A stretch of 64,000 nucleotides of DNA. It comes from Siccirubricoccus sp. G192 (GTDB lineage: Bacteria; Pseudomonadota; Alphaproteobacteria; Acetobacterales; Acetobacteraceae). The position numbers were made by a program, and so were the translations under genes. Positions 1-64,000 of the stretch are shown here, one piece after another (position 1 is the first letter of the stretch; every line of letters starts with the position of its first letter). The notes under the pieces were generated by a model. It made no database searches. It was given only the letters and a program-made list of their open reading frames with translations, and was not told the DNA's origin. The DNA lies in the NCBI RefSeq assembly GCF_019084075.1, contig NZ_JAHREN010000001.1, positions 930,001 through 994,000 on the forward strand. Reading direction: 5' to 3'.

Positions 1-147
1 TGCGGCGAGCGGCTGACCCTGGCGGATATCCTGCTCTTCGCCTTCCTCGATTTCGCCAAAGGGGTCGGACAGCCGCTCAACCCCGGATTGCGGAACATCA
101 CCGCGCATCACGCGCGGATGCAAGCGCGGCCCAGCGCCGCGGCCTGA
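1..147 (+). CDS. Glutathione S-transferase, C-terminal end (5' partial)
   Basis: The window opens inside a gene; frame 1 reads 48 residues to a TGA. The segment GERLTLADILLFAFLDFAK has the pattern of the helix-6 N-capping box and hydrophobic staple of the GST C-terminal domain (S/T-x-x-D followed by a hydrophobic helix), so the product is probably a soluble glutathione transferase. The substrate cannot be told from this fragment. It is convergent with the CoA-transferase gene, whose stop lies 4 bases further on. Confidence 0.6.
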   Translation, partial: CGERLTLADILLFAFLDFAKGVGQPLNPGLRNITAHHARMQARPSAAA

Positions 148-151
148 CGCG

Positions 152-1342
152 CTAAATTACGCGCTGGGCGCGCAGCGCGGCGATGTCGCCGGCGGCATAG
201 CCCAGCTCGGCCAGCACCGCCTCGGTATCCGCGCCCATCTGCGGCGGCGGGCTGTCCACCTGCGGCCCGCCATGCGCCATGCGGAAGGCGGCGACCGGCA
301 CGCCGAAGGCGCCCTCGACACCAGGCGCGCCTTCGGGGAAGCGGTGCAGCAATTCGCGGCTGGCGATATGCGGGTCGTCCAGCGCCTCCGCCATGGTCCG
401 CACCCGCGCGGCGGGGATGTGGCGGGATTGCAGAAAGGCTTCCCATTCCTCCGCGGTGCGGGTCAGCATGATCTCGGCCAGCACCGCTTCCTCGCGGTCC
501 CGGTCGGCGATGCGGGATTCGTTGTCGGGCTTGGCCATCTCCGGCCGGCCGAGCGCCGTCCAGAGGCGCCGCTGCTGCCTGAGGTTGCTCGCCCCCAGCA
601 TCACCAGCCCGTCCCGCGTCTGGTAGGCGCTGTTGGTGGCGTGCAGGTGCTTGTTGCCGGCGGGCTTGGAGCCCTTACCGGTGCGCAGCCAAGCCGCGAC
701 ATGCGAAGCCTGCATCATCATCGCCACATCCAGCATGGCGAGGTCGATGCGCTGGCCGCGCCCGGTGCGCTCGCGCTGGAACAGCGCGCTGGCAAGCGCG
801 AAGGCGCCCATGGTGCCGGTGGCATAGTCGATGGCGGGCGCGCCGAATTTGATCGGGTTCACCTCGGGCGTGCCGGTCGCGGCCATGATGCCGGAGGTGG
901 CCTGGATGACATGGTCATAGGCGGTCTGGCTGCCGCGCGGTCCACCATGGCCGAAGGCGGAGATCGAGCAGTAGATCAGCCGCGGATTGAGCGCCGAGAC
1001 CGCCTCATAGCCGAGGCCCAGAGCCTCGAAGGCGCCGGGGCGGTAGTTCTCCACCAGCACGTCGGCGCCGGCCAGCAGGCGGCGCAGCACCGCCTTCCCG
1101 GCCTCCTGCTTCAGGTCGAGCGTGATGGAGCGCTTGTTGGAAGCCTGGGTCAGGAAATAGGTGCCCATATTGCCGCGGTTGAGCGCCAGGTCCGGGCCGC
1201 TGTCGCGGCTCTGGTCGGGGTCGTCCGGGTGCTCCACCTTGATGACATCGGCGCCGAGCAGGCCGAGCTGATAGGCCGCGAAGGGGCCGGCGAGCACATG
1301 CGTCACGTCGATGACGCGGATGCCTTCGAAGGGACGGGCCAT
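152..1342 (-). CDS. Class III (CaiB/BaiF) CoA-transferase
   Basis: A 396-residue cytosolic enzyme of the formyl-CoA transferase/CaiB/BaiF family, which moves CoA between carboxylic acids through an aspartyl-CoA thioester. The N-terminus MARPFEGIRVIDVTHVLAGP is the typical opening of the family, followed by the ADVIKVEHP and GRGQRIDLAML segments; the Asp in GAPAIDYATG (about residue 172) is the likely nucleophile. The start at 1342 is chosen because AAGGAG sits about 7 bases upstream and the longer reading frame has no family similarity. Length matches the family. The acyl substrate is not predictable; the neighbouring racemase-like and aminotransferase genes suggest carboxylic acid catabolism. 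Confidence 0.9.
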   Translation of the reverse strand: MARPFEGIRVIDVTHVLAGPFAAYQLGLLGADVIKVEHPDDPDQSRDSGPDLALNRGNMGTYFLTQASNKRSITLDLKQEAGKAVLRRLLAGADVLVENYRPGAFEALGLGYEAVSALNPRLIYCSISAFGHGGPRGSQTAYDHVIQATSGIMAATGTPEVNPIKFGAPAIDYATGTMGAFALASALFQRERTGRGQRIDLAMLDVAMMMQASHVAAWLRTGKGSKPAGNKHLHATNSAYQTRDGLVMLGASNLRQQRRLWTALGRPEMAKPDNESRIADRDREEAVLAEIMLTRTAEEWEAFLQSRHIPAARVRTMAEALDDPHIASRELLHRFPEGAPGVEGAFGVPVAAFRMAHGGPQVDSPPPQMGADTEAVLAELGYAAGDIAALRAQRVI

Positions 1343-1490
1343 CTGCCTCTCCTTGATGTTTCCTGGGTGTCTCCTGGCGCGATTATGCCGAAAGCCGCGG
1401 CCCCGCGCCATTGCCGGGGCGCGGCGCCGGCGGCACGATGCGGCGGCAGGCCGGCGGATGCCCGGGCCGGGGAAGGAAGCAGCCGCAGTG

Positions 1491-2693
1491 ATGAAGCCCG
1501 GCCTGGACCGGAACAGCCTTTTTGCAGTGCCGGATTTCCGGCGCCTGTGGTGCATCGGCCTGGTGGTCTTCGTGGTGCGCTGGCTGGAGATGCTGGCGGT
1601 GAGCCTCTTCGTCTACAACGCCACGGGCTCGGCCTTCCTGGTGGCCATGATGACCATGCTGCGGCTGCTGCCCATGGGGTTGTTCGGCGCCTTCCTCGGC
1701 GTCTGGGCGGAGCGGCTGGAACAGCGCACGGCGCTGCTCATCGTCGTGCTGGTGAGCCTCGCCACCTCCCTGGTGCTGGCGCTGCTGGCGCAGGCGGGGG
1801 CGCTGGCGGTGTGGCACCTGGCGGTGGCCAGCTTCATCAACGGGCTCAGCTGGGCGGCGGACAACCCGGTGCGGCGGCTGACCATTGGCCAGGTGGTGGG
1901 CAGCGGGCGCATGGGCAGGGCGATGTCGATCGATGTCGGCACCAACAATGCCAGCCGGATGCTGGGGCCGACCCTGGGTGGCGTGATCTTCGCCGGGGTC
2001 GGCATCGCCGGCGCCTTCTGGGTCAGCGTGGTCCTCTATGCCGTGGCGCTGGTGGCGGCCTTCCGCCTCGGCTGGCGCCGCGGCCCGCGCACCGCGCCGA
2101 CGGACGGCGTGCTGGCGCGCATCGCTGAGGGCTTCGCCGTGGTGCGGCGGGAGCCGCGGCTGCGGGGCACGCTCATCGTCACCATCATCTTCAACGTCTT
2201 CGGCTGGCCCTTCACCAGCCTGGTGCCGGTGATCGGGCAGAGCGGCCTCGATCTCGGGCCGGAGGCGATCGGGCTGCTCGCCAGCATGGATGGGGTCGGC
2301 GCCTTCTGCGGCGCGCTGCTGATCGCCTGGCTGGTGCCGCCCACGGCCTATGGGCGCTGCTATGTCGGCGGCATCACGCTGTACCTGGCGATGCTGACGC
2401 TCTTTGCCTTGGCGCCGCAGCCGCTGCTGGCGGGGGCGGCGCTGCTGCTGGTGGGGCTGGGCGGGGCGGGGTTCAGCATCATGCAGGCGACGCTGGTCTA
2501 TCTGGCGGCGCCGCCGGAGCTGCGCGGCCGCGTGCTCGGCATCCTGTCGGTCTGCATCGGCATCGGCCCGCTGGGCTTCCTGCATCTGGGGCTGCTGGCG
2601 GATGCGGTCGGCGCGCAATGGGCCTGCGTGGTGAGCGGCACCGAGGGGCTGCTGGCGCTGGCGCTGACGCGCCGGTCGTGGCGCGCGATCTGA
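1491..2693 (+). CDS. MFS transporter (MFS_3/EntS-like)
   Basis: A 400-residue polytopic inner-membrane protein with about 12 hydrophobic segments, starting MKPGLDRNSLFAVPDFRRLW, the cytoplasmic lead-in seen in MFS_3 exporters. The loop after the second membrane segment reads GVWAERLEQR, a form of the conserved MFS motif A. A purine-rich GAAGGA lies about 11 bases before the ATG; a GTG one codon earlier is an alternative. It ends 25 bases before the enolase-superfamily gene on the same strand, so the two are probably co-transcribed, and it may move a substrate or product of that enzyme. Transport direction and substrate are inference only. Confidence 0.85.
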   Translation: MKPGLDRNSLFAVPDFRRLWCIGLVVFVVRWLEMLAVSLFVYNATGSAFLVAMMTMLRLLPMGLFGAFLGVWAERLEQRTALLIVVLVSLATSLVLALLAQAGALAVWHLAVASFINGLSWAADNPVRRLTIGQVVGSGRMGRAMSIDVGTNNASRMLGPTLGGVIFAGVGIAGAFWVSVVLYAVALVAAFRLGWRRGPRTAPTDGVLARIAEGFAVVRREPRLRGTLIVTIIFNVFGWPFTSLVPVIGQSGLDLGPEAIGLLASMDGVGAFCGALLIAWLVPPTAYGRCYVGGITLYLAMLTLFALAPQPLLAGAALLLVGLGGAGFSIMQATLVYLAAPPELRGRVLGILSVCIGIGPLGFLHLGLLADAVGAQWACVVSGTEGLLALALTRRSWRAI

Positions 2694-2718
2694 CATCACC
2701 GAGGGAGAGGACAGGCCA

Positions 2719-3813
2719 ATGACCGACATGACGATCCGCGAGATCCGCACCAGTCTGCTGCGGCTGCCCTGGGCCGAGGACCCCTGGATGGAGGGCCACG
2801 CGCTCGGCCCGATGCGCGACCTGGTGGTGGTGGAGGTGGTGACGCAGGGCGGCATCACCGGCATGGGCTACCTGCACCTGCTGAACTCGCCGGTGCTGCG
2901 CACCATCGGCATGTGCCTGGAGGAAGCGATCGCGCCCCGCGTCATCGGCCGCGATGCCACGGCGGTGGAGGCGATCTGGCACGACCTCTGGCGCGCGACG
3001 CTGACCGCCGGGCGCGGCGGCATCGCCATGATGGCGATCGCCGCGCTCGACATCGCGCTCTGGGATGCGGTGGGCAAGCGCGCCGGGCTGCCGCTGCACC
3101 GGCTCTGGGGGCATTACCGCTCCAGCATTCCGGCCTATGGCAGCGGCTGCTGGCGCGGCGCCGGCGGCGACGGGATGATCGCCAAGGCGCAGCATTACGT
3201 CTCCCAGGGCTTCAAGGCCATCAAGATGCAGGTGGCGCATGTGCACGACCTGCGCACGGACCTGGCGAATGTGCGCCGGATGCGGGAGGCGCTGGGGCCG
3301 GATATCGACATCATGATCGACGTCAACATGGGCTGGAGCGCCGATACCGCGATCCTGATGGGCCGCAAATTCGAGGAATACGACATCTACTGGCTGGAGG
3401 AGCCGGTGCTGGCCGATGATTATGCCGGCTATCTCCGCTGCGCCGGGGCGCTGGACCTTCGCGTGGTCGGCGGCGAGACGCATTTCGGCCGCGCCGACCT
3501 CAAGCCCTTCCTGGAGAATCCCCGCCTGCCCATCCTGCAGCCGGACCCGATGCGCGGCGGGCTGACGGAACTGCGCAAGATCGCCACGGTGGCGGAGACC
3601 TGGGGCATGAGCATGGCGCCGCATCTCTTCCCGGAACTGAACGTGCAGCTCCTGGCCTCGATCCCGAACGGGCTCTGGATCGAGCAGATGGGGCTGCTCG
3701 ACGACCTCTGGGTGGAGCCCGTGCCTGTCCTGGACGGCATGATCACCGCGCCGGAGCGGCCGGGCCATGGCCTGGCCTTCAAGCCGGAGGTGCTGAAGGA
3801 TTTCCGGCTGTAG
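2719..3813 (+). CDS. Mandelate racemase/muconate lactonizing enzyme family protein
   Basis: A 364-residue enolase-superfamily enzyme with an N-terminal capping domain and a TIM barrel. Visible metal ligands and catalytic positions are D201 (IDVN), E227 (LEEP), E253 (GGE), D276 (QPD), H302 (APH) and E322, which is the mandelate racemase subgroup arrangement. At the usual K-x-K position the sequence is K169-M-Q171, so the second base is replaced by Gln; this points to a dehydratase or an uncharacterised reaction rather than a classical racemase. RBS GAGGGAGAGGA precedes the ATG. It is followed by a strong palindrome and a convergent aminotransferase gene. Confidence 0.88.
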   Translation: MTDMTIREIRTSLLRLPWAEDPWMEGHALGPMRDLVVVEVVTQGGITGMGYLHLLNSPVLRTIGMCLEEAIAPRVIGRDATAVEAIWHDLWRATLTAGRGGIAMMAIAALDIALWDAVGKRAGLPLHRLWGHYRSSIPAYGSGCWRGAGGDGMIAKAQHYVSQGFKAIKMQVAHVHDLRTDLANVRRMREALGPDIDIMIDVNMGWSADTAILMGRKFEEYDIYWLEEPVLADDYAGYLRCAGALDLRVVGGETHFGRADLKPFLENPRLPILQPDPMRGGLTELRKIATVAETWGMSMAPHLFPELNVQLLASIPNGLWIEQMGLLDDLWVEPVPVLDGMITAPERPGHGLAFKPEVLKDFRL

Positions 3814-3824
3814 CCTTCCCGTCT

Positions 3825-3850
3825 CCCTCCCCCGCCGCGGCGGGGGAGGG
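3825..3850. terminator. 26-bp perfect GC-rich palindrome between convergent genes
   Basis: Two 13-base arms (ccctcccccgccg and its reverse complement) abut with no loop bases left over, 12 bases after the enolase-superfamily stop and 15 bases before the convergent aminotransferase stop. It can fold as a bidirectional hairpin. There is no T-run, so it may act as a Rho-assisted or structural terminator, or be a member of a dispersed palindromic repeat. Confidence 0.55.
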
Positions 3851-3864
3851 CCGGGATGGGGGTG

Positions 3865-5064
3865 CTACGCCGCCTCCGCCAGATAGGCGATCGCCGCATC
3901 CACGCCGCCCGGCGCGTGCGGCACCTTCTCCAGCCGCATCGCCAGTTCCACGACGGAGAGCGTGCCGAGCACCATCGGCTCGTTCAGGTCGCCGAGATGG
4001 CCGATGCGGAACACCCGGCCGGACAGTTTCGACAGCCCGCCGCCGAGCGAGACGTTGAAACGCCCGAGCGCGGTGCGGCGCAGCGCATCCGCGTCATGCC
4101 CCTCCGGCATCAGCACGGCGGTGACGCTGTCCGAGAAGCGGCCGGGATTGGTGCAGAAAAGCTGCGGCCCGTTGTTGCCGGACCAGTGCTGCACGCAGCG
4201 CCGCACCGCCTCGCCCAGGCGGGAATGGCGGGCGAAGACCTCCTCCAGCCCCTCCTCCTCGATCAGCCGCAGCGATTCCTGCAAGCCGTAGAAGAGGCTG
4301 ATCGGCACGGTGCCGACGAAGCTCTTGTGCCGGCGCGCCAGCATGTTGGTCCAATTGAAGTAGTGCTTCGGCAGGCGCGAATCCTTGTGCGCCGCCATCG
4401 CCTTGTCGGAGACGCCGGTGAAGCTCATGCCGGTCGGCAGCATCAGCCCCTTCTGGCTGCCGCCCACCGCCGCATCCACTCCCCATTCATCCATGCGGAA
4501 ATCGATGGAGCCGAGCGAGGAGATGGTATCGGCCAGCAGCAGCGCCGGATGCCCTGCCGCATCCATGGCGGCGCGGACCTCCGCGAGCGGCAGCACCATG
4601 CCGGTCGAGGTCTCGTTGTGCACGGCGCAGACCGCCTTGATGACATGCGCGGTATCGGCCGCCAGCGCGGCGCGCACGGCGGCCATGTCCACGCCGCGGC
4701 GCCAATCGGCCGGCACCACCCGCACTTCCAGCCCGAGGTCGCGCGCCATATGCGCCCAACTGTCGGAGAAATGCCCGGTCTCCAGGATCAGCACCGTGTC
4801 GCCGGCGGAGAGCAGGTTGACCAGGCTCGCTTCCCAGGCGCCATGGCCGGAAGCGGTGTACATGAAGATGTGCTGGCGGGTCTTCAGCACCCGCTTCAGC
4901 CCCTCCAAGCAGGCATCATAGACCTCAAGGAAGGCGCCGTCGTTGAAGTCCACGGTGGTATGGGCCACGGCCTGCAGCACGGAATCCGGGATATTGGTCG
5001 GGCCTGGATTGGCGAAGAACTGGCGGCCCCTGGGCTTCTTCTGCGCCGGCTTGGCTGCGCTCAT
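3865..5064 (-). CDS. Class V aminotransferase (alanine/serine-glyoxylate aminotransferase family)
   Basis: A 399-residue PLP enzyme of fold type I. The start MSAAKPAQKKPRGRQFFANP leads into NPGPTNIP, the family opening; TASGHGAWEAS binds the cofactor phosphate, the Asp in LLADTISSLGS holds the pyridine nitrogen, and K205 in GGSQKGLM is the Schiff-base lysine. The family transfers amino groups to glyoxylate or pyruvate. AAGGGGAAAG upstream is the likely RBS. It is transcribed toward the enolase-superfamily gene and lies downstream of the carboxymuconolactone decarboxylase-like and GST genes on the same strand, with about 100 bases between. Confidence 0.9.
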   Translation of the reverse strand: MSAAKPAQKKPRGRQFFANPGPTNIPDSVLQAVAHTTVDFNDGAFLEVYDACLEGLKRVLKTRQHIFMYTASGHGAWEASLVNLLSAGDTVLILETGHFSDSWAHMARDLGLEVRVVPADWRRGVDMAAVRAALAADTAHVIKAVCAVHNETSTGMVLPLAEVRAAMDAAGHPALLLADTISSLGSIDFRMDEWGVDAAVGGSQKGLMLPTGMSFTGVSDKAMAAHKDSRLPKHYFNWTNMLARRHKSFVGTVPISLFYGLQESLRLIEEEGLEEVFARHSRLGEAVRRCVQHWSGNNGPQLFCTNPGRFSDSVTAVLMPEGHDADALRRTALGRFNVSLGGGLSKLSGRVFRIGHLGDLNEPMVLGTLSVVELAMRLEKVPHAPGGVDAAIAYLAEAA

Positions 5065-5160
5065 GGCGATGGCTTTCCCCTTGGATCAGGTCTTGGGCAG
5101 GCCATGGGTTTCCCATGCCCTGCCCTGCTTGGCCAGGGGCGGCGGCCCCGGGCTGTGGGT

Positions 5161-5709
5161 TCAGATGGGCAGCGGATACTTGCGGAGATAGGGCATGTAG
5201 CTCTCCTCCACATCCACCTCCAGCGAGGCCAGCACCCGCACCACGGCGCAGTAGAAGCTGGCGGTCACCACCAGGTCCATGATCGCCTCATTGTCGAGCG
5301 AGGCGCGCAGCGCGGCGAAGGTGTCATGGCCCACACCGGGCCCGGCATGGATCTCCCGCGCCGCCCGCAGCACCAGCCGGGCCAGCGGCTCCAGCGCCGA
5401 GGGCCGGCCCGCGGTATCGGCGATCAGCCCCTCGATATCGGCATCGGTGACGCCGAAATCATAGCCGATCTTCACATGGTGCGACCATTCATAGGGCGAG
5501 CGTGCCAGCCAGCCCACCTGCAGGATCGCCAGCTCGCGCAGCCGCGCATCCAGCACCGTCTTGTGCCGGATATACTGCCCCAGCCCGGAGAAGGCGCGCG
5601 CCGCCGCCGGGTTGTGCGCCAGCGCCTTGTGCAGGTTGATGTCGCGCGCCAGCAGCGCCTGGTCTTCCGGCTTCAGGTCGGCTTTTTCCAGATAGGGCAG
5701 TCGGGCCAT
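5161..5709 (-). CDS. Carboxymuconolactone decarboxylase family protein
   Basis: A 182-residue all-helical protein of the CMD/AhpD fold. The core reads RLRELAILQVGWLARSPYEW followed by SHHVKIG, matching the conserved E-x-x-H core helix of the family. There is no C-x-x-C pair, so an AhpD-type peroxidase role is unlikely; a ring-opening decarboxylase or isomerase-like role is more in line with the neighbouring GST and CoA-transferase genes. It follows the GST gene after 42 bases on the same strand and is probably part of one transcription unit with it. Confidence 0.82.
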   Translation of the reverse strand: MARLPYLEKADLKPEDQALLARDINLHKALAHNPAAARAFSGLGQYIRHKTVLDARLRELAILQVGWLARSPYEWSHHVKIGYDFGVTDADIEGLIADTAGRPSALEPLARLVLRAAREIHAGPGVGHDTFAALRASLDNEAIMDLVVTASFYCAVVRVLASLEVDVEESYMPYLRKYPLPI

Positions 5710-5751
5710 GGGTGTTTCCTCGTCCGTTGGTCGGGTCAGGCTGCGCGTGGT

Positions 5752-6366
5752 TCAGGCATCGACATGCTCGGTCGCCTGCACCGAGGGCCGTGCACGGAAC
5801 GCCGCGTGCCAGGCCACCAGGGCCGGATGGCCGGCGCGCCACTCCGCCCCGGCATAGCGGAAGTCGAGATAGGAAAGCGCGCAGCCGATCGCGACATGGC
5901 CGATGCCAAAGGGCGTGGCCGCCAGCGCCGGCGCCTCCGCCTCCAAGGCCGCCAGCACCGCCGCGTGCTTCAGCGCGAAGCCGTCCAGCATCGTGGCGAG
6001 GGGCGCCTCGCGCGCCCGTTCGGCGCGCCAGAGCAGCAGCATGTCGCAATATCCGGTGCCGAGCGCCTGCCAGCGCAACGCCGTGATCCGCGCCGGGCCG
6101 GCGGGTGGAAACAGCGGCGGCCCGGCATGCAGCCCGTCCAGGTATTCGCAGATCACCCCGGAATCGAACAGCGCGGAGCCATCCTCCAGCACCAGGGTCG
6201 GGATCTTGCCGAGGGGATTGCGGGCCAGCACCTCGGGGTTGCGCAGCGTCGGCGCCACCAGGGTCGGGATGCGCTCTATCCGCCCGGCCAGCCCCGTCTC
6301 ATGCGCCGCCACCATCACCTTCCGCACGAAGGGGGAGCGGGAGGACCAGTGCAGCCTCATTGCCAT
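5752..6366 (-). CDS. Glutathione S-transferase family protein
   Basis: A 204-residue two-domain GST. The N-terminal thioredoxin-like half begins MAMRLHWSSRSPFVRKVMVA, with Ser in the catalytic SPFVRK turn, and has the cis-proline loop NPLGKIPTLVLEDG and the SGVICEYLD glutathione-binding segment; the C-terminal helical half ends with a shortened domain. A second in-frame ATG two codons later is possible. First gene of a probable GST-CMD-aminotransferase group on the minus strand; such enzymes often remove glutathione adducts or isomerise ring-cleavage products. Confidence 0.85.
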   Translation of the reverse strand: MAMRLHWSSRSPFVRKVMVAAHETGLAGRIERIPTLVAPTLRNPEVLARNPLGKIPTLVLEDGSALFDSGVICEYLDGLHAGPPLFPPAGPARITALRWQALGTGYCDMLLLWRAERAREAPLATMLDGFALKHAAVLAALEAEAPALAATPFGIGHVAIGCALSYLDFRYAGAEWRAGHPALVAWHAAFRARPSVQATEHVDA

Positions 6367-6869
6367 GCCGCGCCGCCCCGCATGGGGTGCTGCCCTGCCG
6401 TCATCGCCCGTTCCTCCCCGAATGGCGGCGCCATCCTGCGCCGTCCTGGCCGGGGAATGAAGCCCGGGGGGTGATTTAGCCGGGCGGAGTGGGAGGCCGG
6501 GGAGGTTGTCTCCACAGTGAAAATGCCGAGGCAGGATAAGCCGGCCAGTGCGGGATTGATGGTCCGTTTTGGAAGTCGTGGGGCGAGCAAGCGCGTGCGG
6601 CGCTACGAGCGCACCTCCTCACCGGCCGCGGAATGGAAGTGCTTGCCAAGGGGGCATGAGAGGTATCGGGATTTGTTGGCCCCGTAGATCGCTCCGGCAC
6701 ACCCGATTCGCCCTGCCTGCCTGTCTCGCCGCCCACCCGTTTGTTATGGGAAATCAGGTAAAGAGAATATTGCATTTGGGCGGAATATTGCACAGTGGAC
6801 GAGAGCGGGGCCGTGGTTTGCCCCGTCTTTGTGAGCCGCCCATAGGGGCATCTCAGACAGGGAGTCCCT
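6367..6869. other. Non-coding divergent region with lower GC
   Basis: About 500 bases lie between the GST start and the acyltransferase start. Short reading frames here have arginine/proline-rich shadow composition and no recognisable similarity. GC drops toward the acyltransferase, where an AT-rich patch with a direct repeat is found. It should hold the promoters of both divergent genes. Confidence 0.5.
6765..6792 (+). repeat. Direct repeat GAATATTGCA upstream of the acyltransferase
   Basis: Two identical 10-mers GAATATTGCA at 6765-6774 and 6783-6792 have an 18-base period, about 78 bases before the acyltransferase start. AATATT is rare in this GC-rich sequence. The spacing is close to two helical turns, so it may be an operator or overlap the promoter. 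Confidence 0.4.
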
Positions 6870-8012
6870 ATGCGGCGCGAAACCTCTCTTTATCTCGATG
6901 CTGCCCGGTTTCTGGCGGCATTCGTGGTGTTCATAGGGCATGTAGGATCAGGGAGCATCGGTGGCGGACTTGGTTGGCAGCTAACTCCTTACGGAGCGCC
7001 AGCCGTCGTCATATTTTTTGTGCTGTCAGGCTTCGTCATCGGCTACGTCTCCCATGAGCGAGAGAAATCTGGCAGAGACTACGTCATTGCGCGAGGCGCC
7101 CGACTCTATTCTGTGATTGTTCCGACACTGGTCCTGACCGCTCTTCTCGACTACGTAGGGACGCTGGTGAGCCCGTCTCTTTATGCCACATGGTCCCCAT
7201 TGCTTGGATCCGGCGGATGGCATCTTCCGGTGTCGCTGCTTTTTCTTAACGAAACATGGGGTGCACACATTCTCCCCGGCAGCAATGGGGCTTATTGGTC
7301 GCTGAGCTATGAGGCGGCTTATTACGCAATATTTGGACTCGTCTTTTATCTCCGCGGCATAACTCGCATTCTGGTGCCTGTAGCTATCGCCTTGGTGGCC
7401 GGCCCTCAGATTGTCGCGCTTTTGCCGGTTTGGCTCACAGGCTGGGCAGCATACCACGCCTGCACGCGCTGGACGATTGGGCGCAGGCTCGGATGGCTTC
7501 TTTTCTTCGGCTCAATCATCGTGGCCATTGGTGCGGACTTCTGGGCACGCCGCTACGGTATGCTTGCCGGCTTCCAAGCCCTATTCGACCACGGTCCGGC
7601 AGAACTCGCACAAGATTATGTGTTGGGGCTAATTTTTGCGGTAAATTTACTCGGGTTCAACGCAATCGGGCCGGTGTTCTCAGGTATCGTCCAGCGTATC
7701 AGCGCGCCAATCCGCTGGCTATCGGGTGCTACCTTCACGCTGTATCTACTGCACGTGCCACTCGTTTTGTGCGTCCGCGCGCTGTTCCAGGCAGTTGAGA
7801 GCAGCGTGATATCGGAAGCTGCTATTCTAGTGATCCCTTTTGTAGGAGCGCTAGCCATAGCTCATGTGACGGAGCGGAAGAAGAATGTTTGGAAGCAGCT
7901 CATAGAGCGCATGGTGATCTTGATCACATCCTCCACCGTCACCATGCGTCGGGGCACTGCGCTTCGTACTGAACCACCGCTTAGTCCGGCCCGGGCGGAA
8001 GGTGGCGACTGA
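6870..8012 (+). CDS. Acyltransferase family 3 (OafA/YrhL-like) membrane protein
   Basis: A 380-residue polytopic membrane O-acyltransferase. The N-terminus LYLDAARFLAAFVVFIGH carries the family Arg and the conserved His in the first membrane helix, followed by VVIFFVLSGFVIGY. These enzymes move acetyl or similar groups from the cytoplasm onto surface polysaccharides or other extracytoplasmic acceptors. GGGAG five bases before the ATG supports the start. Codon use is visibly less GC-rich than in flanking genes, which suggests horizontal acquisition; no glycan cluster is nearby to name an acceptor. Confidence 0.9.
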   Translation: MRRETSLYLDAARFLAAFVVFIGHVGSGSIGGGLGWQLTPYGAPAVVIFFVLSGFVIGYVSHEREKSGRDYVIARGARLYSVIVPTLVLTALLDYVGTLVSPSLYATWSPLLGSGGWHLPVSLLFLNETWGAHILPGSNGAYWSLSYEAAYYAIFGLVFYLRGITRILVPVAIALVAGPQIVALLPVWLTGWAAYHACTRWTIGRRLGWLLFFGSIIVAIGADFWARRYGMLAGFQALFDHGPAELAQDYVLGLIFAVNLLGFNAIGPVFSGIVQRISAPIRWLSGATFTLYLLHVPLVLCVRALFQAVESSVISEAAILVIPFVGALAIAHVTERKKNVWKQLIERMVILITSSTVTMRRGTALRTEPPLSPARAEGGD

Positions 8013-8120
8013 ATCTGAGCCTGGCAGCTTGGACGGCATTGTTGCCGTTTGGCTAGTCCTTTGATGTATCAAACAATGACGGCCACTTAACGGGTTCCGC
8101 CGGAACAAACGTCCGGCTCC

Positions 8121-8167
8121 CCAAAAAGCAAAACCGCGGTCCGCGGGTGGAACCCCGCGCCGCGGTT
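8121..8167 (-). terminator. Intrinsic terminator of rpsU
   Basis: Arms AACCGCGG and CCGCGGTT with further pairing of CGCGGG and CCCGCG form a strong hairpin at 8132-8167. On the minus strand the hairpin is followed by TTTTGCTTTTT. It lies about 45 bases downstream of the rpsU stop, so it is a classical Rho-independent terminator. Confidence 0.8.
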
Positions 8168-8211
8168 GCCTGTACCGATCCCTGGCCTGCGCTGGGGCAG
8201 GCCGGATGGGG

Positions 8212-8415
8212 TCAGAAGCCTTCGCGCTCCAGCCGCTTGCGCTCCACCTTGCGGGCGCGGCGGACGGCCTCGGCAGCCTCGCGGGCGCGGCGCTCGGACG
8301 GCTTCTCATAGTGGCGGCGAAGCTTCATTTCGCGGAACACACCCTCCCGCTGCAGCTTCTTCTTGAGCGCCTTCAGCGCCTGGTCGATGTTGTTGTCACG
8401 GACGACGACTTGCAC
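8212..8415 (-). CDS. rpsU: 30S ribosomal protein S21
   Basis: A 67-residue basic protein of the small ribosomal subunit. It begins [20 protein letters not shown] and continues [20 protein letters not shown], diagnostic for bS21, with an Arg/Lys-rich C-terminal helix. The GTG start at 8415 is fixed by a perfect AGGAGG eight bases upstream; the longer upstream frame is not bS21-like. It stands alone, with its own terminator downstream. Confidence 0.96.
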
Positions 8416-8669
8416 GCGGCTCAACCTCCTGTCGCTGTGGACGAGATCTGTTCGAACTGGACCCATAGCCTGAACGCAAAACGCCGCACCAAGGTGCACG
8501 GAACCGCAGGTTTCCGGTTGCCCGAAAACCTGCGCGCCGTCCCCTAATGGCGCGGAGGCAGGCCTCTTAGCACAGTCGGCCCCGCCACCGGAAGCCCTCG
8601 CTGTTGCGGCCCTGCCCACCTATTTTCCCTGCCAGCGCCCATGCCCCTCAAACCCAGGCGGAGACATCC

Positions 8670-9179
8670 ATGGCCATCCTGAAGATCGCCCGCATGGGCC
8701 ATCCGGTCCTGCTGCGGGAGGCGGAGCCGATCGCCGACCCCGCCGCACCGGAGATCCGCCGCCTGATCGCCGACATGGTCGAAACCATGCAGGATGCCGG
8801 CGGCATCGGCCTGGCGGCGCCGCAGGTGCATGTGCCGCTGCGCCTCTTCGTCTGGCGCGGCCCCAATGGCGCCTCCGCCCTGCTCAACCCGGAGTTGGAG
8901 CCGCTGGGCGAGGAGGAGGAAAGCGCCTGGGAGGGCTGCCTCTCCATCCCCGGCCTGCGCGGCTGCGTCACCCGCCCGAAACGCATCCGCTTCCGCGGCC
9001 TGGACGCCGAGGGCCGGCCGCTGGAAGGCGAGGTCGAGGGGCTGCTGGCCCGCGTCATGCAGCATGAGACGGACCATCTGGACGGCATCCTCTACCCGAT
9101 GCGGATGGAGGATTTCGCCCTCTTCGGCTTCAACGAGGAACTGGCCCGCGCCGCCGCCGCCGCGGAGGACGAGCGATGA
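8670..9179 (+). CDS. def: Peptide deformylase
   Basis: A 169-residue metallohydrolase that removes the N-formyl group from nascent proteins. All three motifs are present: GGIGLAAPQ (44-52), EGCLS (88-92, Cys90 metal ligand) and QHETDHLDG with H132-E133-x-x-H136. The start at 8670 gives the family length; the longer frame adds an unrelated leader. Its last bases overlap the COQ9-family start (ATGA), so the two are translationally coupled. Confidence 0.96.
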   Translation: MAILKIARMGHPVLLREAEPIADPAAPEIRRLIADMVETMQDAGGIGLAAPQVHVPLRLFVWRGPNGASALLNPELEPLGEEEESAWEGCLSIPGLRGCVTRPKRIRFRGLDAEGRPLEGEVEGLLARVMQHETDHLDGILYPMRMEDFALFGFNEELARAAAAAEDER

Positions 9180-9781
9180 TCGAGCGCAGCGCCAGCCGCG
9201 ACGCCGCGATCCGCGCCATGCTGCCGATCGCCGCGGAACAGGGCTGGAATTGGGCAAGCCTGCGGGCCGGCCTCGCCGCGGCGGGGCAGGAGCCGGACTT
9301 GGCGGCAAGCCATTTCCCCACCGGCCCGGTTGGCGCCATCGCCGCCTGGAGCGACCTGGCCGACCGCGAGATGGAGGCCGCCGCCGCGGCCGAGGACCTG
9401 GCCGGGCGCCGCGTCCCCGCCCGGATCCGCCGGGTGGTGGAACTGCGCCTCGCCGCCCTGGCGCCGCACAAGCCGGCGCTCCGGCGGGCGATGAGCCGGC
9501 TGGCGCTGCCCTGGCATGCCGGGCTGGCGCTCTGCCTCACCGCCCGGACCGCGGATGCCCTGTGGCATGCGGCGGGGGACCGTTCGGCGGATTTCTCCTG
9601 GTACACCCGCCGCGCCTCGCTCGGCGCCATCTACGCCGCGACCTTGGCCTATTGGCTGCGCGACGACGACCCCGGCCTGGCGGCGGCGATGGCCTTCCTC
9701 GACCGGCGCCTGGCCGATCTCGGCCGGCTGCAGCGGCGCAAGCCTGCGCGGCGCAAGGCCGCGGATCAGGCCGCCGCCTGA
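9176..9781 (+). CDS. COQ9 family protein (ubiquinone biosynthesis)
   Basis: A 201-residue protein of the COQ9/TetR-fold family. The C-terminal half holds the family signature: GDRSADFSWYTRRASLGAIY, then LAYWLRDDD and FLDRRLADL. In eukaryotes COQ9 binds lipids and presents ubiquinone intermediates to COQ7; in alphaproteobacteria an equivalent role is inferred. It overlaps def by four bases and its 3' end overlaps the convergent membrane protein gene by 16 bases. The Ala/Arg/Lys-rich tail is typical of the lineage. Confidence 0.88.
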   Translation: MIERSASRDAAIRAMLPIAAEQGWNWASLRAGLAAAGQEPDLAASHFPTGPVGAIAAWSDLADREMEAAAAAEDLAGRRVPARIRRVVELRLAALAPHKPALRRAMSRLALPWHAGLALCLTARTADALWHAAGDRSADFSWYTRRASLGAIYAATLAYWLRDDDPGLAAAMAFLDRRLADLGRLQRRKPARRKAADQAAA

Positions 9782-11227
9782 TCCCGGCGCTCCGCCGCCG
9801 CCGCCCGCAGCGCCAGGATCCCGGCCAGCAGCGGCGCCAGCCAGATCAGCCGCGCGCTGTAGCGGGCATGCACATCGCTGCCGAGCGCGACGAGGGCCGC
9901 ATTGCCGAACCAGCAGGCGAGCAGGAACAGCGCCGGCCACCATAGCGCCGGGCGGCGGCGATGCAGCCCGAGCACTGCGAACCCCGCCAGCGCCACCAGC
10001 CCGACCACCGCCAGGACCTCCGCCGTGAGGCGCGGCATCAGGGGGCGCATGCCGTCCTCGGCCTGCCTCGTGGCCGAAACGGCACCGGCCAAGTCCGCCA
10101 TGCCATAGCGCCCCATGTCCTTGGCGAGCATCCAGGGCCCCTCGGCGTCCATGCCGTTGCCAAGCTCGACGGTGCCGAGCTGGCGCGGGGTTCGCGCAAC
10201 GCTGTGTGCGAGCCAATCCCGCCAGCCATGCCGGAGCAGGATGGGGTTTAACTCCGCCGCCTCCCGCATGAAGCCGGAGGAATAGCCCAGCGCCGGCAAT
10301 GGCGACCAGTCGCGCCAGAGGAAGTCGTCCATCGACAGGCCGAGCTGGTCGAGATGCCCGCAGATGGCCCAGGTCTCGCCGGCCTCGCAGCCCGGGCGCA
10401 GCGCCGCCGCCGCATCGGTATCGGCCGCCAGCCTTGCGAAGAGGAAGACCGAACCGCCGAGCGAACTGGACGGCGCCCGGTAGGTGATCCAATTGGCCCC
10501 GGCGAGCGCGCCCCAGCTCAGCGCTGCCAGCGCGAAGCCCAGCAGCAGCATGCGCCGGACCGGCGCCAGGCCGGCAGCGCGGAACCACCACCGCCGCAAT
10601 ACCGCCACCCCGAGCGCGAAGAGCCCGATCCCCGCCAGCAGCGGCGGATGCGTCAGATGCGTGGTGGCGGCGCCAAGGGCGGTCAGCAGCAGCAGCCCCC
10701 GTTCCAGCCGGGACAGCGCCGGCCAGTGCTCGGCCAGCAGCCAGAGCGCCAGCAGCAGCAGGCCGGTGAAGAGATCGGGCTGCACCCAGGCGGCCAGCCA
10801 GGGCAGGTGGCCGAGCAGCAGCACCGCCACCAGCGCCAGTGCCGCCGGCAGGCGCCAGGCCCGCGGCCATCGCGGCGCTTCCAGCGCGATGGCGCGGGTG
10901 GCGAGCCAGGCGGTCAGCGCCGCCTGCGCCACCACCGGCAGCCAAAGCGACCACAACCCTCCCGTCAGCCGCAGGAAGGCGCCATAGCCGAAGGCGCGGA
11001 TGTGTTGCGGCCGGAAGCTCTGGGCGGTGACCAGGTAGCCCTCGGTATCCGGGAAGACCAGCGGCAGGCCGTTGATGGCAGGGGGGGACCAGGCAGGCCA
11101 GGAAGATGAGGCCGGCCAGCCCCGCCTGGAGCAGCGGCGACAGGGCAGGGGCGGGAAGGTGCACGGCGGCATGGGAGTGTGCGGCATTGCCGGCAAGCGG
11201 CAGGCCGGCGGGTCCGGCGGCGTCCAA
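9766..11227 (-). CDS. Polytopic membrane protein, possible GT-C-type glycosyltransferase; one frameshift
   Basis: A roughly 486-residue integral membrane protein with many hydrophobic segments (for example ALVAVLLLGHLPWLAAW). The loop FPDTEGYLVTAQSF soon after the first membrane segment resembles the acidic first loop of GT-C glycosyltransferases such as ArnT/PMT, but no family assignment is certain. The frame changes at a run of seven G (11081-11087): upstream, a TTG at 11227 with AAGGAG six bases before it opens a hydrophobic segment (GLAGLIFLACLVPP) in one frame, and the rest is in another. Removing one G joins them. Either a sequence error or a slippery tract. It is convergent with the COQ9 gene and divergent from hisZ. 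Confidence 0.65.
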
Positions 11228-11479
11228 ACGGTGCTCCTTGCTGGAAATGGACCAGGGAAGAGGGCCAGGGAGGCCGGAAGGGGGTTGCTGCATTGCGGCA
11301 AACTCCCCTGGTGGAAGGCCCCAGGCCCGGCCGGGTTCCTTGCCTGGGCGGTCCGGTCGCTGCTTGTTTGGGCCCCGGTCCGGTTCCGCGGCGCTTCCGC
11401 CCCTTGCGGGCCCGCCGCCCCGCTGCCACACAACCGGGCTGCATGACATCGAAGCCATGACCCCGATCCGCGTGACCCC

Positions 11480-12628
11480 ATGAACGGCGATACGCCAAAC
11501 CCCGCCCTGCTCCCCGCCGGGCTGATGGACCTGCTGCCGCCCGAGGCCGAGCGCGAGGCCGCGCTGGTCGAGGCGATGATGGCCACCTTCGCCGGCCACG
11601 GCTATGAGCGGCTGCGGCCGCCGCTGCTGGAATTCGAGGACAGCCTGCTGGCCGGCTCCGGCGCCGCCGTGGCGGAGCAGACCTTCCGGCTGATGGATCC
11701 GGTCAGCCAGCGCATGATGGGGCTGCGCGCCGACACCACGCCGCAGGTGGCCCGCATCGCCGCGACCAGGCTGGCGCAGCAGGCCCGGCCGCTGCGGCTC
11801 TGCTATTCCGGCCAGGTGCTGCGGGTGCGCGGCACCCAGCTCGCCCCGGAGCGGCAATTGCCGCAGGCCGGGATCGAGCTGATCGGCAGCGAGGCCGCCG
11901 CGGCCGATGCCGAGGTGGCGCTGGTGGCGGCCGAGGCGCTGGCCCGGGTTGGCCTGCCCGATGTGAGCCTCGACATCACCCTGCCCACCATGGCGCCAGC
12001 CCTGCTGGAGGCGGCCGGGGTGGCGCCGGCGCTGCGCGGCCGCCTGGCCCGGGCGCTGGATCGCAAGGATGCCGCGGCCGTCACCGCGCTCGCCGCCGAG
12101 GCCGGGCCGCTGGCCGCCGCGCTGCCGGTGCTGCTGCAGGCGGCGGGGGCGGCCGATGGGGCGCTGGCGGCGCTGGCCGGCACCGGGCTGCCGCCGGCGG
12201 CGCGGGCCATCGCCGACAATGCCGCCGCCGTCATCGCCGCCATCCGGGCCCGCGCGCCGGGGCTGCGGATCACGCTCGACCCGGTGGAGTTCCGCGGCTT
12301 CCGCTACCATGTCGGCGTCGCCTTCACCCTCTATGGGCCGGGCAATGCCGGGGAGCTGGCCCGGGGCGGCCGCTACCTGTCGCAGGGCGACGAGCCGGCG
12401 ACGGGCATGAGCCTCTATCCGGATGCGGTGCTGCGCGCCGCGCCGATGCCGCCGCGCCGGCCCCGGGTCTTCATCCCGGCCGGCGCGGCGGAGGATGCGG
12501 CGCGGCGCCTGCGCGAGCAGGGCTTCGCCACCGTCGCCGCGCTGTCCCCGGCCGATGCGCCGGAAGGGCTGCGCTGCACCCATGTGCTGCGGGACGGCGC
12601 CGCCGTGCCGCTTGAGGAGAAGGGCTGA
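11480..12628 (+). CDS. hisZ: ATP phosphoribosyltransferase regulatory subunit HisZ
   Basis: A 382-residue HisRS-like protein lacking tRNA synthetase activity that binds the short-form HisG and makes the first step of histidine synthesis sensitive to feedback. Class II motif 1-like [20 protein letters not shown], motif 2-like [17 protein letters not shown] and [14 protein letters not shown] are visible, and the protein stops well short of a HisRS anticodon domain. It ends 4 bases before purA, so the two form an operon. The short-form HisG partner is not in this window. Confidence 0.93.
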
Positions 12629-12632
12629 GCCA

Positions 12633-13922
12633 ATGGCCAATGTCGCCGTGATCGGCGCCCAATGGGGCGACGAGGGCAAGGGCAAGGTGGTGGACTGGCT
12701 GGCGAGCCGCGCCGAGATCGTGGTGCGCTTCCAGGGCGGCCACAATGCCGGCCATACGCTGGTGGTGGGGGAGCAGACCTACAAGCTGAGCCTGCTGCCC
12801 TCCGGCGTGGTGCGGGGCAAGCTCGGCATCATCGGTAATGGCGTGGTGCTGGACCCGCAGGCGCTGCTGGACGAGATCGCCAGGGTGACGGCGCAGGGCC
12901 TGGCGGTAACGCCGGAGAACCTCCGCATCGCCGAGAACGTGCCGTTGATCCTGCCGCTGCACCCCGCGCTCGACAAGGCGCGGGAGGCGGCGCGGGGCGA
13001 GGACCGGATCGGCACCACCGGCCGCGGCATCGGCCCGGCCTATGAGGACAAGGTGGCGCGCCGCTCGATCCGCCTCTGCGACCTGGCGGAGCCGGCGACG
13101 CTCTCAGCCAAGCTCGACGAATTGCTGCTGCACCATAATTCGCTGCTGCGCGGCCTCGGCGCCCCGGAATTCGCCAAGCAGGAATTGCTCGACCAGTTGC
13201 TGGCCCTGGCGCCGCGGCTGCTGCCCTTCGCGGAAGCGGCATGGGAGCGGCTGGACGCGGCCCGCCACAGCGGCGCCCGGGTGCTCTTCGAGGGGGCGCA
13301 GGCGGTGATGCTGGATGTCGACCACGGCACCTACCCCTATGTCACCAGCAGCAACACGGTGGCCGGCAATGCCGCGGCGGGCGCGGGGATCGGGCCGGAT
13401 GCCATCGGCATGGTGCTCGGCATCGCCAAGGCCTATAGCACGCGGGTCGGAGCCGGGCCCTTTCCCACCGAATTGCATGACGAGATCGGCCGCGGCCTCG
13501 GCGACCGGGGCAATGAATACGGCACCGTCACTGGCCGCCGCCGCCGCTGCGGCTGGTTCGATGCCTGCCTGGTGCGCCAGGCGGTGAAGGTCGGCGGCAT
13601 CCAGGGCATCGCGCTCACCAAGCTCGATGTGCTGGACGGGCTGGAGGAGCTGAAGATCTGCACGGGCTACCGGATCGGCGCCGAGACGCTGCGGCGGCTG
13701 CCGGCGGCGATGGGCGCGCAGGCGGCGGCCCAGCCGATCTACGAGACGCTGGAGGGTTGGAGCGGCTCCACCCGCGGCGCCCGCAGCTATGCGGAATTGC
13801 CGGCGGCGGCGGTGAAATATGTCCGCCGGATCGAGGAGCTGGTGGAGGCGCCGGTGGTGCTGCTGAGCACCAGCCCGGAACGGGACGACACGATCACGTT
13901 GCGCGATCCTTTCGCCGGGTAG
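12633..13922 (+). CDS. purA: Adenylosuccinate synthetase
   Basis: A 429-residue cytosolic enzyme that joins IMP and aspartate with GTP to give adenylosuccinate. The N-terminal [14 protein letters not shown] is the GTP-binding signature with the catalytic Asp, followed by GGHNAGHT; the C-terminal part has [12 protein letters not shown] and LTKLDVLDG. The start is fixed by similarity; GAGGAGAAGG in the hisZ tail is the likely RBS. It is co-transcribed with hisZ and followed by a long hairpin. Confidence 0.97.
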
Positions 13923-13968
13923 AGCAAACTCCGTCCGGGCGGAATCACCCGGGCGGAGTAATTTGCTC
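13922..13968 (+). terminator. Long hairpin after purA
   Basis: Arms GAGCAAACTCCGTCCGGG and CCCGGGCGGAGTAATTTGCTC pair around an 8-base loop (CGGAATCA), starting at the last base of the purA stop codon. The stem is long but the 3' side is followed by only a short A-rich stretch, so it may be a terminator or a copy of a dispersed hairpin repeat. Confidence 0.6.
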
Positions 13969-14087
13969 GCTAAAACAAAAGTCTGGAGCGGATTCCGTGA
14001 GCCAATGCGAACGGAAAACGCTCTGGGCTGGGCAGGCGCTGCCGCTGTCCTATGCTGCGCCTGGACAGAACCTGCCGGAGGGAGCCC

Positions 14088-14399
14088 ATGCGCCGCGCGA
14101 TCCGCACCGGCCTTGCCGCGCTTGCCATGCTCGCCGGTGCCAGCGCGGTGCGTGCGGAGCAGGCCTGCTTCATCGCCTATGCGGGATTCGAGGAGAAGAT
14201 CCCGCATATGGACCTCGACCTCTGCCCCGGCGGCCAGGTAACGCCGGAGCAGGGCTTCTGCCGGATCGCGCTGACCGGCAGCGCGGTGGTGGTCTATACC
14301 TTCCGGCATGGCGGCGACGAACCCTGCCTGGTGCGGGCGGACCGCTACGAGTTCAACGACTTCGTGGCCCGTTTCGGCGTGGACTACACCAGGCCCTGA
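14088..14399 (+). CDS. Small secreted protein of unknown function
   Basis: A 103-residue protein with a clear signal peptide (MRRAIRTGLAALAMLAGASA, cleavage near VRAEQ) and a mature part of about 78 residues with four cysteines, enough for two disulfide bonds in the periplasm. No family was recognised. GGAGGGAG directly before the ATG at 14088 sets the start; a longer frame from 14052 would bury the signal peptide. It stands alone between purA and a convergent histidine kinase gene. Confidence 0.7.
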   Translation: MRRAIRTGLAALAMLAGASAVRAEQACFIAYAGFEEKIPHMDLDLCPGGQVTPEQGFCRIALTGSAVVVYTFRHGGDEPCLVRADRYEFNDFVARFGVDYTRP

Positions 14400-14410
14400 T
14401 GCCGGCCCGA

Positions 14411-15529
14411 TCAGGCGCTCGCCGCCGCGGGGTCGAAAGTGAGGCTGCTCAGCGTTCCGGGATGCGCATTCCCGATCCGCGCCTCGGCGCCAAGCTGCGC
14501 CGCCATGGCATGGATCAGCCGCATCCCGAGCGACCGCCCCTGGCCGCCGGCAAAACCCGGCGGCAGGCCCTGCCCGTGGTCGCGCACTGAAAGCCGCAGC
14601 CTTCCCTCCCCGGCCGGGGCCAGTTCGATCTCGACGCTGCCGCCCTCGCCCTCGGGATAGGCGTATTTCAGCGCATTGGTCACCAGCTCGCCCACCAGCA
14701 GCGCCAGCGACACCGCCATGCCGCTCGGCACCACGGCCGGCACCGCCCGCACCGCGAGGCGCACCCCCTGCGGCGCCGTGGCCTGGAGGTCGCTTGCCAG
14801 CCCGGCCAGGAAGGCGTCCAGCTCCACGGTATCCAGGCGGTCCGTCCGGTGCAGCCGCTCATGCACCGCGGCGATGCTGCGGATGCGCCGCGCCGTGTCA
14901 TCCAGCGCGGCCCGCGCCTCGGGATCGGTGATGCCGCGGTATTGCAGCCCGACGACGCTGCCCACGAGTTGCAGGCTGTTGCGGACCCGGTGATGGACCT
15001 CCTGGAGCAGCAGCGTCCGCTGCTGCAGCGCCAGGCGCAATTCCATCTGCGCCATCACCTGGTCGGCCAGGGTCCGCAAGGCGAAGCGCTGCGTCTCGTC
15101 GAGGTCGCGCGGCCGGTGGTCGAGCACGCAGAGCGTGCCGAGCGCATGGCCTTCCGGCGTGGTGAGCAGGCAGCCGGCATAGAAGTGGAAACCCGGATCG
15201 GCCGTGACCAGCGGGTTCCGGCAGAGCAGGGGATCGGCCATGGTGTCCGGGATCACGGTCAGGCCCGATCGCAGCAGGAAGTGCCGGCAGATCGAGACGT
15301 CGAGCGGTGTCTCGCGGATGCCGAGGCCGACCTCCGCCTTGAACCACTGGCGCCGGTCCGCGATGAGGTTGATGACCGCGACCGGGGTGGCGCAGAGGCG
15401 CGAGGCCAATTCCGCAAGCTGGTCGAAGCCCGGCTCCCGCGCCGTGTCCAGGATGCCGTAGCGGTGCAGCGCGGCCAACCGCTGCGGGTCGCCACAGGCA
15501 TCCACGATCGCACCCCCGCGCGCGTCCAT
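14411..15529 (-). CDS. GAF-domain sensor histidine kinase (HisKA_2/HWE type)
   Basis: A 372-residue soluble kinase without membrane segments. Residues about 20-165 are a GAF domain (LASRLCATPVAVINLIADRR, then ICRHFLL and LGTLCVLD). The phospho-acceptor region LLLQEVHHRVRNSLQLVGSV is the HisKA_2 type found in alphaproteobacterial light, stress and general stress response kinases, and the ATPase domain has LLVGELVTNALKYA and RDHGQGLP. No response regulator is adjacent, so it is an orphan. The GAF type is close to those that sense small molecules or redox state; the signal is unknown. Confidence 0.88.
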   Translation of the reverse strand: MDARGGAIVDACGDPQRLAALHRYGILDTAREPGFDQLAELASRLCATPVAVINLIADRRQWFKAEVGLGIRETPLDVSICRHFLLRSGLTVIPDTMADPLLCRNPLVTADPGFHFYAGCLLTTPEGHALGTLCVLDHRPRDLDETQRFALRTLADQVMAQMELRLALQQRTLLLQEVHHRVRNSLQLVGSVVGLQYRGITDPEARAALDDTARRIRSIAAVHERLHRTDRLDTVELDAFLAGLASDLQATAPQGVRLAVRAVPAVVPSGMAVSLALLVGELVTNALKYAYPEGEGGSVEIELAPAGEGRLRLSVRDHGQGLPPGFAGGQGRSLGMRLIHAMAAQLGAEARIGNAHPGTLSSLTFDPAAASA

Positions 15530-15544
15530 CGCCCGATCCGCCCC

Positions 15545-17173
15545 CTACCGCCGTGCCGCGACCAGCCCGTGCTGCTCCCGCACCGCGTGGAAGCGCAGCA
15601 TCGGCCATTCCTCCTCGGCCCGCTTGCGGCGCCAGTCGGAGGCAAAGAAGGCCACCAGCGCGCCGTCATGGTCCTCGCCGGCATCCCGGCGATTGGCCGT
15701 GGCGAAGCGCTCCAGCGCGGCGGCATCCTCGCCATTGACCCAGCGCATCAGCTGCCAGGGCGTCGCGTCGAAGCCGGCGGGCACGCCGTATTCCACCTTC
15801 AGTCGCGATTGCAGCACATCGAGCTGCAACTGCCCGACCACGCCGACCACGGGGGGCGAGCCGTCCAGCGGGCGGAACAACTGCACCACCCCTTCCTCGG
15901 CAAGCTGGTCCAGCGCGGTGCGCAGCTTCTTCGCCAGCATCGGATCCTCCAGCCGCACATGGCGAAGGATTTCCGGGGAGAAGCTGGGCACGCCGCGGAA
16001 GTTCAGATCCTCCCCCTCGGTGAGCGTGTCGCCAATGCGGAGCGTGCCGTGATTGGCCACGCCCACCACGTCGCCCGGCCAGGCTTCCTCGGCCACCTGG
16101 CGATCCTTGGCGAAGAAGAAGAGCGGCGCATTGACCGGCACCTGCTTGCCGGTGCGGACCTGCTTCAGCCGCATGCCCTTCACCAGCTTGCCGGAACAGA
16201 GCCGCAGGAAGGCCACGCGGTCCCGGTGGTTCGGGTCCATATTGGCCTGGATCTTGAAGACGAAGCCGGTGAGCCGCTCCTCGCCGGGCTCCACCGGGCG
16301 CGGATCGGCCTCGCGCGGGCCGGGCGGCGGGGCGTAGCGGGCCAGGCCGTCCAGCAGGTGGCCGATGCCGAAATCGCGCAGCGCGCTGCCGAAGAATACC
16401 GGGGTGAGGTGGCCCTCGCGGAATTTCTCCAGGTCGAATTCAGGGCAGGCGGCCTCGGCAAGCGAGGCTTCCTCGCGCAATGCCGCGGCGCGTTCCGCGC
16501 CGACAAGCTGGTCCAGCTTTGGGTCTTCCAGCCCGGCGAGGTGGATGGATGAGGCATCATCCGCATCCACGGGCAGGAAGTGCTTCTCCAGCAGGTCCCA
16601 GGTGCCGGCGAAGCCGCCGGCGCGGCCGACCGGCCAGGCCACCGGGGCGGCATCCAGCGCCAGGGTCTTCTCGATCTCGTCGATCAGCTCGAAGGGGTCG
16701 CGGGCCTCGCGGTCCATCTTGTTGACGAAGGTGATGATCGGGATGTCGCGCAGCCGGCAGACCTCAAACAGCTTGCGGGTCTGGCTCTCGATGCCCTTGG
16801 CGGCGTCCAGCACCATCACCGCGGCATCCACGGCGGTCAGCGTCCGGTAGGTGTCCTCGGAGAAGTCCTCGTGGCCCGGCGTATCCAGCAGGTTGAAGAT
16901 CAGCCCGCCGCGCTCGAAGGTCATCACGCTGGTGGCGACGGAAATGCCGCGGTCCTGCTCGATCTTCATCCAGTCCGAGCGGGTGCGCCGGGCATTGCCC
17001 TTGGCCCGCACGGCACCCGCGAGCTGGATGGCGCCGCCTCTGAGCAGCAGCTTCTCGGTCAGGGTGGTCTTGCCGGCATCCGGATGGGCGATGATGGCGA
17101 AGGTGCGCCGCCGCCCCGCCTCAAGGGCAACGGGGGAGGCGGCCGGGCTGCTGGGCTCGGCGAGAAGGTCCAA
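15545..17173 (-). CDS. prfC: Peptide chain release factor 3
   Basis: A translational GTPase of about 542 residues that recycles RF1/RF2 from the ribosome. G1 AHPDAGKTTLTEK, G2 region with RGISVATSVMTF, G3 DTPGHEDFSEDTYR and G4 NKMD are all present; the SDWMKIEQDRGIS stretch is characteristic of RF3. The start is uncertain: no ATG fits, and the TTG at 17173 gives the usual length with AGAGAG upstream, while the longest frame adds about 49 residues of low-quality sequence. It lies 15 bases upstream of the GAF kinase on the same strand. Confidence 0.93.
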   Translation of the reverse strand: MDLLAEPSSPAASPVALEAGRRRTFAIIAHPDAGKTTLTEKLLLRGGAIQLAGAVRAKGNARRTRSDWMKIEQDRGISVATSVMTFERGGLIFNLLDTPGHEDFSEDTYRTLTAVDAAVMVLDAAKGIESQTRKLFEVCRLRDIPIITFVNKMDREARDPFELIDEIEKTLALDAAPVAWPVGRAGGFAGTWDLLEKHFLPVDADDASSIHLAGLEDPKLDQLVGAERAAALREEASLAEAACPEFDLEKFREGHLTPVFFGSALRDFGIGHLLDGLARYAPPPGPREADPRPVEPGEERLTGFVFKIQANMDPNHRDRVAFLRLCSGKLVKGMRLKQVRTGKQVPVNAPLFFFAKDRQVAEEAWPGDVVGVANHGTLRIGDTLTEGEDLNFRGVPSFSPEILRHVRLEDPMLAKKLRTALDQLAEEGVVQLFRPLDGSPPVVGVVGQLQLDVLQSRLKVEYGVPAGFDATPWQLMRWVNGEDAAALERFATANRRDAGEDHDGALVAFFASDWRRKRAEEEWPMLRFHAVREQHGLVAARR

Positions 17174-17256
17174 GGCTTTGTCTCTCTGGGAATGTCCTCC
17201 CCGATCTAGGCTCCCTGACCCGTGAAGGCCAGGGGCATGCCCGCAACGACCCCGGT

Positions 17257-19962
<2,706 letters not shown>

Positions 19963-20040
19963 GGCCGCCTCGGCTGCGGAACGGGCAGGGTGGGATGGAG
20001 GCGGGTTCGGCCGGCGTCAAGCGTGGTCCGGCCGGCACCC

Positions 20041-20742
20041 TCAGGGCGCGCCGATCCAGTAGGAGGGGGTCGGCTGGGTATGGAACACCACCTCCCTCAC
20101 ACCCTCCACCTCCTCCGCCAGCGCGCGCAGGCCGCGCTTGACATGCTCGTTGCGGACGAGGCCGCTGAAGCTTACCACGCCATCCCTGACCTCCACGAAG
20201 GTGAAATGGGTATCGGCCCAGGGCTGCTGGCGCATCGCGCGGATCACCTCGCGGCGGATGACGTTGTCGGGCGCCTGGCTGTCCCGGTGCTCGGGCAGGG
20301 CCAGCGCCGCCCGCAGCAGATGCGCGCGGGTGACCATGCCGACCAGCCTGTCGCCCTCGCGCACCACCGGCATGTGGCGGATCCGCCGCTCCTCCATCAC
20401 CTTGGCGACATGCTCGGCGGTGGTGTCGTCGGTCGCGGTGACGAGATCCTCGGCCAGGGTCATGACATCGGCGGCGAGTTGACCGTGCGAGCGGGCATAT
20501 TCGTCGGCCTGCCGGCTGATGGAATGGAAGACGCCCCAGAGGTAGCCGTGCTGCCGCTGCTCGGTTGCGGCCAGGCGGTGCAGCAGGTCGCTTTCGGTGA
20601 CCAGGCCGAGGGGCCTGCCGGCGCCATCCACAACCGGCAGGCCGGTGACACCGCGCTCGACCATCGTTTCGGCTACGACATGCAATGGGGCATTCGGGGC
20701 TATGGTGGCGACCTTCGCGGTCATCAGATCGCAGGCGCGCAT
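20041..20742 (-). CDS. CBS-CBS-BON domain protein
   Basis: A 233-residue soluble protein with two CBS domains (RACDLMTAKVATIAPNAPLH to about residue 60; VMTLAEDLVTATDD to LRAAL) that normally bind adenine nucleotides, and a C-terminal BON domain (IRREVIRAMRQQPWADTHF, then VSFSGLVRNEHVKRGL) usually linked to membrane or ligand binding. The ATG at 20742 has GGGAG 7 bases upstream and is preferred to a TTG at 20814. It precedes the P-type ATPase gene and may regulate it. Confidence 0.88.
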   Translation of the reverse strand: MRACDLMTAKVATIAPNAPLHVVAETMVERGVTGLPVVDGAGRPLGLVTESDLLHRLAATEQRQHGYLWGVFHSISRQADEYARSHGQLAADVMTLAEDLVTATDDTTAEHVAKVMEERRIRHMPVVREGDRLVGMVTRAHLLRAALALPEHRDSQAPDNVIRREVIRAMRQQPWADTHFTFVEVRDGVVSFSGLVRNEHVKRGLRALAEEVEGVREVVFHTQPTPSYWIGAP

Positions 20743-20981
20743 CGCTCGGCTCCCGGCGGCGGCATCCTTTTGTGCCCGGGAGAGCATGCCGGAGGCCGCC
20801 AGCCATTCCGCCAAGACCGGGCTGCCGGGTGGGAGGCGCCTCTCCGGCAGACGATGTCAGGCGACCGGCATCCGCTTTCCCGTGCCGCCGGGGCGCGCCG
20901 CAGGCTGAAGCCCCAGCGGTGCCGATTCAGCCATCATGGCCCTGCAATGGTCAAAGGAATCCGGATTTCATCCTCGGGCGG

Positions 20982-21488
20982 CTACCCCTCGGCCTCCGCC
21001 AGCAGGGCCGGGAGGTCGAGCCGCCGCGTCACCATGGCCAGCCCGCCCGCGGCATCGCGGGGCCACTCCGCCCTGGGGCGGTCGTGATACAGTTCCACGC
21101 CATTGCCGTCCGGGTCGCGCAGGTAGATCGCCTCGGAGACGCCATGGTCGGCCGCGCCCTCCAGCGTGATGCCGGCCTCCAGCACCCGCCGCAGCGCCTG
21201 CGCCAGCGCCGGCCGGTCCGGATAGAGCAGCGCGACATGATAGAGGCCGGTGGTGCCGGGCGGCGGCCAAGTGCCGCCCTCGCTCTCCCAGGTGTTCAGC
21301 GCGATGTGGTGGTGATAGCCGCCGGCCGAGAGGAAGACGGCCTGGCGGCCCATGCGCTGCTGCTCCTCCAGCCCGATCACGTCGCGCCAGAAGCCGAGGG
21401 CGCGATCGAGGTCGGCGACCTTCAGGTGGACATGGCCGATCCGCAGGCCGGAAGGGGCCGGGGTGGCATGGGGATGGGCATCGGGCAT
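20982..21488 (-). CDS. VOC family protein (glyoxalase/extradiol dioxygenase-like)
   Basis: A 168-residue metal-dependent enzyme of the vicinal oxygen chelate fold, with one pair of beta-alpha-beta-beta-beta repeats. Likely ligands are the His in IGHVHLKVADLDRAL, the His in LYHVALLYPD and the Glu in DPDGNGVELYHDRP. The pattern is close to catechol-2,3-dioxygenase CatE-type proteins. AGGAG eight bases before the ATG at 21488 selects this start over a longer frame. It is a single gene between rpoH and the CBS-BON gene. Confidence 0.87.
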   Translation of the reverse strand: MPDAHPHATPAPSGLRIGHVHLKVADLDRALGFWRDVIGLEEQQRMGRQAVFLSAGGYHHHIALNTWESEGGTWPPPGTTGLYHVALLYPDRPALAQALRRVLEAGITLEGAADHGVSEAIYLRDPDGNGVELYHDRPRAEWPRDAAGGLAMVTRRLDLPALLAEAEG

Positions 21489-21671
21489 CGGGCGATCTCC
21501 TGGCATCGGGTATGGAGCGGAATTGGGAGCGCGCCGCCGCCAGGTCCAATCCGCCGGGGCCATGATGCCCATCGGCACCGGGGATGGGCCTGGATGCAGG
21601 AACGGCGGCGGGTCGCCCCGCCGCCGCTCAAATCCAGCCCGGGCCGCCGATCCGGGCCCGACACCGCCGCA

Positions 21672-22556
21672 TCAGCTCACCGCGAGCCGTCGCTCGACGA
21701 TCTGCGTCTTCATGCTCTTCTGCAGCTTCTCGAAGGCGCGGACCTCGATCTGCCGCACCCGCTCGCGGCTGATGCCATATTGCTGGGAGAGTTCCTCCAG
21801 CGTGGTCGGCTCGTCCTTCAGGCGCCGCTCGATCAGGATGTGCCGTTCCCGCTCGTTCAGCGTCTTCAGTGCCTCGCCGAGCAGCATGCGGCGGTTGGAG
21901 AGGTCCTGGCGCTCGGCCAGTTCGCTCTCCTGCGTCTCCTGCTCATCGACCAGCCAGTCCTGCCACTCGCCCTCGCTATCGGCGCGGACGGGCGCGTTCA
22001 GGCTATGGTCGGGGCTGGCCAGGCGGCGGTTCATGGAAACCACGTCCTGCTCCGGCACCGCCAGCACGCGGGCGATCTTCTCCACATGCTCGGGCTTCAG
22101 GTCGCCATCCTCCAGCGCCGCCATCTGGCCCTTGAGCCGACGGAGGTTGAAGAACAGCTTCTTCTGCGCCGCGGTGGTGCCCATCTTCACGAGCGACCAG
22201 GAATGCAGGATGTATTCTTGAATGGCGGCGCGGATCCACCACATCGCGTAGGTGGCCAGGCGGAAGCCGCGGTCCGGGTCGAACCGCTTCACCGCCTGCA
22301 TCATGCCGACGTTGCCTTCGCTGATCAGCTCGCCCACCGGCAGGCCGTAGCCGCGATAGCCCATGGCGATCTTGGCCACCAGGCGCAGGTGGGACGTGAC
22401 CAGCTTATGCGCCGCCGGCTCGTCGCCATGCTCTTTCCAGCGCTTGGCGAGCTGCAGCTCCTCCTCCGGGGAGAGCATGGGAAACTTGCGGATCTCCTGC
22501 AGATAGCGGGAGAGGTTGCCCTCGGGGGCAATGGGAATGACCGAAGTGGAAGCCAT
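21672..22556 (-). CDS. rpoH: RNA polymerase heat-shock sigma factor RpoH
   Basis: A 294-residue sigma-32 protein. Region 2 holds LRLVAKIAMGYRGYGLPVGE and RFDPDRGFRLATYAMWWIRA; the RpoH box QKKLFFNLR (about 131-139) separates it from other sigma-70 members; region 4 ends with the helix-turn-helix YGISRERVRQIEVRAFEKL. AGGAGG lies 12 bases before the ATG at 22556 and 3 bases before another at 22565, so either could be the start. It directs transcription of chaperone and protease genes. It lies downstream of rluD but is separated from it by a terminator. Confidence 0.95.
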   Translation of the reverse strand: MASTSVIPIAPEGNLSRYLQEIRKFPMLSPEEELQLAKRWKEHGDEPAAHKLVTSHLRLVAKIAMGYRGYGLPVGELISEGNVGMMQAVKRFDPDRGFRLATYAMWWIRAAIQEYILHSWSLVKMGTTAAQKKLFFNLRRLKGQMAALEDGDLKPEHVEKIARVLAVPEQDVVSMNRRLASPDHSLNAPVRADSEGEWQDWLVDEQETQESELAERQDLSNRRMLLGEALKTLNERERHILIERRLKDEPTTLEELSQQYGISRERVRQIEVRAFEKLQKSMKTQIVERRLAVS

Positions 22557-22767
22557 CGGGGACATCTGCCTCCTGGCCGGATAGGCCACCCCGTGACGGC
22601 GGGGCCTTCTCCGGTGACGATCCTGGCAGTTCGAACGCCATACGGGCCCACCTGGCGGAACATGCCCCGGTCACGACGGGGCGAGCGATTGTTGCTGGCC
22701 AGGCTTCAAGCGGCACCCGTATTGCGCTGCCACCGCTCTTGTAGCCTTTTTGCGGCCGCCGGGCAAG

Positions 22768-22792
22768 AAAAACCGACTTCCCAGGTCGGTTA
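22768..22792 (-). terminator. Intrinsic terminator of rluD
   Basis: On the minus strand AACCGAC and GTCGGTT pair around a 7-base loop and are followed by TTTTTC; the 5' arm overlaps the rluD stop codon. This separates rluD from rpoH, whose own promoter must lie in the roughly 210 bases that follow. Confidence 0.8.
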
Positions 22793-23833
22793 CTCGCCGT
22801 TACTTTCCATGCCGTTTCCTTCCAGCAGGGCAAGCAGCGCGGCCATATCGGGCGGCAGCGGCGTGGAGAAGCTTAGCGCCTGGCCGGTTACCGGATGGCG
22901 AAAGCCGAGCGTCGCCGCATGCAGCGCCTGGCGCGGGAAGGCGAGCAAAGCCTCCCGCTGCGGCACCGGCAGCAGCCGGGCGGCGCCGGGGGTGCGGCGC
23001 AGATAGACGGGGTCGCCCACCAGGGGGTGCCCGGCCTGGGACAGGTGCACCCGGATCTGATGCGTGCGCCCGGTGGCCAGGCGGCAGCGCAGCAGGGCGC
23101 AGGCGGCGCCCCAGGCGCGTTCCGTCGCATAGCGGGTCAGCGCCGGCTTGCCGCGCCGCTCGGCATCCCGCCCGGCCAGCACCGCCATCCGCTTGCGGTC
23201 GGTGGGGTGGCGGCCGATCACCCCATCGATCTCGCCGGCGGGCGGTTCCGGCAGGCCCCAGACCAGGGCGAGGTAGTCACGGTCGAGGTCGCGGGCGGCG
23301 AAGGCTTCCGACAGGGCACGGTGGGCGCGTTCGGTCTTGGCCACGACCATGACGCCGGAGGTGTCCTTGTCCAGCCGGTGCACGATGCCTGGCCGCTTCT
23401 CGCCGCCGATTCCCGGCAGATCCTCCCCGGCATGGGCGAGCAGCGCATTGACCAGCGTGCCGTCCAGGTTGCCGGGGGCCGGATGGACGACCAGGCCGGC
23501 CGGCTTGTCCAGCACGATGAGGTCGGCATCCTCATGCAGGATGGCCAGCGGGATGTCCTGCGGCAGCGGCAGGGCGGAGACGGCCGCCGGCACATGCAGC
23601 GCGTAGCGGCTGCCCGGGCGGATCGCCTCCGAGGGGTTGACCAGTGGCCGGTCGTCGCGGCTGGCCCGGCCTTCGGCGATCAGCGCCTTGACGCGGGAGC
23701 GCGAGAGCGAACCTATCGCCTCCGCCAGGAAGCGGTCGGCGCGGAAGCCGGCGGCTTCCGGGCCGGCCGTGACCACGAAGGTTTCGGCGGCGGCGGTGGA
23801 TAAGGCGGGGGGAAGGTCGGTGCGGGGGCTCAA
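22790..23833 (-). CDS. rluD: Ribosomal large subunit pseudouridine synthase D family
   Basis: An RluA-family enzyme of about 347 residues. An S4-like RNA-binding domain ([20 protein letters not shown]) leads into the catalytic domain with [16 protein letters not shown], the catalytic-Asp motif [19 protein letters not shown] and [10 protein letters not shown]. It modifies uridines in 23S rRNA helix 69 or equivalent sites. There is no ATG at the expected place; the TTG at 23833 gives the family length but lacks a good RBS. The start overlaps the start of the divergent DUF6476 gene, so the two promoters must lie inside each other's coding sequence. Confidence 0.9.
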
Positions 23834-24095
23834 GATTCTGGTCGTTGTGATGGGGCTGCTGATCGTGGGGGGCACCCTGACGCTGGTGCTGCTGATCGTC
23901 CAGCGGGTTGGCGGTGCCGCCGGGTCCGGGCGCTGGGAGATGGCGCTGGACCAGCCGGAGGGGACCCGGATCGCCGGCATCGCCGCGGCCGAGGGCGGGC
24001 TCGGGATATGGGTGGCGCGGCCGGATGGCGACCGGGTGCTGCTGGTGGAGCCACGCAGCGGGCGGGTGACCGGCGAGGTCCGGCTGGGCCGATAG
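23820..24095 (+). CDS. DUF6476-like single-pass membrane protein
   Basis: A 91-residue protein starting at a GTG with GGGGGGAAGG just upstream. One N-terminal membrane helix ([20 protein letters not shown]) is followed by a short periplasmic-facing domain with EGTRIAGIAAAEGGLGIWV and DRVLLVEPRSGRVTG. The pattern matches small uncharacterised alphaproteobacterial proteins grouped as DUF6476; assignment is from memory of the family and function is unknown. It is divergent from rluD with overlapping 5' ends. Confidence 0.7.
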   Translation: MRGLKILVVVMGLLIVGGTLTLVLLIVQRVGGAAGSGRWEMALDQPEGTRIAGIAAAEGGLGIWVARPDGDRVLLVEPRSGRVTGEVRLGR

Positions 24096-24235
24096 GGCGT
24101 GGGGCGGCCACGGCGCATCGGAAACCGGACCTGCCGCGAGGGGTGGCATCCGGCCGCGCGACGAAAGCGGCAGGATGCGTCCGGAGGCGCTTGATCCCGG
24201 GCACATCCGGCTGTAGATAGCCGCCTCGCCACCGG

Positions 24236-24311
24236 GTCCCCTTCGTCTAGAGGCCTAGGACACCGCCCTCTCACGGCGGTAACAGGGGTTCGAATCCCCT
24301 AGGGGACGCCA
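24236..24311 (+). tRNA. tRNA-Glu (anticodon CTC)
   Basis: A 76-base cloverleaf with acceptor stem GTCCCCT/AGGGGAC, discriminator G and an encoded CCA. The anticodon arm has stem CCGCC/GGCGG and loop CTCTCAC, giving anticodon CTC (reads GAG); the T-arm is AGGGGTTCGAATCCCCT. The 3' end is followed within about 90 bases by an integrase reading frame, so this tRNA is a likely integration site. Confidence 0.97.
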
Positions 24312-24401
24312 GCCACAATCCAAGTGGCCGAGGCGCAAGGAAAGTCAGGAAATCGGCAGCTTTAGCGGTGCCCGGTGATACAACGGGGTGCTACAAACGC
24401 T

Positions 24402-25448
24402 GTGACGCTCGTGACCTGTCTGCATCGCCATCCCAAGACTGGGGTCTACTGGGTCCGCCGTTCCGCGCCACCCGAGTTGCGGCAGGCCGCGGGACGCCGA
24501 GAGCTTCTCGAATCGCTTGGAACCAAAAATCCCCAAGAGGCCAAGCGGCGCCTTGGCCCGGTCGCGCACCGTGCCGAGGAGCGCTTCTCGGCCCTCCGCC
24601 TGCCCGGCGGCACGGTCACCGCGAGTTCTCTAAGGTCGCTTAAGCCTCCGCCCGCCCTCACTGCCGCCGGTGCGGAGGGGATCGCGGGCCGCTACGCGCG
24701 GGATCAGCTGTCCCGCAGCCTGCAGACCATCCACGCGACTCGGGCGGCGGAGGCTGCCGAATTGCTCCAATCGTGCCGCGACAACCGGGAACTCTGGCTG
24801 GACGCACTGCGCGAGCGCGATTGGCGGGGCGTTGGAGGTCTCGCGTCAGACCTGGTGGTGCAGGAAGGCCGGCCGCAGCCTTCTCCAGAAGAACTGGCGC
24901 TGCTGCACCATGCGCTGGTGCGGGCCCTGGTCCAGATCTTCGACGTAGAGATCGCCCGGTTGCAGGGCGAATGGCCGCCGCTCGTTCCGCCTTTGACGGC
25001 GACCTCGGCCCTGCTGCCCAGCCAGCCGACAATAGCACCCACCCGACCAGGAGCGGGTGATGAGGAGCGGCAGCCGGATGTCACGTTCAACGAACTGCTG
25101 GCGCGCTATCATGAGGAACGTCGCCTCAAGCCGAAGGTGTTCGATGAACTGAAGGGTATCGCCGTCCGCTTTGAGGAGGTCTGTGGGAAGGACCGGATGG
25201 TCCGCACGATCGGAAAGGCCTCAGTCGGGCGGTTCAAGCAGGCGATGCTTCCAAGCCCCGGGTCCGGCGCGCGTGACCGGCCTCGTTCCCGCCTTCCGGC
25301 GGCTGCGCGTCCAGCTCGGGATCGACGTCGGGCCGGGATGAGACAGGATCCAAGACCAACTGGAGCGGCCCTGCGATCGATCCCCTCGCCCAGCATCGCG
25401 CAGAATGCCATGCTGCCGGGCCAAGGTGACGAGCAAGGCCGTGGCTGA
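24402..25448 (+). pseudogene. Tyrosine-type site-specific integrase, N-terminal part only
   Basis: The first 280 or so residues match the N-terminal region of DUF6538-containing tyrosine recombinases: VTLVTCLHRHPKTGVYWVRR, SLGTKNPQEAKRRLG, and a core-binding domain with VTFNELLARYHEERRLKPKV. Similarity stops near 25250 after VGRFKQAMLPSP; the rest of the frame is shadow-like and the catalytic R-H-R-Y domain is absent, so it cannot recombine. A GTG at 24402 is the probable start. Its place just after the 3' end of tRNA-Glu marks the left edge of a former genomic island. Confidence 0.8.
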
Positions 25449-25757
25449 AAGGGTCGCTGCCCTGGAGGCCGGGAACCGGGCACTCAGGGCGGCCTTGGCC
25501 GAGGGCCGGTTGCGACAGGAAGAGGCTGCAAGCCCTGGAAGGCTGAGCCAAATCGTATCCGCCACTACTGATGATCTGACCCGCCACCCGTGTCCCGACA
25601 AGCTCGATGCCTGTCGTGCTGTTTGGTGGCGCTTCGATGCACATCATATCCCTCATCGGAAACAGGCCGCCTGAAGGCTGAGGAGCGCTCGGCACAGGAG
25701 CAAATGAGGTCGCCGATTTGCCGCCCACGACGGCATGATAGCGAGGAGGATTCGAGG
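25260..25757. other. Scrambled island remnant with a short coiled-coil frame
   Basis: No intact gene is visible. A short plus-strand frame around 25428-25550 encodes KAVAERVAALEAGNRALRAA, a heptad-like helix of the type seen at the N-terminus of IS66-like transposases or KfrA-like proteins, but it has no supported start or continuation. It appears to be a junction between the broken integrase and the Rnk-like gene. Confidence 0.35.
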
Positions 25758-26207
25758 GTGCCGACGAGGATGGGGGAGGCCCCACGCCCGCCGGTGGTGC
25801 TGTCGGTCGAGGACCACACCCGGTTGGTCGCGCTGGCAAGCGTGATGCTGCGGCGTAGCCCGCTGGTGGCGCAGCTGCTGATCGAAGAAGCGGGCCGCGC
25901 GGAGGTGGTGCCGGCGGAGCGGCTGCCTGCCGGCGCCGTCGCGGTAGGGTCGCGGGTGGAGTTCCGCGACGCGGTAACGGGCGAGGCGCGCTGGGTGCGG
26001 CTGGTAGTACTGCCAAGCAAGGCCGATATCGCTGATGGGCGCATCTCGGTGCTATCGCTGGTGGGAGCCGGCCTGATGGGACTGTCTGAGGGCCAGTCCA
26101 TCGACCGGCCGGCCCAGGATGGCCGACTGCGGCGCCTCACCGTACTCCGCGTCGAGGCAGCCGAGATGCGTGCGGCAGCAGCGTCCCGCTCCACGGTCCT
26201 CGCCTGA
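25758..26207 (+). CDS. Rnk/GreA-GreB C-terminal family protein
   Basis: A 149-residue soluble protein. The N-terminal part is a short helical segment (VLSVEDHTRLVALASVM) and the C-terminal half is a GreA/GreB C-terminal-like fold: VAVGSRVEFRDAVTGEARWV, then LVVLPSKADIADGRISVLSL and ALMG-like GAGLMGLSEGQSI. Rnk-type regulators of nucleoside diphosphate kinase bind RNA polymerase. A GTG at 25758 with AGGAGG eight bases upstream sets the start. It is carried inside the decayed island next to tRNA-Glu. Confidence 0.82.
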   Translation: MPTRMGEAPRPPVVLSVEDHTRLVALASVMLRRSPLVAQLLIEEAGRAEVVPAERLPAGAVAVGSRVEFRDAVTGEARWVRLVVLPSKADIADGRISVLSLVGAGLMGLSEGQSIDRPAQDGRLRRLTVLRVEAAEMRAAAASRSTVLA

Positions 26208-26812
26208 CCGGGGGTGCAGACATCGTACTGTGCGCGGGACTGTCGGAAATTCCGTGCTTGGGACCGTACGAAGCTGCTGAAGGAGCTATCGTATGCCGCG
26301 GCGCAAACAACATGCGATCCCGGCGGATGATGTCGCGCGCCAGGTTGAGAGCGAGGATGTTGGTGGCCTCGCGGTCGCAGAAGGCGGTCAGCTTACCCCG
26401 CGTCCGGTCGGCGAGAATGCCGCCATTGAACTTCGCCAGGCTCGAAGAAGTTGAGCGGCACCCGATACTTGGTCACCTACTCCAGCACATCCATGTGCTT
26501 CATCGGGAAGCGGCACCGCTGCGCGGCACGGCATCGATGCCTACCGCGCCATTCGCGCAACCCTACAGAGCCACTCCGTCCTCGCTCCGGGTTGAGCAGT
26601 TACCGCGCAGCCATCGGCCGAGCGCATCTATACTGACGCCCTAAGCTATTGCATTATGGACACGAGGCGAAGCGCATGGCGTGATAGTCGCGGCGCCTGC
26701 GTGGCGATTTGGGGCGGGCATTCGCGTGACCACGGCGGAGGCGGCAAGCCCCGGGAACTGGTGGCGCCGGTAGGCTCGCCTCGGTCCCCGGCGGTGCGAC
26801 TGGAGAGGATGC
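26208..26812. other. Degenerate coding remnant, no intact gene
   Basis: About 600 bases without a supported gene. On the minus strand between about 26300 and 26500 there are protein-like patches in two frames (KYRVPLNFFEPGE, and FNGGILADRTRG followed by EATNILALNLARDI) interrupted by a stop and a frame change, so this is probably an old pseudogene of a family I do not recognise. The last 150 bases contain the promoter and RBS (GGAGAGG) of the glucoamylase gene. Confidence 0.4.
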
Positions 26813-29213
26813 ATGCCCTTCGTGAGTCCCGCGCCAGGCTGGCCAGGCATCCCTGCCCGGTGGACCTCGAGCGCGAAGAGCGCAGTCGGCACCGCCCTCT
26901 CTGGCCGCAGCCGCGTCTGGTTCACGATCAGCCATGGCATCCTGAACGAGGTCTACCATCCGCGCCTCGACCACGCTTGTACCCGCGATTGCGGGTTGAT
27001 CGTCACCGCCCCCCCGCGACGGGTTCTTTGCCGAGGAAAAGCGCGACACGGCGAGCACGGCCGGTACGGTGGAGGATGGCGTGCCCGCCATCCTGTTGGA
27101 GAATGCCTGCCGGCAAGGGCGCTTCCGTATCGAGAAGACGGTGCTCTGCGACCCGGAACGCGATGTGCTGCTACAGCGCGTGCACTTCCGGCCGCTCCAC
27201 GGTGCGCTGACCGACTACCGGCTATATGTCCTGCTCGCGCCGCATCTCGTCAACAAAGGCGCGGGCAACACGGGCTGGGTGGATGAGTGGAAGGGCGTGC
27301 CGATGCTCTTCGCCGAGGGGATGGGAACAGCGCTTGCGATTGCCTGCTCGGTCCCGTTCCTTGCCCGCGCGGCGGGTTTCGTGGGCATCTCCGATGGCTG
27401 GCAGGACCTGGTGCGCCACCGCGAACTGCATTGGACCTACGACCACGCTCGCAACGGCAACGTGGCACTGACCGGCGAGGTGGACCTCAACGCCTGTCAC
27501 GGGACGTTCGACCTTGCACTCGGTTTCGGCCGGGACGCGGCCGAGGCGGCGCACCGCGCGCGCGCGAGCCTGTCGGCCGGGGTTGAGACGGCGCTTGCCG
27601 GTTTCGTCGCGGAGTGGCGAGAGTGGCAAGCGGGCCTGCTGCCCCTCGATGGCCGCGCCGCGCCGCCCGGCCGCCGCCCCTACCGTATCAGTACCGCGGT
27701 GTTGCGCACGCATGAGGCCAACTCCTTCCCCGGCGGTCTGATCGCCAGCCTCTCCGTGCCCTGGGGCGCCTCGAAGGGCGATGGCGACCTTGGCGGCTAT
27801 CACCTGGTCTGGCCGCGCGACCTCGTGGAGGCCGCTGGCGGGCTGTTCGCCGCCGGGGCGACGGCCGACGCGGTACGTGTCCTGCACTACCTCGCCGCGA
27901 CCCAGGAGGCGGACGGCCATTGGCCGCAGAATTGCTGGCTCGACGGCACGCCCTACTGGAACGGCACGCAAATGGACGAGTGCGCGCTGCCCATCCTGCT
28001 CGTCGGCCTCGCGCTGCGCGAGGGCTGCCTCTCGGCGGTGGAGGTCCGGCGCTTCTGGCCCATGGTGCGGCGCGCGGCCGGCTTCATCGCGCGCAACGGC
28101 CCTGTGACAGGGCAGGACCGTTGGGAAGAGGATGGCGGCTACACGCCCTTTACCCTGGCCGCGGAGATCGCCGCGCTGCTCATCGCCGCGGACCTCGCCG
28201 AGGGAGCGGAGGAGGCCGCCTATCTTCGCGATACCGCCGATCTCTGGAACGATCTGATCGAGCGCTGGATCTACGTAACGGATACCCCGCTCGTGCGTGA
28301 GTTCGGCGTCGCGGGTTACTACGTGCGCGTCACGCCACCGCAGACCGCGGATGCCGCCTCGCCACTTACCGGCTTCGTACCGATCAAGAACCGGGCGCCG
28401 GGCGACGGCACGCGGCAGCCGGCCGCGGCGGTGGTGAGCCCGGACGTGCTCGCGCTCGTGCGCTTCGGACTGCGCGCGCCCGACGATCCCCGGATCCTCG
28501 ACACGCTCAAGGTGATCGACGCGCTGCTCCGCGTCGAACTGCCGGCCGGCCCATGCTGGCGCCGCTACAACGGCGACGGCTATGGTGAGCACGCGGATGG
28601 CGCTTCGTTTGACGGGGTCGGGACTGGCCGCGCCTGGCCGCTGCTGACGGGCGAGCGCGCCCACTACGCGCTCGCGGCTGGCGACAGCGCCGGCGCCGAG
28701 CGACTGCTCGTCGCGATGGAGGGTTTCGCCAGCGACGAGGGGCTGCTGCCCGAGCAGGTCTGGGATGCGGAGGATGTACCCGCGCGCAAACTGTTTCGCG
28801 GTCATCCCTCGGGATCGGCGATGCCACTGGTGTGGGCGCATGCGGAGCATGTGAAACTGCTGCGCTCGCTGCGCGACGGGCGCGTGTTTGACACGCCGTC
28901 GCAGTCGGTCCAGCGCTATCTGGTGGACAAGGTGCGACCCCGGCTCGGCGGCACCTGGCGGCCGAACAACAAGTGCCGCGCTGCCCGCGGCGACCTGCCG
29001 CTGCGCGTCGAATTGCCCGCGCCTGCGACGGTGCACTGGAGCGACGACGGCTGGCACAGCTTACAAAACACGCCAACCCACGACAGCGGCTTCGGAACGC
29101 ATGTCGCCGACCTTCGGGCAGCGGCTGCAACCGAGGAGGTCATATTCACCTTCCGCTGGACGGGAACAGGTCTCTGGGAAGGCGAGGATTACCGCGTATC
29201 CATGCTCGATTGA
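26813..29213 (+). CDS. Glycoside hydrolase family 15 glucoamylase; one frameshift
   Basis: With one C removed this is a 799-residue glucan 1,4-alpha-glucosidase-like protein. The N-terminal beta-sandwich begins PARWTSSAKSAVGTAL and SRVWFTISHGILNEVYHPRLD; the (alpha/alpha)6 barrel has GGYHLVWPRDLVEAAG, the likely acid in NGTQMDECALP and the likely base in PEQVWDAED. No signal peptide is visible, so it is probably cytoplasmic and trims glycogen- or trehalose-related glucans. The frame breaks at a run of seven C (27009-27015): upstream reads GLIVTAP, and removing one C continues as RDGFFAEEKRD. It stands alone in the accessory region. Confidence 0.85.
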
Positions 29214-29344
29214 AATACTCTGATGTCCGGATTGTCTTGGTGGCCATGCAACTGAGCTTGATTCCAGGGCCATCTCCGCCGAAGTCTCGACCGGTCTGAA
29301 TGTGGGTTTCGGACCAAGATGAGACTTGATGATACCGCCGGGCG

Positions 29345-29870
29345 GAGACCGGGCTGCAGCCCGTCCAGCGCCAGGATGACCCCGCCCTGGGCCTTCAGCA
29401 CCCGCCGCAGCCGCCGCGGGTTGGTCAGAGCCGTGGCCAGGAGCTCGTCGTAGCGGTCGAGCAGGTTGGTCACGCTGCGCTCGGCGATCTCCACCCCGCG
29501 CCCGCGCAGGGCCGCGTGGATCTCCGGCACGCTGCGGTGGTCACGGTGGCGCAACAGCCCGACCAGGGCGATCACGTCCAGGCCAAACTCGTGCTGCGGC
29601 AGCGCCAGGGCGCCCTCCGCCTCCGGCCGGTAGGGGATGTGGAAGCGCGGACAGCCCTCCCGCTCGCAGCGGCGGATGCGCAGACGCAGCCACACCGGGC
29701 CGGACAGGGTCACCAGATTGCGGCGGTTCTCGTAGCGCAATCGCAGGTGCCCGCCGCAGCCTGGGCGGCCCCTCCGCACGGGGCCAGCACCCGCTCCCGC
29801 TCCGGCCGTGCTCGCGCCGATACCCTGGCCATCCTGCGCCTCCAGGAAACCTCGAAGACTGCCTCCTCAA
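29345..29870 (-). mobile_element. Truncated DDE-type transposase remnant
   Basis: On the minus strand from about 29800 the protein reads CGGHLRLRYENRRNLVTLSG, RRCEREGCPRFHIPYRPE, then a helix-turn-helix region SVPEIHAALRGRGVEIAE and LAIDGLQP-like ILALDGLQP, where the catalytic DDE core should start. Similarity ends there at about 29345, and the first codons are out of frame with the rest, so both ends are damaged. No terminal inverted repeats were found. It resembles zinc-finger N-terminal transposases of bacterial IS elements; the IS family is not certain. Confidence 0.6.
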
Positions 29871-30016
29871 CGCATCATGGCAGCCAGCTTTGCCACCCTA
29901 GCCTTTTAGCGCAGGCGGAACTGCACTCGGGTCCGGCCTATCCCGGCCCCTGTCGCGTCGCTACAACCCACTCCGCGGCCTCTGCTTGGGTTTTCGTGCG
30001 GATCATCGTCATGACC

Positions 30017-33127
<3,111 letters not shown>

Positions 33128-33133
33128 CGGCGC

Positions 33134-34387
33134 TCAGTCCTCCGCCCCGAAGCGGCTGTGCAGCAGCAGGGCCTTCAGGCGGAAGCTGCCCTGGGTCGCC
33201 ACCACCTCACCGGGCTCCAGCCCATCCGCCACCTCCGTCAGCCCGCCCTGGCGCAGCCCGGGACGGATGTCGCGGCGAGCGAAGCGGTTCTCCGCCAACT
33301 GCACGAAGACCACCGGCTGGTCGTCCATCCTTTGCAGCGCCGCATCGGGCACCACCAGCCCCTCGCGGCCGAGCGGCGCCTCGATCTCCACGACGGCGAA
33401 CATGTTGACCTTCAGCGCCCCATCCGCGTTCGGGATCTCGCACCGTACCCTGGCGGTGCCGGTCCGGGGATCGAGCTGGTCGGCGATATAGGCGGCGTGT
33501 CCGGGGAAGCGCTGCCCCGGATAGGCCTCGACGGCGATGCTGACGGCGGCGCCCGGGCGCACCGCGCCCAGGTCCCGCTCCGGCAGGTCGGCCTGGACCC
33601 ACACCGTCGAAAGGTCGGCCAGGGCGAAGATCTCCCGGCCGGTATCCACCAGTTCCCCCGGCGTGGCGCCGATGGCGAGCACGGCGCCGTCGAAGGGCGC
33701 GAGGATGGCGCCGCGGGCATCCTCCGGCGTGGCGCCGGCCAGGCTCACCGTCTCCGGCTCCTGCTGGCCGCCCATGGCCGCGGGGCTGTAGCGCGACAGC
33801 ATCTCGCGCCAATGCTCGGACTCCACCCTGTGGGTCTGCACCGCTGCCTCTGCCCGGGCCAGCTCGGCCTGGCGCCGCTCCACCTCGCTCTGCGCCATGG
33901 CGCCGCTCCGCACCAGGTTCTGGGCACGCTGCAGGGCGGCGCGCGCGGTCGTCGTCTCGGCCTCGGCCTGGCGCAGTGCGGCCTGGGCGCTGGCGAATTG
34001 GTGCCGCGCCTCCGCCAGATCGAGCGCATCGAGGACCGCCAGGCGCTGGCCCCGGCGCACGCGCTGGCCGATCGCCACCTCGATGGACTGCACCCGGCCG
34101 CGGGCCAGGGGGTTGATGTGGGCGAGGCGCAACTCGTTGAACCCGACCATGCCGGTGACGCGGATGGTGCGGACCAGCGGCCGCCGCTCCACCGGAGCGG
34201 TCTGCAAGCCGAAATTGCGCGCCGCCTCGGGCGACAGCTCGACCTCGGTCGGCAGGACCTCCTGCGGCACGGCGGCGGCGGGCGCCTCCGGTGCCGGCGG
34301 GGCCAGCCACCTTCCGGCGAGGAAGCCGCCCGTCGCCGCGGCGCTCCCCACGCCGGCGAGCAGCAGCAAGGTCCGGCGGCGGGTCAT
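33134..34387 (-). CDS. czcB: RND efflux periplasmic adaptor subunit (CzcB family)
   Basis: A 417-residue membrane-fusion protein with an N-terminal signal anchor (TLLLLAGVGSAAATGGFLAG), a barrel-sandwich/lipoyl region (GRVQSIEVAIGQRVRRGQRL and GAILAPFDGAVLAIGATPGE), a long alpha-helical hairpin between them and a beta-barrel (LPERDLGAVRPGAAV). It bridges the CzcA pump and the outer-membrane channel. The start overlaps the czcC stop by four bases, so the operon is translationally coupled. There is no His-rich metal-binding N-terminus as in classic CzcB. Confidence 0.92.
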   Translation of the reverse strand: MTRRRTLLLLAGVGSAAATGGFLAGRWLAPPAPEAPAAAVPQEVLPTEVELSPEAARNFGLQTAPVERRPLVRTIRVTGMVGFNELRLAHINPLARGRVQSIEVAIGQRVRRGQRLAVLDALDLAEARHQFASAQAALRQAEAETTTARAALQRAQNLVRSGAMAQSEVERRQAELARAEAAVQTHRVESEHWREMLSRYSPAAMGGQQEPETVSLAGATPEDARGAILAPFDGAVLAIGATPGELVDTGREIFALADLSTVWVQADLPERDLGAVRPGAAVSIAVEAYPGQRFPGHAAYIADQLDPRTGTARVRCEIPNADGALKVNMFAVVEIEAPLGREGLVVPDAALQRMDDQPVVFVQLAENRFARRDIRPGLRQGGLTEVADGLEPGEVVATQGSFRLKALLLHSRFGAED

Positions 34388-35607
34388 GGCATCACCCCAA
34401 GGGCCTGGTTCAGCCGGGCGCGGGCGCGGTCCTGGTTGGCCCGCGCACGGGCGCGGGTGAGGTCGGAGTCGAAGGCGGCGGTGCGGGCGCGGATCACCTC
34501 GACCAGCGGCATCTCCCCCACGGCATAGGCCTGTTCGAGTTGCCGGCGGCGCTGCTCCAGGGTGCGGAAGCCGGCCTCGGCCAGCCGCAATTGCGCCTGC
34601 GCCGCCTCGAAACCGAGGCGCGCCTGACGGCTCTCGATTTCCAGTTCGCGTTGCAGCAGCGCAAGCTGCGCCTCGGCACGGCTCACCTCCGCCTGGGCCG
34701 CGGCGAGGCGGGGGCGGTTGCGGGCCTCGGTCGCCAGCGGCAGGCGCACGACCACTCCGACCCGCGTGTCGAAGCGTTCGGGATAGGTGGACTGCTCGTG
34801 CCTGCCTTGCAGGGCGATGGTGGGGCTGTCGCGCGGAGTCGCCTCCACCAGCCGCAGGGCGGCCTGTGCCGTCCCCACCGCGCGGCGGGCCGCCAGCAGG
34901 CGCGGATGCTCCGGCACCGGGCGGGGCGGCGGGCTCCGGTCCTCAGCCAGGCTGGGCGCGGTGGCGAGGCCGGTGATGACGGCGAAGCGCGTCTGTGCCT
35001 GGGCGAGCAGGGCGCGCTGGTCGCGCAGGGCGGATTCGGCGGTCAGTGCCTCGCCGCGGGCCAGCAGCGCATCGGCGCTCGGGCTCTCGCCGCGCTGGGC
35101 GCGCTGTTCGGTGATCGCGGCAAGCTGGCCTGCCGCCGCGGCCCGGCGCTCCAGCGGCGGCCCGGCCAGCGTGGCTTCCTCCACCTGCCCGGCGGCGTCG
35201 CGCACCAGCCCGGCGACGGCAAGGCGCAACTCGCCGAGACGCGCCTCCAGTTCCCCGATGCCGGCCTCTGCCTGCCGAACCGTGGCGCGCCCTTCGCCGG
35301 GCAGCCAGACCGGCGTGCCGATCTCCAGGCCAAGGGAGGCGAAGCCCTGGTTCGAGAGGAAGCGGTCCGAGGTGGCATCGCCCTGCACGAAGGGAGAGGG
35401 CGGGAACAGCCGCCCCGCCGCATCCCGACGTGCCTCCTGCACCGCCCGCTGGGCGGCGAGCGGCCTTGCCTCGGGGCTGCGCTGCCAGGCCGCTTCCACC
35501 GCCTCGGCCAGCGTCGCGGCGTGCGAAACAGCGGACAGAACAGGCGTGGCCAGCCAGCCGAGCGCGAGCGCGGCGCCGAGAATCCGCCAGCGCCGCCGAG
35601 ATGGCAT
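34384..35607 (-). CDS. czcC: TolC-family outer-membrane efflux protein (CzcC)
   Basis: An outer-membrane channel of about 407 residues with two internally similar helical repeats (for example ATLAEAVEAAWQRSPEARPL and the later ALLQRELEIESRQARLGF). The ATG at 35607 begins a proper signal peptide (RRRWRILGAALALGWLATPV, then SHA). A longer frame from an ATG at 35778 would add 57 residues; that ATG lies in a promoter segment duplicated from the PepSY gene at 39763, so it may be only a leftover start or a leader. First gene of czcCBA. Confidence 0.88.
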   Translation of the reverse strand: MPSRRRWRILGAALALGWLATPVLSAVSHAATLAEAVEAAWQRSPEARPLAAQRAVQEARRDAAGRLFPPSPFVQGDATSDRFLSNQGFASLGLEIGTPVWLPGEGRATVRQAEAGIGELEARLGELRLAVAGLVRDAAGQVEEATLAGPPLERRAAAAGQLAAITEQRAQRGESPSADALLARGEALTAESALRDQRALLAQAQTRFAVITGLATAPSLAEDRSPPPRPVPEHPRLLAARRAVGTAQAALRLVEATPRDSPTIALQGRHEQSTYPERFDTRVGVVVRLPLATEARNRPRLAAAQAEVSRAEAQLALLQRELEIESRQARLGFEAAQAQLRLAEAGFRTLEQRRRQLEQAYAVGEMPLVEVIRARTAAFDSDLTRARARANQDRARARLNQALGVMP

Positions 35608-35802
35608 CGTCGGGTTGACGCGCCCGGTGCCGGTCCGCTCGACGGCCAGGCCGAGCGGCCGGCACCGCCGGCCCATGCCGGCTCTCGGCGCATTGGTCAG
35701 CAGGGCAGTGGCGGCAGGGATCCCGGCGGCGCCGAGGCCGGGAGCCAGGTCCTGCCGGACGGCGGCTTGTGTGGTCATGGCCCGCATTCTGGCCGGGCAC
35801 GG

Positions 35803-35841
35803 CTGACAGGTCGCTGACATGGATCAACAGCAGGCGGTCAG
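35803..35841. promoter_or_regulatory. Putative OmpR/PhoB-type operator in the czcC divergent promoter
   Basis: CTGACA at 35803 and 35814 are 11 bases apart, and two weaker half-sites on the same phase follow (CAACAG at 35825, GGTCAG at 35836). Direct hexamers on an 11-bp period are the usual operator of OmpR-family response regulators. It lies between the minus-strand czcCBA operon and the plus-strand gene at 35910. Confidence 0.6.
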
Positions 35842-35909
35842 TACGCCCTGCCTAGGGTCTCTAGCATCGGGTCAGGAAATGGTCCGGGCCCGCGCAACGG
35901 AGACCAGAG

Positions 35910-36311
35910 ATGCAGATCGCGACGAACCCCTCAACCGACCGGCCGCCATCCATCGGACGGAAAGCCGGCACGGTGCTCCGCCATGCCCTCTTCGCCTCAC
36001 TCCTCGCCGTCGCCGCCGGTGGTGCTGCCCATGCGCAGGATCCCGGTCCCTGGCTCGCCAATCAGGGCGGCAGCCTGGAGGTCGTCTCCGGCACCAGCCT
36101 GCGGCAGCCCGTGGGCGGCGGTGCCGTCGGCCTGAGCGGCGGCGGAGAGAATGAGGTGATCACCTACGGCGCCACGGCAGATACCCATGCGCAGCGTGGC
36201 CTCGTGGCCGAGATGCTCGGGGGCGGCAACGACGCCGTGGTCGTCTACCGCCAGCCGGTAAGGCCGGCGATTGCGGAGCTCGCGCGCGCGGATGGCGGTT
36301 TCCGGAGCTGA
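35910..36311 (+). CDS. Small secreted protein of unknown function in metal cluster
   Basis: A 133-residue protein with a long n-region and a signal peptide ending near GGAAHAQ. The mature part is Gly-rich (GGGAVGLSGGGENEVITYG, LVAEMLGGGNDAVVVYRQP) and has no cysteine. No family was recognised. GGAGA 7 bases before the ATG supports the start. It diverges from czcCBA across the repeated operator, so it is expected to be induced together with the pump; its promoter is the twin of the one in front of the PepSY gene at 39894. Confidence 0.7.
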   Translation: MQIATNPSTDRPPSIGRKAGTVLRHALFASLLAVAAGGAAHAQDPGPWLANQGGSLEVVSGTSLRQPVGGGAVGLSGGGENEVITYGATADTHAQRGLVAEMLGGGNDAVVVYRQPVRPAIAELARADGGFRS

Positions 36312-36367
36312 ACCTGTTCGGGACGGGCGCTGCGGCGCTGGTGCGCAGCGCCGTTCCTGCCGGATCG

Positions 36368-36395
36368 CTGACATCCCGGGTCAGCCCGCCGTCAG
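36368..36395 (+). promoter_or_regulatory. Putative operator upstream of the PepSY-cytochrome b pair
   Basis: CTGACA at 36368, GGTCAG at 36379 and CGTCAG at 36390 are each 11 bases apart, the same half-sites and phasing as in the 35.8 and 39.8 kb promoters. It lies 70 bases before the PepSY-like gene at 36465. Confidence 0.5.
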
Positions 36396-36464
36396 CGGCA
36401 CTGCACCAGTCTCCCACGTATCGCCCCGCATCGTGCAGGGCGAGCAGCCAAAGGAGAAAGACTC

Positions 36465-36740
36465 ATGCGCAAGCTCGCCATCCTCGCCGCCGCCCTCGCC
36501 TCGCTGGGTACGGTCGCGGCGGCCCAGGCCGGAAGCCTCGGCCGGCCCTGCACCTCGGCTCCGGAGGCCCAGTGGCTCCCGCTCGACGCGCTGAAGGCCA
36601 AGGCGGAAGCCGCGGGGTATCGGGTCCAGAAGGCCAAGCTGAAGGCCGCCTGCGGCGAGATCTACGCGCTGGACCGCAATGGCGCGCGGGTCGAGCTGTT
36701 CCTCGATCCGACCTCGGGCCAGATCGTCGGAAGCCAGTGA
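36465..36740 (+). CDS. PepSY-like secreted protein
   Basis: A 91-residue periplasmic protein with signal peptide MRKLAILAAALASLGTVAAA and a PepSY-like fold: LPLDALKAKAEAAGYRVQKA, then EIYALDRNGARVELFLDPTSG. It has two cysteines and is a paralogue of the protein at 39894 (shared GYRV...K, C, and VE...P-x-x-G pattern). AAAGGAG 8 bases upstream is a strong RBS. The cytochrome b561-like gene follows after 15 bases. Such small PepSY proteins are often found next to two-component systems and cytochrome b genes; a role in binding or sensing periplasmic metal or redox state is inferred. Confidence 0.78.
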   Translation: MRKLAILAAALASLGTVAAAQAGSLGRPCTSAPEAQWLPLDALKAKAEAAGYRVQKAKLKAACGEIYALDRNGARVELFLDPTSGQIVGSQ

Positions 36741-36755
36741 GCAGGGAGAGATGAC

Positions 36756-37352
36756 GTGACCATCCGCAGCGATGCGGTCGAAGCCGGCGGCGTGATGCCG
36801 CCGGCGATGACCACTGGCCCTCGGGGCACGACCACGCCGATGGTGCGGGTCTGGGATCCCTTCGTGCGGGCCTTCCACTGGAGCCTGGTCGGCCTGTTTG
36901 CCCTCGCCTTCGTCACGGGGGACGAGGTCGAGTGGCTGCACCTCGCAGCCGGCTACGCCATCGCGGCCCTCGTCCTGCTCCGGGTCGCCTGGGGTTTCGT
37001 CGGGCCGCAACATGCCCGCTTCACCGACTTCATCAGGTCGCCGCGAGAGGTGTTCGCCTATCTCCGCAATGCCGCCCGGCTGCGGGCGCCCCGCCATCTC
37101 GGGCACAACCCGGCCGGTGGTGCGATGGTCGCGGCCCTGCTCGCGCTGCTCGCCGGCGTCGCCGCGACCGGCTTCATGATGACGACGGATGCCTTCTGGG
37201 GTGCGCAATGGGTCGAAGACCTGCATGAGGGGCTGGTCAACATGATGCTGGTCCTCATCGCCCTGCACGTGGCGGGCGTCCTCTTCGCCAGCTTCGAGCA
37301 TGGCGAGAACCTGATCCGGGCGATGTTCACCGGGCGGAAGCGGACCCGCTGA
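36756..37352 (+). CDS. Cytochrome b561-like (cytochrome b/b6 domain) membrane protein
   Basis: A 198-residue four-helix inner-membrane dihaem cytochrome. Likely haem ligands are the His in VRAFHWSLVG, in EWLHLAAGY, in VEDLHEGLVN and in LIALHVAGV. It would carry electrons between the quinone pool and a periplasmic partner, perhaps the PepSY protein encoded just upstream. The start is a GTG with GGAGAG before it. The 3' end overlaps the convergent histidine kinase gene by 26 bases. Confidence 0.88.
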   Translation: MTIRSDAVEAGGVMPPAMTTGPRGTTTPMVRVWDPFVRAFHWSLVGLFALAFVTGDEVEWLHLAAGYAIAALVLLRVAWGFVGPQHARFTDFIRSPREVFAYLRNAARLRAPRHLGHNPAGGAMVAALLALLAGVAATGFMMTTDAFWGAQWVEDLHEGLVNMMLVLIALHVAGVLFASFEHGENLIRAMFTGRKRTR

Positions 37353-38736
37353 GGCCGTCACGGCACGGCAATCGAATCTCCGCCCGCAACCCGCCGAGCT
37401 CCGCCGAGCGGCCAAGGCCGAGCGAGCCACCATAAGCCTCCGCCAGATCGCCGACGATGGCGAGGCCCAGCCCGGCCCCCGGCTTCGTCGCATCGAGCCG
37501 ACCGCCGCGGGCGAGCGCGGTCGCCGCCTCCGTCTCCGGGATGCCGGGGCCGTCATCCTCGACCGAGAGCAGGACCGCGCCACCGGCCGCCTCCCGCCGG
37601 CCGGCGAGGCGGACCCGGCCCCGCGCCCATTTCATCGCGTTCTCGGCGAGGTTGCCCAGCATCTCGGCCAGGTCCTGCGCGTCGGCATCCACGATCAGCT
37701 CTGCCGGGATGTCGATGTCCCAGGCGAGGTCCTGCCCCCGCGGCACGCGGCGCAGGACATCCACCACCCGCTGCGCCACCGGGGCGGGCGCGGCCTGTCG
37801 GGCGGCGCCGCCCCCGGCCTGCGCGGCCCGCGCCCGGGCCAGTTCGCGCTCGACATGCCGCCGCATGACTTCGGTGACGGTTTCGATCTCCTCCGCCAGC
37901 TCGCCCTCGCCGCGTTCCCGCAACTGCGCCGCATCGGCGGCCAGGATGGTGAGCGGCGTCTTCAGGCCATGCGCCAGATCGGCGGCCCGTGCCCGCGCCC
38001 GCTCCAGCGCCTTGCCCTGCGCATCCAGCAGGTGGTCCAGCTCGGCGGCGAGCGGCCGCACCTCATCCGGGAACCCTGCCGCCCCCAGCCGTACCTCCCG
38101 CCCGGCGCGGACCGCGGCGAGGCGGTGCCGGAGCAGGCCGAGTGGCCGCAGCCCGACCGTCACCTGCACCCAGGCGGCGGCGATCAGGATGGCGGCGAGC
38201 AGGGCCAGGGAGGGCGCCAGGTCGAGCGCAAAGGCGCGCCCCGCGGCGTGGAGCTCCGCCCGATCCACCGCGGCCACGGCGCGCACGCCACCACCACCGA
38301 GGCTCGCGGGCAGCGTGACATGCCGCTCCACCGCGAGGAGCGAGGCGCCACCAGGGCCAGGGATGCTGTGCTGGTGCACTTCCCCGTCCCGCAGCAGGTC
38401 GGGCGGCAGCCGCAGGATCGTGTCCCAGAGCGAGCGCGAGCGCAGCACGGCCCCGCCCTCGGCCGGTGGCTCCTCCCGGATCTGCCAGTAAAGCCCGCTG
38501 AGCGGCTCCAGGAAGCGCGGCTCGGCCGGCGGCCGGAGCAGGTCCAGCGAGCCGTCCGGCGCACGCCCGAGGCCGTCGATGAGCTGGCGGAGATGCGCCT
38601 CGAGTTCGAGTGCCATCCGGCGCTCGACATGCCGCTCGAACAGCAGCACGAGGCCGAAGCCCGCCAGGGCAAGCGCGAGCAGGATGGAAGCGGCCCCCGC
38701 GGCGAGCAGCCGCAGCCGGAGCGAGCCGCGCATCAC
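37327..38736 (-). CDS. Membrane sensor histidine kinase (metal cluster)
   Basis: A 469-residue kinase with two membrane helices (LAAGAASILLALALAGFGLV and near 175-195, ALLAAILIAAAWV) around a periplasmic sensor of about 130 residues. A HAMP-like linker leads to the H-box ADLAHGLKTPLTIL, N-box GNLAENAMKWA, and G-boxes VEDDGPGIPE and GAGLGLAIVGDLAEAYGG. The layout matches QseC/PhoQ-type kinases. Its start overlaps the response regulator stop, so both are made from one message. The signal is probably periplasmic metal or cationic stress, given czcCBA nearby. Confidence 0.92.
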   Translation of the reverse strand: MMRGSLRLRLLAAGAASILLALALAGFGLVLLFERHVERRMALELEAHLRQLIDGLGRAPDGSLDLLRPPAEPRFLEPLSGLYWQIREEPPAEGGAVLRSRSLWDTILRLPPDLLRDGEVHQHSIPGPGGASLLAVERHVTLPASLGGGGVRAVAAVDRAELHAAGRAFALDLAPSLALLAAILIAAAWVQVTVGLRPLGLLRHRLAAVRAGREVRLGAAGFPDEVRPLAAELDHLLDAQGKALERARARAADLAHGLKTPLTILAADAAQLRERGEGELAEEIETVTEVMRRHVERELARARAAQAGGGAARQAAPAPVAQRVVDVLRRVPRGQDLAWDIDIPAELIVDADAQDLAEMLGNLAENAMKWARGRVRLAGRREAAGGAVLLSVEDDGPGIPETEAATALARGGRLDATKPGAGLGLAIVGDLAEAYGGSLGLGRSAELGGLRAEIRLPCRDGLSGSASAR

Positions 38737-39407
38737 CTGGCGAGGGGGGCGGGTTCGGGCACGACATAGCCGAAGCCGCGCCGCGTCTCGATCAGTTCCA
38801 CCCCGAGCTTGCGCCGCAGGCGGCCCATCAGCACCTCGACCGCATTCGGGTCGCGGTCGTGGTCGTGGTCATAGAGGTGTTCCATGAGCTCGGTGGGCGG
38901 CACCACCCGCCCGGCGTGATGCATCAGGTAGCTCAGGCAGCGGTACTCCAAGGGAGAGAGCGGCACCGGGGCGCCCTCCACCGTGACCCGCATCTGCCGC
39001 GTGTCGAGCGCCACCGGGCCGATCGTCACGACCGCCGAGGCGCGACCTGCGGCACGGCGCAGCAGGGCGCGGACGCGGGCCAGCAGTTCCTCCATGGCGA
39101 AAGGCTTGGGCAGGTAGTCGTCGGCCCCGGCATCGATCCCCTCGACGCGCTCTGCCCAGGCGCCGCGCGCGGTCAGGATCAGCACCGGGAAGCCACGCCC
39201 GCCCGCCCGCCACTTCTTCAGCACCGCGAGTCCATCCATCTTCGGCAGGCCGAGATCGAGCACGGCGGCGTCGTAGTCCTCCGTGTCGCCCTGGAACCAG
39301 GCCTCCTCGCCGTCACGGGCCAGATCCACCGCATAGCCCGCGCCCTCAAGGGCCGATCGCACACCGCGCGCGATCCGCGCGTCGTCCTCGATGAGCAGGA
39401 TCCGCAT
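38733..39407 (-). CDS. OmpR-family response regulator (metal cluster)
   Basis: A 224-residue regulator with a receiver domain (MRILLIEDDARIARGV, phospho-Asp in AVLDLGLPKMDG, Thr in LILTARG, Lys in DDYLPKPFA) and an OmpR winged helix (PLSPLEYRCLSYLMHHAGRV, EVLMGRLRRKLGVELIETRR then GFGYV). GGAG five bases before the ATG at 39407 sets the start. It follows the PepSY gene at 39410 by two bases and is followed by the kinase. It is the best candidate to bind the 11-bp-phased CTGACA repeats at 35.8, 36.4 and 39.8 kb. Confidence 0.93.
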   Translation of the reverse strand: MRILLIEDDARIARGVRSALEGAGYAVDLARDGEEAWFQGDTEDYDAAVLDLGLPKMDGLAVLKKWRAGGRGFPVLILTARGAWAERVEGIDAGADDYLPKPFAMEELLARVRALLRRAAGRASAVVTIGPVALDTRQMRVTVEGAPVPLSPLEYRCLSYLMHHAGRVVPPTELMEHLYDHDHDRDPNAVEVLMGRLRRKLGVELIETRRGFGYVVPEPAPLAR

Positions 39408-39409
39408 CG

Positions 39410-39763
39410 CTACTCCGCCTCCCGCCTCAGCACCCGCGCCGTGGCCGCGTCCACATGCACCTTGGCCAGCCGGCCAGCAGGGCCAACCACCTTGAATTCG
39501 TAGATCCATCGGCCATCGTCTTGCTCGAAGTCCACGCCCACCACCTCCCCACCGAGATCCGATCGCACACGTGCGAGGATATCGGCGAGCGGCAGCGCCT
39601 CGCCGCGTTCCAGCGCCGCACGGGCACGCTCGTGGTCGCGCTCGCGGCGGGAATCGCCGGCGCGCGCGGCAGCCGGCGCGAGGATCCCGCCGGCCGTCGC
39701 CGCGCAGAGGCCGCCGGCGAGAAGGACCAGGCTCCGGCGGCGGGTAGAGGCAGGTGTCGTCAT
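39410..39763 (-). CDS. PepSY domain protein, first gene of the two-component operon
   Basis: A 117-residue secreted protein. The N-terminus RRRSLVLLAGGLCAATAGGI is a signal peptide with an Arg-rich start; the mature part has ALPLADILARVRSDLGGEVV then VDFEQDDGRWIYEFKVV and KVHVDAATARVLRRE, a textbook PepSY domain. AGGAT eight bases before the ATG at 39763 supports the start. It heads a PepSY-regulator-kinase operon, an arrangement in which the PepSY protein is likely to act in signal input. Its upstream region is a near copy of the czcC upstream region. Confidence 0.85.
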   Translation of the reverse strand: MTTPASTRRRSLVLLAGGLCAATAGGILAPAAARAGDSRRERDHERARAALERGEALPLADILARVRSDLGGEVVGVDFEQDDGRWIYEFKVVGPAGRLAKVHVDAATARVLRREAE

Positions 39764-39787
39764 GGCGTGCATCCTGGCCGGGCGTAG

Positions 39788-39826
39788 CTGACAGGTCGCT
39801 GACATGGATCAACAGCGGGCGGTCAG
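39788..39826. promoter_or_regulatory. Putative operator in the PepSY/PepSY divergent promoter
   Basis: CTGACA at 39788 and 39799 are 11 bases apart, with GGTCAG at 39821 two periods further on. The surrounding segment, from the first codons of the minus-strand gene to the ATG at 39894, is almost the same sequence as the czcC divergent promoter at 35776-35910. This would give autoregulation of the two-component operon. Confidence 0.6.
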
Positions 39827-39893
39827 CATCCCTCCGCCAGGGTTGCCGCATCGGGTCCGGAATCGCTCCTGACCCGAGGAACGGAGACCGAAG

Positions 39894-40205
39894 ATGCGCA
39901 AGTCCCTACTGACCACCACCCTGGCCCTCGGCACCGCCGCTGTGGTCGCCCTGGCGATTGCCCCGGCCCTCGCCGACGAAGGGAGGACCGCCACCGGCGA
40001 CCATTGCCGGACCGCTCCGGGTGCGGCCCGGCTGCCGGCCGAGGCGATCGGGAAAACCCTCGAGGACCTCGGCTACCGGGTGGACCGGGTCAAGATGGAC
40101 GATGGTTGCTACGAGGCCCGGGCGATGAACGACAGCGGCATCCCCATCGAGGTCCGCTACCACCCCGTTACCGGCGATCTCGTCCGCGCCAGGCTCAGGT
40201 CGTGA
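39894..40205 (+). CDS. PepSY-like secreted protein (paralogue)
   Basis: A 103-residue periplasmic protein with signal peptide (SLLTTTLALGTAAVVALAIA, cleavage near ALA-DEG). The mature part reads AEAIGKTLEDLGYRVDRVKM, GCYEARAMNDSGIPIEVRYH and PVTGDLVRA, parallel to the protein at 36465, including the two cysteines. GGAGA 7 bases upstream supports the start. It diverges from the PepSY-regulator-kinase operon across the repeated operator. Confidence 0.78.
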   Translation: MRKSLLTTTLALGTAAVVALAIAPALADEGRTATGDHCRTAPGAARLPAEAIGKTLEDLGYRVDRVKMDDGCYEARAMNDSGIPIEVRYHPVTGDLVRARLRS

Positions 40206-40225
40206 CAGCGCGCGGCGCAATGCCC

Positions 40226-40255
40226 GCCGCCCCGGACCGGACCGCCCGGGGCGGC
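40226..40255 (+). terminator. GC-rich hairpin between two small secreted protein genes
   Basis: Arms GCCGCCCCGG and CCGGGGCGGC pair around a 10-base loop, 20 bases after the PepSY-like stop. There is no T-run, so it may attenuate rather than end transcription into the gene at 40308. Confidence 0.45.
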
Positions 40256-40307
40256 ACCCCTTGCAACGCATGCGGGGCGCAATGACGCCCCCGAGGAGAA
40301 CCACCCC

Positions 40308-40787
40308 ATGTTCGGCAACATGTTGATGATCACCCCGGCCGTGCTGGGCCTCGGCCTCGCCCTGGGCTTGGCCGGAGGCGCCTTGGCCGCGGAGCCGCAC
40401 GCCCATGCGGGCGAGGCGGCCGCGACCATCACGCTCGACCACGGCCGGCAATGGCCAAGCGATGCGGCGCTGCGCCAAGGCATGACGCGGCTCCGGGGCG
40501 CCATGGCCGCGGCACTGCCCGCCATCCACGCCAACCGGCTGCCGGCGGCCGGGTTCGCCACCCTGGCCGATCAGGCGCAGGCGCAGGTCGATTACGTGGC
40601 TGAGAACTGCAAGCTGCCCGAGGCGGCCGATGCCCAACTCCATCTCGTCCTGGCGCAGATCCTCGACGGGATCGATGTCATGAAGGGTGAGGGCGACCGC
40701 ACGGCGGGTGCGGCGGCGGTCGTCCAGGCGCTCAACGCCTATGGCGAGGCCTTCGACCATCCGGGCTGGGTCCCGCTTGGCCACTGA
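40308..40787 (+). CDS. Periplasmic helical protein of unknown function, His-containing N-terminus
   Basis: A 159-residue secreted protein (signal peptide LMITPAVLGLGLALGLAGGALA). The mature N-terminus EPHAHAGEAA has His pairs; then comes a helical domain with GRQWPSDAALRQGMTRLRGA, VDYVAENCKLPEAADAQLHL and LNAYGEAFDHPGW. The same pattern occurs in uncharacterised periplasmic proteins near metal-resistance genes in other proteobacteria (from memory). The single Cys with many His suggests metal or haem binding. GAGGAG 9 bases upstream supports the start. It is the last gene before an integrase fragment. Confidence 0.75.
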   Translation: MFGNMLMITPAVLGLGLALGLAGGALAAEPHAHAGEAAATITLDHGRQWPSDAALRQGMTRLRGAMAAALPAIHANRLPAAGFATLADQAQAQVDYVAENCKLPEAADAQLHLVLAQILDGIDVMKGEGDRTAGAAAVVQALNAYGEAFDHPGWVPLGH

Positions 40788-40829
40788 CCGGAAGCACGGG
40801 CGCATCGCCCCTCTTGCCCGTGCGGCGCT

Positions 40830-41030
40830 CTAAGTGGTTCTTCCGGCTATGCGAGCGTGAAGCTCCAGCAGCACCTTCGGCAAGCGAGCCTGAGCAACGT
40901 GCTTGTCGCGCGTCCCCAACGTCTTAACCAGGCGGTTCCGCCCGACCGCCGCCCGCAGTAGGGGCGGAACATCAAGCGAAGCGTAGAAGCCTTGGCGCCG
41001 CTGCACGATATAACCCGCGATCTTCGCCAC
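40830..41030 (-). pseudogene. Tyrosine integrase, N-terminal fragment
   Basis: A 66-residue frame with the DUF6538-type N-terminus of tyrosine recombinases: IAGYIVQRRQGFYASLDVPP, LVKTLGTRDKHVAQARLPKV and LELHARI. It stops 40 bases after the metal cluster ends, with the core-binding and catalytic domains missing. With the broken integrase at 24.4 kb it brackets the accessory region and marks a past recombination junction. Confidence 0.65.
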
Positions 41031-41177
41031 CCCTCACGTTCTCCCCCTCATGCCGCTCCAGTCTTCACAGCCGTGCAAGCCATTTCGGAGCACCGGGCCC
41101 CAGCGTTGCCGCCTCATCGGCAGCGGCCTACCCGGCCCCCGCATCAAACCGCAAGGCCGCAGAGTCGGGCATCGGCC

Positions 41178-41558
41178 TCAGTTTTTCCGGCATTCCCGCT
41201 GCCAATCACGGATGGGCTTGCCGGGCTGTGTCTGCCAAGGCACGGCGATGGCATCCACCCGCACCGCCAGCCCCGTATCCGCCTTGAGCCTGGCGAGCGC
41301 CGCAAGAAGGTTGTCGGCACGCGGATTGCCGCTCGGACCGTACATCCGCATCAGCGATTTCACCGGGATGCCCAGCGCCTGCCCAAGATGGGCAAAGCCG
41401 ACAGTCGCGTTGATGTAGTCGCGTAGCTGCGCCTTCGCAGTTGGCAGGTCGCCTTCCATGATTGCCCGCACGGCCTCCTGATAGAGCGCTGCCCGGAAGG
41501 TGGGGTCGCGGTCGGCACGGTCCCGCACAGTGCTGCGGAAAGCCCGACTGAGTGACAT
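41178..41558 (-). CDS. HigA-like antitoxin/HTH protein (orphan)
   Basis: A 126-residue cytosolic protein. The order FRAALYQEAVRAIMEGDLPT, AKAQLRDYINATVGFAHLGQ, ALGIPVKSLMRMYGPSGNP and NLLAALARLKADTG matches HTH antitoxins of the probable addiction module antidote type, which pair with RelE/HigB-like toxins. No toxin gene is visible within 200 bases on either side, so it is either an orphan or its partner was lost in the rearrangement that cut the neighbouring integrase. A purine-rich AAAGGGA precedes the ATG. Confidence 0.65.
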   Translation of the reverse strand: MSLSRAFRSTVRDRADRDPTFRAALYQEAVRAIMEGDLPTAKAQLRDYINATVGFAHLGQALGIPVKSLMRMYGPSGNPRADNLLAALARLKADTGLAVRVDAIAVPWQTQPGKPIRDWQRECRKN

Positions 41559-41761
41559 TGCAGGTTCCCTTTCTCTTCATGTGCCGTCGCCAGGAGGGCG
41601 GCTGCCAGGCTTTTGCGCTGCCCGGTGGTCTCGGCCCATACGCCGCGGGACGGTCCGAACGGACGGGCCATCCCGCGGCAGGTGCCGCATCGGCTGGGCT
41701 TGCCGTGCTGGCCAGTCGATGCGGCTTCCGAGCCTGGCGGCCCGGAAGCCGTCTGGCCGCT

Positions 41762-44700
41762 TCAGGCCGCGAGGATGAAGTCGCTCGCGGTGATGGTGCT
41801 CGCGCCCACGCCGACGAGCGTGATCGAGTTGCCGGCGATGGTGATCAGCGTATCGGCTCCGGCCTGGACAACCGACACCCCTGCGAAGGTGGCCTCGGTG
41901 ATGCCGAGCGCCGAGATGTCGAGCAGATCCTGGCCGCCGGCGGGGTTGGAGTCGAAGGCCGTGACCTGGTCATGCCCGAAGCCTGCCCCGAAGACGAAGA
42001 TGTCGTTGCCGGCCCCGCCGGTGAGCAGGTCGTTGCCGGCGCCGCCGATGTAGCGGTCGTTGCCGGCCCCGCCGATCAGCGTATCCGCGCCATCGCCCCC
42101 CGTCCAGGGTGTCGTCGCCCGTGCCGCCCCAGATCCGGTTGGCATCGGCATTGCCGAAGCCGGTGAAATTCCCGGACCCGGAGTAGACGAGGTATTCGAC
42201 ATTGCTGCCTATGGTATAGCTCGACAGCGTGGTCTCGACCCTGTCCGTGCTGCCTTCACCGGCACGCTCGATCACGACATCGCCCAGATCATCGACGATG
42301 TAGGTGTCGTTGCCGAGGCCGCCCTCCATCCAATCCGCGCCGGCACCGCCATTCAGCAGGTCCTGCGCATTGCCGCCATAGAGCGTGTCGTTGCCATCGC
42401 CGCCATTCAGCGTGTCATTGCCGTTGTTGCCGAAGGCAATGTCGTTGAAGCCGGTCAGTGTGACGTTGTCGGCCGTGTTGCCGAGGCCGACGAACCGGTC
42501 GCCGACCGTTCCCGTCGGTGCCGAGATGACCCGCTCCGTCATGCCGCCATTGTCGACGAAGGTGATGGCGACCCGGAGCTGCTGGCCGATCTGCGCCTGG
42601 CCGGGCATGAAGGATGCGCCCGTTGCCCCCGCGATATCCACCCAGGCTGCATTGTCGAAGGCCTGCCACTGGTAGGTGAAGGCAACATCCACAAGGCCGT
42701 CGAGGTCGATGATCCCGGCGGTCAGGGCCGTCAGCGCCTGGCCTTTCGTGGGTGCCGCGATATCGATGGATGCGGAGCCCGACACCGGCCGGTTCAGCAC
42801 GAAGTCGCCGTCGGCGAAGCGCATCATCTCGATGTTCCGCAGCGTATCCGTGCCATCGGCCTGCGTGCCGCGGGCATGCACGATGGTGACCGAGCCGTCG
42901 GAGTTCTTGATCACATCGTAGTTCACGCGGAGATCGGAGAACACGGCCGTGTCGATGTCACCCTCCTCGCCGCCATCCAGGATCTCCCGGACGATGACAA
43001 GCTGGCCCGGGTTGATCTCCCTTGAGAAGATCCTTGCCTGAAGCTCGGAAAGGCTGTCGGCAGACGCGATCTCCTTGTCGGGGTCGTTCCTGTCCCGCAC
43101 GCTGATCCGCACATTCAGCCAGGCATCGCCATCGATGATGTCGTTGCCGGCCTTGCCCTCGATCGTGTCGTTGCCGGCGCCGCCCAGCAGGATGTCCGAG
43201 GCATCGCTGGTGTCCATGACAATGGCATCCGGATTGCTTTCATCCCAATCCAGATGGCTGACCAGCTCGCGCAGGCCCGCAATCCGGGCCACGCCCGATT
43301 CCAGGAGCGCGTTCGAGTAGGAGGCAAGCGGTGCATTCGGCCCGGGGATGGCCGCACCACCCCCCCCGCCTCTCCGATGGCGCCGGTGACGAAGGCCCTG
43401 CCGATCAGGGTGTCGTCATGCACCCAGCCCGACAGGCCCTCCACCAGGTCGAAGCGGTCACGCAGGATGAACTGCTCCTGGTTGACGAAGATGGGGATGC
43501 CAAGGTCGGAGTTGGCAGCCTGGTTGTTGCCTTTGTGGATCGCCCAGTCGAAGCCGGCCATGCCGTTGTTACGCTGGATGCCCTCGCCCTGGAACATGAT
43601 GTCGTCGCCCGATTCGGCGTCGTAGTCGGTGTCGCCGCTCTGTCCGTTGAGGACGTCGTGGCCGATGATGGTGCTGTTGAAGAACAGTTCGGGAATTGTC
43701 GCCCGCCAAGGTATCGAAGCGGTCGCCGCCCTCGATCCAGTCATCGCCCTCGTTGCCGAGGAGGAAGTCACCGCCGCTGCCGCCCAGGATGAAGTCACCC
43801 TCGGTACCGCCGAAGACCTGCTTGCCATCCGGACCGGCGACGAGGAAATCCGATCCCTCATTGCCGAAGACCAGGGCGAGGCCGCTGCCACCATGGATGA
43901 CATCGTTTCCGGCTTCGCCATGCAGCATGTCGGTGAAGCCGATATCGGTGCCGGCATTGACGATGATATCGTCGCCGTCGCCGCCATGGACCTTGTCCAC
44001 GCCGTAGCCGGCCTCGAGGTAGTCATCGCCGCCACGTCCCCAGACCGCATCGTCGCCACCGCCGGAGATAATGGTGTCATTCTCCTCCGTGCCGCCGATG
44101 ACGACGTGATCGAGGCCGTTGTATGCAATGAAATCCGTGTTGCCGTCGCCGTCGAGGTCCTTGCGGACCACGAGCGGCGCAAGCGCGTCGAGCACCGGAT
44201 TCGCCGGGGTCCGCGTCGGGTCCTCGCCGAGTTGCTTCGACTTGTCCATCTCGAGGATGATGCTCACCGCGGCAAACAGGTCTGCGGGCAGGGCCGTTGC
44301 GCCGTCGTCGCCGAGGTCGGTGTTGCGCATCGCGAGCTTGGCGAAGGAGTTGCCCTCCAGCTCGTTGAGCAGGTTGAGGCCCTGGGCGCGTGACAGGTAG
44401 TAGAACCGGTCGGCGTCCTGCAGGCTTTCCAGCGTCATCTGGAAGACGAAGCTGAAGGTCGAGCCGAGCATGCCGCCGAAGGACATCTTCTTCTCGGCCA
44501 GGCCGCCGATCCAGAAATCGATGAGGTCGAGCCCGGTTTCCTTGCCGGCCCAGGCGCCGGTGCTGTTCAGGTAATCGACCCGGTCCGATGGCGCTCCGGT
44601 GCCGCCCAGGACCAGGTTGGTGGCTGCCGCACGCTTGCCATCGAGGGTCGTCGCGCCGGCGATCGTGGCATGGGTGCCGTAGGCCGCGATGAAGTTGATG

Positions 44701-46683
44701 ATCGAGGCCGGGTTCTTGAGGTTCATCGCGAAGTCGACCCAGCTCTCATAAGGCTTGAGCTGCGTATCGTTGGTCGCCTCGAAGAACGTCTCACGCGCCG
44801 CGTTGAGCGAAGGCATGCCGGCATCGCGGCCGCGGGCGATGTTGATCGCGGCGAGGTCAAGCGGCAGGCCAAGGAGGTTGCTGCGGAGCGCGGGCGTGAC
44901 GAACTCGTCGATCTCGTTGCCGACCTGCCGGCTCATGCCGCGGATGATCGCTCCGGCCGCCTGGTCCGCCGTCCCGGCATTGTCGATTCGAGGGGGTTGA
45001 GGAAGGCCTGGATCAGCCCGATGTCGTCCTCGACGGGCTTGCCGTCCACCATCCTGATCCGCGCCACGTCCTCGTTCAGCATCGAGTGCCCGAAGCGATA
45101 GACGACATGCGCGATTCCGCGGTGATGGCGGGATCGATATCGACCGACGGCTCGAACACGAACGCGTCGATGTCAGGCTGCATCTTGCGGGCGAATTCCT
45201 CGAAGACGAGGTGCTGGTACTCCATCTCATTGACGAAGCGGCCGGCCTGGAACAGGCGCTCGCCGTCCCAAACCAGCGCCGCCCTGTCTGCCTCCGTCTC
45301 CGGGATCGTAGCCACGTCGACGAGCAGCCACTCGTTGAGGAAGTCGAGATCGCCCGATTCCAGGGCGAGCTTCTTGGTCTCCTCGACGAGGCGGTTATGC
45401 TCGGAATGGAAGACATGGTGGACCGCCGTGAGGCCGATATTCTCGTTGCCGCGGCCGTCACCGGTGATGTAGTGCGCGTCGAGCAGCTCGTTGTCGTAGG
45501 CGAGCTTGTTGCCGAAGAGGTCGGTCGGAAGGCCCGCATTGCCGGCTTCGCTGTCGGCATCGGCGGCCAGTGTGCCATCGCCCTTGGTGACCGGCACCGC
45601 GTTGTGCGCGATATCGTCGAGGAAGGCATGGCCGGTGCGGAAGGCGCCGAGCGCGCTCGGATCCACCGGGCTGGAGGGATTGCCCTCGGTCAGCACGTCA
45701 TCCGCGGTCCCGAACAGGTTGTCCGGGCCGAGGCCGGTGACAAGCTGCGGGTAGCCATTGGCGCCGGGGATGAAGTTGCCATAGGCATCGGCGACGATCA
45801 GCGGGATGTTGCCGATATCGAGGTCGGTCAGCTCGATGCCGAGGACTTCCCGGGCCTGCTCCTTGATGTCCGCCCAGGTGGCGAGGCCACCCTTGCTGCC
45901 TTCGAGCAAATTGCCCGTGGCGATGGGCTTGCCCTCCGGCCCCAAGATGTATTCGCGCATGAAGACCTGCTTCGAGGCATGCGAACCATAGGTCTGGTTC
46001 TGGTCGATCCAGGGCGTCGTCCTGTTGACCGGGTCTTCCGACGCGCGCGTCAGCACCATGAAATTGGTATGGCCGCCGGGCACATAGAGCGGGTCGTCGG
46101 GCTGCAGCGGGATATAGACCGTGCCGTTTCCGCCTTTGGTGACGAGGTCGAGGCCGTGGTCGAAGAACTGGCCGAACAGCGTCATCCAGCCGTTGAAGGG
46201 GGAGGAGAGCCCCTCATCGGGCGAGACGTTCGGAAGGAACACCAGGTCCGGCGTGTCGGGATTGCCGTCGTGGTCGATCCTGAAGGCGTCACCGCTCATG
46301 GCAGCGAGCGCCGCAGGATTGGCGGCGGTCTGGTCGACGATGAGGTTGGAGATGATCCGGGGGTCGGCATCAGCCACGTCCCGGGTGGGCGCAGATGCGC
46401 CGTAGTCGTTGTTGGTCAGCACGCTGCCCGGGCCGAACGCGATGCTGTCGTCGCCCTCGTTCCGATAGGCCGGGGTGAGCAGTTCCTTGAACGGCTGGTC
46501 GGCGGCGCCCCAATCTTCGCGGCCGGGGATCAGGTTGTTGTAGCTGCCATCCACGGTGCGCAGCCCATAGGGCAGAAGCGGGTCGCCGACCAAGGAGGCC
46601 AGGTCGCCACCGGCCGCATGTGCCTCCGCAATTTTGATCTGCTGCAAGATAAATTGGAGGTCGTGCTTGACGATGTTCACCAT
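41762..46683 (-). pseudogene. Secreted animal-type haem peroxidase with RTX repeats; five indels
   Basis: If five single-base indels are corrected (net one base added) this is a 1640-residue extracellular protein. The N-terminal two thirds are an An_peroxidase domain: distal His in LFGQFFDHGLDLV, catalytic Arg in HSEHNRLVEE, and after a break the proximal His in YRFGHSML. The C-terminal third has Ca2+-binding RTX nonapeptides ([42 protein letters not shown]) and an uncleaved C-terminal signal for type I secretion. Breaks are near 45115, 44987, 43692, 43363 and 42100. The protein sequence is conserved right up to each break, which speaks for sequence errors or very recent loss. A two-component system lies upstream. 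Confidence 0.8.
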
Positions 46684-47334
46684 TGTCTCTGTCCTCTCCC
46701 GGCGCATTGCCAATGAAGCAATGGCTATTGCTTGCCTCGGGCGGATGGTTGGGAAGGCAAGAACCTGAGCAGCGATGGAGGGATTGGCCAAACTGGCCAA
46801 AGGGCTCCGCAAAAAGACAGAACATTCAGACCTTCATACTCGGCCTGTTTTGTAAATCGTTCCGAATTTCGGCGGTTACCCCGCACTCCATGCTTGCTGG
46901 TGCTTCTACCCGTGAGGGTTGACCTTCATTTCCGTCGCCGATTGCCTGCCGATTGATACGGGGGGCGGTGGATTTTTGTGATTCACGACATTGGCATTAA
47001 ATTTTCGACATAGATCAGAAGTTGACCAAATTGCGCCGGATGGATCGGCATCGGAAGATTCCGAGCCGCTATGCAACCTTAACGGGTGATTTCCTGCGCA
47101 GAGACTCTACCGAAAGGGGCAATCTTGCCAGGCAAGAGCCTTGGCGGGCCGGGAGTCCCAACCTGGATCATCCAGGAGTTGGTGATTTCCGATAGAACGG
47201 TAAGGAAATGGTTAGAACTTGGAGAGAGTCCTGCAACCGCCTGGCGCCACTCGCCCAGACCCCGCACGGCCACACCACAACCCTACGCTGCGCGTACCGC
47301 CAACCGCAGGGCCCGGCGATACGGGAGGGCTGGC
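46684..47334. other. Non-coding region upstream of the peroxidase, locally AT-rich
   Basis: About 650 bases with no convincing gene. The middle part (about 46840-47060) is clearly less GC-rich than its surroundings and contains TTTTTGTGATTC and ATTAAATTTTC patches. It should hold the peroxidase promoter and the 3' end of the response regulator transcript. No terminator with a T-run was seen. Confidence 0.4.
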
Positions 47335-48069
47335 CTATCGCTCGGATCCGGAGGGTTGCGCGGCAGTGGCCCTCGCCGCTGGCTCGGCGGCGAGCCGGTA
47401 GCCGAAGCCCCGCATCGTATGGATCAGGGGCATCGCCTCGCCCTCGTCCAGCTTCTGGCGGAGGTAGCGGATATAGACATCCACGACCTTCGTGCCGGGA
47501 TCGAAGCCGTAGCCCCAGACATTGGCCAGCAACCGGGAGCGGCTTACGGCCTGGCCCTTGCTCAGCATGAGGAATTCGAGCAGCGCGAATTCCTTCGCGG
47601 TCAGCTCGATCTCCCGCCCGCCCCGCCTGGCGCGGCGTGTCCTCGGGTCCAATTCCAGGTCGCCGACGCGGAGCGCCGGCTCCGGACCCGGGCCCGCCGC
47701 GATGCGCCCCCGCCGCACGAGGGCCTCCACGCGGGCGACCAGCTCGTCGAAGGCGAAGGGCTTGGTGAGGTAGTCGTCGGCGCCCCCGCCGCGCAGCCCC
47801 TCGATCTTGTCGCTGAGCGCGTTCCTCGCCGTCAGCAGCAGCACCGGCGTGGTCAGGCCCCGCCCGCGCAGCGCCCGGCAGAGCCCGAGCCCGTCGCCCG
47901 AGGGCAGCATGCGGTCGAGCACGAGCAGGTCGTGATCGGCCGCAAGCGCGCGCGCCAATCCATCCGGAACGTCGCTGGCGACCTCCACGAGATGGCCCTC
48001 GGCCTCCAGGCCGCGCTGCACGAAATCCGCGATCCGCGGATCATCCTCGACCAGCAGTATCCTCGCCAT
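47335..48069 (-). CDS. OmpR-family response regulator
   Basis: A 244-residue regulator with receiver (MARILLVEDDPRIADFV, phospho-Asp in LLVLDRMLPSGDG, LLLTARN, DDYLTKPFAF) and a winged-helix output domain (ELTAKEFALLEFLMLSKGQA, VVDVYIRYLRQKLDEGE, MRGFGYRLA). Its start lies inside the last codons of the kinase gene, so the pair is co-translated. The C-terminal tail after the winged helix is low in complexity. The peroxidase gene is the next gene downstream on the same strand, about 650 bases on, and is a possible target. Confidence 0.92.
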   Translation of the reverse strand: MARILLVEDDPRIADFVQRGLEAEGHLVEVASDVPDGLARALAADHDLLVLDRMLPSGDGLGLCRALRGRGLTTPVLLLTARNALSDKIEGLRGGGADDYLTKPFAFDELVARVEALVRRGRIAAGPGPEPALRVGDLELDPRTRRARRGGREIELTAKEFALLEFLMLSKGQAVSRSRLLANVWGYGFDPGTKVVDVYIRYLRQKLDEGEAMPLIHTMRGFGYRLAAEPAARATAAQPSGSER

Positions 48070-49695
48070 TCCCCAGACCATCCGCCATTATGGGCAGGCG
48101 CAGCCGGACCTCGGTCGGCCCTTGCGGCGCGCTGCGCAGTGAGATGCCGCCGCCGTGCCGCTCGATGATCCACTTCGCGATCGACAGGCCGAGGCCGCTG
48201 CCATCGGCCCGGCAGGACCGCGCGTTGCGGCCGCGGAAGAACCTTTCGAAAGCCCGGTCGAGTTCCTCGGGGGCGAGCCCCGGCCCCGTATTGGCGATCG
48301 CCACCTCCGCCCAGCCGGGCTCGGCCACCGTGACGCGGACCTGCACCGGCGCCGCCGCATCGCCGTATTTCAGCGCATTCTCCACCGCGATCAGGACCGC
48401 CTGCTTCAGGCGCTGGGGATCGGCATCGACCGGGATCGGCTCCTCCGGCCATTCGCCGTCGAGGAAATCCTCGGGCCTGCGGCCTGTCAGTGCCGCGCCC
48501 TCCTCCACCGCCTCCGCCACCACATCCTGCAACGCGACGGGCTCGGGCGCGAAGGCGGTGATCTCCGCCTCGGAGCGTGCCAGGAACAGCAGGTCGCCGA
48601 CCAGGCGGTCCATCAGGGTTGCCTGCCGCACCACCATCTCGAGCGCGCGCTCCACCATGCCGGGCGGGGCGCGGCCACGCAGCGCAAGCTCGGCCTCGCC
48701 GCGCAGCACCGTCAGCGGCGTGCGCAACTCGTGGCTCAGATCCGCCAGGAACCGCGCCCGCGTATGGTCCACCTGCCGCAGCCGGAGATTCGCTTCCTCC
48801 AGCTCCAGGGTGCGCCGCCGCACTTCCTCCTCGAGCCCATGGCGGGCCCGGAGCAGCGCCTCGCGCTGCGTGCCGAGCTCCATCGCCATGGCATCGAAGC
48901 GCAGGGCGAGCGCACTCAGCTCTCCCCCGTTCCTGACCTCGCCCGCGACCCGGCGGCCGAGGTCGCCGGCGCCGATCGCCGCCGCCGCCTCGGCCAGCGC
49001 GGCGATCGGCTGCATCAGCGAACGGCGCAATTGCCAGCCCGCCAGCAGCGTGGCGCCGAGCGCGAGCAATGAAACCAGGCCGGTGGTCCAGGCCATCTGG
49101 TGGCGCCGCCAGGTCGCCATGGCCTCGGCTTCGGCCACCTCGCTGCGCACCTCCGCCAGGGCCTCCGCGAGCAGGCGGTCCAGCTCGGCATCCAGGCGTT
49201 CCTCGATCTCGTCGCGGAACAGCGCCACGGCCTGTTCCTGCCGCCCCTCGGACCGCAGGGCGAGCACCCGCTCGGCCGCACGGTCCACCTGGCGATAGAG
49301 TCTCCAGACCACTTCCAGCCGCCGCTGCTCCCGCAGTTCCTGTTCCAGATCCTCGCCGCCGGCCACGAAGAATTCGACCCCTGCCGCCGTGACCCGCTCC
49401 AAGTCGGCGAAGCCGCGCTCCAGATCGGCGCGGGCATCGTGCAGTTCCTGGAGCTGCGCGCTCCCGAGCAGCAGAAGCTCCCCAAGCTGCTCGGAATAGC
49501 GATGGGCATTGCCGGTGACCTCGGCCGTCGCCGCGATTGCAGCCGGGCCAGCCGGACCCGCCTGGAATGCCAGTCCGTCATGGAGATGAGCAACGCCGCC
49601 TCGCCCGCCATCAGCAGGACGGCGAGCACAACCAAGGTCTGCAGCGCAGCGATGCGCGCCCGGATGCTCACGCCACGCCACAGTCCCAGGCGCAT
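48041..49695 (-). CDS. Membrane sensor histidine kinase; one frameshift
   Basis: With one base added near 49540 this is a 551-residue kinase. The N-terminus (MRLGLWRGVSIRARIAALQ then TLVVLAVLLMAGEAALLISM) is a signal anchor in one frame; the rest is in another, from about IAATAEVTGNAHRYSEQL: a long helical periplasmic sensor, second membrane helix LVSLLALGATLLAGW, HAMP, H-box FLADLSHELRTPLTVL, N-box VENALKYG and G-boxes TGPGLAPEE and GSGLGLSIAKWIIERHGGG. The helical sensor resembles 4HB/CHASE3-type domains. It overlaps the response regulator start. Confidence 0.85.
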
Positions 49696-49998
49696 CACCA
49701 CCGGGCGGCACCGATGATGGAGGGGGCCGTGGCAACCGGGCCGGGAGCCGCGGCAAAGCCTGAACCAGTAGGCACGGCCCGCACCAGCGCCGCGTTGCTG
49801 GCCCATCGGGGATTGCGGCTGCCAGGGCGGAACGTCATGCGGGTCTGTCCTGACCTGGCCTTCGGCGGGTACGGCCATCACGCCGCGCCTGCGGCTTGTT
49901 TCGCCACCATCGTAGTATATTGCGGGCTAATTTTCTACCAATGGTGTCGGCGCCGCGCCGCAGCCCGATCCTGCAACCCAGGCTGCCAGCCCATGCGT
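49696..49998. other. Non-coding gap between kinase and exporter genes
   Basis: About 300 bases hold the kinase promoter region and the 3' end of the exporter gene. Short frames in it are shadows without similarity. An AT-rich patch near 49905-49940 may be part of a promoter for the kinase. Confidence 0.35.
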
Positions 49999-51348
49999 TC
50001 AGCGCCGCCGCCGTCGCGAAAGGCTGAGCCCCGCCGCCGCCAGGGCGAAGCCGACGCCGGCGCCAAGCGCCAGACGCGGCCCGCCCGGTCCCGCGATCTG
50101 GAAGGCCAGCGCCAGGGTGGTGGTGCCAAGCGTGGTGCCGAGCAGCCGCGCCGTCGCCTGCATGCCCCCCGCGCCGCCGCTGCGCGATTTCGGCGGGGCC
50201 GAGAGCATGGTGCGGTTGTTGGGCGTCTGGAAGGCGCCGAATCCGGTGCCGCAGAGCGCCACCACGCTGCCGAGCAGCAGGGTTTCCCCGGCGGCCGGCA
50301 GCACCGCCAGCAGCGCCAGCCCGGTCGCCATCAGCCCCATGCCCGCGGCGCAGATCAGCGCGCTCGGCACCCGGTCCGACAGGTGCCCGGCCAAGGGTGC
50401 CGCGATGGCGATGGCGAGCGGCCAGGGCGTCATCAGCAGCCCGGTTTCCACCTGGCTGCGCCCGGCCGCCTGCAACAGGAAGGGCAGCGCCAGGTAGCTC
50501 GCATACCAGGCGGCGAAGCCGCAGACCGAGGCGCCGACGGCGAAGGCCACCTCGCGGATGCGCAGCAGGTCCAAGGGCAGCAGCGGCGCGGGCTGGGTGC
50601 GTTGCCGCCGCACCAGCCAGAAGCCGGCCCCCAGCCCCGCCGCCATCAGCGGCAGCGCCGTTGCGGTTGCCGTCAGCAGCAGGTTGAGGCCGAGGAAGAA
50701 CAGGCCGAAGGCCAGGATGTTCAGCACCGTCCCGGGCAGGTCGAAGCGCCGCCCGCTGCCGCGCGGGTCCGGCAGCGCCCGGATGCCGATCGCCAGCCCC
50801 ACCAACGCCACCGGCACATTCACCAGGAACAGCCAGTGCCAGGGCGCCAGCGCCAGGATCGCCGCGGCAAGGGAGGGCGCCGAGGCGCTGGAGACCGCCA
50901 CCACCATGGCATTGAAGCCGATCGCCCGGCCGAGCTGGCTGGCCGGGTAGGTATACCGGATCAGCCCGCCGGTCAGGCTCATCACCGCGGAGGAGCCGAG
51001 CCCCTGCATCACCCGGCAGGCCAGCAGCGCCTCGAAATCCGGGGCCTGGCTGGCGCCGAGCGAGGCCAGGCCGAAGATCCCGAACCCCGTCAGGAAGACC
51101 CGGCGGAAGCCCAGCGTCTCCCCCAGCGAGGCCAGCGGCAGCAGGGTGGTCACGACTGTCAACTGATAGGCATTGAGCAGCGAGGTGGCGCGCGCCGGGG
51201 AGACGCCGAGGTCGCGCGCGATGCCCGGCAGCGCCACGCCCAGCATGGTGCCATCCAGCACCGTCATGGCGATGGAGAGCAGGATGGCGAGGATCGCGGC
51301 ATAGCGGCGCGGCGTCGGCAATCCGTCCGAAGGGTCGTGCTGGGTCAT
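49999..51348 (-). CDS. MFS exporter, DHA2 (EmrB/QacA) family
   Basis: A 449-residue inner-membrane drug/proton antiporter with about 14 hydrophobic segments. The first helix LAILLSIAMTVLDGTMLGVA carries the DHA2 motif D1 (LDxTxxNVALP-like), followed by LGVSPARATSLLNAYQL, motif A-like region ETLGFRRVF and motif C-like SSAVMSLTGG. It is the last gene downstream of the nitrile hydratase-like group and the NTF2-like gene, 74 bases after the latter, and could export a substrate or product. Confidence 0.9.
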   Translation of the reverse strand: MTQHDPSDGLPTPRRYAAILAILLSIAMTVLDGTMLGVALPGIARDLGVSPARATSLLNAYQLTVVTTLLPLASLGETLGFRRVFLTGFGIFGLASLGASQAPDFEALLACRVMQGLGSSAVMSLTGGLIRYTYPASQLGRAIGFNAMVVAVSSASAPSLAAAILALAPWHWLFLVNVPVALVGLAIGIRALPDPRGSGRRFDLPGTVLNILAFGLFFLGLNLLLTATATALPLMAAGLGAGFWLVRRQRTQPAPLLPLDLLRIREVAFAVGASVCGFAAWYASYLALPFLLQAAGRSQVETGLLMTPWPLAIAIAAPLAGHLSDRVPSALICAAGMGLMATGLALLAVLPAAGETLLLGSVVALCGTGFGAFQTPNNRTMLSAPPKSRSGGAGGMQATARLLGTTLGTTTLALAFQIAGPGGPRLALGAGVGFALAAAGLSLSRRRRR

Positions 51349-51422
51349 GCGCGGCTGGAGCGCCTGGTGCTTTCTGCCAAGGCCCCGCGTGCTACCGCCG
51401 GCCGGGATTCTGCGATGGGAAG

Positions 51423-51869
51423 TTAGCTGCCGCCACCGGGAGCGGGCGGGTGGAGCGCGGCGAGCACCGCGGCGGTATCGTAGTATTCACGGAATTCCAG
51501 GATGCGCCCGTCGCGGATGCGCATGATATCGACCTTGGGGAGCTCAAGCTCGGCCCCCGTCGCCAGGAAGCGGGCACGGCCGCGGGCCATGATGGTGACC
51601 CATTCGCCCTCCGGGATCACCTGCTCGACCGCATAGCCGGTGATCCGCAGCACCGCGTCCAGTCGGGCGAAGTAGTCCTCCACCCCGGCGCGGCCGCGAC
51701 GGGTGCCGCCCCAGGGGATCTCCGGCCCCGCCACCGAGGTCCAGACCACATCCTCCGCCAGTGCATCCAGCACCGCGGCACGGTTGCCGCGGCCGTATTC
51801 GTCGTAGAGCCGGGACTGCTCGGCCAGGCTCCTCTGGGTCAGCGCGAAGACGGCGGCGAAGTCGTTCAT
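51423..51869 (-). CDS. SnoaL/NTF2-like nuclear transport factor 2 family protein
   Basis: A 148-residue protein with the cone-shaped NTF2 fold pattern: LYDEYGRGNRAAVLDALAED, VVWTSVAGPE, VEDYFARLDAVLRITGYAVE and VDIMRIRDGRILEFREYYDT. Members include ketosteroid isomerase-like enzymes and binding proteins; no catalytic residues can be assigned with confidence. It follows the nitrile hydratase alpha-like gene after 36 bases and is probably in the same operon. Confidence 0.82.
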   Translation of the reverse strand: MNDFAAVFALTQRSLAEQSRLYDEYGRGNRAAVLDALAEDVVWTSVAGPEIPWGGTRRGRAGVEDYFARLDAVLRITGYAVEQVIPEGEWVTIMARGRARFLATGAELELPKVDIMRIRDGRILEFREYYDTAAVLAALHPPAPGGGS

Positions 51870-51905
51870 CGGCTTGGTCCTTCCGGTTCCGCCGCGCCAG
51901 GGCTT

Positions 51906-52505
51906 TCAGGCGGCAGCCGCGGCCGGCTGTTGCGGCAGCGCCACGCCCACCAGCGCATCGCGGGTGACGATGGCGGCGAGCTGGTCCTCGCTCCAGCCCT
52001 CGGTGCCGGCGGGGCGCATGGGCAGCACCATCCAGCGGTAATCCGCGGTGCTGTCCACCACGCGGATCTCCATGCCCTCCGGCAGGACGGTGCCCCATTC
52101 CGCCAGCACGCCGCGCGGGTCGCGCACGGCGCGGGAGCGGTAGGCGAAGGATTTGTACCAATGCGGCGGGTAGCCGAGCACGGCGCGCGGGTAGCAACTG
52201 CACAGGGTGCAGACCACCAGGTGATGGCGCGCCGCCGTATCCTCCAGCACGCCGAGCGGCGGGGCGCCGGCCATGGAAACCCCCATTCGCTCCGCGGCCT
52301 GGGCGCCGTCGCGCAGCAGCAGCGCACGGTATTCCGGGTCGAGCCAGGCGCGGGCCACCATGCGGGCGCCGGTTTCCGGGCTGGCGCGGTCGGTGCTGGC
52401 CTGGCGGGCGGCGAGTTCCTCCTCGGAGACGATGCCCTTGGCCTTCAGGGCGGCGATCAGCGCTTCCAATTGCGCCAGGGATTCGCGGCGGGCGGGCGGG
52501 CTCAT
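51906..52505 (-). CDS. Nitrile hydratase alpha / thiocyanate hydrolase gamma-like subunit
   Basis: A 199-residue catalytic subunit. The metal site VCTLCSCYP has Cys99, Cys102 and Cys104; Thr in C-T-L-C is the cobalt-type variant, and Cys102 and Cys104 are the ones oxidised in known enzymes. The conserved ARAWLDPEYRALLL and YPPHWYKSFAYRSRAVRDPR segments are present. Such enzymes hydrate nitriles to amides or convert thiocyanate to carbonyl sulfide and ammonia. The ATG at 52505 overlaps the preceding stop (ATGA). Together with the two short beta genes it forms a three-subunit enzyme. Confidence 0.92.
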   Translation of the reverse strand: MSPPARRESLAQLEALIAALKAKGIVSEEELAARQASTDRASPETGARMVARAWLDPEYRALLLRDGAQAAERMGVSMAGAPPLGVLEDTAARHHLVVCTLCSCYPRAVLGYPPHWYKSFAYRSRAVRDPRGVLAEWGTVLPEGMEIRVVDSTADYRWMVLPMRPAGTEGWSEDQLAAIVTRDALVGVALPQQPAAAAA

Positions 52506-52807
52506 GCGGCCTCCTGCGCCGGGTTTTCCGGCTCCAGCCAATGTTCGAAGATCTCGACCAGCACCTCGTCGCCGGGGCGGCCTTCCTGGAAGATCGGCGG
52601 CTGGTCGAACAGCACATGATACAGCACGCGCTTTGGCGCCGGGCGGGCGAAGGCCAGGTCCTCGGGATTGGCGAAGCGGCCGAGCACGCGCTGCACCGTG
52701 CCGCTGCGGCCGCGCAGGTAGTGCGGCGTGCGGATGTGGCAGGGGCCGCGGCGCTCCGGCCAGTCGTCCTTGACGCGCACGCGGGTGCCGGGGGCGAGTT
52801 CGGCCAT
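52502..52807 (-). CDS. Nitrile hydratase beta subunit, C-terminal-half protein
   Basis: A 101-residue SH3-like barrel corresponding to the C-terminal domain of the nitrile hydratase beta subunit: LAPGTRVRVKDDWPERRGPC, HIRTPHYLRGRSGTVQRVLG and LYHVLFDQPPIF. It equals the alpha subunit of thiocyanate hydrolase or one of the two short subunits of toyocamycin nitrile hydratase. It starts at the stop of the N-terminal-half gene (TGATG) and its own stop overlaps the catalytic subunit start, so all three are translationally coupled. Confidence 0.9.
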   Translation of the reverse strand: MAELAPGTRVRVKDDWPERRGPCHIRTPHYLRGRSGTVQRVLGRFANPEDLAFARPAPKRVLYHVLFDQPPIFQEGRPGDEVLVEIFEHWLEPENPAQEAA

Positions 52808-53100
52808 CAGCGCAACTCCTCCGCCTGCACCACGCCCTTCTCCAGCATCAGCGTGGTGATGGAACGCAGCCAGCGCTCGTAATAGGTGAGCGCGAGGTAT
52901 TCCTCCTCGGGGATGGATTCGATGCCGCGGCGCAGCTCGTCCACCGTCATCAGCTTCTTCTGGGCCAGAAGCTGGCGCAGCGCATCAACGCGCTTGCCGA
53001 AGGCATCCGGCGGTTCCTCGTCCCGTTCCACCGGCGTGCAGCGGAAGCGGGGGACGCCGCCCATGTCATGGGTGGCGGGGGTGCGGTCGGGGTCGCTCAT
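52807..53100 (-). CDS. Nitrile hydratase beta subunit, N-terminal-half protein
   Basis: A 97-residue helical protein with the N-terminal signature HDMGGVPRFRCTP and the helices FGKRVDALRQLLAQKKLMTV and YLALTYYERWLRSITTLMLE, followed by EKGVV, as in the first half of nitrile hydratase beta or the thiocyanate hydrolase beta subunit. P14K-type activators have a related fold, but the HDMGG motif favours a structural subunit. No other maturation protein is encoded in the operon. First gene of the group. Confidence 0.88.
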   Translation of the reverse strand: MSDPDRTPATHDMGGVPRFRCTPVERDEEPPDAFGKRVDALRQLLAQKKLMTVDELRRGIESIPEEEYLALTYYERWLRSITTLMLEKGVVQAEELR

Positions 53101-53198
53101 GGGGAGAGGCTAGGGCGATCGGGCGGCGGCCGTCCAGCGGCCTGATTTGGTGGGCCGATTCACCTGCCGCCCGGAAACCAGGCGTCAGGATCGGGCCG

Positions 53199-54107
53199 CT
53201 AGTTGATCGCCTCGTCCGGCGTCACGCCCCAGATCTCGGACCGCTTGATGTAACCGCGATGATCGGCCACCCGCACCTCGCACCAGGGGCTGCCGGCCTC
53301 GCATTGCCGGAGCGTGCCGATGACCCCTGGCTGTAGGCGGGCGACGGCGGGGGCGCCTTCCTCCGGCCGGCGGCGCAGCAACCGCTCCCCGCCCTGCACC
53401 AGGAAGGTGCGGCGGGCGCTGAGCAGCGGGCGCTGGACCCAGCCCTCGGTCCCCTCGGGGTCGCGGATGCGGCGCCAGATCTGGTGTTCCCCCACGATCT
53501 GCACCGGCAGGTCGCGGCGCTGATAGGTCCATTCCACGCGATAACGCAGATCCGGCCCGATCCGCATGTTCACTTGGCTGGAGCCAAGGGCGGCGAAGCG
53601 CGGCAGCGGCAGGCCGGTGACGTCGCCAACGCTCGGCCGGGGCGGGGTGGGTGGCGCCACGGGTTCCGGCGGCCGGACAACGCCGGCGGTGGCGGCAGCC
53701 CCGGCGGCGGCACCCGCGGCGGCTCCGGCGGCGCGGCGGCCCTGGCCGACGGGTGCCTGGCCGGCGGCCGGGCGCTGCGCGCTGGTGCTGCCGGGGCGTG
53801 GCTGCACGACCGGCGGGGCGGAGGGTGTGCGGGGCCTGGACGTGGCGGGGGCTGCGGGCGGGCGCGGCGGGGTTGGCGCCGCGGCCTGCGGCCGTGCCGG
53901 GGCGGTGGCGCCCTGCGCTGGCCGTGAGGGCTGGGCGGCCGGCCGGGAGGGTGCCGGTTGCGGCGCCGATTCGGCTGCCCCCGGGGGCTGCGGCGGCGGC
54001 ATCGTGGTCTGGCGGCCGAGGCTCGATTGCGCTCCCGCCGGGGAGGCGAGCAACATCCAGGGCAGCAGCAGTGCGGGCAGGAGGCGGTGGTTCACACCCC
54101 CCCGCAT
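53199..54107 (-). CDS. Secreted SH3-domain protein with Pro/Ala-rich linker
   Basis: A 302-residue periplasmic or surface protein with signal peptide (RLLPALLLPWMLLASPAGA). Residues about 30-170 are a Pro/Ala/Arg low-complexity linker. The C-terminal part has two bacterial SH3-like repeats (SSQVNMRIGPDLRYRVEWTY, WRRIRDPEGTEGWVQRPLLS; then GGERLLRRRPEEGAPAVARL and WCEVRVADHRGYIKRSE), the type that binds peptidoglycan or envelope partners. Single gene, divergent from nothing nearby. Confidence 0.85.
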   Translation of the reverse strand: MRGGVNHRLLPALLLPWMLLASPAGAQSSLGRQTTMPPPQPPGAAESAPQPAPSRPAAQPSRPAQGATAPARPQAAAPTPPRPPAAPATSRPRTPSAPPVVQPRPGSTSAQRPAAGQAPVGQGRRAAGAAAGAAAGAAATAGVVRPPEPVAPPTPPRPSVGDVTGLPLPRFAALGSSQVNMRIGPDLRYRVEWTYQRRDLPVQIVGEHQIWRRIRDPEGTEGWVQRPLLSARRTFLVQGGERLLRRRPEEGAPAVARLQPGVIGTLRQCEAGSPWCEVRVADHRGYIKRSEIWGVTPDEAIN

Positions 54108-54154
54108 GCCAAGCCTGGCCCCGACTGGTCAAGTTATGGTTGGTCACGCGCGGG

Positions 54155-54544
54155 TCATAGGGAAACACTCTGGCCATCCCCCAGTGCCGCAAGGAAGGTT
54201 GCCACCCCCGCCACTTCCACCCCCGGCGCCAGCGCCGCGCCGGTAAGGTCCTCGGCCCGCAGCCCGGCCTCGCAGGCGATGCGCCGGATGCCGAGTTCCA
54301 CCGCCGCCGGCAGCAAGGTGGCGATGCCGGCGACGCCGCGCGCCTCCAGCGCCGCCTCGCGCGGGTCCGCCAGCAGCGGCGAGGGGTCGAGGAACAGCCG
54401 GCAGCCGGCATTGGTGGCGAAAAGCACCACCTCCCGCCCCAGCGCCGCGGCGCCGGCGGCCAGCACCAGCGCATAATGCGCCCGCTCATGCCCGCCCGAG
54501 AGCAGCAGGATGCCGAGGGTCCTGGCCGGCGGCCCTGCCGCCAT
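54155..54544 (-). CDS. DsrE/DsrF-like family protein
   Basis: A 129-residue cytosolic protein with a Rossmann-like DsrE fold: [36 protein letters not shown] and [20 protein letters not shown]. Two cysteines (about 52 and 93) are in positions similar to the DsrE/TusD sulfur carrier cysteine region. It begins directly after the MoeB/HesA-like gene (one or two bases apart after correction of that gene), and could work with it in sulfur transfer. Confidence 0.8.
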
Positions 54545-54546
54545 GC

Positions 54547-55370
54547 TCACGCGGCGCAGACCGCCGGCGCGGGGTTGCGGTGCCGGGAGAGGTCGCGATC
54601 GAGGCATCCTCCCCGCAGAGCGCGCATTCCGGGTCGCGCCGCAGCCGCACCGTGCGGAACCGTGCATCCAGCGCGTCCCAGAGCAGCAGCCGGCCGGACA
54701 ATGTCTCGCCGATGCCGAGGATCAGCTTCAGCACCTCGGTCGCCTGCAAGGTGCCCATCACGCCGGTGACGGCGCCGAGCACGCCGGCTTCCGAGCAGCT
54801 CGGCACCAGCCCCTCCGGCGGGATCTCCGGGTGCAGGCAGCGGTGGCAGGGATGTGGCGGGCCGAGATGCGAGCGGAAGACCGAAAGCTGCCCCTCGAAG
54901 CGCAGCACCGCCGCCGAGACCAGCGGCCGGCCGAGCAGGTGGCAGGCATCGCCCAGCAGGAAGCGGGTGGCGAAATTGTCGGTGCCGTCGCAGACCAGGT
55001 CGTAGCGCGGGATCAGCTCCTGCGCGCTCTCCGCGTCCAGCCGGACCGCATGGGTTTCCACCCGCGTCTCCGGGTTGAGCGCAGCCAGCGTCTCCGCCGC
55101 GCTTTCCGCCTTGTTGCGGCCGATGCGGGCGGTGGTATGCGCCACCTGGCGTTGCAGGTTGGAGAGTTCCAGCCGGTCGTGGTCGATCAGCCCGATGGTG
55201 CCCACCCCCGCCGCTGCGAGATAGAGCGCCAGCGGCGAGCCGAGCCCGCCCGCCCCCACCACCAGCACCCGCGCGGCACGGAGGCGGGCCTGGCCCTCGG
55301 CGCCCACCTCCTGCAGCAGGATGTGGCGGGAGTAGCGGTGCAATTCGGCATCGGTGAAATCGAGGTCCAT
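54547..55370 (-). CDS. moeB: MoeB/ThiF/HesA family adenylyltransferase; probable frameshift near its end
   Basis: An E1-like enzyme of about 274 residues that adenylates the C-terminus of MoaD- or ThiS-type sulfur carriers. The ATP site [34 protein letters not shown], the catalytic segment [17 protein letters not shown] and the zinc cysteines PCHRCLHPE and ECALCGE are present. In the record the frame runs on to 54486, but one base inserted at about 54595 gives [15 protein letters not shown] and a stop at 54547, a normal end just before the DsrE gene. A start at 55397 is also possible. The sulfur carrier partner is not in the window. Confidence 0.85.
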
Positions 55371-55402
55371 GGCGGCGATATGGGGCGGCGCGGGCATCGG
55401 CG

Positions 55403-55850
55403 CTAGCGCGTTCCCGTGCTGCCGAAGCCGCCGGTGCCACGGGTGCTGTCGGGCAGCGCCGCCACCTCCCGCCAGGCGGCACGCGTCACCGGGGCCAGCA
55501 CGGCCTGGGCGATGCGCATGCCGCGCTCCACGGTGAAGGGTTCCGTGCCGGCATTCAGGAGGATGACCTGCAATTCCCCCCCGGTAGTCCTCGTCGATCG
55601 TGCCGGGGCTGTTCGGCACCAGGACGCCGTGCTTCAGCGCCAGGCCAGAGCGCGGCCGGATCTGCAATTCATGCCCCTCCGGCAGGGCGATGCGGAGCCC
55701 GGTCGGCACCAGGGCGCGGCCACCCGGCGGCACCAGCAGCGGCTCCGTCACCGCCGCCAGCAGGTCCATTCCCGCCGCACCCTCGGTGGCATAGGCGGGC
55801 AGCGGCAGGCCCTCGGCATGCGGCAGGCGCAGCACCGCGATCTCATTCAT
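55403..55850 (-). CDS. dut: dUTP diphosphatase; one frameshift
   Basis: With one base removed this is a 148-residue trimeric dUTPase that keeps uracil out of DNA. Motif 1 [11 protein letters not shown], motif 2 [11 protein letters not shown], motif 3 [12 protein letters not shown] are in one frame; motif 4 and the Gly-rich motif 5 ([10 protein letters not shown]) are in another. The break is a run of seven C/G at 55576-55582; six would give DYRGELQVIL. The start at 55850 overlaps the coaBC end. The coaBC-dut arrangement is common in bacteria. Confidence 0.88.
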
Positions 55851-57041
55851 GCCCCCCGGCTCCGCGATCGTCTCCGCGATCCGCTGCGCCAGGCGTTCCG
55901 CCACCGCCGCTTTCGGCATTTCCGGCCAGTCCTCCACGCCCATGGCGGTGATGAGATGCACCCGGTTCGCCTCGCCGCCCATGACATCGCCGGAGACGTC
56001 GTTGGCCACGATCCAGTCGCAGCCCTTGCGGGCGCGCTTCGCCATGGCGTGCTCCACCACCCGCTCGGTCTCCGCGGCGAAACCCACCACCAGGCCGGGC
56101 CGCCGCGCATGGGCGGAGAGGGTTGCCAGGATGTCCGGGTTCAGTGCCATGGCGAGGGTCGGCGCCGCCCCGCCCGGCTCCTTCTTCAGCTTCTGGCCGG
56201 ATTCCCGCGCCACCCGCCAATCGGCGACCGCGGCGGCCATGACGGCGATATCGGCGGGCAGCGCCGCCTCGCAGGCGGCCAGCATCTCGCGCGCGGATTC
56301 GATGCGCCGCACCGTCACGCCCGGCGGGTCCGGCACCATGACCGGGCCGGAAACCAGCGTAACCCGCGCGCCCAGCGCCGCCAACGCCGCGGCGATGGCA
56401 TGGCCCTGCTTGCCGCTGCTGCGGTTGGCGATGTAGCGCACCGGGTCGATCGGCTCATGCGTCGGGCCGGAGGTGACGAGGGCATGCCGCCCGGCGAGCG
56501 GCAGGCCGGCGGGGGCGAGCCGGGCCTGGACCGCCGCCAGGATCTCGGCGGGTTCGGCCAGCCGCCCGGGGCCGCTTTCCGGCTCCGCCATCTCGCCCAC
56601 GCCTGGGCCGACCACGCCCACGCCACGCGCCACCAGCGCCGCCATATTGGCTGACGTGGCGGGGTGTTCCCACATCGCCGGGTTCATCGCCGGCGCCACC
56701 AGCACCGGCGCGCGGGTCGCCAGCAGCACGGTGCTGGCCAGGTCATCCGCCAGTCCCGCCGCCATCTTCGCCAGGAGATCGGCCGAGGCCGGGGCCACCA
56801 CCACCAGGTCAGGCAGCCGGGCCAAGCGGATATGGCCGATCTCGGCCTCCGCCGCCCAGAGGTCGTCATGCACGCGCTGGCCGGTGATGCCCGCCAGCGC
56901 CTCCCGCGTCACGAAACGCGCGCCGCCGGCGGTGAGGATGCCGGTGACGGCGGCACCCTCGCGCCGCAGCAGGCGGGTCAGTTCCAGCGCCTTGTAGGCG
57001 GCGACGCTGCCCGCGATGACCAGGAGGATGCGCTTGCCCAT
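55847..57041 (-). CDS. coaBC: Bifunctional CoaBC (phosphopantothenoylcysteine synthetase/decarboxylase)
   Basis: A flavoprotein of about 397 residues for two steps of CoA synthesis. The CoaC part has [20 protein letters not shown], the flavin site and [12 protein letters not shown]; the CoaB part has [40 protein letters not shown] and VGFAAET. In the record its frame runs on without a stop into dut. A run of six C/G at 55852-55857 lies exactly there; five would give GCATGA, a stop overlapping the dut ATG. So a normal coaBC end with 4-base overlap is likely, and a CoaBC-Dut fusion is the less likely reading. Confidence 0.9.
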
Positions 57042-57101
57042 GAGCATGGGTGCAAGCCTAGACGGAAGCGGGGCGGCTGTCGCGCCCCCGCAAGCCGGGG
57101 T

Positions 57102-57987
57102 TCAGACCGGCCGGTCGCCCTTCACCGTGACCCGGTTGCCGTAGCGGGTATGCGGCCAGTAGTCCCACATGGCGCGGTGCTGGGCGCAGCGGTTGTCCCA
57201 GAAGGCGATGGAATTCTCGCGCCAGCGGAAGCGGCACTGGAACAGCGGGTTGGCCATGTGCTCGAAGAGGTAGTTCAGCACCCCCGTGCTCTCATCCACC
57301 GGCAGGTCGAGGATGCGGCGGGTGAAGCCCTTGTTGACGTAGAGCGCCTTCTTGCCCGTCACCGGATGGGTGCGGATCACCGGATGCACCGCGCGCGGAT
57401 AGGCCGGCTTGTCCTTCACGCCGAAATTCGCATAGGTGCCGCGGTAATTCTCCTCGCCGTCATGCAGCGCGGTCAGCCCTTCGAGATAGGCTTTCATGCG
57501 GTCCGACAGCGCATCATAGGCGGCATACATGCTGGCAAACAGCGTGTCGCCGCCGCGCGGGGGGGCATTGCCGGATATAGAGGATGCTGCCCATCGGCGG
57601 CTCCTCGTCGCAGGAGACGTCGGAATGCCAGCCCTCGCCATTGGCGCGCGGGCTGTCCTTGTCGGCCTTGATGATCATCAGCGCGGGGTGGCCGGGCTCG
57701 GAGGGTGCCGCGGGGTGGATGTGGAGCTCGCCGAAATGCCGGCCGAAATCCAGGTGCTGCTCCTGCGTCAGGTGCTGGTCGCGGAAGAAGATCACCAGGT
57801 TCTCGGCGAGCGCCCGGTGGATCTCGTCCATCTGCTGGTTGGAGGGGCGGGCCAGGTCCACGCCGCCGATCTCGGCGCCGATGATCGGCGTCAGCTTGTC
57901 GATGGTGATGGTCTCATAGGGCGCGGCCTCGTCCGCCGCGTGCTTGTAGCGCGGGCCGGTCCAGCGCGGATGCGGGATGGTGTTCAT
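57102..57987 (-). CDS. TauD/TfdA family Fe(II)/2-oxoglutarate dioxygenase; one frameshift
   Basis: With one base removed this is a 294-residue oxygenase. The metal site is the H-x-D in GWHSDVSCDEEPP with the distal His in NRCAQHRAMWDYWPHTRYGN, where the Arg that binds 2-oxoglutarate follows. LTPIIGAEIGGVDLARP opens the fold. The break is a run of seven G at 57559-57565, where six would read RQCPPRGGDTLF. GGGAG seven bases before the ATG at 57987 sets the start. It follows the Bug receptor gene in the reading direction by 11 bases, as in operons for sulfonate or aryloxyalkanoate use. Substrate unknown. Confidence 0.87.
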
Positions 57988-57998
57988 GGCTTTGCTCC

Positions 57999-58970
57999 CT
58001 ATTCCAGCCGGAGGCCGGCATCGCGGATGATGCGGCCCCAGCTTGCGATCTCGCTGATGGTGAAGGCCTGGAATTCCTCCGGTGTCGCCGGCGGCTCGCG
58101 CGAGCCGCCCATCTGGTCCAGCCGCGCCCGCACATCGGGCATCCGGAAGGCGGCCAGGATATCGCGTTGGATCTTCGCCACCACCGCCGGCGGCGTGGCG
58201 CGCGGCGCATAGAGGCCGGACCAGGTGGTGAATTGCAGCCCGGGCAGCCCCGCCTCCAGGCAACTCGGCACCTCCGGCACGGCGGGGTGGCGCTCGGGGT
58301 AGGAGACCGCCAGCGCATGCACCTCGCCCCGGTCCACCAGCGGCTTGGCGCCGACGATATCCACGGACATCATGGAGATGCGGCCATTCAGCAGGTCCGG
58401 GAAACCCGCCTGGTTGCCGCGATAGCCGACATGGGTGAACTCCACCCCCGTCAGCATGCGGAACAACTCGGAGGCGACGCGGGAGGGCACGCTGCCCTCG
58501 CCGTAATTGTGCCGCCCTGGTTCCGCCCGCAGCCGCTCGATCAGCGCGCCGAGGCTGGTGGTGCCGAGCCCCTTATGCGCCATCACCACGAAGGGCGAAT
58601 TGCCGAAGCGCGTCACCGCGGCGAAATCGCCGACCGGGTCGTAGGTCAGCCGCTCATAGAGCGCCGGGTTGGCGGCATGGGTCATGGCCGAGGTCGCCAG
58701 CAGCGTCAGCCCATCCGGCTTCGCCCGCGCCACCATCTGGCAGGCCAGCACGCCATTGCCGCCGCCCCGGTTGTCGATGACCACCGGCTTGCCCCAGAGC
58801 TGCGCCAGCTTGTCGGCGAAGAGCCGGCTGGTGATGTCCACCGAGGATCCCGCCGGCAGCGAGGTGACGATCGTGACCCGGTCCTGCGGCCATTCGCCGG
58901 TCTGCGCCCGCAGGCCGGGCGCAATGGCGGCGGTGGCGAGGCCACCGAGCAGGGCGCGGCGACTGGCCAA
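57999..58970 (-). CDS. Bug-family (TctC-like) solute-binding protein
   Basis: A 323-residue periplasmic receptor with a Tat-like or Sec signal (ASRRALLGGLATAAIAPGLR). Family hallmarks are VTIVTSLPAGSSVDITSRLF, the VVIDNRGGGNGVLACQMVAR segment and GQTFTHVGYRGN-like EFTHVGYRGNQAGFPDLLNG. Such proteins capture carboxylates for tripartite tricarboxylate transporters or act as orphan sensors. A TTG at 58970 with GGGGAG seven bases before it gives the family start; no membrane subunits are adjacent. It is transcribed together with the TauD-type dioxygenase. Confidence 0.88.
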   Translation of the reverse strand: MASRRALLGGLATAAIAPGLRAQTGEWPQDRVTIVTSLPAGSSVDITSRLFADKLAQLWGKPVVIDNRGGGNGVLACQMVARAKPDGLTLLATSAMTHAANPALYERLTYDPVGDFAAVTRFGNSPFVVMAHKGLGTTSLGALIERLRAEPGRHNYGEGSVPSRVASELFRMLTGVEFTHVGYRGNQAGFPDLLNGRISMMSVDIVGAKPLVDRGEVHALAVSYPERHPAVPEVPSCLEAGLPGLQFTTWSGLYAPRATPPAVVAKIQRDILAAFRMPDVRARLDQMGGSREPPATPEEFQAFTISEIASWGRIIRDAGLRLE

Positions 58971-59107
58971 GCCTGGTCTCCCCTGATCCGTTTCCTGTCC
59001 CGGTCTCCGCCGGGACGGAAAGGCTAGACCCGGAACCGCCGGGGCGCCAGCCTGGGCAGCCCCGGCCCGGCCCCGCAATCCGGCCCCGCAACAAGGAAAC
59101 GCCCCGC

Positions 59108-59509
59108 ATGACCGACCCCTTCGATCCCGCCGCGCATCCCGCCGCGGTGGCCGAGGCCATCGCCACGCTCGACCGCTTCCTCGCGGCGCTCAATGCCGGC
59201 GATGCCGCGGCCCTGGCGGAGACGCTGCATTTCCCGCATTACCGGCTGGCCGGCGGCCGGGTGACGGTCTGGCAGGATATCGCCGGCTACATGGCGCAAT
59301 CCCGCAACCGCCTCGGTGCCGAGTGGCACCGCTCGGTCTGCGACTTCCGCCGCCCGGTCGCCGCCGCCCCGGACAAGGTGCATCTGGATGTGCAATGGAC
59401 GCGGCTGCGCGCCGATGGCTTGCGCATCACCAGCTTCCGCGCGCTCTGGGTGATGGCACTGCTGGAGGGGCGCTGGGCGGCGCAGTTCCGCTCCAGCTTC
59501 GGCGCCTGA
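59108..59509 (+). CDS. NTF2-like protein of unknown function
   Basis: A 133-residue protein with a nuclear transport factor 2-like pattern: ATLDRFLAALNAGDAAALAE, TLHFPHYRLAGGRVTVWQD and WTRLRADGLRITSFRALWVM. AAGGAAA before the ATG supports the start. It is divergent from the Bug receptor gene and convergent with the glycosyltransferase gene. Function not known. Confidence 0.75.
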   Translation: MTDPFDPAAHPAAVAEAIATLDRFLAALNAGDAAALAETLHFPHYRLAGGRVTVWQDIAGYMAQSRNRLGAEWHRSVCDFRRPVAAAPDKVHLDVQWTRLRADGLRITSFRALWVMALLEGRWAAQFRSSFGA

Positions 59510-59522
59510 GGCGCCGGCGGCG

Positions 59523-60497
59523 TCAGCCGGGATAGGCCGTGAAGGGTCCATGCAGCGGCCGCGGCAGCACCGGCAGGGCATGCGCCGCGGCCAGCAGCAG
59601 CGCCCGCTTCGGCGAGGGCGCGGCGAGGAGCGAGGCGCGCAGCCTGGCCAGCCCCGCCTCCCGCTCGCCATGCCGGATCAGTTCGCGGCCGATGATCCAG
59701 GCATTCTCCGCCTCCGAGCGGCGCCGCAGCGCCCGCAGGCGGCTGACGCCAAGGCGCTCGGCCAGGAGCGGGTTGCCGAAGATCGCCCGCATCGCCGGGG
59801 CGAAGGCCGCGGGGTCATGGGCCATGCGGTGATAGGCGCTGCCGCTGCGCTGGCGGACGAAGAGCAGCGGCTCCTGCCCCGGCACGGTCACGAAGGGACC
59901 CTGCAGGGCCAGGCGGATCCAGTATTCCCAGTCCTCGCCGTAGCGGAGATGCGCCAGGAAGGGGCCGGCGCGCAGCACCGCCTCCCGCCGCAGCAGCAGG
60001 TGGCCGCCATTGGCAAAGAGGTTCTGCACCAGCAGGTGCCGCAGGATGTCACCGGCCGGGAAGGGGCCGGACTTCAGCCGGAGCGGCGGGTCGCCCGGCC
60101 CTGCATCCTCCGCCATGAAGGCATAGGGGCCATAGGCGCCGACCGCCCCCGGCGCCGCATCGAGCGCGGCAGCGAGGCGGGACAGCGCATCGGGCGCCAG
60201 CCAGTCATCGGCATCGAGGAACAGGATGCAATCGCCCCGCGCCTCGGCCATGGCCAGGCTGCGGGCAGCGGAAACGCCGGCATTCGGCTGGCGCAGCAGC
60301 CGGATGCGCGGGTCCGGGCGGGCGGCGACCACCTTCGCGGTGCCGTCGCGGGAGCCGTCATCCACCACCACCGCTTCCCAGTCCGGGAAATCCTGCGCCA
60401 GCACGCTGTCGAGCGCCGTGCCGATGAAGCGGGCGACATCGAAGGCCGGAATCAGGATGGAGATGGCGGGGGCGGGAGTGGCGAGGTCACGGTGCAC
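59523..60497 (-). CDS. Glycosyltransferase family 2 protein
   Basis: A 324-residue GT-A-fold enzyme. It begins ISILIPAFDVARFIGTALDS, has VVVDDGSRDGTAKVVAAR, the first nucleotide-binding Asp, and LFLDADDWLAPDALSRLAAA with the DxD metal site. The C-terminal part is helical with no clear membrane segment. It transfers a sugar from a nucleotide donor to an unknown acceptor. It stands alone on the minus strand, 185 bases downstream of nothing related. Confidence 0.88.
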   Translation of the reverse strand: MHRDLATPAPAISILIPAFDVARFIGTALDSVLAQDFPDWEAVVVDDGSRDGTAKVVAARPDPRIRLLRQPNAGVSAARSLAMAEARGDCILFLDADDWLAPDALSRLAAALDAAPGAVGAYGPYAFMAEDAGPGDPPLRLKSGPFPAGDILRHLLVQNLFANGGHLLLRREAVLRAGPFLAHLRYGEDWEYWIRLALQGPFVTVPGQEPLLFVRQRSGSAYHRMAHDPAAFAPAMRAIFGNPLLAERLGVSRLRALRRRSEAENAWIIGRELIRHGEREAGLARLRASLLAAPSPKRALLLAAAHALPVLPRPLHGPFTAYPG

Positions 60498-60682
60498 GGG
60501 CGCTCCGTGCCATGAAGCGGGGCGCCGTGGTGGTCACACCCGCGCGGCCGCGCGCAGATGTGTAGTCAGTGGGGACCGGCTGGGATGGCCGAAGGCGACC
60601 GCCCCCGCCAGCGCCGCGGCATCGCCGGGGAACCCCGGCAGCGCCCGAAGCGGGCGCCACCGGGCAGCCCCGGCGCCTGGCG

Positions 60683-61021
60683 TCACGCCTCGGCGGAGAC
60701 CGGGATGCCCTTGTCCTTCAGCATGGATTGCAACTCGCCGGCCTGGAACATCTCCATGATGATGTCGCAGCCGCCGACGAACTCGCCATTCACGTAAAGC
60801 TGCGGGATGGTCGGCCAATTGGCATAGGCCTTGATCCCCTCGCGGATCTCCATGTCCTCCAGCACATTCACGCCCTTGAAGGGCACGCCGATGTGGCTGA
60901 GGATCTGCACCACGCGGGCGCTGAAGCCGCATTGCGGGAAGACCGGGGTGCCCTTCATGTAGAGCACGACCGGGTTCGACTTGATGTCGCTTTCGATGCG
61001 TTCGAAGGCCGGGTTGGTCAT
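60683..61021 (-). CDS. grxD: Monothiol glutaredoxin (Grx4/GrxD family)
   Basis: A 112-residue thioredoxin-fold protein with the active site CGFS (Cys31, in [18 protein letters not shown]), the cis-Pro loop [20 protein letters not shown], and the EMFQAGEL end. These proteins coordinate a 2Fe-2S cluster with glutathione, often with BolA, for cluster delivery and iron homeostasis. It lies 33 bases downstream of bolA on the same strand, in line with joint function. Confidence 0.95.
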
Positions 61022-61054
61022 CGGGATACTCTCCTTTCGGTCGGCGCGGGGGTG

Positions 61055-61288
61055 CTATTCGGGGGCCGAGGTCTGCAGCGCGAGGGCGTGCAGTTCACCA
61101 CCCATCCGGCCGCGCAGCGCGGCATAGACCAGCTGGTGCTGCTGCACGCGGCTCTTGCCGCGGAAGGCTTCGGAGACGACGGTGGCGGCATAGTGGTCGC
61201 CATCCCCCGCCAGGTCCTCGATGGTGACGCGGGCATCGGGCAGGGCTTCCCTGATCAGCGCCTCGATCTCCGCCGGCTGCATCGCCAT
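61055..61288 (-). CDS. bolA: BolA family protein
   Basis: A 77-residue protein with the class II KH-like BolA fold: IEALIREALPDARVTIEDLA, GDHYAATVVSEAFRGKSRVQ and the ligand-bearing HQLVYAALRGRMGGELHALA. The conserved His in QHQLVY and the loop before it bind Fe-S with glutaredoxin. It lies 6 bases downstream of purL and is followed by grxD. An in-frame ATG two codons later is an alternative start. Confidence 0.95.
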   Translation of the reverse strand: MAMQPAEIEALIREALPDARVTIEDLAGDGDHYAATVVSEAFRGKSRVQQHQLVYAALRGRMGGELHALALQTSAPE

Positions 61289-61294
61289 TCCGGG

Positions 61295-63523
<2,229 letters not shown>

Positions 63524-63531
63524 GGGTTCGT

Positions 63532-64000
63532 TCACGCCGTGGCGAAGCTGGCGGCCAGGCTCTCGAAGAGCGGCAGGCCGCTGGTGCCGTCGATCGCCGG
63601 GTCCACCTGATTCTCGGGATGGGGCATCAGGCCGAGCACGCGGAGATTGGGCGACAGGATGCCGGCGATGCTGCGGGCGCTGCCGTTGCGGTTGGCGGCC
63701 TCCGTCACCTCGCCTTCCGGGGTCGTGTAGCGGAGCGCGACGAGGTTCTCGCCCTCCAGCCGGTCGAGCGTCGCCGCATCGGCGAAGTAGTTGCCATCGC
63801 CATGCGCCATGGTGGAGCGGAAGACCTGGCCGCGCTGGAAGCGGTTGGTGAAGGGCGTGTCGCTGCGCTCCACCCGCATGTGGCAATCCATGGAAAGGAA
63901 GCGCAGCGGCGCGTTCTGCAGCAGCGCGCCCGGCAGCATCCCGGCCTCGCAGAGGATCTGGAAGCCGTTGCAGACGCCGAGCACATGGCCGCCCCGCCCG
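63532..64000 (-). CDS. purQ: Phosphoribosylformylglycinamidine synthase subunit PurQ (5' partial)
   Basis: The last 155 residues of the class I glutaminase that supplies ammonia to PurL. The nucleophile Cys is in [20 protein letters not shown], and the catalytic His and Glu are in [13 protein letters not shown] near the end. The start lies beyond the window edge on the plus-strand right side. It is followed by purL after 8 bases. Confidence 0.95.

Follow-up and report, generated by a model that had tools for sequence, protein, structure and literature searches.

Introduction

Two-component modules coupled to a PepSY protein are widespread; one was recently shown to control envelope adaptation, and for few of them did we find a described operator. 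In DbfQRS of Vibrio cholerae, a small secreted PepSY gene lies directly before the genes of an OmpR-type regulator and a kinase, and the operon promoter serves as a reporter of regulator phosphorylation (PMC12714742). The system responds to outer-membrane damage: LPS defects, polymyxin B and thymol elicit a response of its reporter, and Fe(II) and Fe(III) do not (PMC12714742). The nearest characterized relative responding to Fe(II) is BqsRS/CarSR of Pseudomonas aeruginosa. BqsR recognizes TTAAG-N6-TTAAG, a direct repeat of pentamers with a 6-bp spacer and an 11-bp period, in which the most downstream pentamer overlaps the -35 element (PMC4682146). Among titles and abstract openings of the open-access literature, we recognized no description of a TGTCAG operator for a PepSY-linked regulator. 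Here, we describe a 39-bp candidate operator shared by three promoters. Judged from sequence comparison with relatives, it almost certainly belongs to an adjacent sensor system of the envelope type. Through this element, the system probably controls its own genes as well as those of small periplasmic proteins and a metal pump.

Results

The window analysed is a stretch of 64,000 nucleotides from Siccirubricoccus sp. G192. The genes of the cluster are as follows.

30017..33127, minus strand: czcA-like heavy-metal RND pump (TIGR00914, 1159 bits, cut-off 701)
33134..34387, minus strand: czcB-like membrane-fusion protein (PF16576)
34384..35607, minus strand: czcC-like outer-membrane efflux protein (PF02321); start at 35607 picked by hand, open frame extending to 35820
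35910..36311, plus strand: putative secreted protein downstream of P1, no family above cut-off
36465..36740, plus strand: PepSY_2 protein, 91 aa (PF13670, 82.5 bits)
36756..37352, plus strand: cytochrome b561, 198 aa (PF01292, 98.6 bits)
37327..38736, minus strand: histidine kinase, 469 aa (PF02518)
38733..39407, minus strand: response regulator of the OmpR/PhoB type, 224 aa (PF00072 and PF00486), proposed to read P1–P3
39410..39763, minus strand: small secreted PepSY protein resembling DbfQ, 117 aa (PF03413, 35.3 bits, cut-off 24); signal peptide judged by eye
39894..40205, plus strand: PepSY_2 protein, 103 aa (PF13670, 70.1 bits)
40308..40787, plus strand: protein without family assignment that may belong to the plus-strand transcript from P3; loci L049 and L051 hold relatives (51%)

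The best solved sequences for the regulator were PmrA/BasR, and the CarR receiver (8gc6) was among the matches. The best models for the kinase were PhoQ and PmrB, both below cut-off. The protein at 35910, which remained without a family in profile searches, had no copy in 39 relative loci or in three further loci.

Three intergenic sites, P1–P3, each form a 39-bp candidate operator of four half-sites with an 11-bp period and a central dyad, that is, two tandem boxes placed back to back. The common scheme is CTGACn-N5-CTGnnn-N5-nnnCAG-N5-nGTCAG, with each half-site more or less complete.

35803..35841, no strand assigned: candidate operator P1, CTGACA-N5-CTGACA-N5-CAACAG-N5-GGTCAG, separating minus-strand czcCBA from the plus-strand gene at 35910
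36357..36395, no strand assigned: candidate operator P2, CTGCCG-N5-CTGACA-N5-GGTCAG-N5-CGTCAG, preceding PepSY_2 and cytochrome b561
39788..39826, no strand assigned: candidate operator P3, CTGACA-N5-CTGACA-N5-CAACAG-N5-GGTCAG, between the PepSY–regulator–kinase operon (minus) and PepSY_2 (plus)

The first-pass annotation of this DNA had reported CTGACA-N5-CTGACA at 35803-35819 and 39788-39804, GGTCAG two 11-bp periods past the second CTGACA (35836-35841 and 39821-39826), and CTGACA-N5-GGTCAG-N5-CGTCAG at 36368-36395; all of these words are present. It had overlooked the half-sites CTGCCG at 36357 (P2) and CAACAG at 35825 (P1) and 39810 (P3), and the dyad escaped it because the fourth half-site had been overlooked. 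P1 and P3 are identical at 38 of 39 bases within the operator and at 23 of 30 on the minus-gene side, beyond which an ungapped comparison gave 30–40% agreement. They are copies of one another and were therefore counted as one event; the reading of their two identical 17-bp boxes as independent occurrences was rejected. P2 (site at 36368) is not a copy of either, and no gene diverges from it on the minus side.

The full skeleton, CTG-N8-CTG-N11-CAG-N8-CAG, was searched with the reversed pattern as control. It matched three times in the window, where 0.01 matches were expected, and none of 100 shuffles reached three. The 5.96-Mb genome contained four matches, namely P1–P3 and one before a paralogous PepSY–regulator–kinase operon, and the reversed control none. 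A genome scan with the 17-bp box, which the first-pass annotation had suggested, gave two exact matches of CTGACA-N5-CTGACA, both in this cluster (P1 and P3), and came near noise at up to two mismatches (96 matches, control 59). Two further genomic matches of GTCAG-N6-GTCAG overlap open frames; we attribute them to chance.

Conservation was studied in 80 regulator loci, 23 of which had at least 53% regulator identity, the other 57 serving as control. TGTCAG-N5-TGTCAG with at most one mismatch stood upstream of the regulator, on the same strand, in 20 of the 23 close loci, at a distance of 336–402 bp in 19 of these 20; within 760 bp upstream it occurred in 0 of the 57 more distant loci. The three close loci without the box comprise one truncated locus and two of Vibrio type, which carry GTAAG repeats in place of GTCAG. 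The box accompanies the PepSY–regulator operon in many genera of Alphaproteobacteria and in two gammaproteobacterial loci. These results support the earlier proposals that the repeats are operators of the PhoB/OmpR type and that the local regulator is their probable reader. A chance or composition-driven repeat without a regulator is hardly credible: the 17-bp box at up to two mismatches is indeed close to background, but position and phase are conserved and the controls are near zero, so that conservation already contradicts this reading.

TGTCA-N6-TGTCA with an 11-bp period is the geometry of E. coli PhoB sites, among which are TGTCATAAAGTTGTCACG (phoA) and TGTCAGGCCGCTGTCATC, inside gloC (PMC10294691), and P1–P3 could accordingly be Pho boxes. 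We regard this as very improbable. The exact repeat occurs twice in the own genome, both times in this cluster, where profile searches found no phosphate gene, whereas the pst region has no exact repeat and its sole candidate, before pstS, carries two mismatches. Moreover, the TGTCAG box follows the PepSY–regulator operon from genus to genus, and the paralogous PepSY–regulator operon has an altered half-site.

In 22 genomes bearing the regulator, the four-half-site skeleton matched 27 times (reversed control, 5). By position, 18 of these matches lie at such operons or at their PepSY_2/cytochrome genes and nine elsewhere; the exact skeleton was absent from eight of the 22 genomes. The same skeleton precedes the PepSY_2–cytochrome b561 orthologues of Alsobacter and of two Neoroseomonas genomes. 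Comparison with relatives supports the suggested shared regulon, in which the regulator would govern its own operon together with cytochrome b561 and both PepSY_2 genes. Extra skeleton matches in the single relatives L274, L275 and L279 had no clear target gene by eye. Exact TGTCAG-N5-TGTCAG yielded 27 boxes in 20 relatives (reversed control, 2), 11 of them away from a PepSY/two-component system. Three of these 11 stand before TctC genes; therefore, the box may also be used by other OmpR-type regulators, such as a TctC-linked one.

A less biased survey took in direct repeats of identical pentamers in the upstream regions of 78 regulators. At spacer 6 it was led by TGACA, CTGAC and GTTCA; at every other spacer from 3 to 11 these words were outside the top eight. 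The 78 regulators were a subset left by an over-strict text filter, and the work was repeated on 108 loci, with 40 further loci fetched out of 45 listed places. After removal of three short or empty frames, one identical sequence and two loci without the helix pattern, 102 non-redundant regulators were kept. By a rule set only after a first analysis of the 108 loci, a box was found in 69 of the 102, and the same rule on reversed sequence found none. The remaining 33 had no box by that rule, six of them with the same wing residue. A dyad at centre gap 11 was present in 21 loci, and at gaps 5–10 and 12–17 in none of the 102.

Candidate -10 elements accompany the operators.

35786..35791, minus strand: -10-like CAGAAT towards czcC, from the sequence
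35853..35858, plus strand: -10-like TAGGGT towards 35910, read by eye
36407..36412, plus strand: -10-like CAGTCT towards 36465, read by eye
39771..39776, minus strand: -10-like CAGGAT, 11 nt past the proximal TGTCAG and 7 nt ahead of the PepSY ATG (39763); same spacing common in relatives
39838..39843, plus strand: -10-like CAGGGT towards 39894, read by eye

Of the 69 box-bearing loci, 91% have A as the second base of the -10-like hexamer, and in 49 of the 69 the ATG of a frame of at least 70 codons follows the half-site by 22–26 nt. The start codon of the PepSY gene often stands directly behind this hexamer, which itself follows the box at 11 nt; a leaderless PepSY mRNA is therefore predicted. 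The likely czcC start (35607) lies approximately 180 bp inside the transcript from the P1 -10 element; a czcC transcript can therefore be assigned less clearly than one for the PepSY operon.

This distance, together with the near identity of P1 and P3 over the operator and minus-gene side, would fit a P1 that is a recent copy of P3 landed beside czcC, leaving the operators real and czcCBA not functionally regulated. We consider this unlikely, since two other genomes in which a czcC orthologue adjoins the same two-component genes have their own box there. Four Acetobacteraceae genomes possess a CzcC orthologue, and the box was found in all three with adjacent two-component genes (the own genome, G412, which is the genome of L052, and G379); the fourth, G466, lacks both. 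In G379, the box stands before a cytochrome b561 gene, which is followed by czcCBA; its exact pair is directed towards the kinase, and its pair towards the cytochrome–czcCBA genes is degenerate (CGACGG, CGTCAG). The linkage in G412 and G379 favours the earlier placement of czcCBA in the putative regulon.

The same adjacency of czcCBA, here and in the two further genomes, would suit a dedicated heavy-metal sensor of the CzcR/CopR kind with PepSY proteins as metal chaperones, and the kinase and the regulator both match metal two-component models. These scores are far below the curated cut-offs (kinase against TIGR01386, 86.9, cut-off 292.55; regulator against the heavy-metal regulator model TIGR01387, 172.6 bits, cut-off 279.2), and the CzcR/CopR assignment was set aside. 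A CzcC orthologue (at least 74% identity) was found in two of the 22 regulator-bearing genomes, own included, and the DbfQRS reporter is indifferent to iron. A dedicated metal sensor is therefore rather doubtful, and metal efflux looks accessory to the PepSY/two-component system. Of the compact envelope metal-response regulon first envisaged, the shared regulon was upheld by comparison; the metal signal was not. The nearest characterized relatives sense outer-membrane damage or Fe(II).

The paralogous operon of the own genome has the half-site GTTCAG. TTCAG-N6-TTCAG has four exact matches in this genome, one of which is the candidate operator of the paralogue, located at C1:5049821-5049859. 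The wing position was R in 26 of 26 GTCA-type regulators and in 0 of 39 TTCA-type regulators, the motifs being T-R-[R/K]-G with GTCAG and T-nonR-R-G with TTCAG; the helix residue had two exceptions (L041 and L269). On a receiver-domain tree, the GTCA and TTCA types form a single split, one independent pair, and the wing residue is therefore a lead for a recognition code, not proof.

Discussion

Our analysis makes it highly likely that P1–P3 are operators of the adjacent DbfQRS-like regulator, which would thereby drive its own operon, two PepSY_2 genes, cytochrome b561, the gene at 35910 and czcCBA. The sites, their conservation, geometry and gene neighbours were read from sequence, and from these we infer binding, activation and signal. 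A phosphorylated regulator dimer would bind one tandem pair of half-sites, which covers the -35 position; a -10-like YAnnnT begins 11 nt further on. We propose that, given this arrangement, RNA polymerase would be recruited to the gene on that side, and one divergent site may serve both flanking genes. The signal would most likely be envelope disturbance, gated by the PepSY protein acting on the kinase; metal stress may be one cause of such disturbance. As in other modules of the DbfQRS-like class, the PepSY protein would be expected to bind the sensor domain of the kinase and to shift it to phosphatase.

With slightly more doubt than confidence, we suggest that PepSY-coupled regulators share one operator grammar, consisting of back-to-back tandem boxes in 11-bp phase, a -10 element eleven nt away and often a leaderless PepSY start, and that paralogues are separated mainly by the GTCAG/TTCAG base matched to the wing residue. 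One genome holds a candidate operator of exact geometry, a small regulon and a paralogue with a one-base operator change, which makes regulator specificity directly testable. A few reporters could also test how envelope sensing, the periplasmic PepSY proteins, a b-type cytochrome and metal efflux are connected.

The system resembles several known ones in part. UzcRS of Caulobacter is likewise alphaproteobacterial and controls a U/Zn/Cu-responsive regulon rich in envelope proteins, but the recognition site of UzcR, CATTAC-N6-TTAA, differs from the TGTCAG box (PMC8963506). A UzcR-type regulon, our first lead, was rejected, as this site does not fit the CTGAC/GTCAG words of P1–P3. PhoB shares TGTCA and the 11-bp period; in the listed E. 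coli sites, however, the base after TGTCA is mostly T or C and not G, the regulon is that of phosphate, and the four-half-site dyad is absent from the available part of the description (PMC10294691). In FeuPQ/FeuN of Sinorhizobium meliloti, a regulator and a kinase are accompanied by a negative modulator for which cotranscription is predicted (PMC3616915). The candidate FeuP motif, TTCA-N7-TTCA, has the period of P1–P3 but TTCA instead of GTCA (PMC3616915); it does not occur in P1–P3, and this type is found at the paralogous system of the own genome and not at that of the window. BqsR shares the pentamer repeat with 6-bp spacer and 11-bp period, but its system is Fe(II)-responsive and its TTAAG-N6-TTAAG does not fit P1–P3, in which the half-site is GTCAG; when as many as two mutations are allowed, 432 candidate sites are counted in the genome (PMC4682146), as against one cluster here. 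The description of DbfQRS, as far as it was available, gives no operator and names no divergent PepSY_2, cytochrome b561 or czcCBA (PMC12714742). In gene order, with a small secreted PepSY gene beside those of an OmpR-type regulator and a histidine kinase, the local operon is, by its sequence, a DbfQRS-like PepSY/two-component module.

Structure of the operators

The hexamers reported in the first-pass annotation were all present at their positions, but the element exceeds that description: each site consists of four half-sites in 11-bp steps with a dyad at the centre (3/3 sites).

Half-sites of the three operators, with the -10-like hexamers identified by eye
P1, 35803-35841, between czcCBA (minus strand) and the gene at 35910 (plus strand): CTGACA, CTGACA, CAACAG, GGTCAG; -10-like CAGAAT (minus), TAGGGT (plus)
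P2, 36357-36395, before the PepSY_2 and cytochrome b561 genes: CTGCCG, CTGACA, GGTCAG, CGTCAG; -10-like CAGTCT (plus)
P3, 39788-39826, between the PepSY-regulator-kinase operon (minus strand) and a PepSY_2 gene (plus strand): CTGACA, CTGACA, CAACAG, GGTCAG; -10-like CAGGAT (minus), CAGGGT (plus)

In an ungapped comparison, P1 and P3 were identical at 38/39 bases within the operator and at 23/30 on the minus-gene side, versus 30-40% identity elsewhere. P1 and P3 are copies of one another and are counted as a single event; the sole non-copy among the three is P2, the site at 36368.

Genome scans

Exact CTGACA-N5-CTGACA had only two matches in the 5.96-Mb genome, both at this cluster. The scan with the 17-bp box was near noise when up to two mismatches were allowed (96 matches versus 59 in the control). 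The skeleton CTG-N8-CTG-N11-CAG-N8-CAG matched three times in the window against 0.01 expected (0/100 shuffles reached three) and four times in the genome (reversed control, 0); the fourth match, C1:5049821-5049859, lies immediately before a second PepSY-regulator-kinase operon. Across 22 regulator-carrying genomes there were 27 matches versus 5 in the control, distributed over 14 genomes, with none in the other 8; 18 of the 27 were located at PepSY-regulator-kinase operons or their PepSY_2/cytochrome genes, and 9 elsewhere.

Conservation of the operator before the regulator

The small PepSY protein encoded in the operon at 37327-39763 carries a signal peptide, judged by eye; the operon also encodes an OmpR-type regulator and a kinase. 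We collected 80 loci, of which 23 (L047-L069, mainly from Alphaproteobacteria with a few Gammaproteobacteria) carry regulators of 53-92% identity. TGTCAG-N5-TGTCAG (at most one mismatch) was found on the same strand upstream of the regulator in 20 of these 23, at 336-402 bp in 19 and farther out in L063; the boxless loci were two of Vibrio type and one truncated locus (L048). The same scan found it in 0/57 remaining loci, whose regulators are 33-48% identical. A PepSY_2 gene often lies on the opposite side of the operator, sometimes together with cytochrome b561. This comparison strongly supports the neighbouring regulator as the putative reader of P1-P3, as originally proposed.

A less biased test, in which any directly repeated pentamer ahead of 78 regulators was counted, agrees with this conservation: TGACA, CTGAC and GTTCA were the top repeats at spacer 6 and fell outside the top 8 at all other spacers from 3 to 11, where GC-rich words led.

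That P1-P3 are instead Pho boxes read by PhoB is very improbable. PhoB sites described in PMC10294691 are likewise TGTCA repeats, but exact TGTCA-N6-TGTCA in this genome is confined to the cluster, and the pst region holds only a two-mismatch candidate, perhaps by chance.

The half-site is not exclusive to one regulator family: a scan of 20 relatives gave 27 exact TGTCAG-N5-TGTCAG boxes, of which 11 were away from this system (2 in the reversed control), and three of these precede TctC receptor genes (L137, L141, L146). The L141 box is divergent from an OmpR-type regulator gene scoring below cut-off with the QseB and TctD models, and is a candidate TctD-like operator. In the genome of L057, a second exact box (L148) lies about 4.5 kb from the regulator, near a secreted-looking R/D/H/S-rich protein and a membrane-protein-like frame (by eye).

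Box classes and promoter geometry

By a rule fixed after inspection of the box data, 69 of 102 non-redundant regulators had a box and 33 had none (reversed stretch, 0/102). The boxes comprised 26 GTCA, 39 TTCA, 2 GTAA and 2 TTAA types. The dyad occurred at a centre gap of 11 in 21 loci, and at gaps of 5-10 and 12-17 in none.

A -10-like hexamer, YAnnnT, begins 11 nt past the proximal half-site (91% of the 69 box-bearing loci have A as its second base), placing the box pair at -35. In 49/69 loci (17/26 GTCA, 32/39 TTCA), an ATG that opens a frame of 70 codons or more lies 22-26 nt past the half-site; any other, non-overlapping 5-nt window holds at most 7. From this spacing, we predict a leaderless PepSY mRNA for many of these bacteria; such mRNAs have been described in Sinorhizobium (PMC3616915).

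The regulator of the second operon is 61% identical. CTGAAC-N5-CTGARC-N5-GTTCAG-N5-GTTCAG, or a one-base variant, precedes this operon and 7 more of 16 loci. The operon (C1:5046500-5051500, L278) has a GTTCAG-type four-half-site operator, and its start is predicted to be leaderless. In 26/26 GTCA-type proteins the wing residue after T is R (25 read TRRG, and L063 reads TRKG), and in 39/39 TTCA-type proteins it is a residue other than R; six TRRG proteins are boxless by the rule. At the helix position following N, 26/26 GTCA-type proteins have A or S, as do two of the TTCA type. The receiver-domain tree shows a single change of box type between the GTCA and TTCA classes; the match of box and wing residue thus rests on one split.

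The metal pump czcCBA

CzcA scored over the cut-off for the CusA/CzcA heavy-metal RND family. Scoring the four best candidates per genome, we found a CzcC orthologue (E <=1e-80) in 4/397 Acetobacteraceae genomes, including our own. The PepSY-regulator-kinase genes adjoin czcC in three of the four (our genome, G412 and G379), each with a GTCAG box between the two-component genes and czcC: P1 in our genome, and its counterparts in G379 and in G412, to which L052 belongs. In G379, a dyad with one mismatch stands upstream of a cytochrome b561 gene (PF01292), followed by czcCBA; of its two pairs, the exact one is on the kinase side and the degenerate one faces the cytochrome gene, with TAGAAG 11 nt on. 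The fourth, G466, had neither two-component genes nor an exact box within the 14 kb examined. L293:4874-13339 is one run of PepSY, regulator, kinase, cytochrome b561 and czcCBA genes, with boxes ahead of the first gene and of the cytochrome gene.

Among the 22 regulator-carrying genomes, an orthologue of at least 74% identity occurred in two, including our own, and a relative at 38% in one; in L055 a more distantly related RND pair (26% and 41%) follows the kinase. Distribution and box linkage together suggest that czcCBA is probably an accessory member of the regulon. The earlier claim of czcCBA control gains moderate support from the box beside the two-component genes in 3/4 CzcC genomes. 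Metal sensing by the PepSY two-component system was not supported at all.

Other genes in the window

At 41762-46825, calcium-binding-type repeats and a peroxidase-like part are spread over long minus-strand stretches in different reading frames (by eye), which may reflect a broken gene or a sequencing frameshift. Outside the cluster, the window holds another OmpR-type regulator gene at 47335-48081 (by eye). The secreted-looking protein at 40308-40787, of no known family, has 51%-identical copies in Microvirga (L049) and Alsobacter (L051), where they adjoin the PepSY_2 gene.

Comparison with known systems

The GTTCAG operator of the paralogous operon agrees with the candidate FeuP motif TTCA-N7-TTCA published in PMC3616915, and the TTAAG class with the BqsR motif in PMC4682146. 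The latter source places the most downstream BqsR pentamer at -35, like our box pair. The operon at 37327-39763 has the same gene arrangement as DbfQRS of Vibrio cholerae (PepSY, OmpR-type regulator, kinase), a module with many similar counterparts according to PMC12714742. By analogy carried over from DbfQRS, the system may respond to envelope damage, with the PepSY protein as the gate. The kind of system is already known, and the operator variant is new.

Follow-up and report, generated by a model that had tools for sequence, protein, structure and literature searches.

The three overlapping genes described here probably encode a single Co(III) nitrile hydratase, with its beta subunit divided over two genes, that is matured in the manner of the Streptomyces canus enzyme ScNHase, without a separate activator. 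The enzyme is a member of the nitrile hydratase/thiocyanate hydrolase superfamily, as seen from its fold, its CxLCSC motif and the beta domains encoded together with alpha. The genes lie in a stretch of 64,000 nucleotides from Siccirubricoccus sp. G192 (the window), in the order beta-N, beta-C, alpha (Table 1). A TGATG overlap joins beta-N to beta-C and an ATGA overlap joins beta-C to alpha, with AGGAGG just 5' of the alpha ATG. The PF21006 and PF02211 matches are both above their cut-offs in the Pfam search, and with E-values as low as those of the three domains, the domain assignments are not a matter of chance. Open reading frames and Pfam matches bear out the coordinates, the lengths, the HDMGG and VCTLCSCYP motifs and the overlaps given in the original prediction, which was made from the letters of the sequence.

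Table 1. Features at and around the three nitrile hydratase-type genes of the window
Feature	Position in window	Strand	Evidence and remarks
Beta-N gene, 97 aa	53100-52807	minus	PF21006 NHase_beta_N, E=1.6e-16; HDMGG; position orthologous to ScnB and AnhD
Beta-C gene, 101 aa	52807-52502	minus	PF02211 NHase_beta_C, E=4.7e-14; SH3-like C-terminal domain; like ScnA and AnhE
Alpha gene, 199 aa, catalytic, cobalt type	52505-51906	minus	PF02979 NHase_alpha, E=1.3e-75; VCTLCSCYP
Alpha metal-binding motif Cys99-Thr-Leu-Cys102-Ser-Cys104, cobalt type	52194-52211	minus	No variation among the window and 36 Acetobacteraceae relatives
Alpha Arg107 codon	52185-52187	minus	Alignment to 2dd4_C and 3vyg_C
SnoaL/NTF2-like protein, 148 aa	51423-51869	minus	PF12680, E=4e-17; 36 nt downstream of alpha
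DHA2-type MFS transporter, 449 aa	49999-51348	minus	PF07690, E=1.3e-44; TIGR00711 below cut-off
Bacterial SH3-domain protein	53199-54107	minus	PF06347, E=7.4e-27; just upstream; conserved neighbour, not part of the nitrile hydratase
CoaBC, dut, ThiF/MoeB-like E1, DsrE-like and SH3 genes	53199-57047	minus	Upstream in many Acetobacteraceae; conserved chromosomal site
dut (dUTPase)	55400-55850	minus	Looks frameshifted near 55574, halves in different frames; first frame matches PF00692 only at positions 4-76 of 129
TauD/TfdA dioxygenase	57102-58263	minus	Split over two frames; ORF 57102-57641 covers only TauD positions 120-267, N-terminal part seemingly in overlapping ORF 57514-58263

The subunits had been called unusually short, which holds relative to the chains of thiocyanate hydrolase (157, 126 and 243 aa) and not otherwise. 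Alpha is close in length to ordinary nitrile hydratase alpha chains (203-226 aa in the PDB), and the joined beta pieces miss just the linker between the N- and C-terminal domains, some 30-40 residues of a beta chain of 206-233 aa. Both catalytic arginine motifs of beta are kept in the alignment, where DELRRGIE of beta-N is matched to DEFRHSIE of 3qxe_B and HIRTPHYLRG of beta-C (the HIRxPxYxRG motif) to HIRMPAYCRG of 3wvd_B. Along with the three cysteine ligands, many surrounding positions of alpha are invariant across the clade. The AlphaFold model of alpha (pLDDT 89.3) fits nitrile hydratase alpha and thiocyanate hydrolase gamma equally, with Z of 23-25 for both, thus the fold does not decide the substrate.

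Used as a query against bacterial genomes, the alpha protein gave 80 loci, the majority in genomes or MAGs labelled Acetobacteraceae or Rhodospirillales. In nearly all of these loci, beta-N, beta-C and alpha are separate open frames that follow one another in this order. The three-gene layout is present in 120 analysed loci, nearly all from Acetobacteraceae. The beta-C start overlaps the beta-N stop at an offset of -1 (ATGA or GTGA) in 89 of the 120, and lies between -30 and +60 bases from it in 118. This conservation counts because the window assembly has frameshifts in other genes (dut, the TauD gene and several amidases). Judged across these loci, the split of beta is real and evolutionarily old. 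Alpha was found in 89 of 150 Acetobacteraceae genomes and beta-N in the same 89, with exactly one copy of each in 72, although one of these single-copy genomes (G446) carries a classical locus (L123). The three-gene form with no recognisable activator occurs in roughly half of the Acetobacteraceae genomes sampled and is common throughout the family.

The window genome itself (5.96 Mb in 3 contigs) holds alpha, beta-N and beta-C in a single copy each. The original prediction was right that no activator gene follows, and the statement extends genome-wide within the searches made: no beta-N-like activator was detected, the sole PF21006 match being the structural beta-N, and a search with the P15K-like open frame that adjoins scnC in the thiocyanate hydrolase locus L213 gave no credible match (best E 0.08). 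CbtA- and NicO-type cobalt-uptake genes are likewise missing from this genome. Genomes with a classical enzyme often carry an extra beta-N-like activator. The PF21006 model seems not to reach every divergent activator: G446 has a single match to it, yet the activator profile that we built and applied to the loci under comparison finds an activator in L123. The case for absence is therefore strong but not absolute, and a very divergent activator may be encoded elsewhere in the window genome.

The residue that follows the metal motif sets the window enzyme apart from classical nitrile hydratases. Alignment to 2dd4_C equates alpha Arg107 with gammaArg136 of thiocyanate hydrolase, a position at which the mutant chain 3vyg_C has tryptophan and at which classical nitrile hydratases also have tryptophan (alphaTrp116 in P. 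thermophila). All 44 representatives of the window clade have arginine, and the remaining basic-type sequences have R or K, whereas classical sequences have mostly W and some F or H. The PDB entries 3vyg ("thiocyanate hydrolase mutant R136W") and 3vyh ("aW116R mutant of nitrile hydratase") have titles indicating that others have already tested whether this residue could switch one enzyme into the other. A basic residue alone does not signify thiocyanate, since some basic-type relatives stand beside amidase genes (L157, L164 and L144-L146) and the alpha of an R-type Streptomyces relative passes the nitrile hydratase alpha model.

More generally, three-gene enzymes have R or K directly after CTLCSCYP, while in enzymes with a fused beta this residue is W, F or H, or the motif is the Fe-type-like CSLCSCTNW or CTLCSCTA with F or Y after it. 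Exceptions run in both directions: L106, L114, L115, L116 and the Gloeocapsopsis locus L217 have a split beta yet keep the tryptophan and the activator, and the thiocyanate hydrolase in L213 has a fused beta yet the arginine. The splitting of beta is therefore not by itself the marker. In the alpha tree, every aromatic-type sequence falls in one clade (support 95) and every R/K sequence falls outside it. In the beta-N tree, the basic-type pieces, including those of thiocyanate hydrolase and of the window, form one clade (99), and the activators form a separate one (98) that leaves the window outside. A tree of concatenated alpha, beta-N and beta-C, with the R/W column removed, parts the classical and basic-type branches at 100/99, with 100/100 for the Acetobacteraceae clade of the window and 100/100 for the thiocyanate hydrolases, which form a separate clade on a long branch inside the basic-type branch. 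All of these trees are unrooted, and the polarity of the R/K and aromatic states is not given by them.

The most useful new point is that Arg/Lys, the lack of a p14K activator and (mostly) a split beta correlate across the branch that contains thiocyanate hydrolase. The wide distribution of the window's clade in the Acetobacteraceae is also new, while the three-gene, activator-free kind of enzyme is itself already known but sparsely described. As for history, we raise only tentatively the idea that an old basic-type branch as a rule matures itself through a free beta-N, that thiocyanate hydrolase arose inside it, and that the Acetobacteraceae enzyme is its widespread core, with a polar or anionic cyano substrate of its own. 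If thiocyanate hydrolase did come from within this branch, gammaArg136 would be an inherited residue and not an adaptation to thiocyanate. With a split beta, a missing activator and Arg/Lys so closely linked, two matters become testable: the route of cobalt loading in the absence of p14K, and what is really decided by the residue at gammaArg136 of thiocyanate hydrolase.

Several relatives are of note for their gene arrangement. A Streptomyces locus (L214), with the order beta-N, beta-C, alpha, lies in the basic-type branch but in a sub-clade other than that of the window. A sister group (L218, L219, L220, L147, L149, L153, L158 and L215) has the order beta-C, alpha, beta-N. In its annotated loci, L218-L220, NicO or CbtAB cobalt transporters follow, and L220 additionally has an aquaporin and a DUF302 protein downstream. 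At L164 (genome G441, 4965-6059), and also at L155 and L157, a linker connects beta-N and alpha within a single protein; in L164 this linker is rich in His and Asp (HPHDQDHDNDNDHDHVHQPDHD). An amidase-like gene overlaps the end of this fusion gene in L164, and the sole beta-C of G441 lies elsewhere on the chromosome (about 205 kb, as against 2.52 Mb). These beta-N/alpha fusions represent a further gene arrangement of the basic-type branch.

The closest described precedent of the window enzyme is ScNHase from Streptomyces canus CGMCC 13662, a cobalt-type enzyme of three subunits whose genes are ordered anhD, anhE, anhA and for which no activator gene was found in the genome (PMC7329996). AnhD is homologous to beta-N and acts as a metal and self-subunit-swapping chaperone via AnhD2A (PMC7329996), and a 2026 review describes ScNHase as a novel three-subunit enzyme without an accessory protein (PMC13243292). 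In its beta-N, beta-C, alpha order, split beta, missing activator and cobalt type, the window enzyme matches the published description. The two belong to different phyla and, if L214 is a guide, to different sub-branches; the chaperone role of AnhD and the activity on acetamiprid are measurements made on ScNHase. We infer the place of ScNHase in the basic-type branch from three things: the gene layout, the missing activator and L214. Activator-free nitrile hydratases have been described from very few cases, with one Streptomyces strain in the literature that we found, and the three-gene forms of the Acetobacteraceae thus provide many natural, compact enzymes for study and biocatalysis.

Other members of the superfamily are less close. 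Thiobacillus thioparus ScnBAC (2dd4) shares the separate beta-N and beta-C chains, the same arginine in CTLCSCYPR and the same deep branch, but thiocyanate hydrolase has longer subunits, a gamma insertion and a His-rich N-terminus and, in L213, a P15K-like open frame and CbtAB. L213 is the annotated thiocyanate hydrolase locus of Roseomonas marmotae plasmid p1318-8 (5035-7061), in which a single 283-aa protein combines the ScnB (beta-N) and ScnA (beta-C) parts, and scnC, the P15K-like frame and CbtBA come next. This P15K-like frame, which is unlisted, encodes 126 aa with a CxxxCxC motif, is weakly beta-N-like and adjoins scnC. Classical cobalt-type nitrile hydratases (R. rhodochrous, L216; P. 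putida, 3qxe) have the same fold, metal motif and beta arginines, and their alpha is about 46-50% identical, but they have a fused beta, an activator gene and tryptophan after the metal motif where the window has a split beta, no activator and arginine. The toyocamycin nitrile hydratase ToyJKL of Streptomyces rimosus has a three-subunit layout as in the window, as reported in PMC7329996, and its alpha alone is reported, in work cited there, to be active and self-maturing. No deazapurine biosynthesis cluster was seen among the window neighbours examined.

By analogy with ScNHase, we propose that beta-N, beta-C and alpha assemble into one Co(III) enzyme, in which two such trimers probably pair. 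The three chains would be kept in step by translational coupling at the TGATG and ATGA overlaps. The free beta-N would pair first with alpha, as in AnhD2A of S. canus, and aid cobalt insertion and cysteine oxidation, after which alpha would be transferred into the full complex with beta-C. With a chaperone role for beta-N and transfer of alpha, a separate p14K gene would be unneeded. The mature centre (Cys99, Cys102 and Cys104) would hydrate a C-N triple bond, most likely converting a nitrile to an amide, in a pocket that Arg107, standing in place of the pocket tryptophan, should make more polar. Alpha scores 241.8 bits against the nitrile hydratase alpha model (NCBIfam nitrile_alph), just below its cut-off of 249.85, and 199.4 bits against the thiocyanate hydrolase gamma model TIGR03887, which has a cut-off of 291.45. 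These two scores, the R-type Streptomyces relative and the amidase-adjoining basic-type relatives suggest a nitrile as the most likely substrate, ahead of thiocyanate. No amidase was found next to a window-clade locus at any locus examined.

We considered the possibility that the enzyme hydrolyses thiocyanate or another small anionic substrate, with Arg107 acting as gammaArg136 does in the Thiobacillus enzyme. The correspondence of the two residues, which structural biologists have swapped both ways, agrees with this, as do the domain order and deep branch that the window shares with L213. The kinship itself, anticipated in the original prediction, holds up in the alpha, beta-N and concatenated trees. 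The authentic R. marmotae scnC in L213, however, passes the gamma model (359.2 bits) that the window alpha fails, and the window has neither the His-rich N-terminus and gamma insertion of thiocyanate hydrolase nor a P15K-like frame or CbtAB transporter. Thiocyanate hydrolases also form a separate clade on their long branch, and the basic residue is general in the wider branch, amidase-adjoining relatives included, and is not specific to thiocyanate. We consider this reading unlikely, and we rejected a direct assignment as thiocyanate hydrolase on the failed NCBIfam model and the missing P15K, gamma insertion and His-rich tail. A loss of catalysis, with the enzyme serving another role, seems more doubtful still: the neighbourhood holds neither a dedicated amidase nor a cobalt transporter, and the genome has no CbtA or NicO, but the clade keeps every metal ligand, and many of the surrounding residues, without variation.

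The free beta-N could instead be an activator of the p14K type, leaving beta-C alone as the beta subunit, a reading favoured by the homology of activators to the beta-N domain and by the chaperone activity of S. canus AnhD. The beta-N tree leaves this reading very improbable, as the activators form their one clade without the window and the window piece groups with structural beta-N pieces including that of thiocyanate hydrolase; a role as activator only was thus rejected. We conclude from this placement that the structural role stays, and we propose a dual role, structural and chaperone. An error of sequencing or assembly that broke the beta gene of a classical two-subunit enzyme has next to no chance of being the explanation. 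The window assembly does look indel-prone, with the frameshifted dut and TauD genes and several split amidase genes in the genome, but the split with its overlapping start and stop recurs in the 120 loci from many independent assemblies, and the window has no activator gene. The original prediction had named placement deep within the classical enzymes, with an assembly error splitting beta, as what would count against it; the window enzyme lies outside that clade at 100/99, and the conserved junctions and this placement rule out the error. Our preferred reading remains an ScNHase-like nitrile hydratase with a truly split beta.

The neighbouring genes are of limited help in identifying the substrate. 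The NTF2-like protein and DHA2 exporter noted downstream of alpha are indeed there (PF12680 and PF07690), and they had been thought to hint at a distinct substrate. Among 69 representative relatives, the NTF2-like gene adjoins 3 and a DHA2-type exporter is downstream in 12, and both were set aside as substrate guides because they are so poorly conserved. The NTF2-like gene is probably an operon member and a poorly conserved neighbour, and within one part of the clade the exporter gene probably belongs to the operon too. While the original prediction recognised a split enzyme of this family with kinship to thiocyanate hydrolase, its hint from the neighbours does not stand, and it missed the ScNHase precedent and the replacement of tryptophan by arginine. 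The SH3-domain gene is upstream on the same strand in 30 of the 69 representatives.

Beyond the dut gene, the split TauD/TfdA gene is another sign of an indel-prone assembly, or else of a pseudogene. Several amidase genes of the genome are also hit as pairs of adjacent pieces, examples on contig C1 being 3789589-3790846, 4588466-4589718, 4996719-4998004 and 1386513-1387761, which suggests that frameshifts are many in the window assembly.
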